DNA of 33,796 bases. Origin: a virus. The notes under the pieces were generated by a model. It had not been told where the DNA came from, did no database searches, and worked only from the letters and a program-made list of their open reading frames with translations. The translations under genes and the position numbers were made by a program. Of the stretch, positions 1 through 33,796 are shown piece after piece; the first letter of the stretch is position 1, and each line of letters starts with the position of its first letter. The stretch covers positions 1-33,796 of IMG/VR virus record IMGVR_UViG_3300048107_000338; one strand, given 5' to 3'.

Positions 1-39
1 TGGAACTAATGAACAAGCAGTTGTAACAATCCGTAATAC

Positions 40-282
40 TCAGTCATCGTCGCTGAACCTTAGTAAAGACATCTCGTGCCTAATAGCAGGATCCAGAACC
101 CACTCCTCTTCCAATGCGCGAACAGCTTCAATGTTGTCTTGCTGTTCGTGGGTTAGTGACTCTGTATCGATGAACTCTCCATCATCGTCTAAGAATCCTA
201 GGAGATTGTCACACATATGTGAATAGATCTCAGCAAGTGATCTTCTTATGTTCTGTTCGTACAGTAATTGTTTCTTAGTCAT
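40..282 (-). CDS. Hypothetical protein, 80 aa, acidic
   Basis: I do not recognise this protein. It is rich in Asp and Glu, has no visible membrane segment or Cys pair, and is predicted to be mostly helical. It ends in FSDDD. It is the last gene on the minus strand in this window, separated from the previous gene by about 300 bases of palindromic non-coding DNA, so it probably has its own transcript start or is read through from upstream. No Shine-Dalgarno sequence precedes the ATG. Its position after terL corresponds to the T7 gene 19.x region, where small accessory proteins are common. Reality is supported only by an intact frame and phage-like location. Confidence 0.55.
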   Translation of the reverse strand: MTKKQLLYEQNIRRSLAEIYSHMCDNLLGFLDDDGEFIDTESLTHEQQDNIEAVRALEEEWVLDPAIRHEMSLLRFSDDD

Positions 283-296
283 AATGTGTTGGTGTT

Positions 297-325
297 AGTA
301 ACTGATGCGTAACGTATGCGTTACT
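297..325. repeat. Nested palindrome upstream of the last gene
   Basis: GTAACG-TATG-CGTTAC (309-324) is a perfect 6-bp hairpin. It lies inside a wider inverted repeat, AGTAAC (297-302) with GTTACT (320-325). The motif ATGCGT also occurs twice as a direct repeat within it. It lies just upstream of the 80-aa gene, where an operator, promoter element or RNA hairpin would fit. Function is unknown. Confidence 0.5.
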
Positions 326-423
326 TAAGCGTTCAATTTTCGACAGATGCTCTCAAAAATAAAAATCAGGATCAATAACATTTAGCGACAGCCCAGACAG
401 AGAAAAAAAGAGTCAATCAACCC

Positions 424-439
424 TCACTAGTTCTAGTGA
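424..439. repeat. 16-base near-perfect palindrome
   Basis: TCACTAG-TT-CTAGTGA has 7-bp perfect arms around a 2-base spacer. The same AGTGAC and GTCAGTGA words recur within 20 bases, so the block looks like a cluster of related half-sites. It lies in the gene-free stretch 283-590. The rest of that stretch holds the nested palindrome at 297-325 and the G/C tracts at 499-562. Confidence 0.5.
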
Positions 440-498
440 CTAACGAGCAGTCAGTGATACCAGTCGATCTCATTGATTAACAGGCAAAAGACCCCACA

Positions 499-541
499 CC
501 CCCTCCCTAAATATCAGACAAGAGGGGGGCATAAGGGGGGG
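499..541 (-). terminator. GC-tract hairpin, possible terminator
   Basis: On the minus strand CCCCCTC (528-522) can pair with GAGGGGG (505-499) across a 16-base loop. A TCTTTT run follows shortly after. A further run of seven G on the plus strand (535-541) lies next to it, and a GGTGG/CCACC hairpin (546-562) precedes it in the minus direction. This is a plausible stop for the transcript of the two small genes ending at 591. The plus-strand G runs could instead form a G-quadruplex. Confidence 0.4.
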
Positions 542-590
542 TAGAGGTGGCTGGCTACCACCGGATACCCTTCAGAAATTTATTTTATTT

Positions 591-764
591 TTACTCTGAA
601 GACCAAAGTTCATCAATCTCAGGATGGATAGACATACCTTGAAAAGGATCAAAGTCATCTTCCCCCCTCAGAGCGGCTCTAATGCTTGCAGCTAGAAAAG
701 GGTTCTTAGCGGCTACAACAGCCCTTAGAGCGGCTTCTAGGCGTTCCTTACGATCATCTGTCAT
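591..764 (-). CDS. Hypothetical protein, 57 aa, coupled to the upstream gene
   Basis: This is a small frame with an Ala/Arg-rich helical N-terminal half (AALRAVVAA, then AASIRAALRG) and an acidic C-terminal half ending in ELWSSE. I do not recognise a family. The case for a real gene is its start: the stop of the 108-aa gene and this ATG share a base (TAATG), the usual arrangement for translational coupling in this genome. Codon use is like its neighbours. An AT-rich run and then the GC-tract hairpin follow its stop. Confidence 0.6.
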   Translation of the reverse strand: MTDDRKERLEAALRAVVAAKNPFLAASIRAALRGEDDFDPFQGMSIHPEIDELWSSE

Positions 765-1090
765 TAAGTTATCATCTTTGTATTAGCAGTAGGTTCTATT
801 TCTTCAGAATCCCCATGAGCTTCAGGACCAAATCCTTCAGCCTTAATCTGTTCAATATCGAGTTCTGGTTTTGGGAGATTAGATTCATACATCCCCACAG
901 CCCATTCTTTTAGAGCCTTACCAGAGTCTGTAAACTTGGCTTGACCTAGAACTCTCCAACATTCCTTAGGATCATAATGAAGTCTAGAACTGTTCTTGTA
1001 GAAAGAAACAAAATAGTTTGGACCTTCTCTAACTCTGAAGTAAGTAAAATTACAGTCTCTAGAGTTCAAAGGAAATTCTTCTACTTTCAT
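764..1090 (-). CDS. Hypothetical protein, 108 aa
   Basis: The family is not recognised. The N-terminal 70 residues look like a compact mixed alpha/beta fold rich in aromatic residues (FTYFRVREGPNYFVSFYK). The last 35 are acidic and probably unstructured. It is the first gene after terL and is separated from it by almost 500 bases of structured, AT-rich DNA. It is likely to be separately controlled rather than simply the tail of the terL message. It shares a TAATG junction with the 57-aa gene behind it. Confidence 0.6.
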   Translation of the reverse strand: MKVEEFPLNSRDCNFTYFRVREGPNYFVSFYKNSSRLHYDPKECWRVLGQAKFTDSGKALKEWAVGMYESNLPKPELDIEQIKAEGFGPEAHGDSEEIEPTANTKMIT

Positions 1091-1242
1091 TTATAATTAT
1101 ATTATATGTTTTAGTATGTTATATATAATACATAAGAACGCCTTCGGCGTACCATGTATATAATATAGTCTATTTAATGTTATTAGATCATTTTTAGTTT
1201 ATGTTTTAATATAAAATATAAATAATAATAATATCATTTGTT
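1091..1242. other. AT-rich block with a GC hairpin in it
   Basis: This gene-free stretch is almost entirely A and T, in sharp contrast to its surroundings. One strong hairpin (1128-1159) breaks it: an outer stem ATACAT/ATGTAT, an internal loop, an inner stem ACGCC/GGCGT and a three-base loop. TATAAT-like words occur on both strands (for example 1159-1164 on plus), so promoters for either direction are possible. It sits directly upstream of the 108-aa gene. DNA that melts this easily next to cruciform-forming repeats also suits a replication origin, but nothing here proves it. Confidence 0.45.
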
Positions 1243-1359
1243 GTCTTTTAGGTAGAATACCTCGGACACGTTCCGTGTATAAGGTACATCTTTAACTAAC
1301 ATCTCAAACATTTGTAAAGCCTTTTGCAAGTGCTTTGAGATGTGTCTCCGTTAAAAGAC
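1243..1359. ncRNA. Candidate structured RNA or cruciform, three-way junction
   Basis: GTCTTTTA (1243-1250) pairs perfectly with TAAAAGAC (1352-1359) and closes two internal hairpins. The first (1258-1286) is TACCT/AGGTA, a 3x3 internal loop, then ACACG/CGTGT with a 3-base loop. The second (1299-1343) has 10 perfect pairs, one bulged C, and about 10 more pairs. The imperfect pairs (1311/1330, 1315/1326, 1319/1322, 1251/1351) are all G-U if the plus strand is the RNA, but A-C mismatches if the minus strand is. This suggests a plus-strand transcript antisense to the gene direction. No protein frame is evident. Confidence 0.5.
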
Positions 1360-1484
1360 TTTCTCTATATACAGTGATCCCCACAAACTTGTCTGCCCCC
1401 CAAAGTTGCCAAAAGGGACGCCGGTTCTCACGGTCCAGGGTCTTGATTTAATTTTTGGTTATCTAGCGTAGAAAGAAAGGGAAA
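1360..1484. other. Non-coding spacer, little structure
   Basis: This spacer lies between the three-way-junction element and the terL terminator. It holds a C tract (1395-1401) and a modest hairpin (1416-1436: GGA, 2-base bulge, CCG, loop, CGG, TCC). On the minus strand, CACTGTATATAGAGA (about 1376-1362) vaguely resembles the end of a T7 promoter, but the match is weak and unrepeated. I see no convincing gene here. Confidence 0.4.
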
Positions 1485-1516
1485 GAAGACACGATGTAAT
1501 TTCATCTGGTGTCTTC
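1485..1516 (-). terminator. Intrinsic-type terminator after terL
   Basis: On the minus strand GAAGACAC (1516-1509) pairs with GTGTCTTC (1492-1485). A further GATG/CATC stem lies inside, with a 2-base bulge and a 6-base loop. A pyrimidine run, TTTCCCTTTCTTTC, follows at once. This is the shape of a factor-independent terminator and lies about 60 bases beyond the terL stop. Its upstream arm can alternatively pair with part of the preceding hairpin. Confidence 0.6.
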
Positions 1517-1539
1517 CTTACCGCAATATCCACACAAAA

Positions 1540-1569
1540 GGACACCACTCCTCTTGCTTAACTGGTGCC
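1540..1569 (-). terminator. First hairpin after terL, attenuator-like
   Basis: On the minus strand GGCACCA (1569-1563) pairs with TGGTG-T-CC (1547-1540), with one bulged base and a 15-base loop, and TTTT follows. It begins six bases after the terL stop. Its downstream arm TGGTGTC can instead pair with GACACCA (1513-1507) of the next hairpin, a 7-bp perfect match. The two hairpins are therefore mutually exclusive with a third structure. Confidence 0.5.
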
Positions 1570-1574
1570 ACTTT

Positions 1575-3299
1575 TCAAGTCCAGTCCCAGACCTTAGATG
1601 TGGGAAGGGATTTCAAGGATTTAAAGGATCCACCTGTAGCAAGGATATCTGTGCTTAGTTGTGGCTGTTCTTCAAGCATGGTCATCATAAGATTCCATTC
1701 TTCATGCTTACGAAGAGCTTGTTGTTTATGGGCTGATTGAGCGAGGGAATCAATGAACCATTGAACGCCTTGACTCATGCAATCAATTCGGTCGTCATGC
1801 TTTACTGCTCCCTTCTCCCTGCACATACGCGACATTTGATATCCGAGCATGTACTCCAATCGTTTTTCAGGAGATGCATCAGGATTGCTGGAATAGTCAT
1901 ATTCAAATACCTTAGGATCAATAATTAATTTGTGTTGGTTCATCACCGGCTCTAGTGTGTCGATGATACGTTCTTCTTTACGGACTGTTGCTCTAACTTC
2001 TTCAGTAGAGAAGTTTGCTGATTGTTGTTGGATGTGTCTATTAAAGAGTTCACATATCATGCCGTCTCCGAAGTTAGATTCTACGAGAAGGCGAGAGGCT
2101 TTATATTTCTTGCCCAACCTAACGATACGAGAAAGAGTGTCATCTGAGTAACCATCTCTAAAGGCAAGCATATCTCTAACAAAGACATAACCATTTGCTT
2201 GAGACAGGACCATTGCACATGTCTCATCGCTACCACGTCCTGAAGGGTCTACAGAGACGATTGTCTCGCTATAGTCACACATACCCTCATCAATGAACAT
2301 AGGCCCATAGAAGCGATCTCCGGGCAGTCCTACGGGGTTGAGATCTTTGATCATGTATCTCGGATCAGCAGACCAGGCATACCGCTCTGCACATTCAGTA
2401 CCAACAGGGGTGACGATAAGGTCTTGAAATTTAAGGGGGAACTTCTCTGCATCAGACAGAGATGTATCCAACATAAATTGGAGAGCAAAGTTAGAGCGCC
2501 CCATAGCACTCTCTCTTTCCATCAGATCTAGATCAGAGAATCGGGAATCGGTGGGTGTTCCTGCCTCCACTCCTTTCTCAATATCTGCAACCAACTGGGG
2601 AGCGAGGAGCCCCTCATAGTTGGTGGTGTCCTGGGGATAACGTGCTGGCCACACGAAAGGTCTGTAAGAACGTTCCGCCAATTTTCGGTAGACCGTAAAT
2701 GTCGTTTGCGGTGTCCCGAGAAAAAGTATTCGTGAGTCGTCATCAGGTGTAAGAATAGATTCCGCTTCAGTAACTAATTGGAGGAGCTTCTCACGTTGCA
2801 TATCTGTCTGGCTATTGGATGGGCATTCCACATCGTCAAAGACCATTAAATGAGCACGAGAGCCAGTCATTTGGCCTGTTATTCCTACACTTTTTACTGA
2901 AGGTGCTTGGTGAGGTTTAGCAGGACCAACATCAAAAGATATACGGCTCCAGCGTTGATCATTATCTTTAGGGCCGAGATGATTAAGCCAAGGTATATCT
3001 ATGATTAGTTTCTGACAAAAGATAGAGAAGTTATCTGCTCTTTCTTTTGATGCAGAGATCACCATGACCTTACGATCAGGTTCACAGTAAAGTGTCCATA
3101 GAACAAAAGCAGCAGTAATCCAGCTTTTACCTACACCACGAAAAGCAGAGATCTGTAATCGTTTAGGGCCATTCTGTAAGTAGTCCGCTATACAGAGTTG
3201 AGCACGAGTGGGTGTAGGGAGATCTAGTTCTTTCCAGATCAAAGAAAGAAAGACACGAAAATCACTTCGTATCTTATTATCTAATTCAATTAAATCCAT
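1575..3299 (-). CDS. terL: Terminase large subunit (T7 gp19-like)
   Basis: This is the ATP-driven motor and nuclease that packs DNA into the prohead through the portal and cuts concatemers. The N-terminal ATPase shows Walker A (RGVGKSW, residues 54-60, K58) and a Walker B-type LMVFDDVE (about 151-158). A coupling-type LGTPQT motif follows at about residue 195. The C-terminal RNase H-like nuclease shows SVDPSGRGSDET, LLVESNFGDG and HDDRIDC, which carry the expected acidic residues. The length (574 aa) fits T7 gp19 (586 aa). It starts at an ATG a few bases after the lysozyme-like gene and ends just before a terminator. Its small partner, terS, is about 2.7 kb upstream in the same transcript. 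Confidence 0.95.
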   Translation of the reverse strand: MDLIELDNKIRSDFRVFLSLIWKELDLPTPTRAQLCIADYLQNGPKRLQISAFRGVGKSWITAAFVLWTLYCEPDRKVMVISASKERADNFSIFCQKLIIDIPWLNHLGPKDNDQRWSRISFDVGPAKPHQAPSVKSVGITGQMTGSRAHLMVFDDVECPSNSQTDMQREKLLQLVTEAESILTPDDDSRILFLGTPQTTFTVYRKLAERSYRPFVWPARYPQDTTNYEGLLAPQLVADIEKGVEAGTPTDSRFSDLDLMERESAMGRSNFALQFMLDTSLSDAEKFPLKFQDLIVTPVGTECAERYAWSADPRYMIKDLNPVGLPGDRFYGPMFIDEGMCDYSETIVSVDPSGRGSDETCAMVLSQANGYVFVRDMLAFRDGYSDDTLSRIVRLGKKYKASRLLVESNFGDGMICELFNRHIQQQSANFSTEEVRATVRKEERIIDTLEPVMNQHKLIIDPKVFEYDYSSNPDASPEKRLEYMLGYQMSRMCREKGAVKHDDRIDCMSQGVQWFIDSLAQSAHKQQALRKHEEWNLMMTMLEEQPQLSTDILATGGSFKSLKSLPTSKVWDWT

Positions 3300-3302
3300 A
3301 AG

Positions 3303-3956
3303 TTATTGTCTACGTCGAAGTGGAATACCTAGACGTTGAACAGCGTCTGTTATTGCTCCTAAGAAACCTTTTTGTTTGGGTTTATCTTTAGCAACCGCAG
3401 GTGTTGGAATATTTTTAGGCTTAGCGGGTTGATTGTAAGCTTTAAAGACTTGTTGTGCTGCTTGTCTACGTCTATCAACATGAGGAACACCTGGGCGAAA
3501 ATACCCTTGACCTTTAGCAGCGGAACCAGTAATTAACTCTGCATAATCACCAGACGAAAGGTTAGGCGGAAGTTGTTCAAGAGATCTTGTCCACCCGATG
3601 AGAGACCGACCTTGTTGATCATATTTACCTGAGTACTCATCAGCAAAGTATTGCATCTGCCAAGAAGCTTGATTGGGGTCTAAACCAGAAGAAAGAGCAG
3701 CAGCACGAGCACGGTCATAGGGAATACGTCTGACCCCTGTGTATTGGGAAAGTCCTCTCCCAGCTCCAGCTTGCTTTTCAACAACGTCTAAATTTCTAAG
3801 AGTAGGGTCACCGGTCTCCACCATCCAAGACCCAAGCAAACCAGCAGCTTGCTGTGGCGACATTGGTTGAATGCGACCACGACTCATTTCAGTTATTTTT
3901 GGTGATGTCAATACTGAAAACATGTAGTCAGTATTTTCGTTTCTTTGAAAATCCAT
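3303..3956 (-). CDS. Tail-lysozyme-like muralytic protein, 217 aa
   Basis: The pattern MSPQQAAGLLGSWMVETG (about 32-49) followed by GAGRGLSQYTGVRRIPYDRA (about 64-83) matches the core of phage tail lysozymes: a GxxxxE(S/T)G helix carrying the likely catalytic Glu, then a GL-Q-W/Y-TG-R segment. The middle is a helical domain, and the last 50 residues are a Lys/Pro linker and a basic amphipathic tail. It probably cuts peptidoglycan as a virion component or late enzyme. The C-terminus of the gp15 analogue carries a similar domain, so the genome has two. The ATG at 3956 overlaps the preceding gene by 29 bases. A second ATG at 3923 (residue 12) would avoid the overlap. Confidence 0.65.
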   Translation of the reverse strand: MDFQRNENTDYMFSVLTSPKITEMSRGRIQPMSPQQAAGLLGSWMVETGDPTLRNLDVVEKQAGAGRGLSQYTGVRRIPYDRARAAALSSGLDPNQASWQMQYFADEYSGKYDQQGRSLIGWTRSLEQLPPNLSSGDYAELITGSAAKGQGYFRPGVPHVDRRRQAAQQVFKAYNQPAKPKNIPTPAVAKDKPKQKGFLGAITDAVQRLGIPLRRRQ

Positions 3957-4203
3957 TTGTTAAACTAATAATATCTAACCCCTTAACTTCTGAAGGCTCT
4001 GAGTGATACTCAGGAGGATCTACAACAGGGTCTAAAGGTTGAATAGGAGCAATCCCCTTCTCAACAGCTGCAGCCGCCTTAGAGGCGATCCACGCATCCT
4101 CTAAAGCAAAAAGCCACCCCTTGCAAAAATATGCAAGAGGCAGCGGAAAGTTTTTATCTAACCAAGTAGCTACAGCCTTAAAAGAATTAAGGCGAAAAGA
4201 CAC
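3928..4203 (-). CDS. Hypothetical protein, 91 aa, GTG start
   Basis: I do not recognise the family. The first 45 residues form an aromatic, partly hydrophobic helix-rich segment (PLPLAYFCKGWLFALEDAW). The middle is Pro-rich (QPLDPVVDPPEY) and the C-terminus basic (KKRKY). The start is a GTG that shares its G with the stop of the 41-aa gene (TAGTG), so it is almost certainly translated by coupling. It sits between capsid-associated basic proteins and the lysozyme-like gene, in the slot where T7 keeps genes 18.5 and 18.7. There is no sequence support for a spanin. Confidence 0.6.
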   Translation of the reverse strand: MSFRLNSFKAVATWLDKNFPLPLAYFCKGWLFALEDAWIASKAAAAVEKGIAPIQPLDPVVDPPEYHSEPSEVKGLDIISLTNGFSKKRKY

Positions 4204-4328
4204 TATTTTTTCTTTTTAGGAAAACCAGCTTTCATATTTGCATATGATTTAGCTGATACAGTTGATTTCTTTTTAGAGCGAGAAGTACCAGCCTTCTTAC
4301 GCTTATTAATATTACGATAAAGAGACAT
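4203..4328 (-). CDS. Small basic phage protein, 41 aa
   Basis: This very basic peptide starts MSLYRNINKRKKAGTS, contains SAKSYANMKAGFPKK and ends in a Lys run. Peptides of this pattern (MSLY-NI--RKKAGTSR, S-KAY-NMKAGFPKK) recur, from memory, next to late genes in marine phages. Their function is not established. Nearly a third of the residues are Lys or Arg, so contact with DNA or RNA is likely. Both ends are coupled: its ATG shares a base with the preceding stop (TGATG), and its stop shares a base with the next GTG. It would be missed by gene finders with a long minimum length. Confidence 0.75.
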   Translation of the reverse strand: MSLYRNINKRKKAGTSRSKKKSTVSAKSYANMKAGFPKKKK

Positions 4329-4549
4329 CAGGCATCCACTACGCTGGAACCACCAATGGATGATGATTGATTAGTACGAGCGATCTGTGCTGTATCAATG
4401 AGGGCCAAAAGATCTTTAACTGTGTAGTCAGCAGAAGCAGCATTAGCAGCTGCTTGAGTGAGGGCTACAGAGTCGCTTGCATAGGCAAGTGGGACAATAG
4501 TTTTAGCTGTGTTCAGAAATGAATCAGAAGAGATTGTAGTTGCAGACAT
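4328..4549 (-). CDS. Hypothetical protein, 73 aa, Ala/Ser-rich
   Basis: The family is not recognised. The composition is dominated by Ala, Ser and Thr, with a helical core (LTQAAANAASADYTVKDLLALI) and a Ser/Gly-rich tail. There is no Cys and no clear membrane span. It may be a small virion or assembly protein, judging only from its place among late genes. It is coupled to the 41-aa gene through TGATG. About 35 AT-rich bases separate it from the basic 278-aa gene upstream, with no strong Shine-Dalgarno sequence. Confidence 0.6.
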   Translation of the reverse strand: MSATTISSDSFLNTAKTIVPLAYASDSVALTQAAANAASADYTVKDLLALIDTAQIARTNQSSSIGGSSVVDA

Positions 4550-4584
4550 AATAATAATAAAATTAATTGAACGAAATAAAAAAT

Positions 4585-5421
4585 TTATTTAGTGCTGTAA
4601 GATTTACCATCAAAGGTAAAAGTTGTCTTACCAGCTTTCTTAGCAGCCGCATAAGCTTTGTCAAATGCTTGCTCAGCAGTACCTACCTTTTTAGGACCAA
4701 CACGCTTCCGTGAACGAATAGTGCCATCAGCATCACGGGTGTTGTAGTTTCCAGCATTACGACCTGGCTTAGCTGCAACTGGCTTACCCTTCAAAGTTCC
4801 ATCAGCAACACCACGATTCATAATATCTGAACCAATAATAGTTGCTGCTAAAGTGTATGGATTACTAGCCATAAGAACACGTCTAATCTGAGCAGCAGTA
4901 CCACCAGCCCTTAAAAGTTTCCGAGCAGCGTTTTTATTCTTTATGTTTTTAGCTTGCCTAATTTGGTCAGAAATGTTGTCAACACGAGGCCGATATTTCT
5001 GAGTTGGGGGTGGTTTTACTGTAGTCTTAGGTTTAGTTGGCTTAGAACCAATAAGTCCCCTGGTATTAACTCTTTGAGACGGGCCTTGCTGTGGTGCTGT
5101 ACGTGGTCCCTGTGCTCCTCTCGGTGTTTTGGAAGCAGGTTTGGTTTTGACCTGAGTAGTTTTTGGAGGAGTCTTGGCTGGTGTTTTTTTGGTTGTCTTC
5201 TTTGGACCGTCCAGGGCTTGCCTTAAACGTTTTGATTTAATTTCCCCCTTACCATAGGTAACTTTTTTACTGGTCCCTTTGGTACTACTACGTGTAGAAG
5301 AAGAAGTAGGTTTGGGTGTATCTTTAGCTGAAGCTCTAGACCTTACGGATCTATTACTAGAAGAAGTACGACGATTTCTAGCTGTACGTGATTTCTTTCT
5401 CGGGTCTCTATTGGCAGGCAT
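4585..5421 (-). CDS. Basic Lys/Arg/Pro-rich protein, probable virion DNA-associated, 278 aa
   Basis: The N-terminal 150 residues are low-complexity, rich in Lys, Arg, Ser, Thr and Pro, and resemble histone-tail or condensing peptides. A short helical domain follows (about 150-205). The C-terminus ends in an AFDKAYAAAKKAGKTTFTFDGKSY module. This FxxAxxxARKAGKxxFxWNGKxY-type ending recurs in small podovirus and siphovirus proteins, from memory, without a firm function. The strong positive charge suggests binding to packaged DNA or to the packaging complex. Its start overlaps the HNH gene by 14 bases. The tag-like module at the C-terminus and the disordered body suggest a flexible, multivalent binder. 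Confidence 0.65.
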   Translation of the reverse strand: MPANRDPRKKSRTARNRRTSSSNRSVRSRASAKDTPKPTSSSTRSSTKGTSKKVTYGKGEIKSKRLRQALDGPKKTTKKTPAKTPPKTTQVKTKPASKTPRGAQGPRTAPQQGPSQRVNTRGLIGSKPTKPKTTVKPPPTQKYRPRVDNISDQIRQAKNIKNKNAARKLLRAGGTAAQIRRVLMASNPYTLAATIIGSDIMNRGVADGTLKGKPVAAKPGRNAGNYNTRDADGTIRSRKRVGPKKVGTAEQAFDKAYAAAKKAGKTTFTFDGKSYSTK

Positions 5422-5695
5422 AATGTTTTATAAGTTGATTTTTTTGTATCCAGTCACTCCAATCACTACTTCCCTTTGATTGGTTACAAGAACGACAAGC
5501 AGTTACACAATTTGAAGCAGTAGTAGGCCCTCCTTTACATTGAGGGATTACATGATCAATAGTCAGGTCTTCGGTAGACCCACAGTAGACACAACAATAT
5601 CCATCCCGTTCCTTAATGATTTCTCTCCACATTCGTTTGGCATCACCACTGCGAAACGTGAGGAGATCATGCATGAGGCTTCGGGGAGTTTCCAT
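5408..5695 (-). CDS. HNH endonuclease, 95 aa
   Basis: All HNH landmarks are present: a structural zinc site C35xxC38 and C67xxC70, the DHVIP motif (D47, H48) with the catalytic His, and N62 in SNCV, followed by CNQSKG. It is a stand-alone nuclease of minimal size, with no extra DNA-binding domain. Two roles are possible. It could be a homing endonuclease, but no intron or insertion is evident beside it. It could instead be a packaging cofactor, as HNH proteins next to terminase genes stimulate cos cutting in HK97-type phages. Its position close behind terS and its overlap with the basic gene favour the second, which would be unusual for a T7-like phage. Confidence 0.85.
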   Translation of the reverse strand: METPRSLMHDLLTFRSGDAKRMWREIIKERDGYCCVYCGSTEDLTIDHVIPQCKGGPTTASNCVTACRSCNQSKGSSDWSDWIQKNQLIKHYACQ

Positions 5696-5710
5696 TGGCT
5701 CATTAGGAAT

Positions 5711-5959
5711 TTATTTTTTAAATTTGGATTTACCGTTGTTACCGTTACGTCTACGATTAGATGACGCCTTTTCCTTAACAGTTCTGCCACTAGATTTATG
5801 GCTATTATCTAGTCCGTCCCCGTTACCGTAAGTACCTTTATTACGGTTAATTTTATTTAAAGCTGCACGTCGTTTTTTAGCTTTAGTGGTCGCGTTATAT
5901 TTGCGGCGAGCACGACGTGTTGCCTCACTAATCTTTGGATTTTTTTTGGCAATAGCCAT
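5711..5959 (-). CDS. Small basic conserved phage protein, 82 aa
   Basis: It is very rich in Lys, Arg and Asn. The segment KKRRAALNKINRNKGTYGNG then GLDNSHKSSG and SSNRRRNGNNG resembles a family of short phage proteins patterned KRRA-LN--NR----GNGDGKDxSH-K-G-----SNR-R-G. Some of these are distant HNH relatives with a GDGxDxxHK core, but here no full HNH motif can be seen. It is probably a nucleic-acid binder. It is coupled to terS through a TAATG junction and followed closely by the HNH gene, which places it in the packaging module. Confidence 0.7.
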   Translation of the reverse strand: MAIAKKNPKISEATRRARRKYNATTKAKKRRAALNKINRNKGTYGNGDGLDNSHKSSGRTVKEKASSNRRRNGNNGKSKFKK

Positions 5960-6189
5960 TAGATATAACCTTGAACATCATCAAATGTGAGTTCAGGAAT
6001 CGTACCCATTAGTGAAGCAAGAGGACTACCCGAAACAGGTAGCCCAGTGATGTCATTCTTAGCTAACCAGTCAATAGCAGCACGTAGATCAGCTGTAGAA
6101 GCCTCTCCTGATTTAATACGTCCAACAAGTTCGTTAGTCAATAAAGAATGAAGCTCATCAAAGAGATCTTCGTTTGCACGTTTAGTCAT
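5959..6189 (-). CDS. terS: Terminase small subunit (T7 gp18-like)
   Basis: It recognises the concatemer and loads the large terminase. The 76-residue protein has the pattern seen in T7-like and cyanophage small terminases: an N-terminal helix (LFDELHSLLTNELVGRIKSGE), then STADLRAAIDWLAKNDI, a linker and a terminal acidic FDD motif. The size is close to T7 gp18 (89 aa). It is preceded by the membrane protein gene with a 2-base gap and coupled to the basic 82-aa gene. Unlike T7, where genes 18 and 19 are near neighbours, seven genes separate it from terL. Confidence 0.8.
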   Translation of the reverse strand: MTKRANEDLFDELHSLLTNELVGRIKSGEASTADLRAAIDWLAKNDITGLPVSGSPLASLMGTIPELTFDDVQGYI

Positions 6190-6191
6190 AA

Positions 6192-6422
6192 TTAATCACC
6201 AAGTTGACGTAGTGTTTGGCGAAGCAGTTCAACTGCCTTACGAACCTCAACTACTTTTTCGTCTTCCTTTCTGGTTGGCTTAAGAGTATCAATTGCTGAT
6301 TTAGCAAGCTGAGCAATAGAATTTTCTTTTAACTTGGAAGCACCAATAACTTCAGACAAAACAAAAGCACCTAGAAAACCAAGTGCTTCAATACTGAATT
6401 TAATACCTAAAATTTCAATCAT
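6192..6422 (-). CDS. Single-span membrane protein, possible holin, 76 aa
   Basis: It has one hydrophobic stretch near the N-terminus (FSIEALGFLGAFVLSEVIGA, about residues 9-28), followed by a long charged helix with heptad-like spacing (VRKAVELLRQTLRQLG). There is no signal peptidase site or lipobox. It lies directly after the endolysin with an 8-base overlap, a position typical of holins or Rz-type proteins. T7's holin (gp17.5, 67 aa) also has a short N-terminal region and one membrane segment. The assignment rests on topology and place only. The 82-aa protein on the other side of the endolysin is an equal candidate. Confidence 0.6.
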   Translation of the reverse strand: MIEILGIKFSIEALGFLGAFVLSEVIGASKLKENSIAQLAKSAIDTLKPTRKEDEKVVEVRKAVELLRQTLRQLGD

Positions 6423-6972
6423 TACTGTTCATTAATTTAATTAGTTTTGTTGAGTAACTAGGGTCAGTTGCATAGCCTTCAGATTTAAGAAGACGAGCAC
6501 ACTCCTCACGGGTGTAAGCCCTATTAACACCTAGATATCCGTTATAATCTTTATACCAGCGAGTGATCAAATAATTGATGCAATCGTATGGTGTATTAAA
6601 ATCCTTAAAGGAATCTTGGATAGTAATAGGACCATAACCATAGTCTTCCCAAGTCGTCTTAACAGTACCTTTACCTTTAATACCAAAGTAGTTATTCTTA
6701 CCAGAGGTAAACTGACCCCACCCTGATTCAAGAGCCCACTGAGCTGCAACACACTCAGGAAACTTAGCACCAGATTGTTTGGCCAAAGAGATTATTTCAT
6801 CCCAGCCTAAGCCGTCTGAGATGGTAACTGGTAAAGGTGTAGGAGAATCTCTATACGCTGTCTTAAAAGTATCAACAAGAAAGGAAGGAAGTTGGGATTC
6901 CAAATCGTCCCAAGCTTTATCTTGATGAGACTCCCCTTGATACCATTTAGCGGCTTCCCTGAGAAATGTCAT
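6415..6972 (-). CDS. Endolysin, glucosaminidase family (GH73/FlgJ-like)
   Basis: It degrades peptidoglycan at the end of infection by cutting a glycan bond. The catalytic region shows AAQWALESGWGQ with E82 as the likely general acid, then SGKNNYFGIKG (about 91-100) and the later YATDPSYSTKL, the standard landmarks of the glucosaminidase family. About 50 residues precede the domain and may bind the wall. No signal peptide is present, so export would need a holin. T7 instead uses an amidase (gp3.5) that also inhibits RNA polymerase, so lysis is organised differently here. Small membrane proteins sit on both sides. Confidence 0.88.
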   Translation of the reverse strand: MTFLREAAKWYQGESHQDKAWDDLESQLPSFLVDTFKTAYRDSPTPLPVTISDGLGWDEIISLAKQSGAKFPECVAAQWALESGWGQFTSGKNNYFGIKGKGTVKTTWEDYGYGPITIQDSFKDFNTPYDCINYLITRWYKDYNGYLGVNRAYTREECARLLKSEGYATDPSYSTKLIKLMNSND

Positions 6973-6984
6973 AAAGGTAATTAA

Positions 6985-7233
6985 TTAGTTTTTCTTTTGA
7001 GCAATGAACGAATGAACAAGCGAGTCCAGCTTAAGTTCTATACGAACCATATGGTCTTCAAATTTTGCCAATGAAGAAGATAGCTCTTCTCGTGTTACAT
7101 ACTTTTCAGCAATACGAAGCTCAATACCATCAAGGCGACGCTCTTGTTCAACAAAACGAGTATTTACTTTATTTGCATATGCAGCTGCTGCCGCAACAAA
7201 AGCTACAGCAGCAGATATAGAAGCTTCAAGCAT
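6985..7233 (-). CDS. Membrane-anchored coiled-coil protein, 82 aa (lysis candidate)
   Basis: The N-terminus is a hydrophobic Ala/Val helix (about residues 5-24). The rest is a charged helix with heptad spacing (VEQERRLDGIELRIAEKYVTREELSSSL and MVRIELKLDSLV), split here only for description. Proteins of this design occur before endolysins in cyanophages, from memory. It may be a holin or an Rz-like inner-membrane spanin. I chose the ATG at 7233 because a longer frame to 7437 would overlap the chaperone gene by 200 bases and adds no recognisable domain. It lies 4 bases after the chaperone stop. Confidence 0.6.
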   Translation of the reverse strand: MLEASISAAVAFVAAAAAYANKVNTRFVEQERRLDGIELRIAEKYVTREELSSSLAKFEDHMVRIELKLDSLVHSFIAQKKN

Positions 7234-7237
7234 TAGT

Positions 7238-7675
7238 TTAAGATGGTTCTTTAGGCCAAGTAATAGTGTGTGGGAAGCCTTCTGCTGATGGCAAGTCACG
7301 CAACGCTGCACGATAAGTAGCCCAAGCTGCTTTATCAGCAGTGCTATCAGCAAGCTGAGTCCAATCAGAACGCGAGAGAAGTTCATCACGCTGCTTTCTT
7401 TCTGCCGACGCTTTGCTGCTATCGACACCCACAGCATCTAATGTCACTAATTTATATTTAGTGTACCATTTGCTGTCAATTTCTTCTTCACCATCTCTGA
7501 CAGTTTGCTCATATACAGAGTTAATGCCTGGTCGGTGACCTTCAAGAAGAAGATCGTATCCTACTAAATTAGCACTTTCCGCTGTTAACGGTGTAGGCAA
7601 AGAAGCATTGACTAATCGTCTAAATACAGGCTCAATTACTACAGAACCGTCTGATTGATTTCTTAATTCATTCAT
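7238..7675 (-). CDS. Tail-fibre assembly chaperone, Phage_tail_APC-like, 145 aa
   Basis: The C-terminal half holds the pattern RDELLSRSDWTQLADSTAD, then AAWATYRAALRDLPS and FPHTITWP. This matches the tail-assembly chaperone domain found next to many fibre genes (RDxLLxxSDWTQLxD ... W-xYRxxLRDxP). It probably helps the fibre proteins fold or trimerise and need not be in the virion. The N-terminal half is less conserved. It sits directly after the three fibre genes, as expected, with a 4-base gap from the 431-aa fibre gene and from the membrane protein gene that follows. Confidence 0.8.
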   Translation of the reverse strand: MNELRNQSDGSVVIEPVFRRLVNASLPTPLTAESANLVGYDLLLEGHRPGINSVYEQTVRDGEEEIDSKWYTKYKLVTLDAVGVDSSKASAERKQRDELLSRSDWTQLADSTADKAAWATYRAALRDLPSAEGFPHTITWPKEPS

Positions 7676-7679
7676 AATT

Positions 7680-8975
7680 TTAATATCCTAATAGGTACAC
7701 TTTTTGACACATGTATAGGCTTGGGTCTACAGTTACGTTATTCTTTGGAGTTACAGTTCCAGGTGGAGTTTGCCAAGATAAAACTGTAGATGGGCCACCA
7801 GACGTAAACGTATAATCAGTACCCTCATTACGGTATAAGTTGGCAGCTGATGGTGTTTGTGCGGCCGTTGTGGTTTCGTCTTGAGTGAACGTATGTCCAG
7901 TAGTTGGATCAGTAGTCACACCACTACCAGATATGTTTCGTCGTAGTGTATCAGTATGCCAATCATTACCCCACATACTCCAAAACGTCCAAGCAACATG
8001 TGTATTTCTCCATCTATCTTTCTTTAAATACGTGGTTTGAGTGGCTAAAGGTTGAGAGGATAAACCCATATCATTAGATCTTCCTAGTGCCATATAATCT
8101 CCATAGGGGTTATGTGAGCCAACAGAAGGACCACCGCCATAGTATGCAGCACATACTTGAGTATCATGGTCAGAATCTAAATCAATACCCCAGAAACAAA
8201 ATAAATTTGGGTAATTAGTTGTATCAATACCCTCATCCCCACTATCGGTGCCAACATCACCAATGTGGTGCATTTTACCAGCTGCAGATTGAAGAACACC
8301 GCTGTACCCTGCTTGAGTTCTAGAGCCACCACCTGATGTAAAATTACGGCAATTAGGTCCGTTAAATAACAAATTGTGATTAGTAGCGTCACTAGTTATG
8401 GTGCCATTGCTGTGCCACGTAGTATTATTTCTATTATACAAAGCCAATGTTTGTAATAAGCTAATAACAGTATAAGTACCTGTACCCATATCAGCATCAG
8501 ATTCAGTACCTGATGTCCCAACTAAGTTATAGACAAGGTGGTTGGTACTATTTGTTGGGTTAGTCAGATCTACGGTATCACTGCCGTTTACCCCAACAAG
8601 TGCAATTTTAGTTAAATTGGTTTTGTTATAAGCTGCAGAATACCAACCATCACCATCTCCTTCAGAAGTTCTGTTATTAGCTCCTGAATCAGTTTCAGTA
8701 TGACTCTGAAATTCATGTCTACCTATCTTCCCAAACCTATCGATAGGCACGCTGGTATCAAAGGTAGCTGGTATGGTTGTTCTATTGCCGTTAAAAGTTT
8801 GTAGCGTGGATGGTGCTCCATTTGTGTATCCCGTCGTCCAATCATTAAAATTTGCAAAAGCTTCAGTTTTTTTTGGGTAATCTGTATAAGCAAGAATTTC
8901 CCAACCACTAGAACTACTACCACCTGTACTTGCTGCACTTGCAGCCTGCAGTTTTTTTAGATTATTAGTATCCAT
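7680..8975 (-). CDS. Probable distal tail-fibre or receptor-binding protein, 431 aa
   Basis: It is rich in Gly, Ser, Thr, Asn and Asp with many aromatic residues, typical of beta-rich fibre tips. The N-terminus is a short helical, Ser/Gly-rich linker. Stretches such as AAYYGGGPSVGSHNPYGDY and the many DSD/DTD motifs suggest a calcium-binding or fibrinogen-like fold, but I cannot assign a family. It is the last of three adjacent fibre genes (gaps of 2 bases each) and is followed by the fibre chaperone. This position usually holds the host-specificity determinant, which is expected to be the fastest-evolving gene of the group. Confidence 0.65.
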   Translation of the reverse strand: MDTNNLKKLQAASAASTGGSSSSGWEILAYTDYPKKTEAFANFNDWTTGYTNGAPSTLQTFNGNRTTIPATFDTSVPIDRFGKIGRHEFQSHTETDSGANNRTSEGDGDGWYSAAYNKTNLTKIALVGVNGSDTVDLTNPTNSTNHLVYNLVGTSGTESDADMGTGTYTVISLLQTLALYNRNNTTWHSNGTITSDATNHNLLFNGPNCRNFTSGGGSRTQAGYSGVLQSAAGKMHHIGDVGTDSGDEGIDTTNYPNLFCFWGIDLDSDHDTQVCAAYYGGGPSVGSHNPYGDYMALGRSNDMGLSSQPLATQTTYLKKDRWRNTHVAWTFWSMWGNDWHTDTLRRNISGSGVTTDPTTGHTFTQDETTTAAQTPSAANLYRNEGTDYTFTSGGPSTVLSWQTPPGTVTPKNNVTVDPSLYMCQKVYLLGY

Positions 8976-8977
8976 AA

Positions 8978-9721
8978 TTAAACAACAGCATAGTCAACAA
9001 GAGCAGAGCCATACCACGATGCACCAGTGTCATCAGTAGAGAGAATCAATACATGTGGTTTAGATGCAGCAAATGCAGGGGCACTACCACCATTCCATTT
9101 AATAGTATTAGCCGCACTACCTCCATTAACGGAAACACTATTCCAGACAATAGTAGTTGACGCGCCTGTAGTAATTTCTATTGATAACGTATAGCTTGTA
9201 GTAGGTACGTTGGTAAAAGTCCAAGTACCTGACACATTAGTGGATGAAAGGTCAAGAGTATAATAATTACCCAGTGAACAGTCAATTGCTGGACTTGTCG
9301 CGGGTGTAATTACGTCAAATGCTTGGGTATAAGCACCATCAATAGTAATACCTGCATTCATTGTTTGAAGTGCAGTATATGTATTAGTAGTATCCCGTTT
9401 AGCTGTGTCTGCATCATATGCTTGAATTGTTGTACCAATATCAGCAATACTTGCACCTGCTGGAATAGTAACCGTACCAGTAAATGTAGGACTAGCTAAG
9501 TCAGCTTTCCCACTAATATCTGGTACAGCAGCATCAACAAACGCTGTAGTAGCTATTTGAGTGGTATTAGTACCGCTAGATGCTGTAGGTGCTGTAGGAG
9601 TACCAGTAAATGCAGGCGAAGCAAGGCCAGCTTTATTTGGAATGGTATCTACAGTGATTTCTACATCAGAACCACCATTGTCATAAACAAGGGTATCTGC
9701 TTTAATTTTTCCGTATGCCAT
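8978..9721 (-). CDS. Tail-fibre or adaptor protein, 247 aa
   Basis: The N-terminus (MAYGKIKADTLVYD) is a recurrent adaptor seen, from memory, in cyanophage fibre proteins. It is followed by SPAFTGTPTAPTASSGTNT, then QIATTAFV, and a second SPTFTGTVTIPAG copy. These belong to the collar-type fibre repeat that builds beta-helical shafts. The C-terminal 100 residues form a beta-rich, Thr/Ser/Asn-rich domain ending in WYGSALVDYAVV. It probably attaches to or extends the gp17-like fibre encoded just upstream. The gap to each neighbouring gene is 2 bases. Confidence 0.75.
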   Translation of the reverse strand: MAYGKIKADTLVYDNGGSDVEITVDTIPNKAGLASPAFTGTPTAPTASSGTNTTQIATTAFVDAAVPDISGKADLASPTFTGTVTIPAGASIADIGTTIQAYDADTAKRDTTNTYTALQTMNAGITIDGAYTQAFDVITPATSPAIDCSLGNYYTLDLSSTNVSGTWTFTNVPTTSYTLSIEITTGASTTIVWNSVSVNGGSAANTIKWNGGSAPAFAASKPHVLILSTDDTGASWYGSALVDYAVV

Positions 9722-9723
9722 GA

Positions 9724-11184
9724 TTACTTAAGTATAGTAAGATAAGAGTTAGTCCCGACAGTAATCGATATTCCTGAATTGATGGTAACTGTCGGTCCCA
9801 TCATTCCTGCATTAATATTGGCAGCAATAACTTTACTGGTTGTAAATGTTTGCGGTGTTTCAATAAATGCAGAGTCAATAGTGGCAAAACTCAGCACACC
9901 ACTACCATTGGTAGTTAGTGCTTGTCCCTGTGCGCCTGTGTCATTAGGCAGTGTTAACGTATAGTTAGCACCTGCACTGTGTGGTGGTCCTTTGATCTTA
10001 ATACCATGTGAGTTGTTCTCACAATTAAGAGTAATCTGACCTGAACCATTGGTTGCATCGCCAGTAACAACTGGAATATTTTTTGTTAGATAACGACTCT
10101 CTGAATCATTAGCAAAATAACTCATATACACCCAAGTGGATGCAGCCGAATCATACCTAAGTCTTACTGATAATCCAGCTGCTCCTACAAAGCCACTAGG
10201 AAGACCTGAGAGGGGACTAAACGATTGAATACCTGTACTGTCGCCAACCTCAACGTAATCATTGTTAGAAGGGCTGCTAGGTATCGCTGCTACGTTTGAA
10301 ATTAATGTGTAAGCAACAGCATTAGATATAGCAGCACTAGCTGCATTAGCTACATTGACAGCATTAGTAGCGTTAGCATCAGCCGTGTTGGCAGTTGTGC
10401 TAGCAGCATTAGCTGTAGTTACAGCATTACCGGCTGTAGTATTTGCTGTGGATGCAGAAGTAACAGCACTATTGGATGTAGTAACGGCACTAGCAGCCGA
10501 TGTTTGGGCTGCATTAGCTGTAGCTGTAGCTGCATTAGCAGTTGTAACCGCTCCGTCAGCCGTAGTAATAGCTGTAGCAGCATCAGTTGCAGCCGAGTTT
10601 GCCGTCGTAACAGCACCATTAGCAGTAGTTACGGCATTGCCAGCCGTAGTGTTAGCCGTGTTAGCCGTTGTTACTGCATTAGCTGCAGTCGTTGATGCAG
10701 CATTTGAAGTTGTATTAGCAGCGTTAGCAGTGATAACAGAAGCACTAGCGTTGGTATCTGCAGTGTTAGCTGTGCTTACAGCACTATTAGCCGTAGTAAC
10801 AGCTGCATCACTATTTGCTAGGGCTGTATTAGCGGTTGTGACCGCATTTAAAGCATTTGTAGATGCGTCCCCAGCTGAACCAATAGCTTCTTGAACAACA
10901 TACAAAGATTGAGTGAAGTTATCATTCAAATCCTTTGCTTTAATAGACGAACCAGCAAAGAATGCGGACTTAACATCAGTGTTATTAGTGGATCTAAAGA
11001 TACGGATAGCTACAGAAGCAGCAGGAGCCGTAGTAAACTGAATTGTAGTGGCGTTATTGAACGTATATGCAGTTGTATCAACGTCGTCAAGGCTAACCTT
11101 AACGTCGGATTCATTAATATAGGGGAATGTAAATGAAAAGAGGACGGTTGTACCATCCCCTACATGTGTATTAAAAGTAGCCAT
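9724..11184 (-). CDS. Tail fibre (T7 gp17-like N-terminus), 486 aa
   Basis: Residues 1-105 match the T7 tail-fibre N-terminal domain that docks on the tail (FNTHVGDGTTVLFSFTFPYI, then VRIF-type RIFRSTNN and DLNDNFTQ). Residues 114-288 are exactly 25 seven-residue repeats, consensus AVTTANx, with Ala at position 1 in 24 repeats and at position 5 in about 21. This spacing would form an alanine-rich coiled-coil shaft. The C-terminal 190 residues form a beta-rich domain, probably the platform for the next fibre proteins. The T7 fibre is 553 aa. It follows the gp16 analogue by 2 bases. Confidence 0.9.
   Translation of the reverse strand: MATFNTHVGDGTTVLFSFTFPYINESDVKVSLDDVDTTAYTFNNATTIQFTTAPAASVAIRIFRSTNNTDVKSAFFAGSSIKAKDLNDNFTQSLYVVQEAIGSAGDASTNALNAVTTANTALANSDAAVTTANSAVSTANTADTNASASVITANAANTTSNAASTTAANAVTTANTANTTAGNAVTTANGAVTTANSAATDAATAITTADGAVTTANAATATANAAQTSAASAVTTSNSAVTSASTANTTAGNAVTTANAASTTANTADANATNAVNVANAASAAISNAVAYTLISNVAAIPSSPSNNDYVEVGDSTGIQSFSPLSGLPSGFVGAAGLSVRLRYDSAASTWVYMSYFANDSESRYLTKNIPVVTGDATNGSGQITLNCENNSHGIKIKGPPHSAGANYTLTLPNDTGAQGQALTTNGSGVLSFATIDSAFIETPQTFTTSKVIAANINAGMMGPTVTINSGISITVGTNSYLTILK
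10321..10845 (-). repeat. 25 tandem 21-bp units encoding fibre heptads
   Basis: The DNA for residues 114-288 of the fibre gene is a degenerate 21-base tandem repeat built on GCN-GTT-ACN-ACN-GCN-AAY-NNN, without insertions or deletions that break the register. The bases differ more than the residues do, so selection has kept the protein pattern. The unit count could change by slippage or recombination and would alter shaft length in steps. The long opposite-strand reading frame here is a by-product of the repeat. Confidence 0.85.
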
Positions 11185-11186
11185 TA

Positions 11187-14100
11187 CTAATACGTACTAA
11201 GTTTCTCAATGGAAATTCTACGAGCTTTTTCTCTAAAGCTTTCTTGAGGATATAGGACAGCCTCAACACTCAATTTCTTAGCTTCACCATGGATTTTATC
11301 TATTGCACCATGAATTCGCTTCATATATTTACCGGCAGAGCTTCCAGGGCCTGTGTAACCAAGCTCTCCTTTAGATGCCATAAATTTACGAACATTTTCA
11401 TGGTCACGCATATCACTCTTAAATTGCTTAGAGTTAAAATAAGCCTTGAGACGTTCGTTTATCTTACCCGCGCTAAACATGCCACGCTTAAGGTCACTTT
11501 GTTCTTGTGGATTTAGATTAACGCCATTAGCAGACTTAAAGTATTTTTTCTTTTTGGGGGGATAGAGCAATTTATCCATCATCTTAAGGTTTGGATTATC
11601 CTGATCAACGTTGACAACATTGCCAGTCCAACCAAGTTCAGAAATGATTGCACCACCTACTGCATTCCAATAATTGTCACTATCTCCAAGTGTTGCTGCT
11701 TTAGGAACCTTCTTACCACTATAAATATTATAATCGGGTGGCAACTTATAATCACCTAAATTTCTTTTAGCAAAAACCTGAAAGAAAGAGGCCAATCCAT
11801 CATCAGAATCACCAGCAATCCCAACATATGGATTAGCAAAGTCACCAATCATATCTACAATTCTTGGGACAAAGTTACCAGCAAAGCCAGCTAGAGCAGA
11901 GTGATGAGAGCCAGCAGCAATAGTTGTGGTATCAAGTAAATCGACAAACTTCTTCATGCCGTCTTGAAAGCTTTTTTGAATTAAAGACATTCCAAGAGAT
12001 GTGGCCATGATGCTGGTAAATTCATCATACCTACCTTGATCAATTACTTCATCTCGAAGTGCTTGAACGAAGTCAGTGGTTGTAGCAATAAGGGTTGCAA
12101 AAGGTTCTAGTTTGGCATATGAAATAGCAATATAACCTTCCTTATTATTGGCAGGAATAATAAAACTGCGTTTAGGCATGCTCCCACTATTTTCACCTGT
12201 AGTTAAACCGGTATAAGCAGCTGAAATAGCTGTTAGAGTGAAGAGTTGACCTTGAGCAATATTTGATTTTAGTTGAAGTCGAGCAGTTTCACCATACTTA
12301 CCATCCATGAGGGCTTTATAGCGTGGGTGCATTCTACGGAGTAAGCTCCCAGGAGTAGGATCGTAACGAGCAATAGCTTCAAGGGCTTCATAACTAACCC
12401 TAGTAAAGGGGGATATAAGGTTAAAGATTGCACTTTCCTTAGCTGCAGACTCAAGAGCGATGAAAGCTGAATCAACACCCTGGCCAATGGCTTGCATACC
12501 TTTAATATCTAGTTCACTACCCAATTCACCAATTTGGCTTGTAAACGTGAGCTTACGGGCAGATTGAAGGACTTCACCATCAATAATCTTACCTGACCTT
12601 TTAGCTTCACTAAAGATTTTTTTGGTATGGACATCCACAAGTCTCTTTAGTTCCTTACTGTTTCCAAAAGTTTCTGTTTGTACAGCCTCTTGAAAAGCTC
12701 TACCACGAGCGATTTGAGAACCCCGAATAACAGTGATACCCTCATCTGCTGCCATCAAAAGTCTTGGCCCATAACCCAGGTAAGGATTGTTGGCTAAGGT
12801 TTGATTAGCATAGGAAAGGAATAAAGAAAACTTTTCACTTGTTGGAGCTTTTTCGTCATTAAGACGCCTCCGGGCTCCATCATAGTTTTCTTGTAAAATA
12901 GCTTGTTTTTGCTTGAGATTTTTTACATTTGCATCAAACCTTGCTCCACCGGGCTTAACAAAAGTATCATTGTTTTTAAATGACCTACCAAATGCACGTA
13001 GAGCATCAGAAGCGCCTTCAAGACCACCTAAAAATGTACCAAGACCATAGGCAGATTCAGACCAATCACCTCTGAGTCCAGGGCTAACACCAGACAGCAT
13101 GTTGCCAATTGGATCACCTACAGTAAGCAACAAAGTGTTTAGGTTAGCGGCTACTTGTGTGCCAAATCTACTTAGACGTGAATTGTACAGAAGAGCCGTA
13201 ATTGCATCTTTATTGCCTCGTTTTACATTATCAGCTAATGTTTTAGTAAGATCAACAACATTCGTTAGGACAGTACGGGGATCTCCATGGGCAACAATAT
13301 TGACATAGGCTTTTAGGGTTTGACCAGCTTCAACATCACCAGCTTTATACAAATCCCAAAGCTGTCTAATAGTATTATTTTTGGAAAGGTTAGTGTCATC
13401 AAGCCCTTTGATATACTCTAATTGCTCAGCTGGCGCAGTGAAAGGAATTGCATTGATTGCCTGTGCATCTGTGATATCAGCATCTTTTAGTTTCTTGAGT
13501 TGCTTACGCTGTTGCAAACTACCCTCAACAGCCCAACGACGTTTAGCACGACGCAAAGGGATCATAAAAAGAGAAGCTTTATCTTGTAGATCTAATAGAT
13601 TTTCAACAGCATTAGTAAAATCAACTCCAATACCTTCCAAAGCATCAGCTTGCATTGCAGCTTTTTTTAGACGAACACCTAGCTCTTCACCAATTAAGCC
13701 TGCAGTAACAAACCCATCCTGATCAACTTGGGCCATTTCCCTGAGGAAAACACTGTCAGGAATGTCGTCAGCCTTTACTGTGGCATCTAAAGCAATAGAG
13801 CTGTTCTTTCTAAAGGTGCTTGCGGCACCATCAAAATCATCAATATCAAGAGATTGCTTGATGAGACGAAACATACCAAGCCCACGGTCAGTGGCTCGTT
13901 TCATGTCCGAGGGATAATCTTTTAGTTTTTTTAGAGTATTAGTAGCAGCTTGCATAGTTGCTATCATTGAATCCGTCCGTAAAACAGTCCCCCAGTTATA
14001 GAAATACTGTCTACCAGCAGATGTCAATCCATCTTCACCAATACCTGCCTTACGGATAGCTTCAGCTACCAAAGCTGGCTCCGAAATAATTTCCCCTTCT

Positions 14101-15233
14101 GCTGGTTTTACAACAGGAACAGCATCATCAATCGTAGTGACATCAGAGGGCTCTAGATTACGGCTATAGACAGGTTCAGATACATCAGCAACTGCTCGCT
14201 GTACATCCTCTACATTTTTACCAAGAACCTTAGCAACAGTTTTATCTGATTTGGTTGGGTTGGGTAGAGAACCCGTGATCTTTTCAAATAGCTTATTAGC
14301 ACCAAAATTTATGCCTAGGTTTTGGATAAAACCAACGACAGCTGTGAAGGCTTGAGACTCAAAGGTTTTACCTTCGATAAGATCTTTAGTAAGGTTTGCT
14401 CCATCCATTCCAAGAAAGTCAGCAACCTCACCAAATTTGCCAGCCAAGCTACGGCCAGCAATGAGATCCTCAAAAGAATCCTGAGTTGCTGTTTCAATGC
14501 CACTTTCAGTAAGTAGACCTGCAGTGCCACCAAAGGCAGGCCCAGCAACACCTGCTGTGAGAAGTGTTGGTGTAGCAATCTGAGCAATTTCAAAGATAGT
14601 CTCACCTATTGGTGACTCCTTAAGAACTGCTGGGGGATCAGCCCAAGGTGAAGCTTGATTAGCGAGACGAGCAGCAATTGTAACTGGAAGAGCAATGCCA
14701 CCTTCAATACCTGAACTTAAACCCCTGAGAGAATTTAAGGTGGTATCTAAGACTTGCTCTACTGGGTTCATCTCCCCCGCAGCACGACGTTCAGCATCTT
14801 GCTCAGCTTTATCTTCCTGAAATTGATCTATTTCACCAGATGATAAAATAAAATCAGAAATCTCTTTAATTGCTGGAGTACCTTCAGGAAGATTATCAGC
14901 TAGAAACCCTAAGGCTCCATCAACAAGATCCATAGGGGCATCATTAACTAAATAGCCAAGACCCTCCCCAATTTCGGTGACGATGCCCTCTGGTCTAGTT
15001 TGCTTTTCAGCCGTGTTTTCTGTTTGTTCATAAGCACCAGATTCATTACGTTGGCCTAGTGCTACTTCTTCTGGACTTGGACCGTTGTCCCCCGCAGGGG
15101 CATTAGACATTTCATCTGTAGAGTCAACAGAAGCTGCTTGAGCAGCCTCAGCTGCCTGACGCTTTCTTAACTCTTCTTGTTGCTCTACAAATTTACGAGA
15201 TGCCTCAATGTCTTCATTAGAATAATTTGGCAT
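11187..15233 (-). CDS. Internal virion protein (T7 gp16-like), 1348 aa
   Basis: Size (T7 gp16 is 1318 aa), position after two other core proteins and before the fibre gene, and an overall helical, Ala/Lys/Glu-rich composition identify it as the large ejected core protein. In T7 this protein is ejected into the cell envelope and helps to pull the genome in. I see no transglycosylase domain at the N-terminus, where T7 gp16 has one. Here the N-terminus is a charged helix and then acidic low-complexity sequence. A Gly/Ala-rich hydrophobic stretch (about 215-245) may insert in membrane. The C-terminus is basic (REKARRISIEKLSTY). It begins 1 base after the stop of the gp15 analogue. Confidence 0.85.
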   Translation of the reverse strand: MPNYSNEDIEASRKFVEQQEELRKRQAAEAAQAASVDSTDEMSNAPAGDNGPSPEEVALGQRNESGAYEQTENTAEKQTRPEGIVTEIGEGLGYLVNDAPMDLVDGALGFLADNLPEGTPAIKEISDFILSSGEIDQFQEDKAEQDAERRAAGEMNPVEQVLDTTLNSLRGLSSGIEGGIALPVTIAARLANQASPWADPPAVLKESPIGETIFEIAQIATPTLLTAGVAGPAFGGTAGLLTESGIETATQDSFEDLIAGRSLAGKFGEVADFLGMDGANLTKDLIEGKTFESQAFTAVVGFIQNLGINFGANKLFEKITGSLPNPTKSDKTVAKVLGKNVEDVQRAVADVSEPVYSRNLEPSDVTTIDDAVPVVKPAEGEIISEPALVAEAIRKAGIGEDGLTSAGRQYFYNWGTVLRTDSMIATMQAATNTLKKLKDYPSDMKRATDRGLGMFRLIKQSLDIDDFDGAASTFRKNSSIALDATVKADDIPDSVFLREMAQVDQDGFVTAGLIGEELGVRLKKAAMQADALEGIGVDFTNAVENLLDLQDKASLFMIPLRRAKRRWAVEGSLQQRKQLKKLKDADITDAQAINAIPFTAPAEQLEYIKGLDDTNLSKNNTIRQLWDLYKAGDVEAGQTLKAYVNIVAHGDPRTVLTNVVDLTKTLADNVKRGNKDAITALLYNSRLSRFGTQVAANLNTLLLTVGDPIGNMLSGVSPGLRGDWSESAYGLGTFLGGLEGASDALRAFGRSFKNNDTFVKPGGARFDANVKNLKQKQAILQENYDGARRRLNDEKAPTSEKFSLFLSYANQTLANNPYLGYGPRLLMAADEGITVIRGSQIARGRAFQEAVQTETFGNSKELKRLVDVHTKKIFSEAKRSGKIIDGEVLQSARKLTFTSQIGELGSELDIKGMQAIGQGVDSAFIALESAAKESAIFNLISPFTRVSYEALEAIARYDPTPGSLLRRMHPRYKALMDGKYGETARLQLKSNIAQGQLFTLTAISAAYTGLTTGENSGSMPKRSFIIPANNKEGYIAISYAKLEPFATLIATTTDFVQALRDEVIDQGRYDEFTSIMATSLGMSLIQKSFQDGMKKFVDLLDTTTIAAGSHHSALAGFAGNFVPRIVDMIGDFANPYVGIAGDSDDGLASFFQVFAKRNLGDYKLPPDYNIYSGKKVPKAATLGDSDNYWNAVGGAIISELGWTGNVVNVDQDNPNLKMMDKLLYPPKKKKYFKSANGVNLNPQEQSDLKRGMFSAGKINERLKAYFNSKQFKSDMRDHENVRKFMASKGELGYTGPGSSAGKYMKRIHGAIDKIHGEAKKLSVEAVLYPQESFREKARRISIEKLSTY

Positions 15234-15234
15234 T

Positions 15235-18231
15235 TTATTGAGTACTTAGTTGTCGTTCAATGTTTCTAGCTTGACTATATCGATCACCTTCTACACCATA
15301 ACCCCAAAACACAATAGAAGCCTTTATTAATTGGCGTTCAGTTGCATAGGGGTTCATGAATACATCAAATGCAGATTTACCAAATTCGGGGATATAAAAT
15401 GTTTTCAATTCCTCCCTTAGGTAAGAGAGTTGATCAGCATTAGAAATATTTTCTATGCCTCGCCCAAAATGAGCTTCAATAGCATCTAGCCGTCCAGCTC
15501 GCCAACTTGTAAGCCCACCAGCAGGGGCTCCTACATCATCCCAAGGTTTACGTTGACCATACCAAGTGCTTTCTGTCTGTATGTTCCCAGCAAGCCAAGA
15601 AGCCCCACGTACAGGAAAGTCGAGTGCCATCAACATCTGAGCACCTTCGACTGCACTAATAGGTGCAGTTCCAGATCCTAAGGGTGATTGAGATAGTTGC
15701 TTAGGGTTATAAAGAGGTAGTCTGGGAGTAAGACCAGAAGAAGCATGAGAATTTAAAACACTCAAAGGTGATTTACCAAGAGCATCCGCAACAGCAGCTA
15801 GAGTGGGATTGACAGTCCCCTCTCCAAAAGCCTTGTGGGCTTGTTGAAATTGCTCTTGAGACATTAAGATGTCCCCACGTAGAGGTCGGTAGTTCCTTAA
15901 TGCATATCCATTAATAAATGCACCAGGCTTGAGAATGTCTCTAGTGAAACCGGACCAATCAACAGAAGCCATGCTTCCACGGACAGCTAAAGAGCTTTGA
16001 CGTGCAGCAAATTTACTTGGGTCATTAAGAAGACCCTTAAACCTATTTTTCTGTTCATTAGACCAATCAGCTTGGCCTTTGTCACCCTTAACAGTTTTAT
16101 TTTTTTCTATTAAATCGTCAACACGATATTTACCATTGACTGACTTTAAATTCTCGTCAATCCATGTTTTTGAGACTTCACGTAAACTTTGGATCTTTTT
16201 GGTTTCATTTCCAGGTTCAAGGAGTTCTGGATTAAGCTTGAGCATTCTATTGGATTCAATGAGCAACTCAATTTCAATCTGAGAGGCAAGTAATTCAGCT
16301 TCTTCTGCTGTAACAAAACCTTTATCACCCATCATCTTATCAATAGTAAGATCATTAGTAATAGGATCTTTTCTAATACCAACACCACGCAAGAAATAAT
16401 CACTTGCACTTTTCTGTGCTGCCTTAATAGAATTTTTACTAATATCATCCTTAGGCATATTAGCAAGTGACCTATCAGCCAGAAGCTCCTTGCCTTTCTT
16501 TGCCCCCTCAGGAGTTAATAAACCTTGCGAGGCAAGTTGATCTATCTGCTGCTCTGTAGTAATTTCACCAGAGCTAATCTGTGAACCTACACTGGCATCA
16601 CCAACAAGGGCTGCATCAGGATTTCTAAGCTTACCAATTGAAGTTAAAATGGTTCTTGCTTGTTTGCCTAGACCTACTGATTGCAACTGCTCCACAGCGG
16701 ATTGCATAATAGAGATACGTTCAGAAGGATTGCTGACATCCTGAAGCCTTGAATACATCTCTTTTTCTATGGTTTCAAACGCATTCTTATTGACGGTATT
16801 GTCATCAGAGAAAGTATCTGCCGTAGCATCCCTTAACTGATCACCCATCACATTGATCATTTCTGTTCCCGCTTGCCCGTCTACTTGCTGAACACCACCA
16901 AAGATATCAAGAGCATCATTGTCATTCCTATTATTATAGAAATTAAACATGGTTTCACGCGCTTTCTTCGAGGCAGAAGAAGTGCTTTCACCACTTATAA
17001 TGTAGTCTTCTTTTAACCGATTAAACATTTGCTGCTGAGGCATATTACCTTCAGTAGCTTGGGAGTAAAAGTTATTTTGAAAAGCAAACTCACGATCGCC
17101 TGACCGCTTTGTTTCAAGCTTTTTCGACAAATTTGATGAAATATTAGTGACAGTGTTATCAAATTGCTGACGAAGTGAACGCACAGCTTCTGCACTATCT
17201 AGATTGGACAAACCCCCACTGTTGTTATCGAAAGCGGTTCGTGCTGCATGCAAGGCAATAGCATTAACATCAGAATGACTTTGTGGGTTTTTGATGTCAA
17301 TCGGTATTCCATTTGGGCCAGAAATAATGCCTCCCTTAGCTAGAACGTCTTTAGCCAGCCCAGGCAGCTGGATACCTAAATCTCGCGTAGATGTAGCCCG
17401 TCTGGCACGATTAGCAGCTCCACCAGCATTAACATTACGCAGTTCTGATCGTTGAATTTCAGTAGCTTCAACGTTACGGATAGCTTGCTCTCCAGCTAGT
17501 TCGGTACGGTTAAGGTCTTCATCAGCATTAAGGACTGCAAGATCCGCACCCTTACTACGATTAGACATATAAGAGAGATTAAGATTTTTTCTCTCCTGAA
17601 CCTTATTAAGCTTATCCATGTCCGAGGAATACTGGAGCACGGATCCACCAAACGAAAGCAAGGTGTTAATAGTATTACCAATTAACTGAGTTTGTGAACT
17701 ACTTAATTGACTTTGATTAGCAAGACGAGACCTAGCATTAGTCTGCTGAAATTCAAGAACTTGTTGTTGATTGGTTTGGTTGTAATCAAAAGCAGTACGC
17801 TTAATTTGCTGCGTGTTTTCGAGTAACGCCCGTTCCTGGGCAAGGCGGTTATCAAAGATATCGGACTCTTGCTTGAGTTGAAATTTATTAACAGAAGCTT
17901 CCTGTAAGTAGATATCTTTCTCAACCTCTTGTTTGGATTGCAAATCTTGTTTTGCATAAAGCTGTTGAGCTTTTAAGGCATGACCTTCAATCTCAAGTGC
18001 AATCCTCTGAGCTGAACTTTCAACAGTTTGTTTGGATTCCAACTCAAGAGTTTCCATCTGGTACTCACGTTCCAGCTCTCGATTCTTAATTTCTTGTTCA
18101 CGCAAAAGAATACGCTTTTGCTCTTCAATTTTTTTACTTTCTGATTTAGCAGTAACTGGATTGTATTGGCGAGATTGCGCTCTACCTTGAAACCTTGTAC
18201 CACCAAAATCAGCCTGAGGAATTCTAGCCAT
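15235..18231 (-). CDS. Internal virion protein (gp15 analogue) with C-terminal lysozyme-like domain, 998 aa
   Basis: The N-terminal 190 residues form a very long charged coiled coil (EEQKRILLREQEIKNREL and similar) leading to Gln-rich helices. The middle is helical. The last 150 residues resemble a tail lysozyme: WLAGNIQTEST with a likely catalytic Glu, GGLTSWRAGRLDAIE, LSYLREELKTF and a terminal SQARNIERQL helix. It is longer than T7 gp15 (747 aa). The muralytic function that T7 carries on gp16 therefore appears to be on this protein. After ejection it would open a path through the cell wall for the DNA. It lies between the gp14 and gp16 analogues with gaps of 4 bases or less. Confidence 0.8.
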   Translation of the reverse strand: MARIPQADFGGTRFQGRAQSRQYNPVTAKSESKKIEEQKRILLREQEIKNRELEREYQMETLELESKQTVESSAQRIALEIEGHALKAQQLYAKQDLQSKQEVEKDIYLQEASVNKFQLKQESDIFDNRLAQERALLENTQQIKRTAFDYNQTNQQQVLEFQQTNARSRLANQSQLSSSQTQLIGNTINTLLSFGGSVLQYSSDMDKLNKVQERKNLNLSYMSNRSKGADLAVLNADEDLNRTELAGEQAIRNVEATEIQRSELRNVNAGGAANRARRATSTRDLGIQLPGLAKDVLAKGGIISGPNGIPIDIKNPQSHSDVNAIALHAARTAFDNNSGGLSNLDSAEAVRSLRQQFDNTVTNISSNLSKKLETKRSGDREFAFQNNFYSQATEGNMPQQQMFNRLKEDYIISGESTSSASKKARETMFNFYNNRNDNDALDIFGGVQQVDGQAGTEMINVMGDQLRDATADTFSDDNTVNKNAFETIEKEMYSRLQDVSNPSERISIMQSAVEQLQSVGLGKQARTILTSIGKLRNPDAALVGDASVGSQISSGEITTEQQIDQLASQGLLTPEGAKKGKELLADRSLANMPKDDISKNSIKAAQKSASDYFLRGVGIRKDPITNDLTIDKMMGDKGFVTAEEAELLASQIEIELLIESNRMLKLNPELLEPGNETKKIQSLREVSKTWIDENLKSVNGKYRVDDLIEKNKTVKGDKGQADWSNEQKNRFKGLLNDPSKFAARQSSLAVRGSMASVDWSGFTRDILKPGAFINGYALRNYRPLRGDILMSQEQFQQAHKAFGEGTVNPTLAAVADALGKSPLSVLNSHASSGLTPRLPLYNPKQLSQSPLGSGTAPISAVEGAQMLMALDFPVRGASWLAGNIQTESTWYGQRKPWDDVGAPAGGLTSWRAGRLDAIEAHFGRGIENISNADQLSYLREELKTFYIPEFGKSAFDVFMNPYATERQLIKASIVFWGYGVEGDRYSQARNIERQLSTQ

Positions 18232-18235
18232 AGTT

Positions 18236-19213
18236 TTAAATGTAAGGGTTCTCTATTCCTAAACCAACCAATGTTGGATTATCAGGCATCTTTGGTAGAT
18301 AGGGATCCTTTGGTTTAGCGCCAATAGAACTAGCAGCTTTGTTATTACTTGATTGATTTTCTAGATATGCAGCATCCATTGCAATAATTGCTTGATCTCT
18401 AGCACTATCCAAAGAGGCCATTTCTTGAGCTTCAGCAAACCCAGCTTGACGATCTACATCTTGAAGAAGCAAACCAATTGATTGACCAGACCGGCCTGTA
18501 GCAAGAATCGACCCCTTAGCACCAATGCTACGAGCGATGATGTTTTGTTGCTCAAATAGAGCTTCCTGACGAACCTCATTCAGCTTAGCTTGTTCAGCTA
18601 CATAAGTACGATTGGCTGCTTCGTTATTGAGTAAGTTTTGATCACGAGCCTCTTCAAGATTTGATTGAAATAAGGTACGGTCAATTTCATCCTGAGCAAT
18701 GATTTGGGCTCGTTGATTAATTACTTGCCTTTGTTGTTGTTTATTTGCATTAATTATCTGAGCATTAACTTGGGAGCGTTGTAACTCCATTTGGGCCATG
18801 CTTGTTCTTTGTTGCATAGCTTGACTTTCACGAAGCTGCTGCGCTTCAATAGCCATACGAGCATTACTTTGCTGTTGCTGCATCATCATTTGCTGAGCTT
18901 GTTGTCGCTGAGAAGCAAGAAACTGCGAGCTTGAAAATTGAGCAGAACTTAGTTGCTGACTCTGAGCCAGCTGCATCTGCGCTTGTTGTTGTTGCGCCTG
19001 CATTTGCATGGCTGATTGCTGTTGCAAAATTTGCATACTTTGCTGAGCAGCAAATTGCTGACTAGCCATAGCTTGTTGAGCAGCGGCTTGCTGTGCTTGT
19101 TGCTGTTGGGATGCAATCCCCATAGCAATGGAGGCTGCTCCTGTGACGGCACTAATAGCTAAGGTGGCATTAATTGCCGCAGCACCGGCTACGGCTCCTG
19201 ATACGACGCACAT
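18236..19213 (-). CDS. Internal virion protein (T7 gp14-like), 325 aa, Gln-rich
   Basis: The first 35 residues are a hydrophobic Gly/Ala helix (GAVAGAAAINATLAISAVTG) like the membrane-inserting N-terminus of gp14, which forms a pore in the outer membrane after ejection. The next 130 residues are dominated by Gln, Ala, Met and Ser (runs such as QQQQAQQAAAQQ) and should form long helices. The rest is a charged helical segment and a Pro-rich tail. It is longer than T7 gp14 (196 aa), mostly through the Gln-rich part. Its start overlaps the gp13 gene by 25 bases. Confidence 0.8.
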   Translation of the reverse strand: MCVVSGAVAGAAAINATLAISAVTGAASIAMGIASQQQQAQQAAAQQAMASQQFAAQQSMQILQQQSAMQMQAQQQQAQMQLAQSQQLSSAQFSSSQFLASQRQQAQQMMMQQQQSNARMAIEAQQLRESQAMQQRTSMAQMELQRSQVNAQIINANKQQQRQVINQRAQIIAQDEIDRTLFQSNLEEARDQNLLNNEAANRTYVAEQAKLNEVRQEALFEQQNIIARSIGAKGSILATGRSGQSIGLLLQDVDRQAGFAEAQEMASLDSARDQAIIAMDAAYLENQSSNNKAASSIGAKPKDPYLPKMPDNPTLVGLGIENPYI

Positions 19214-19656
19214 AATTTCACTATTTCATAGAACGGGAATAATTCAGGTCCGATATAAACCTTATGGATAGCTTTAAAGCCGAGAAATTTTAATAGGTTG
19301 TGGTGGACTTTATTTGTAGAATCACAATGATTCCATAGGAGAATGTAATTCTTTTGTATGCTCTCCAGCCAAACCTTTGCTTGTCTGAAAAAGGCTATAG
19401 GAGATTTACCTATATCTGGAGTGCATAGCAGCCATATTTGACCTACTTTGTTGCCCAGGGGCACAACCCCAGCAACCCCACAGACATCACCATCAGGGGA
19501 GATGATAGCTGTAGGGTGCTCACTTTCAAAGATTCCTAAGGCAACATGGAGCAGGGATAAACCCATACGCTCCAGTTCTTTCTTGTCTTCGGGTCTGAGG
19601 TTTGACGCAACGATAAGTCCGTCTTGAAACGTGGCAGTACGGTAATGTGCTTTCAT
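19189..19656 (-). CDS. gp13-like assembly protein with acetyltransferase-like fold, 155 aa
   Basis: It matches T7 gp13 (138 aa) in place, between gp12 and gp14, and in its C-terminal pattern: LLWNHCDSTNKVHHNLLKFLGF aligns with the T7 LWNYVWVGNTSHIRFLKTIGA type of segment. These proteins look like reduced GNAT acetyltransferases (CGVAGVVPLGNKVGQIWLL would be the core beta strands), though acetyl-CoA binding residues are not evident. T7 gp13 is needed for virion assembly but is not retained in quantity. The gene starts at an ATG immediately after the gp12 stop (TAAATG). Confidence 0.75.
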   Translation of the reverse strand: MKAHYRTATFQDGLIVASNLRPEDKKELERMGLSLLHVALGIFESEHPTAIISPDGDVCGVAGVVPLGNKVGQIWLLCTPDIGKSPIAFFRQAKVWLESIQKNYILLWNHCDSTNKVHHNLLKFLGFKAIHKVYIGPELFPFYEIVKLCASYQEP

Positions 19657-22600
19657 TTAAACTATTGATTGTATGCCTCTATTGTTATAATGCCCTTCCC
19701 ATGAATAACTAGAAAGAGAAACAGGGAGAGGACTATCAGCTGTAATAACTAAAGACGCTTGTGAACCTCGGCAAAACACAGGAAGAGGCTGTGTACGGAC
19801 CTCTGTAATTGCTGGATCATTAGCCAAATAAATATCAGCTGAGGGCTGCTCAATGGATAGAGTTCGGTCGTCATAACCTACTCGCTTAAGCAAAACATCA
19901 AGGCTGCCAGAAAGATGCATATCAAGATACACATTTTCCACAACTGGAATATTCCTACGGTCAGAACGCTTATCCTCAACAACGTAGAAGCTGGGCAATT
20001 CAATTTTCATTTGATATCCTAAACCAAGAAGATAAGCCCCCTCAACTTGTAAAGTTGGAACATCAATATAGTAATTGGCACCATCAGTAGATGCAGAATA
20101 TTCAAAATACTGAATAGCATTGCCCTGTGCTGCGTCCAGAAGGTACACAGTTGAGTCCTCTACATAAAACCCACTTGGAAACGTAAGGCGCGTTGTAAGG
20201 CTGTCTACAGTGGTTTCGGTAATATCTGAGTCAAACAGGTAATTGTCCATACGTGGGACAAACTTACGACCATGCACACTTATAGGTGAAGTATCAGGAT
20301 CGTCTAGAAACTCAAGCCTGCCAATAGTGTGTGAGGAGTTTGTTTTGTTATACATAACCACAAAAGCAGTGTCATGGGTAAACTCAAATAACTTGATGTC
20401 ACCAGGCAATACCCAACGGGACCAACCAGCAATGGTTCGATTGTTTCCTTCGTTATAGAATTTGAATGTATAGAGAGTTTGATCACCTGCACCAAAACAA
20501 ATAAAACTATTATTTGGAGAAGAGGCTGCAATCATCAGATCAGGTGGAATTAGCTCAGGGATGATCCTTGTATTTTCTGCAACCAGTGGTCTATTATTTA
20601 AGGAGTCAACGGCCATTTCAAACACCTTTGAATATGTATCAGCTTCAGTAGAGAAAATCACTGAAACTCCTGACTCCACTGGTCTTACGTGTGATGTATA
20701 TGCATAATTAGCAATCTCAGTAATCTTAACTGTAGCAGGACCAAATGCAATATCACTTGTTCCCATTAAGAACTGGGCATTCTCAGCAAACAATAAAAGA
20801 CCTTTTGATGTACCTAGGGCTGATTTAAGAGATGATGGTTTTGTTGAAGAAGCTGTAAGGTCGATTGGATCAGCATCTGAAGCAGAAATAGCAGAACCAG
20901 AGAAGAAATTATAATAATCACTTGGCTGACTCATGATTACGTCTGACCCGGATAACAAACCTAACCTATTCATATAAAAGAACATGTCTTTGATAGTGTC
21001 CCCAACAAATGATGGATCAGGGTTAGTAACAGTGTCTCCTACTAGACGACCAGCCCAGAAAAGATAATCTTCTTCTGGTAGCTCCACACCACCGTTAGCC
21101 TCAATCTGTGCTGATTTGGATAATGAGCGGAAGGTGAAATTACCGTCTGCCTCCCTAATCAATACATGAGGCATTGTGGAGGCATTGATATCGGTGACAA
21201 TACCGGGTTTAACAGTTTCAATCCAAGTGCCTGTACCTGGAATTTCTCCTTCACTGCCCTCAAATACTACAAAGTAATCATCAGCTGCAGCTTCAGATGT
21301 ATTGCGGATTTTTAAAGTCACCCCAGGTATGCATTGGGCAGGTAAGCGACTAATATCAGAAACCTCACTCTTCACACCATAAAGAGCACTGTTTGTTGTT
21401 CCCCCTCTGCATTGGATGTTAAAGCCAGCACTATCTGTTCGTACTATTCGCATTACATTACCAATAGTGTCAACACTATATTCCTGATTCCCACTACTAT
21501 CAGTAATAGCAAGGATGTCAGACTCTAAGCCTTGCACAATAGTATTTACATCCAGAGGTCCAGAGGACGAACTATCAACAGGAGTTGTAAATGAGGCAGA
21601 ATGAAGAGCATCATATCCATAACCAAACCTATCTTCTTCAACCGTAACTGTGTATGTTTTACCGTTTACAGTTGCATTAACGCTATCACCAACTCTCCAG
21701 TTTGTTCCACTGGAATTTAATCGAACTTGACTGTCATAAACACTTTTGTACTCATAATTATTACCAGAGGGGCCTTGCTGAACACTGGAAACCCGGAAAA
21801 TAGCGTGAGCAGGATTTGTATTATTATAGTTCTGGACACCAAATCTTAGGCCCACAAACCACGATGAGCTATTAGCAGTATAACTTGTTACTGATGCTGA
21901 AGAGAATGCAAAATCATTATTACCTGTGTCGTCTCCTATTACACGCGCCTCAATTCTTATATTAATGGTGCCTGCTGAAGTGCTGGTTGATTTATTTACA
22001 TAAACATAAGATCCAGCACCATAGATATTAGGACCACCAAAACCTAATGCTCGCATTGAGCCAGCAAGATAAGAAACAGCAGTAGGATAAACAGTACCGG
22101 GAATCGTTGTTGTAACTAAGGTTGGAGTGCAATTAGTAATTATACTAAACCCTAGCCCAGTTTGATTGCCTGAGCCATTGAGAACAAAGTTTTGATTACC
22201 TGATAGCGAACATGCACCGTTATCCCCAGTAACCTCAAAAGAGCCTGGAGAGATTGATAGTTTTGCCGCTCTATATTGTTTGACTTTTTGGTTATTAGTA
22301 GTCTCAAGAAAGTCAATGCCATAGGTAGTATTATACCCAACTTCATTAACAATAACTAGAGCTTCTTCAACAGCTGCCACACCAGAGCCTGACATGGTTA
22401 CCACCTTTTCACCATTGCAGATCATTGTATAATCATTAATAGTTAGTTGATGAAGACTCTTCCTACTATCTGTAACAAGATAGTCAGCGGCCGAACCATA
22501 GATATTTACAGTTTCCTCTGCACTGGTTTCTGCATTAAAGACTCGAATGCTTGCAGTGCCATTAGTGTTCTGATAAATGCAACCAACATAGCGTTCAAAA

Positions 22601-22812
22601 GAATCCCTAAAGATAGGGAACCAAAATGCATCAACGGGTATATCAGTAGCAAGCTGACCTAGAAATTTAATAGGTGGTCTTTTTTTACAACCAAAGGTAG
22701 GGTCAAGTGCGACATTACATGCATCTACAACTTGTCCTGCTAGCTTTACAGGATCAGGTTGTTGACTAATGCCACCAAGAAGGTTTGGAATTTTCTGAGA
22801 AATAGCTGCCAT
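19657..22812 (-). CDS. Tail tubular protein B / nozzle (T7 gp12-like)
   Basis: It forms the tail nozzle below the gp11 ring. The opening SQKIPNLLGGISQQPDPVKL is the hallmark of gp12 proteins. The body is beta-rich with Ser/Thr/Asn/Gly-rich sequence, and FYMNRLGLLSGSDVIMSQ (about 620) is another conserved gp12-type stretch. At 1051 aa it is clearly longer than T7 gp12 (794 aa), with an extra region at roughly residues 180-480. I chose the ATG at 22812 over an upstream TTG because GGAGAT lies six bases before it. It follows gp11 by 2 bases. Confidence 0.92.
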   Translation of the reverse strand: MAAISQKIPNLLGGISQQPDPVKLAGQVVDACNVALDPTFGCKKRPPIKFLGQLATDIPVDAFWFPIFRDSFERYVGCIYQNTNGTASIRVFNAETSAEETVNIYGSAADYLVTDSRKSLHQLTINDYTMICNGEKVVTMSGSGVAAVEEALVIVNEVGYNTTYGIDFLETTNNQKVKQYRAAKLSISPGSFEVTGDNGACSLSGNQNFVLNGSGNQTGLGFSIITNCTPTLVTTTIPGTVYPTAVSYLAGSMRALGFGGPNIYGAGSYVYVNKSTSTSAGTINIRIEARVIGDDTGNNDFAFSSASVTSYTANSSSWFVGLRFGVQNYNNTNPAHAIFRVSSVQQGPSGNNYEYKSVYDSQVRLNSSGTNWRVGDSVNATVNGKTYTVTVEEDRFGYGYDALHSASFTTPVDSSSSGPLDVNTIVQGLESDILAITDSSGNQEYSVDTIGNVMRIVRTDSAGFNIQCRGGTTNSALYGVKSEVSDISRLPAQCIPGVTLKIRNTSEAAADDYFVVFEGSEGEIPGTGTWIETVKPGIVTDINASTMPHVLIREADGNFTFRSLSKSAQIEANGGVELPEEDYLFWAGRLVGDTVTNPDPSFVGDTIKDMFFYMNRLGLLSGSDVIMSQPSDYYNFFSGSAISASDADPIDLTASSTKPSSLKSALGTSKGLLLFAENAQFLMGTSDIAFGPATVKITEIANYAYTSHVRPVESGVSVIFSTEADTYSKVFEMAVDSLNNRPLVAENTRIIPELIPPDLMIAASSPNNSFICFGAGDQTLYTFKFYNEGNNRTIAGWSRWVLPGDIKLFEFTHDTAFVVMYNKTNSSHTIGRLEFLDDPDTSPISVHGRKFVPRMDNYLFDSDITETTVDSLTTRLTFPSGFYVEDSTVYLLDAAQGNAIQYFEYSASTDGANYYIDVPTLQVEGAYLLGLGYQMKIELPSFYVVEDKRSDRRNIPVVENVYLDMHLSGSLDVLLKRVGYDDRTLSIEQPSADIYLANDPAITEVRTQPLPVFCRGSQASLVITADSPLPVSLSSYSWEGHYNNRGIQSIV

Positions 22813-22814
22813 AA

Positions 22815-23417
22815 TTATCTCCAAAGAGCATCAATAGGACGGTAACCGTTATATGTCATTTCATTATCTCTATTAGAGAAGACCGTATAGTCACCTTGCT
22901 GGGTCTCATACTCAATACAATTAGCACGAGCCATCAGTTCCTCGCGCTCACCAAATTTGACAGCCTCCTGTGTGCCCACAGTGCGGCCAGCAAAAACATT
23001 AGCAGCTCGAATTGTTACATAGTTTTTGTATGCCTCTGGCATGTCTTCAAAATTAACAAGCCAAACGACATCAAGTTTTAAACTATTTTCAGTGAAGGTA
23101 GTTGTATGGTTTACCTTGTCGTAGAGTTTACCTCCGCGAATCACAACTTGTTTTTTATGAGTTGGGGATAGATCTACAGAAAGCATATTACTTCTAACCT
23201 CAACTTCTTTTGTTGATGCATCAGGAGTTGTGGGATATCCATATTCTGTATTAAAAGACCAGCCCTCAGCTTGTACTGCACGGGTGATCTCATCAAGAAT
23301 GCCCTCAGCTAATTCTGCTAAAGGGTTACCGCTATCAAGATTATTTAGTGGGCTTTGGCCTACATTAGAAATGATTGTGTTTACTGCTGCTAGGCGTGAT
23401 GCCTTTATAGTTGCCAT
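22815..23417 (-). CDS. Tail tubular protein A / adaptor (T7 gp11-like), 200 aa
   Basis: It forms the 12-fold adaptor ring between portal and nozzle. The helical N-terminus (SRLAAVNTIISNVGQSPLNNL), the WSFNTEYGY motif and the ending YNGYRPIDALWR match T7 gp11 (196 aa) in order and length. It is the first gene after the capsid gene and its UUCG hairpin. It is tightly followed by the nozzle gene, whose ribosome binding site lies across this gene's stop region. Confidence 0.92.
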   Translation of the reverse strand: MATIKASRLAAVNTIISNVGQSPLNNLDSGNPLAELAEGILDEITRAVQAEGWSFNTEYGYPTTPDASTKEVEVRSNMLSVDLSPTHKKQVVIRGGKLYDKVNHTTTFTENSLKLDVVWLVNFEDMPEAYKNYVTIRAANVFAGRTVGTQEAVKFGEREELMARANCIEYETQQGDYTVFSNRDNEMTYNGYRPIDALWR

Positions 23418-23441
23418 TAATTTACTTAGGAAATGGGAAGT

Positions 23442-23463
23442 CCAAAGGGCCGAAGCCCTAAGG
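23442..23463 (-). terminator. UUCG hairpin after the capsid gene
   Basis: On the minus strand AGGGC-TTCG-GCCCT is a perfect 5-bp stem closed by the very stable C(UUCG)G loop. CC/GG pairs flank it and a moderately U-rich stretch follows. It lies in the 54-base gap between the capsid stop and gp11. T7 has its partial terminator T-phi at exactly this place, so the hairpin probably lowers expression of the genes behind the capsid gene or protects the capsid mRNA end. Confidence 0.7.
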
Positions 23464-23471
23464 ATTAATTA

Positions 23472-24470
23472 TCAAGCTGCCTGAAGAGAACCAGCAACAG
23501 AAGTACGAAGTACATCCGCTCCAAGTGCCAAACGACCGACGATCAAATCGCCCTGGTATTGAACATTAAAGTCACCAGAAGTTGTTTGAATAGAGGGTGC
23601 AATACCTTCTACACAACCAGCTGCTTCCTTATGGAACACCAGACCAGCAAGGTTTGAATTGTCAACAACATAGCTGTTGTTTTCGCCAGTTACAGCTGCA
23701 TTAGCAGTTGCGTCCTTGCCATACTGGTTAGCCAATACGTTGGACTTAAAGATACGAATGCCAGCAATAGAGTAAAGACCCTTACCACTATTCATATCAC
23801 CTTGGTTATTACCAACTTCGCGATTCAGGATATTAGTATCCACGCTAGAAATCAAGTGATAATATTGTCTAGGCGACAATACGCAGACCCGAGAATCCAT
23901 GGGGGCATTGCGCTCGTCTAAAGTTGCTGCACACTCGAATAGACCATCTACAATTGATTGGGCATCAAAAGTATTGCCTGATCCAATGTTAACTTGGAAG
24001 CCACCAGGCTCACCAGTTACCACAGAAGCGGTTGTTGCTGCTTTACACAGAACACGGCAAAGACGATCATCATAGTGAAGAGCTAAAGCTTCACCAATTT
24101 GCTTAGAAATTTCAGCTCGTTGAGAATATTGGCTGAGAATCTCGTCAAGAGAATACACGAACTGACTGGAAATAAGCAGATCATCCATGATGATTGTGCG
24201 CTCATTTGCCTTCAGAACTTCTGTAGGCTCGATAGCTGTTCCAGGCGTATGATACCCAGAATTGAGCTTTCCGCTCATCAAGAATTGCTTACTCTTGCCA
24301 CCTCGCAGGGTGTAAGAACGCACCAATCCTTTGAAAATCGTGGCGGAGTTGAAGGCATTAAACACTTCGCCTGAAAAGAGTTTCAGACTTGTGGCGTACC
24401 TATCATTATAAGAACCGGAACCAACAGCGCCATTGGCGGCGTTGGGCCTAGTAATGTTAGTAATAGTCAT
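23472..24470 (-). CDS. Major capsid protein (T7 gp10-like), 332 aa
   Basis: It forms the HK97-fold icosahedral shell. Sequence features typical of gp10 include YATSLKLFSGEVFNAFNSA, VRSYTLRGGKSKQFLMSGK, YHTPGT, the LLISSQFVYSLDEI segment and the VCVLSPRQYYHL strand. The size is close to T7 gp10A (345 aa). I chose the ATG at 24470 (MTITNITRP). The frame can be extended upstream only through a GTG into leader RNA, giving a non-gp10 N-terminus. No Shine-Dalgarno precedes the ATG; the leader there is a run of A and T. I see no slippery frameshift signal of the 10A/10B kind. Confidence 0.95.
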   Translation of the reverse strand: MTITNITRPNAANGAVGSGSYNDRYATSLKLFSGEVFNAFNSATIFKGLVRSYTLRGGKSKQFLMSGKLNSGYHTPGTAIEPTEVLKANERTIIMDDLLISSQFVYSLDEILSQYSQRAEISKQIGEALALHYDDRLCRVLCKAATTASVVTGEPGGFQVNIGSGNTFDAQSIVDGLFECAATLDERNAPMDSRVCVLSPRQYYHLISSVDTNILNREVGNNQGDMNSGKGLYSIAGIRIFKSNVLANQYGKDATANAAVTGENNSYVVDNSNLAGLVFHKEAAGCVEGIAPSIQTTSGDFNVQYQGDLIVGRLALGADVLRTSVAGSLQAA

Positions 24471-24501
24471 TGTAAAAAATAAATAAAATAAATATAAGCT
24501 C

Positions 24502-24517
24502 TTTCTACCGGTAGAAA
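24502..24517. repeat. Perfect 16-bp palindrome in the capsid leader
   Basis: TTTCTACC-GGTAGAAA is a perfect palindrome about 32 bases before the capsid ATG. It could be a protein binding site in DNA or a short RNA hairpin. In the minus direction it follows CCTAATACGG (about 24531-24522), which shares a few bases with a T7 promoter start. No second copy was found to support promoter identity. Confidence 0.5.
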
Positions 24518-24541
24518 TTTTGTCCGTATTAGGCCACAGAC

Positions 24542-24577
24542 TAGGCGCTAGCACCTAACAAGTTATCCCCTCGGGGG
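24542..24577 (-). promoter_or_regulatory. Two short hairpins in the capsid leader
   Basis: On the minus strand CCCC-CGA-GGGG (24577-24567) is followed by TAGGTGC-TA-GCGCCTA (24557-24542). The second has seven pairs, one of them a G-U that would be an A-C mismatch on the opposite strand, so it favours an RNA read in the gene direction. They may protect the capsid mRNA 5' end or mark an RNase processing site, as leaders of abundant T7 mRNAs do. Confidence 0.45.
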
Positions 24578-24592
24578 CTTGGAAGGCTAAAA

Positions 24593-24690
24593 CCAGGGAA
24601 GGGAATCGAACCCTTCCTTCACCATCTGGTAGACACCGAGGCTTTTCCGGTCCTCGATTCCGTAACCGTTCCTTGGGAGTTTACAAGGAA
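24593..24690 (-). other. tRNA-like cloverleaf in the capsid leader
   Basis: On the minus strand a class II tRNA layout can be drawn: acceptor CCAAGG (24676-24671) with CCCTGG (24598-24593), one A-C mismatch; D-arm CGGT/ATCG with GG in its loop; a 5-bp arm ACCGG/TCGGT around a 7-base loop AAAAGCC; a long variable arm ACCA/TGGT; and a T-arm AAGGG-TTCGATT-CCCTT whose loop fits the T-arm consensus exactly. Defects: no U before the anticodon position, three bases instead of one after the D-arm, no CCA. A competing hairpin TTCCTTG/CAAGGAA (24690-24669) uses the acceptor strand. It is more likely a tRNA remnant or mimic than a working tRNA. Confidence 0.4.
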
Positions 24691-24702
24691 AAGTATTTTA
24701 GC

Positions 24703-24804
24703 TTACTTAACAAATAAGTATTGGACACCTCTATAGGTGAGCTTAGTTTGTTTTTTGGCAGCTTTCTGTAGACGAACTGCCTGCTTGACTTGAATGTCAG
24801 TCAT
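24703..24804 (-). CDS. Riboswitch-controlled small peptide, 33 aa
   Basis: The peptide starts MTDIQVKQAVRLQKAAKK, then reads QTKLTYRGVQYLFVK. The LTYRGVxY motif resembles the short cyanobacterial DUF4278 motif, and the first half is a basic helix. Translation is well supported: GGAGAT lies at a good distance before the ATG. The same GGAG is the 3' arm of the 9-bp stem that closes the glutamine-type riboswitch just upstream. Peptides of 17-100 residues behind this riboswitch class are known as 'downstream peptides' in marine cyanobacteria and their phages. It sits between the scaffold and capsid genes, where T7 has no gene. Confidence 0.8.
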   Translation of the reverse strand: MTDIQVKQAVRLQKAAKKQTKLTYRGVQYLFVK

Positions 24805-24809
24805 TTGGA

Positions 24810-24879
24810 TCTCCATAGACCTGAGCCCCGTTCCATGCTTCAGGTGGCTGCGTCCTTTCGGATGAACGAACTATGGAGA
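24810..24879 (-). promoter_or_regulatory. Glutamine-II / downstream-peptide-type riboswitch
   Basis: Read on the minus strand, the element begins one base after the scaffold stop. CGTTC (24868-24864) pairs with GAACG (24833-24829). Inside is TCC-GAAA-GGA (24862-24853) followed by CG. The order CGUUCA-UCC-loop-GGACG ... GGAACG is the core I know from the glnA and downstream-peptide glutamine aptamers. ACCTGA (24845-24840) in the junction pairs perfectly with TCAGGT (24824-24819), a pseudoknot as in the downstream-peptide subclass. An outer 9-bp stem TCTCCATAG/CTATGGAGA includes the ribosome binding site of the 33-aa peptide. Ligand binding probably controls translation of that peptide. Confidence 0.75.
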
Positions 24880-24880
24880 A

Positions 24881-25741
24881 CTAAAGAAGGTCAGCAGAGT
24901 TCCTTAAACGCTCCTCTACATCTTCTCTAAATGCAGGGTCAGAGGAATACAAAGGATTACCAATATCCCTAGCAAGCTCTGCCTGAGACCTGTATCCCTT
25001 CACACGGGGTGAAGGAGCCTTGCCTGTTACAAGTGGTGCTTCATAGCCTTCATTGGTCTTGTAGCGTTGGCTAAGGGCCTCTACGGCAAATTTAGCTGCA
25101 GCAACATTAGTACCATTAGCAATTGAGTTGAAATCAGTAATCTCTTGTTCTGTCAGGTTAGTTGCAGCCCAATTGATCATCTCGTTATATGCCTCTACAC
25201 CACCAACTGACTGCTGGATACTTACAACTTCTGCTTGTTGCATAGATCGAGCAGCAAAGGCTTGGTCAGCTCTCTTTTGATATTGTAGATATGATTTGAT
25301 CAATTCTTCTGGAGCTAGTGTTGCAAGTTTTTTGATTGCATCAGGTGAGAGATCACCCGCTTCATCATATTCCTTACTCAACTCTTCCATGTAGGCAACA
25401 GTCTCACTGACCTCGCCTTGATCTAATACTTCTTCGGTTTCTTGCTCCCCTTCGGCTTGCAACCCTTCTTCGAGCGGCTCTTCGTCATCGTCATCGTCTT
25501 CATTACTTTTGCCTAGTTTCGATTGTAGTTCTTCATAAGCTTTAAGTAAGTCATCTTGACTTTTGAATTTACCCCCAATAAGGGCAGCAGATTCTTCATC
25601 ATCAACTTGTCGTTCCCAATTCTTATCTCGGTCCTCTTGCTCCATTTGAGCAATCTTTTCGCCCTGGGCTAGAGCTGCTGTTTCAGCATTTTGTTGTTCT
25701 GTGGATACACCCTCGGAAGGGTCAAAGTTAGTGGTGGTCAT
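24881..25741 (-). CDS. Scaffolding protein (T7 gp9-like), 286 aa
   Basis: It directs capsid assembly from inside the prohead and leaves before DNA entry. It is strongly acidic, with a DDDDDEEPLEEG stretch at about residue 85 and predicted helices throughout. It carries GGKFKSQDDLLKAYEELQSKLG (about 52-73), a segment common to phage scaffold proteins. The C-terminus (about 225-286) contains the helical, more basic part expected to bind capsid protein. Length and place between portal and capsid fit T7 gp9 (307 aa). Its stop codon is directly followed by the riboswitch. Confidence 0.9.
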   Translation of the reverse strand: MTTTNFDPSEGVSTEQQNAETAALAQGEKIAQMEQEDRDKNWERQVDDEESAALIGGKFKSQDDLLKAYEELQSKLGKSNEDDDDDEEPLEEGLQAEGEQETEEVLDQGEVSETVAYMEELSKEYDEAGDLSPDAIKKLATLAPEELIKSYLQYQKRADQAFAARSMQQAEVVSIQQSVGGVEAYNEMINWAATNLTEQEITDFNSIANGTNVAAAKFAVEALSQRYKTNEGYEAPLVTGKAPSPRVKGYRSQAELARDIGNPLYSSDPAFREDVEERLRNSADLL

Positions 25742-25744
25742 AAA

Positions 25745-25960
25745 TTACATGCTTGGGCGGATCTTCGGCTTCTGGCTGTACTTACCTGCACTGCCAGATG
25801 TTTTAATCCGTGGTTTAACGCGGTAGCTAAGTTTGCTTTTAATTTTTGGTGCAACCTCATCAGGTTGCCAAGCCTCATTGAGGTCCGGGTATTTGGGGTT
25901 GTTGCCCTTGAACTGCCCCTCCGGGGTTCGCGCCCTGCTGCGCTTCTTCTTCGGTTCCAT
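25745..25960 (-). CDS. Small basic protein overlapping the portal gene, 71 aa
   Basis: It starts MEPKKKRSRARTPEGQFKGN and continues NPKYPDLNEAWQPDE, then a basic Ser/Lys tail. Peptides patterned R-R-(D/E)GxFKxxNPxxPDxNEAW are seen, from memory, near structural genes of various phages, so I believe the frame is real although its role is unknown. The first 86 bases lie inside the end of the portal gene in another frame. It ends 3 bases before the scaffold ATG. Its strong positive charge contrasts with the acidic scaffold, so the two could interact. Confidence 0.65.
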   Translation of the reverse strand: MEPKKKRSRARTPEGQFKGNNPKYPDLNEAWQPDEVAPKIKSKLSYRVKPRIKTSGSAGKYSQKPKIRPSM

Positions 25961-27545
25961 TTTGATTCATTAACTGTTCAGCCATAGGTGACTTGGCAAG
26001 CTGGCCCATCTGACCCATGATTTGACTTTGTGTAGCCTGTTTCTGTGCAGCCTCTTGTTCTGATTGGATCTGTTGCGTAGTCTTAATTAATCCAACAGTA
26101 TCAATTCCACTAGCAGCTGCTAAACGAGACATAAATTCTGTAGGCACAACATACTGAGACAAAGCCTCTGGTCCCATACCTTGGGCAATTGTTTGAAGAA
26201 ACTCAATAAGAGACTGCTTATCTTGACCACGCCCAACACCATTAAGACCCGCAACAACAGTAGGCATTACTAAGTCCTTTGGTAGTGCTGGCAGTAATTT
26301 CGCTTTACTCATCATATGTAGCTTACGTGCTAGATATGGCCTAAGTAATTCACTGGTCAGGTTTCCGAAGATTCCACCAAGTTGCTCATTTAGCTCCTGT
26401 TGGACGGCCATGACTTCGCTGGCCGTGGTGCGCTCACTCTGCCTTACTTGCAAAACAAGAAATGCATCAGATAATCTAGTTGACAACTGATTAATCATCT
26501 CTAATACAGTACGGAAGTCTGCAGTTTTGCCCACCTGAACCACCCCAACATCGTCTGGACGGCCCTGAATAATGGCACCGTTTGATGCTCGTGCTAGTGA
26601 TTGAGGTTTTGTAGTTGCACTAGGTGACACAAGAAAGACAACTTTAGCAGCAGCACTTGTGCCTTCTACCATTGCCTTCATCAACATATCAAGACTAGAA
26701 AGATCTCCAAAGAATTCTTCTACTCTGCCTCGGCCATAGCTTTCACCATCACAGACATTAAATCTTAGAGCAGTCCAAGGATTAAATTTAGAAGGAGAAC
26801 TGGACTCACTTCCTTTAATAATCTTGCCATCACATTCTTGATGCCACTTAACTTGGCCATTACTCATGGTGACTAAGGTATAAACCTCCGCATCATCAGT
26901 CTTGCCTTTACTTCTAGACGTAGAAGCAACACCTAATTTAGGTCCATCTTCTCCTGGGCTATTAACATCAGCACCCTCAAGGGATGCATTTGATAATTGA
27001 AATTCTTCAGGAAGCAAATCTCTTGAGACCAACTCCTTTGTAACTATCTCTGTAACCTGTCCATTACCATCTCGGCTCACTACATAGCGATCTAAGGGGA
27101 ACACTCGAAGGGCTTTTTTTCCCTGAAACAGCAAAGCATTGCCGCTCACAACAAGATGCTTCATTGCTACATGCAGAATGGTTCGATCTGTAGTCTCAGC
27201 AATATGCTGCATGACTACTCGTTCCATTTTGTTTAATGAGAGATCAATCTCAGAGCGAACCTCTGGCCCTACGTTAGGTAGTTTAGAAAGTTCTGCATCA
27301 TTAATCTGTAGCTTAAAAAATGTTGTATTGATTGGGAAAAGACTCAACATCATTTTTGATGCAAGTACATTTACGCCCTTACTGCCTTGTGATTGCCACG
27401 GAGTGGGTAAGTTCTCACCACTTCCAAACCCGTCTGAAGTAAGAAGGTAAGGAAGAGTAAGAGCTGCACACTTACGTGCCATGTCAAGGTAGTTCTCCCG
27501 ATCAGCTGTACCGAACTGATACCGAGCTTGTGCGGAAGTTTTCAT
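25875..27545 (-). CDS. Portal / head-tail connector (T7 gp8-like), 556 aa
   Basis: It forms the 12-fold ring through which DNA enters and leaves the head. It matches T7 gp8 (536 aa) in length, order and sequence style. The N-terminus has ENYLDMARKCAALTLPYLL, then GVNVLASKMMLSLFPINTTFFKL. The crown and clip regions contain FNVCDGESYGRGRVEEFFGDL, and the wing region has a conserved ERTTASEVMAVQQELNEQLG. The last 60 residues are Gln/Gly/Pro-rich and overlap the next gene. It is preceded without a gap by the gp7.3-like gene. Confidence 0.95.
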   Translation of the reverse strand: MKTSAQARYQFGTADRENYLDMARKCAALTLPYLLTSDGFGSGENLPTPWQSQGSKGVNVLASKMMLSLFPINTTFFKLQINDAELSKLPNVGPEVRSEIDLSLNKMERVVMQHIAETTDRTILHVAMKHLVVSGNALLFQGKKALRVFPLDRYVVSRDGNGQVTEIVTKELVSRDLLPEEFQLSNASLEGADVNSPGEDGPKLGVASTSRSKGKTDDAEVYTLVTMSNGQVKWHQECDGKIIKGSESSSPSKFNPWTALRFNVCDGESYGRGRVEEFFGDLSSLDMLMKAMVEGTSAAAKVVFLVSPSATTKPQSLARASNGAIIQGRPDDVGVVQVGKTADFRTVLEMINQLSTRLSDAFLVLQVRQSERTTASEVMAVQQELNEQLGGIFGNLTSELLRPYLARKLHMMSKAKLLPALPKDLVMPTVVAGLNGVGRGQDKQSLIEFLQTIAQGMGPEALSQYVVPTEFMSRLAAASGIDTVGLIKTTQQIQSEQEAAQKQATQSQIMGQMGQLAKSPMAEQLMNQNGTEEEAQQGANPGGAVQGQQPQIPGPQ

Positions 27546-28106
27546 TTAAGTAGGGATGTTTAATCCAGTAGCTTTTTTCTTACCTTTAGCACTACCAATA
27601 CGGGTAGTCTTATCAATAGTGGTTTTATCATTTACGCTTGAAGCACCACCACGGGTTAATCCAGCTCCGCCACGAACAACGGGTTTAACGTTATCGTTCA
27701 CGAAAGTTGGTGCAACTGATAATGGATCAAAAACATCTGATGTACCAGTTCCTGGGTTAGGTGGTGGCGCAAAATCTCCAGGCGCTTGGGGTACAGTTAA
27801 GTTGCTCGCCATATTTTGACGCCCAGCAATTGGCTTAATGTTTGCTATTCGCTCACGCTCAGCAGCTGCTGCCACCGCCGCGTCTGCTATCTGCTTGTTC
27901 ACAGCATCTTGTTGAGCTTGTGCATCAGCACGCTGCTGTGCCATTTGAGCGTTCATAGCCTCCTGAGCAGCTTGCATTTGCTGAGCTTGTATAGCATTTT
28001 GCTGTTCAATAAAATCTCGGTTGCGCTGTTCAGCCTCTCTTTGCCTTTCTTCAGCTTTTTCTTCATCGCGACTGCTGCTACGGCTTCCGCCTCCTCCTCC
28101 ACACAT
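27546..28106 (-). CDS. gp7.3-like tail/host-range protein, 186 aa
   Basis: It has a MCGGGGGSRSSS start, a long charged helical middle rich in Gln, Ala, Glu and Arg (RQREAEQRNRDFIEQQ), and a Pro/Gly-rich stretch. The basic C-terminus, KGKKKATGLNIPT, recalls the end of T7 gp7.3 (KKSL...GGGINI). Like gene 7.3 it lies immediately before the portal gene. T7 gp7.3 is a minor virion component needed for tail function and adsorption. At 186 aa it is longer than T7 gp7.3 (99 aa), so homology rests on position and the two ends. The Cys at position 2 is not preceded by a signal peptide. Confidence 0.65.
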   Translation of the reverse strand: MCGGGGGSRSSSRDEEKAEERQREAEQRNRDFIEQQNAIQAQQMQAAQEAMNAQMAQQRADAQAQQDAVNKQIADAAVAAAAERERIANIKPIAGRQNMASNLTVPQAPGDFAPPPNPGTGTSDVFDPLSVAPTFVNDNVKPVVRGGAGLTRGGASSVNDKTTIDKTTRIGSAKGKKKATGLNIPT

Positions 28107-28110
28107 AGTC

Positions 28111-28290
28111 TTACTCCAATAGTTGTTTAATGAATTCGATTACTGATCTTTGACCTGCACGATACATAATCTCAGCAGGGGTATTTGATGGTAGTGGATT
28201 AACAATGGGAAAATTATTATCAAGCTCCAAAGTAAGACGCTCAATAGGAGCATCTCCTTTGAAAACATCCGATGCAGAAAGTTCATCCAT
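28111..28290 (-). CDS. Hypothetical protein, 59 aa
   Basis: A short soluble protein (MDELSASDVFKGDAPIERL ... AGQRSVIEFIKQLLE) ending in an amphipathic helix. No family is recognised, although the RSVIEFI-type C-terminus is reminiscent of small proteins before the portal in cyanopodoviruses. I chose the ATG at 28290, which overlaps the end of the NrdB gene by 8 bases (ATGGATGA). A TTG at 28320 would lengthen it by 10 residues with a larger overlap. It lies between the nucleotide metabolism genes and the head genes. Confidence 0.65.
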   Translation of the reverse strand: MDELSASDVFKGDAPIERLTLELDNNFPIVNPLPSNTPAEIMYRAGQRSVIEFIKQLLE

Positions 28291-28981
28291 ATTGCGGTAG
28301 GTTAATGTTGCTGGCCTCAAAGAACGCTGGCATTCTGGATCTTTGAGTATCTGCTAGTTCTGGTGCTTTTCCATTATTATAAAGAGCATCAGATTGGCGC
28401 ATCCAAAAATCTTTATTTAGATACTTATTATTGCTATGGCCTAGTAGATCCATAGCCCAATGGACTGTAGCTCTACGGAGCTTATTTAGATGTTGAGTAG
28501 ACTTGAGCCCTAGATCATGTGCAACCATTCCATGAATACATACGTGAGTCTGCTCGTCTCGACTAATATCACTTGCTAAACTGCGAATCCCCATGTCTCC
28601 GTTGAATCTAAAGAAGGGCAAAAGTACAAAGAATACTGACCTTTCTAAGATTGCTGTTTTAAGTATTGGATGCTCCGGTGATTCAAGCCAAGCCTTACGA
28701 ATTGTCTCGGCTTCTCGCTCTGCGGATTCATCCACGCCATGAGCAGCAACAACATAGGAAAGCCCAAGGTCATGCTTATCTTCATCGGCCATGTTTGAAC
28801 GCAGAGCAGGGATGACACCAGGGTCATTAGGAAGATCTTTTTCAAGACCTTGGGACAGCATTTCTTTTACTGGTAACTCAAGCGTTCGTAAGGCAAGACA
28901 ACGCTTAAGTGTGGCCTCAGAACCCAATACAAGCTGACCCTTATCAACTTGAAGTGGTGTCCACGAACGCTTGCGGTTCAT
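28283..28981 (-). CDS. nrdB: Ribonucleotide reductase class I beta subunit (NrdB-like), 232 aa
   Basis: This is the small subunit that stores the oxidising radical or metal centre for the alpha subunit. Two ExxH pairs, E67-DK-H70 and E143-QT-H146, and E113 between them are the dimetal ligands of the ferritin-like RNR fold; the first acid is probably E35 or E40. At H70+4, where E. coli NrdB has its radical Tyr122 (H118+4), there is Leu74. The centre may therefore work without a tyrosyl radical. It is shorter than bacterial NrdB (about 375 aa). Start: the ATG at 28981, 13 bases after the alpha stop. A 261-residue extension would overlap alpha and adds only low-complexity sequence. Confidence 0.8.
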   Translation of the reverse strand: MNRKRSWTPLQVDKGQLVLGSEATLKRCLALRTLELPVKEMLSQGLEKDLPNDPGVIPALRSNMADEDKHDLGLSYVVAAHGVDESAEREAETIRKAWLESPEHPILKTAILERSVFFVLLPFFRFNGDMGIRSLASDISRDEQTHVCIHGMVAHDLGLKSTQHLNKLRRATVHWAMDLLGHSNNKYLNKDFWMRQSDALYNNGKAPELADTQRSRMPAFFEASNINLPQYG

Positions 28982-28994
28982 GATTTTTGTGTAG

Positions 28995-30374
28995 CTACTC
29001 AGCGCAGCTGGAGCAGAAGTCGTCGTCATTGTTGTTTTGAAAATCAAAGATGTTTGCGTAGTCCTCATCCATTATCGAACTAACGTCATCTTTGCGGAGT
29101 GTATCCGGTGAGACTTGAAGCGCGTAATACAATGATGTCTGCGGACTGTCAAACCAGTCCTGAATAAATTCCTCGTTATATATCACACAGTCACTCCAAT
29201 GATTATAAGAATAACCATGAAACAAACCTGTGTTTTCTAGTAATTGGCAGATGCCATTTGCGACTGCTTTGTAATTATCCCAACCAACCTCACTAGCAAT
29301 TTCCACGTCACCATAGAAATAAGATTGAACACCGAAGGTGCCTGAGTCCCTGTCTACTGAGTTGGAGATTGGTGGTGCAATCTCAGGTGTTGTTGTATTG
29401 CCTCTGAGGTCGTGATACTTGTAGGAGCAAGTTGCAGTTGGCGCAATCGTGAATGCTCTGTCCATACCATAAGCCCGAGCAACATTAGCTGCATTGTTAA
29501 TAGCACTGCGTAAGTCCCGAGCAATACAGAGAGCTGGGGACCAAGAGGCAGTGGTGTCATCAACGAGTGCAAGTGCTTCACCAAAAGCGGCATAACTTAC
29601 TCCATGTATTGAAAGAAAATTTGCAAGTCCAAGCATCCCCAGACCAACTTGTTTATCTTCTGATGGATCCAGGTATTCACCTGTGTCACCCACGCCGGTA
29701 TTAGGATGCAACTTACACAGCTCAACCATCCCCTCATAGAAAGCATCATATAGTTCATCTATTTCACAAGCCCCCAGGTTTACATGGGTAAGTAAACAAC
29801 TGCCTCGCGATTTTAAAAAGATTTCTTGGCATACATTTGAAAAAACACGATCCCCTTTCTGATCGTACTTAACTTTGGTCAACCACAAATCTCCGGCCTT
29901 GAGTGACCGCAAAATTTTTTCCCGTAAATTTACTCCGGTAGCAGCCCACCATTCAGGGGTAACTTGAATACATTTTTTGATCCAAGGTAGTTCTGCTCGT
30001 GTTGCATCAACAAACTCTTCTACGTCTTGATGACACAAATCTAGGACACAAACACACGCCCCATTTCGATAGGTGCCACCTCTTCTAAGAACTTCGTTAA
30101 GACAAGAGTAGATCCTTGCAAACGACACTGGGCCTGAAGAGATGAGACCCTTTCCATTCTCTGTACCCCGTGGACGGAGGTTAGAAAGATGTACAGCGAC
30201 TCCGGCTGCATGCCGAAGGGCAAATGATACATAGCGCCACGATTTCTCAATTCCATTTTCACCTGTCATTGAATCGTCAACTACAAAAACTGTGCAGCTA
30301 ACGGGTAATTTTGATTCAGGATTATCCATCCATGAACGCACTCGACCTGTGCGAGCAATGTAATCTTTAGTCAT
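28995..30374 (-). CDS. nrdA: Ribonucleotide reductase class I alpha subunit (NrdA-like), 459 aa
   Basis: It reduces ribonucleotides to deoxyribonucleotides for phage DNA. The thiyl site is N180-V-C182-Q-E184, aligning with E. coli N437-C439-E441. C27 and C193 match the redox pair C225/C462. Y416-Y417 (SLYYALQ) match the Y730/Y731 radical-transfer pair found only in class I, and the tail ends in C454xxC457 for reduction by thioredoxin or glutaredoxin. It lacks the ATP cone and is much shorter than E. coli NrdA (761 aa). Enzymes of this kind in P-SSP7-like phages were long labelled class II (B12-dependent). The YY pair and the beta gene behind it argue for class I. It overlaps mazG by ATGA. Confidence 0.88.
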   Translation of the reverse strand: MTKDYIARTGRVRSWMDNPESKLPVSCTVFVVDDSMTGENGIEKSWRYVSFALRHAAGVAVHLSNLRPRGTENGKGLISSGPVSFARIYSCLNEVLRRGGTYRNGACVCVLDLCHQDVEEFVDATRAELPWIKKCIQVTPEWWAATGVNLREKILRSLKAGDLWLTKVKYDQKGDRVFSNVCQEIFLKSRGSCLLTHVNLGACEIDELYDAFYEGMVELCKLHPNTGVGDTGEYLDPSEDKQVGLGMLGLANFLSIHGVSYAAFGEALALVDDTTASWSPALCIARDLRSAINNAANVARAYGMDRAFTIAPTATCSYKYHDLRGNTTTPEIAPPISNSVDRDSGTFGVQSYFYGDVEIASEVGWDNYKAVANGICQLLENTGLFHGYSYNHWSDCVIYNEEFIQDWFDSPQTSLYYALQVSPDTLRKDDVSSIMDEDYANIFDFQNNNDDDFCSSCAE

Positions 30375-30730
30375 AATAGATCAGTTAGAATAGGTTCTGA
30401 GTAAAAAGGCCCTTTTAGTACTTTTCCGTCTCCACGAAAGATAGGGTTACCATTTTCATCCAGCTTGGACATATTGGACTTATGGATGCGATCCATAATC
30501 TCATCTAGATCCCAACCTTTATTTGCAGCATATTGATAACAAACATATACCAGATCCCCAAGCTCTTTCGCCTCACATTCATCAGATTGATGATGAAAGG
30601 CTTCGTGAAACTCTGACCACTCCTCATCGATCAAAGATTTCTGGGTCATCGTCGCCAATGAAGTATTCGCTAGTTTGTACGTTGTACGAAATTCGTGGGC
30701 TTGAAGCATCAATGGTGTTTTGTAATTCAT
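30371..30730 (-). CDS. MazG-like nucleotide pyrophosphohydrolase, 119 aa
   Basis: The all-alpha NTP-PPase signature is present: LIDEEWSEFHEAF (E36, E37, E40) and EAKELGDLVYV (E56, D59) give the metal-binding acids. The ending SNMSKLDENGNPIFRGDGKVLKGP is typical of phage MazG-like proteins. It probably removes pyrophosphate from (d)NTPs or alarmones and helps to turn host nucleotides into phage DNA. The domain begins within the first 15 residues, so the start must be the ATG at 30730 or the one at 30709. Either way the gene overlaps the DUF3310 gene by 86 to 107 bases. Its stop overlaps nrdA by ATGA. Confidence 0.85.
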   Translation of the reverse strand: MNYKTPLMLQAHEFRTTYKLANTSLATMTQKSLIDEEWSEFHEAFHHQSDECEAKELGDLVYVCYQYAANKGWDLDEIMDRIHKSNMSKLDENGNPIFRGDGKVLKGPFYSEPILTDLL

Positions 30731-30899
30731 TTTGTAGATAGTGGATTGCCTTAGTTAGATCTTGAATTTTTGAATCCTTATGCCCTGCGCGAGCTATGTA
30801 TTTGACAGCACAACCAAGGTGGTAGTTCAGCTCTTGCTCACGGATGAAGTCCCAAACTTCTGTTTTACCGCGCTGATAGTAAGAAGGGCCTTTGTTCAT
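30624..30899 (-). CDS. DUF3310 protein (T7 gp1.7-type), 91 aa
   Basis: The pattern PSYYQRGKTEVWDFIREQEL, LGCAVKYIARAGHKD and AIHYLQNEL is the DUF3310 signature (YxxG-xEvxDFI ... GnvvKYxxRAGxK). This family includes T7 gp1.7, reported to be a nucleoside monophosphate kinase. It probably acts in dNTP supply with the MazG and RNR genes that follow. The last 30 or so residues (VQTSEYFIGDDDPEIFDR) are encoded by DNA that also encodes the start of MazG. Its ATG overlaps the exonuclease stop (ATGA). Confidence 0.8.
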   Translation of the reverse strand: MNKGPSYYQRGKTEVWDFIREQELNYHLGCAVKYIARAGHKDSKIQDLTKAIHYLQNELQNTIDASSPRISYNVQTSEYFIGDDDPEIFDR

Positions 30900-31624
30900 T
30901 GTGGTGTGAAAAGAATTGGACGACCGGTTTGAAAATTAAAATCAGGAGCTTGTAAGATCTTTGCTAATCGCAGATTTCGCAAGGCATCTTCTTCTGTTTG
31001 ACCTGCTTCTAGATAAGCCTCTAGGACAGCTGGCCAGTAATTACCCTGTGCCTTCTTAAGAATGATCTCGGCCTTTTTAGGACCGACTCCTGTGCAACCT
31101 TTGTAACCATCAGTTGCATCACCGGTAAGAGCTTGCTCGTAGAGCTTGCGTTCTGCAGCCTCTGGAGTTTGAGTAAATTCGGTTTTGAGATCATAAATAC
31201 GGCATGGGATTTGAAGCATGTCTTTATCAGGTGAGATCAACACAAAATCATCAAAATTCCCCTGAGTAGCATTGATGCCTAAAACATCATCTGCTTCAAG
31301 ACCGGGCATCATCTGTGATTTGTAGGATTCCCTCCCCCAAGCCACGAGCTTGCGGTAACCGGCGGGCTTACGCTTCGTCCGGTTGCCTTTGTACGTCGGG
31401 TCAATGTCCTTCCTAAAATTCTTACTATCCGTAAAAAAGAGAAGTACATCTTCCGTTTTAAATTTCTGCTTGAGATTTGCAATTTCTTGGTTGATAATTG
31501 ATTTAGCTTTGCGATGATCACCAACAATTACGGTGACATCTTCTGAATATTCATGCTCATCTTCACTCGCGCTAGCAGCTCGATAGAAGAAATAGTCAGC
31601 ATCAATTAGCAATAGTGGATTCAT
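30896..31624 (-). CDS. 5'-3' exonuclease (T7 gp6-like, FEN family), 242 aa
   Basis: It degrades host DNA for nucleotides and removes RNA primers. Metal-binding acids are D8 and D10 (LIDADYFFY), E110, D112 and D113 (GLEADDVLG), D133 and D135 (SPDKD), and D169 and D172 (TGDATDGYKG). A helix-three-turn-helix DNA-binding element follows (GCTGVGPKKAEIIL). K79 and R82 in YKGNRTK fit the FEN helical arch. It is shorter than T7 gp6 (300 aa). The start overlaps the PD-(D/E)XK gene by 23 bases. Confidence 0.92.
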   Translation of the reverse strand: MNPLLLIDADYFFYRAASASEDEHEYSEDVTVIVGDHRKAKSIINQEIANLKQKFKTEDVLLFFTDSKNFRKDIDPTYKGNRTKRKPAGYRKLVAWGRESYKSQMMPGLEADDVLGINATQGNFDDFVLISPDKDMLQIPCRIYDLKTEFTQTPEAAERKLYEQALTGDATDGYKGCTGVGPKKAEIILKKAQGNYWPAVLEAYLEAGQTEEDALRNLRLAKILQAPDFNFQTGRPILFTPQ

Positions 31625-32012
31625 TTGTGGTAGTGGAAACGATACGGTAATCTTTTGACCAGAAGTTTTCTAGTCCGGGTGGGACTGCGTTTTTTTTCCA
31701 ACGCACAGTCCAGTTAGCAAAGTCGCCTTTTGGTTCGACAATTACGGGATAGACGGGTGACTTAACAAGCCAAACATTTTTTGCATGCCAGTAGTTAAAC
31801 CGAGAATTCCATGTGGAGACTTTCACATCTAGTTGGTAGACCTTTCCTTGGTAACGCATGATCAGGTCACAGTTACCAGTTGTATATCCATTAGGAAAAA
31901 CCTCTGCACCTTTCCAGGCAGCAAGCATGGTTACCCATTGCTCACCTAAATCGCCTAGACGTTTTGTACTAATGACATTCTGCCCAGTTTTTTCCAATAA
32001 CGCTTTCTGCAT
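31602..32012 (-). CDS. PD-(D/E)XK nuclease, 136 aa (endonuclease I role)
   Basis: The fold is indicated by E24 in GDLGEQW, D49 in NCDLIM and D62-V-K64 in QLDVKVS, in the order E ... D ... (D/E)xK of Holliday-junction-resolvase-like enzymes. It lies next to DNA polymerase and exonuclease, where it could do the job of T7 gp3, breaking host DNA and resolving junctions. However, the motifs are spaced as in archaeal-resolvase or restriction-like proteins rather than as in T7 gp3, so it appears to be a replacement and not an orthologue. The ATG lies 44 bases inside the end of the polymerase gene, and no other start is available. Confidence 0.7.
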   Translation of the reverse strand: MQKALLEKTGQNVISTKRLGDLGEQWVTMLAAWKGAEVFPNGYTTGNCDLIMRYQGKVYQLDVKVSTWNSRFNYWHAKNVWLVKSPVYPVIVEPKGDFANWTVRWKKNAVPPGLENFWSKDYRIVSTTTNESTIAN

Positions 32013-33738
32013 CTAATTGACATTTAAAGTGGATTTGTTGCTCAACGTCCTTCATTGCTGCTACCAGGCAGAAGGCGGCCTGCTCAGCGTGATCAGGGTG
32101 TACTGACAGCTGGATTTCGTCATGGATAAATCCGAGAGGGTAATAATCAATCCCGGCTTCCTTTAATAATTCATTTACACGAATACACCATAGCTTGCAA
32201 ATCACGGCACCATAGCTCTGAATTTTGTAATTCAAACTGGCATGATTTTTGCCTTGGATACGAATGGGTCTGCCATCCAATCCTTTAAGAGTGCCGGTTT
32301 TAGCTTCTTTTGTGATGGCTGATGAGAGACTTTGAAAACCATCAAGGTCGCCCATTATTCGTTGCTTAATATCTTTACCCTTACTTGCAGCATCTTCCTT
32401 GGAAGCCCCTGCAGTCAAACCTAACTTCACATCACCACCGCCATAGATCATACAATAGGTGCAAGATTTACCTGTAGATCTACTCGTATTGTAGATATTT
32501 GCTAGCTTTGTATGTATGTCTCCTTCAACTACTTCCTTAGCGAACTTACCTTGATCAAAAGGAAACAACAGAGCACCAAGCACACGTAACTCAAGGCCAG
32601 AGGCATCAGCAGCGACTTGAACTCTTCCCGAACCTGGACCGAATAGGGATCGATATTCAGGAGCACTAGGGACTTGGGCAGCATTTGGCCGTAAATGGGC
32701 CATGCGACCGGTATTAGTGTTGAGAATACAACTGTGATGAAGTCTTCCATTTGTTTCTAATTTAAGCCAAGCGTTCTTGCCTTCAGATAGTTGTCCAAGG
32801 TGTTTCTGTAATTCCAAGATACGAGCAAACTTAAGAGCTTTAGGTGTCCCTATCTCCCTCAAGATTTTGTCATCGACCTTGATCTTACCTTTGTCTGTTT
32901 TCTCTTGAAGCTTGTGTCCCTCGAACCAGTCAAAAACAAATTCGATATGGTCACGGCTTGCAGGATTAAACTCCTTTAACCGGCACATCTCAGCACCAGC
33001 TACATATCCTCGTGTTTTGTTATCTCGTTTAGGAGTAAACAAACCACCATTCATATAGGGATGCTGTTGCCTCATCTCATCAGAGATAGAGTCAAGCTCC
33101 TTACGAAGTTTTCTTTCTAGTTGATGAGCTGCTTTGGTGTCAAAGGCCCACCCACAAGATTCTTGCCAAGACATAATCTCAGCAATTTTGTGTTCAGTGT
33201 CAATGCAATCTGTGTATTGCTCAAGTTGTGGATAAAACTTTTCTACAAGTGTTCTACTGACTAGAACATCTTGAACACAATACTCCAGCATTTCTGGACT
33301 GTATGTAGACCAGTCATTGTCTAAGTTTTTTCCAAACTCAGATTTATAACACTTGTTTCTATACCCCCATGCCATCAAACTATGACGACCATAGAGGTAT
33401 ATTGGCAATTGACTCTTGTTACCCACGGCAAAATCTCTAGACAACAAGTCAGTAAAGAAAAGCCTCGAAAGGATTAAGGTGTCATAGGTTTTACCAGTTG
33501 GTTCATAGAACGGGTAGATCTCCCGAATAAAGGATTGATCAAAGCCAATCCAGTTATGACCCCAGATTTCATCAGCCACCATCAGGTTGGTTAGTCCCTG
33601 TTTAATTGGTGGGTATTTACCTGTGTCGTCATACCGAATAATCTCATCAGTATCCATATCCTGTGTAACCAGGCAATGAATAGTGGGATTTTTTTGTCTC
33701 AGTAGTCCGTTGGTCTCGATGTCTGCTACTAAGCGCAT
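31969..33738 (-). CDS. DNA polymerase, family A (T7 gp5-like), 589 aa
   Basis: It is the replicative polymerase with proofreading. Exonuclease motifs: D6 and E8 (DIETNG), D67 (WIGFDQSF), Y153 and D157 (YCVQDV). Polymerase motifs: A at D378 (ADASGLELR), B with R420, K424 and Y428 (RSTGKSCTYCMIYGGG; Y428 corresponds to T7 Y526), C at H539-D540-E541 (IHDEIQ). At 589 aa it is shorter than T7 gp5 (704 aa). The difference may include the thioredoxin-binding insertion in the thumb, so processivity may be gained in another way. GAGG precedes the ATG by eight bases. Confidence 0.96.
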   Translation of the reverse strand: MRLVADIETNGLLRQKNPTIHCLVTQDMDTDEIIRYDDTGKYPPIKQGLTNLMVADEIWGHNWIGFDQSFIREIYPFYEPTGKTYDTLILSRLFFTDLLSRDFAVGNKSQLPIYLYGRHSLMAWGYRNKCYKSEFGKNLDNDWSTYSPEMLEYCVQDVLVSRTLVEKFYPQLEQYTDCIDTEHKIAEIMSWQESCGWAFDTKAAHQLERKLRKELDSISDEMRQQHPYMNGGLFTPKRDNKTRGYVAGAEMCRLKEFNPASRDHIEFVFDWFEGHKLQEKTDKGKIKVDDKILREIGTPKALKFARILELQKHLGQLSEGKNAWLKLETNGRLHHSCILNTNTGRMAHLRPNAAQVPSAPEYRSLFGPGSGRVQVAADASGLELRVLGALLFPFDQGKFAKEVVEGDIHTKLANIYNTSRSTGKSCTYCMIYGGGDVKLGLTAGASKEDAASKGKDIKQRIMGDLDGFQSLSSAITKEAKTGTLKGLDGRPIRIQGKNHASLNYKIQSYGAVICKLWCIRVNELLKEAGIDYYPLGFIHDEIQLSVHPDHAEQAAFCLVAAMKDVEQQIHFKCQLDAESVIGKNWAECH

Positions 33739-33796
33739 TCCATAATCCTCAGAGTGGCTAAGACTCCTGGTAAATACTCACGAACCTTTTTCCCAC
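33729..33796 (-). CDS. C-terminal end of an upstream gene, partial
   Basis: An open frame enters from the window edge and reads KKVREYLPGVLATLRIMECA before a TAG that lies 10 bases inside the polymerase gene. Short overlaps of this kind are the rule in this genome, so it is probably the end of the preceding gene. Only 21 residues are visible, and I cannot name the product. Confidence 0.4.
   Translation of the reverse strand, partial: GKKVREYLPGVLATLRIMECA

Follow-up and report, generated by a model that had tools for sequence, protein, structure and literature searches.

Genes and features of the locus

The window is the whole stretch of DNA that was analysed, 33,796 nt in length. The part described here lies on the minus strand, between a gene for a scaffold protein and the gene for the major capsid protein, and contains the following features, given in the direction of transcription.

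24881–25741, minus strand: scaffold (capsid assembly) protein gene, upstream; PF05396 (Phage_T7_Capsid) at 25 bits, just under the cut-off of 27.1, and synteny with annotated scaffold genes; stop codon at 24883–24881
24871–24879, minus strand: 5′ arm of the outer stem P0, UCUCCAUAG (anti-Shine-Dalgarno), beginning 1 nt past the scaffold stop codon
24820–24871, minus strand: Glutamine-II riboswitch aptamer (cmscan, RF01704)
24864–24868, minus strand: 5′ strand of the PK helix, CGUUC (C1–C5; sequence and solved structure, PMC6698751)
24853–24862, minus strand: P1 hairpin, UCC-GAAA-GGA (sequence, cmscan, covariation)
24852–24849, minus strand: CGCA segment (sequence)
24840–24845, minus strand: 5′ strand of P2, ACCUGA (sequence, cmscan, covariation)
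24829–24833, minus strand: 3′ strand of the PK helix, GAACG (G36–G40), within GGAACG 24834–24829
24819–24824, minus strand: 3′ strand of P2, UCAGGU
24810–24818, minus strand: 3′ arm of P0, CUAUGGAGA, holding the ribosome site GGAG (24814–24811)
24703–24804, minus strand: 33-codon ORF MTDIQVKQAVRLQKAAKKQTKLTYRGVQYLFVK, a DUF4278-like microprotein with a single YRGxxY motif; AUG at 24804, stop ending at 24703
23472–24464, minus strand: major capsid protein gene, downstream; PF21703 (Gp10A-like) at 173 bits

Identity of the aptamer

An earlier note on this DNA had proposed a covariance-model search. Searching the whole 33,796-nt window with all 4227 families (cmscan) matched RF01704 (Glutamine-II, formerly Downstream-peptide) to 24871–24820 on the minus strand with a score of 41.9 bits (cut-off 33, E 4.3e-7), which puts the riboswitch match beyond chance. 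RF01704 was the sole family above its curated score in the window. The note had named the glnA and downstream-peptide families together; the latter held, and the glnA class (Glutamine-I, RF01739) was ruled out for this element by a score of 16.4 bits, far under its cut-off of 35.

Every aptamer element that the note had read from the sequence was recovered in place on the minus strand. Its pseudoknot, ACCUGA:UCAGGU, was correct as to pairing and crossing topology but carried the wrong name: in the crystal structure this helix is P2, and the pseudoknot helix PK is CGUUC:GAACG (PMC6698751). In the window sequence, PK (C1–C5 with G36–G40) crosses P2, as expected of Glutamine-II. The pocket and junction nucleotides C1, G2, G18, C19, A33, G35, C39, G40, G41, and G42 (numbering of PMC6698751) are all there, and a short ORF follows, its AUG lying 15 nt past the aptamer end and opening a frame of 33 codons.

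Covariation, which had also been suggested as a check, was found in an 18-sequence alignment of relatives for P1, P2, and the outer stem. The outermost pair of P1 varies as UA, CG, and GC, and five of the six P2 pairs have changed on both sides; PK is invariant among the 18 sequences and is uninformative in this respect. The covariation score of the whole structure in this alignment was matched by none of 500 shuffles, which keep the relatedness of the sequences, and by no slid version.

Placement in the head operon of T7-like cyanophages

To place the element among relatives we compared 25 records of cyanopodoviruses, 24 of them isolates and one a fosmid genome, picked by capsid similarity. 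Sixteen of the 25 scored above the RF01704 cut-off, in the slot ahead of the major capsid gene: P-SSP7, S-TIP28, S-TIP37, P-GSP1, SS120-1, NATL1A-7, S-RIP1, S-RIP2, 9515-10a, P-SSP10, NATL2A-133, P-SSP2, P-SSP3, MedDCM-OCT-S28-C3, S-CBP1, and S-CBP4. Weak matches were seen in S-SBP1 and S-CBP3, and no RF01704 match was found among these records in Syn5, P60, S-CBP42, S-CBP2, S-SRP01, DSL-LC07, and S-B28. Comparison with the annotation showed the matches with scaffold or psbA genes on one side and the capsid gene on the other; in P-SSP7 the element precedes the capsid gene, and in S-RIP1, where the capsid gene starts the record, the match lies near the opposite end. The position between scaffold and capsid genes, which the note had singled out as unexpected, is thus the rule in T7-like cyanophages.

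As a check independent of the choice by capsid, viral contigs were scanned by aptamer pattern alone, which gave at least 80 loci. The patterns are strict, and the counts are of close matches rather than of all Glutamine-II copies. Among the matches listed, 76 of 80 loci adjoin T7-like scaffold or capsid genes, and in 54 of the 55 contigs with at least 2.2 kb of downstream sequence the capsid gene lies within 1.7 kb (median 372 nt). A host-type pattern was found in only two contigs of the viral set. Where an ORF stop lies close upstream, as in 99 phage leaders (L003 included), the distance from that stop to C1 clusters at 8–12 nt, whichever gene lies upstream.

The peptide encoded behind the aptamer

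The 33-codon frame that had been noted behind the aptamer is present and ends in the YRGxxY motif (LTYRGVQY) of DUF4278, the kind of protein that this riboswitch class controls in picocyanobacteria. Full DUF4278 membership was rejected, the PF14105 profile scoring 17.0 bits against a cut-off of 25.3 and covering profile positions 40–57 only, about the last 16 residues of the match. Picocyanobacterial YRG proteins clear the same cut-off with 33 and 43 bits. A relative of the host YRG protein with a solved structure was searched for and none was found.

The 115 distinct leaders from viral contigs comprise 114 of phage type and one, L097, that is a bacterial-type copy at a contig edge. A YRGxxY peptide is encoded in all 114 readable leaders (a contig end interrupts the remaining one, L193) and is 13–45 residues long in all but one; the S-RIP2 ORF is an outlier that continues to 79 residues. 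A minimal type of 13–23 residues is exemplified by MKVTFVYRGVAYTRVIG, which is left unannotated in P-SSP7. The longer type, to which the window peptide belongs, has about 29–45 residues with a predicted helix ahead of the motif. Simple pairwise pN/pS ratios on these short, related sequences were 0.31 for the 33-residue, 0.35 for the 35-residue, and 0.62 for the 17-residue peptides; the 17-residue peptides are under weaker purifying selection than the longer classes. An AlphaFold model of the lone 33-mer (helix and two-strand hairpin, mean pLDDT 76, pTM 0.27) was left out of the argument.

The YRGxxY motif is also common to DUF4278 (PF14105) and to IF17 (gifB), in which DUF4278 covers the N-terminal, dispensable part (PMC6316151). 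IF17 inhibits glutamine synthetase through an IF7-like part. The window ORF stops four residues past the motif and lacks that C-terminal part, which rules out an IF17-type glutamine synthetase inactivating factor, and the peptide should not be named as one.

The outer stem P0 and the ribosome site

The nine-base-pair outer stem with GGAG in its 3′ arm, also proposed in the note, was found at 24879–24871 : 24818–24810. GGAG sits 6 nt ahead of the AUG, and its partner in P0 is a CUCC directly 5′ of the aptamer. Seven of the nine pairs show compensatory, both-sided changes in the 18-sequence alignment. RNAfold, which cannot represent the pseudoknot, valued P0 at ∼9.6 kcal/mol with GGAG fully paired in the absence of ligand; the predicted folds permit P0 alongside P1 and P2.

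P0 was counted as present at a threshold of 17 or more on a simple pairing score, which averaged 6.0 and never exceeded 13 over 500 trials of random re-pairing of 5′ and 3′ flanks. By this measure a strong P0 occurs in 26 of the 115 viral-contig leaders vs. none of 36 picocyanobacterial copies. It recurs with quite different sequences: CUCCAUAG:CUAUGGAG in the window, GAUUAACGA:UCGUUAAUC in leader L121, AAACACG:CGUGUUU in S-TIP28, and UUCGUAC:GUACGAA in S-TIP37 and S-RIP1. In the type represented by S-TIP37, S-RIP1, L132, and L182, P0 itself takes up C1, which is needed by the glutamine pocket (PMC6698751), so that P0 and the bound aptamer are mutually exclusive there. In the window, 2 nt bridge P0 to C1, and the opposite strand passes 11 nt through P2; as estimated from ordinary helix geometry, P0 and PK would not both form fully.

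About three-quarters of the distinct phage leaders are without a strong P0, and P0 therefore cannot be the general mechanism. P-SSP7-type leaders without P0 could instead form a helix between a CGUCC ahead of the aptamer and the GGACG contributed by P1 and the linker; since GGACG hardly varies on unrelated grounds, covariation is uninformative on this pairing.

Comparison with picocyanobacterial copies and other phage riboswitches

The Glutamine-II aptamer class was described in 2010 (PMC2864571). In Prochlorococcus MED4, Yfr6 has a 33-residue peptide behind such an element (PMC2864571), and the co-occurrence of DUF4278 with glutamine riboswitches has been published (PMC6316151). Our bacterial set consisted of 36 loci of Prochlorococcus, Synechococcus, and relatives obtained from pattern matches in genome contigs; the other genome-contig matches fell in unrelated bacteria and seem to be chance hits of a loose pattern. 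The phage copies have in common with those of Prochlorococcus and marine Synechococcus, including Yfr6, the aptamer sequence, structure, pocket, and short YRG/DUF4278 ORF. They differ in their surroundings. The picocyanobacterial copies have their own promoter with an NtcA-type box, whereas the phage copies have lost the box and lie inside the head operon: GTAN8TAC, the NtcA consensus (a consensus match rather than proof of NtcA binding), lies in the 60 nt ahead of the element for 33 of 36 bacterial vs. 3 of 115 viral-contig leaders. They also differ in product, since most bacterial copies precede YRG proteins of 33–65 residues with usually two or three YRG-type repeats, and the phage peptides carry a single motif; many phage copies in addition possess P0. 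In the bacterial example MTLIYRGQKYVQNKEAAKKQHNELTYRGKAYTS, the second half resembles the window peptide (KEAAKKQHNELTYRGKAY vs. QKAAKKQTKLTYRGVQY). A few bacterial copies precede a different protein of 109–110 residues.

Phage-borne glutamine aptamers have been reported before. A glnA-class riboswitch is known from S-CREM1 and other T4-like cyanophages (PMC9964418; glutamine riboswitches are also mentioned in PMC9602691) and from the myophage Melnitz (PMC9004378). These RF01739 elements differ from the window element in aptamer class, virus group, and genomic context. Neither Glutamine-II in T7-like cyanophages nor its position in the head operon nor P0 was found described in the literature searched, which was mostly open-access; Rfam hit lists may already include these phages. 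The aptamer class is thus known, and the head-operon context appears to be undescribed in that literature.

Proposed mechanism and alternatives

We consider it probable that the element is a phage-borne Glutamine-II riboswitch by which glutamine turns on the translation of a YRG/DUF4278-like microprotein of 33 residues and host origin in the late head operon. The computed support for this reading is the identity of the aptamer, the peptide motif, the conserved place, the covarying P0, and the loss of the host NtcA box. At low glutamine, P0 would pair GGAG with the CUCC upstream of the aptamer and the peptide would not be made. At high glutamine, the aptamer would bind its ligand and the PK helix would form around it, leaving 2 nt to span the length of P2 from P0 to C1; P0 could then not close fully, the ribosome site would be free, and the peptide, which presumably acts on host nitrogen metabolism, would be made. 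P0 is strong and the ligand weak (micromolar to millimolar), so that no opening is expected at equilibrium. Control would therefore have to be exerted while the RNA is being transcribed, with the outcome set before the 3′ arm of P0 is made; PK is complete 11 nt before that arm starts. Type 2 glutamine riboswitches have been described as ON switches ahead of DUF4278 genes (PMC6316151), and the structure paper proposes that the ligand competes with a fold occluding the ribosome binding site (PMC6698751). P0 fits the role of such a fold.

P0 can also be read, as an alternative or an addition, mainly as a translational coupler, which would keep the ribosome site hidden until the CUCC arm is covered by a ribosome reaching the end of the upstream gene; the peptide would be made in step with the scaffold protein and glutamine would only tune its level. 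The scaffold stop lies 1 nt ahead of the 5′ arm, and with the 8–12 nt clustering of stop-to-C1 distances, seen for any upstream gene, a terminating ribosome would cover that arm. P0 is moreover confined to the phage copies, where the switch sits inside an operon, and absent from the bacterial copies with their own NtcA-type promoter box. However, leaders that have P0 also keep an intact aptamer, and the same spacing is seen where P0 is missing, which may reflect tight gene packing only. We regard this coupling as a real possibility, though less likely than not. An OFF switch, in which the folded aptamer aids closure of P0 and the peptide appears only when glutamine is scarce, is unlikely: P0 flanks the aptamer on both sides and could serve as its closing stem, in keeping with the predicted folds that accommodate P1 and P2, but the published polarity of the class is ON (PMC6316151, PMC6698751), P0 of the S-TIP37 type uses C1, and a 2-nt linker set against 11 helical steps disfavours P0 and PK together.

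Two further explanations bear on what the riboswitch is for. It might act on the capsid gene, or on everything downstream in the operon, with the peptide a mere leader ORF, as it is the capsid gene that consistently follows (in 54 of the 55 contigs long enough to show it, among the matches listed). We think this quite doubtful, and a little more so than the OFF polarity, given that the riboswitch lies about 340–360 nt from the capsid start, with the peptide cistron and another structured leader in between, that other genes (1 kb and more) intervene before the capsid gene in several phages, and that the peptide motif is kept more strictly than a leader ORF requires. That the element is a host fragment carried without function is very improbable. 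It is dispensable, as the seven phages lacking it show, but compensatory changes and purifying selection on the longer peptides contradict this explanation, and the element is retained in many genera with small, packed genomes.

For the glutamine-ON switch, a wider version can be put forward only tentatively: T7-like cyanophages would have in common a head-operon unit in which a host YRG gene was freed from NtcA control, cut to a single motif of 13–45 residues, and placed on a phage-type platform, to act as a late effector only when glutamine is plentiful. During phage infection of MED4, the antisense RNAs Yfr14 (to Yfr6) and asMED4_04601 (to a related YRG gene) rise early (PMC2518516). Their early rise is suggestive, and no more, of a part in infection; the host may thereby oppose the YRG protein family.

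Glutamine-II has so far been treated as marine picocyanobacterial and can now be seen to belong regularly to the head operons of T7-like cyanophages, where its copies combine a virus-type platform with a minimal peptide. That the arrangement is kept in most of the T7-like cyanophages examined suggests that these viruses read host nitrogen status while building particles; if the element works as in the host, they would sense that status directly by RNA during assembly. Peptides of 13–17 residues in many phages point to a minimal functional core for a cyanobacterial protein family that is widespread, and offer a practical route to its target. One cultured system with the riboswitch is P-SSP7 on Prochlorococcus MED4, in which the question can be tested now.

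Other structured RNAs in the capsid-gene leader

A second structured RNA lies in the capsid-gene leader at 24683–24622 (minus strand), where a pseudoknot arises from the pairing of CUUUUCC with the loop sequence GGAAAAG of the hairpin AUCGAGG:CCUCGGU. The pairing is replaced in relatives by CCUUCCGG:CCGGAAGG, CCCCCUAU:AUAGGGGG, and CUUCCG:CGGAAG (Syn5), and in the T4-like S-CAM7 by GGCUUUCC:GGAAAGCC, ahead of a terminator-like hairpin. No Rfam family reached its cut-off on this element. PhotoRC-I (RF01716) matches it at 15–29 bits, below the cut-off of 45, always on the strand opposite the head operon (window 24639–24680; relatives' loci L138:6026–6075, L256:2105–2153, and L185:2507–2555). The published PhotoRC-I motif may have been drawn on the other strand, or the second element may be antisense to PhotoRC-I.

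Closer to the capsid gene, at 24615–24590 (minus strand; also L246:2264–2334), the window and P-SSP7-like phages have a hairpin with a loop resembling a tRNA T-arm (GGGUUCGAUUCCC), possibly a processing site. In other relatives the slot is taken by another hairpin, whose CACCUCAGnGUCGGA loop is conserved, and in NATL1A-7 by a real tRNA-Gly gene. Directly ahead of the capsid gene in most relatives is a conserved hairpin with GGAUAAC (GCCC-hairpin-GGAUAAC, then GGUGC..GCGCC; 24580–24510, minus strand, in the window).

By ARAGORN, neither the window nor the relatives' riboswitch and head-region loci contain a tRNA or tmRNA, except for a tRNA-Leu in L097. L097 and L042 belong to one viral contig (IMGVR_UViG_2716884610_000003, 47.6 kb), in which a host-type Glutamine-II/YRG gene lies near one end beside tRNA-Leu. 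IMGVR_UViG_2716884610_000003 has a weak second Glutamine-II copy at its capsid operon and may be a cyanopodovirus integrated at tRNA-Leu.
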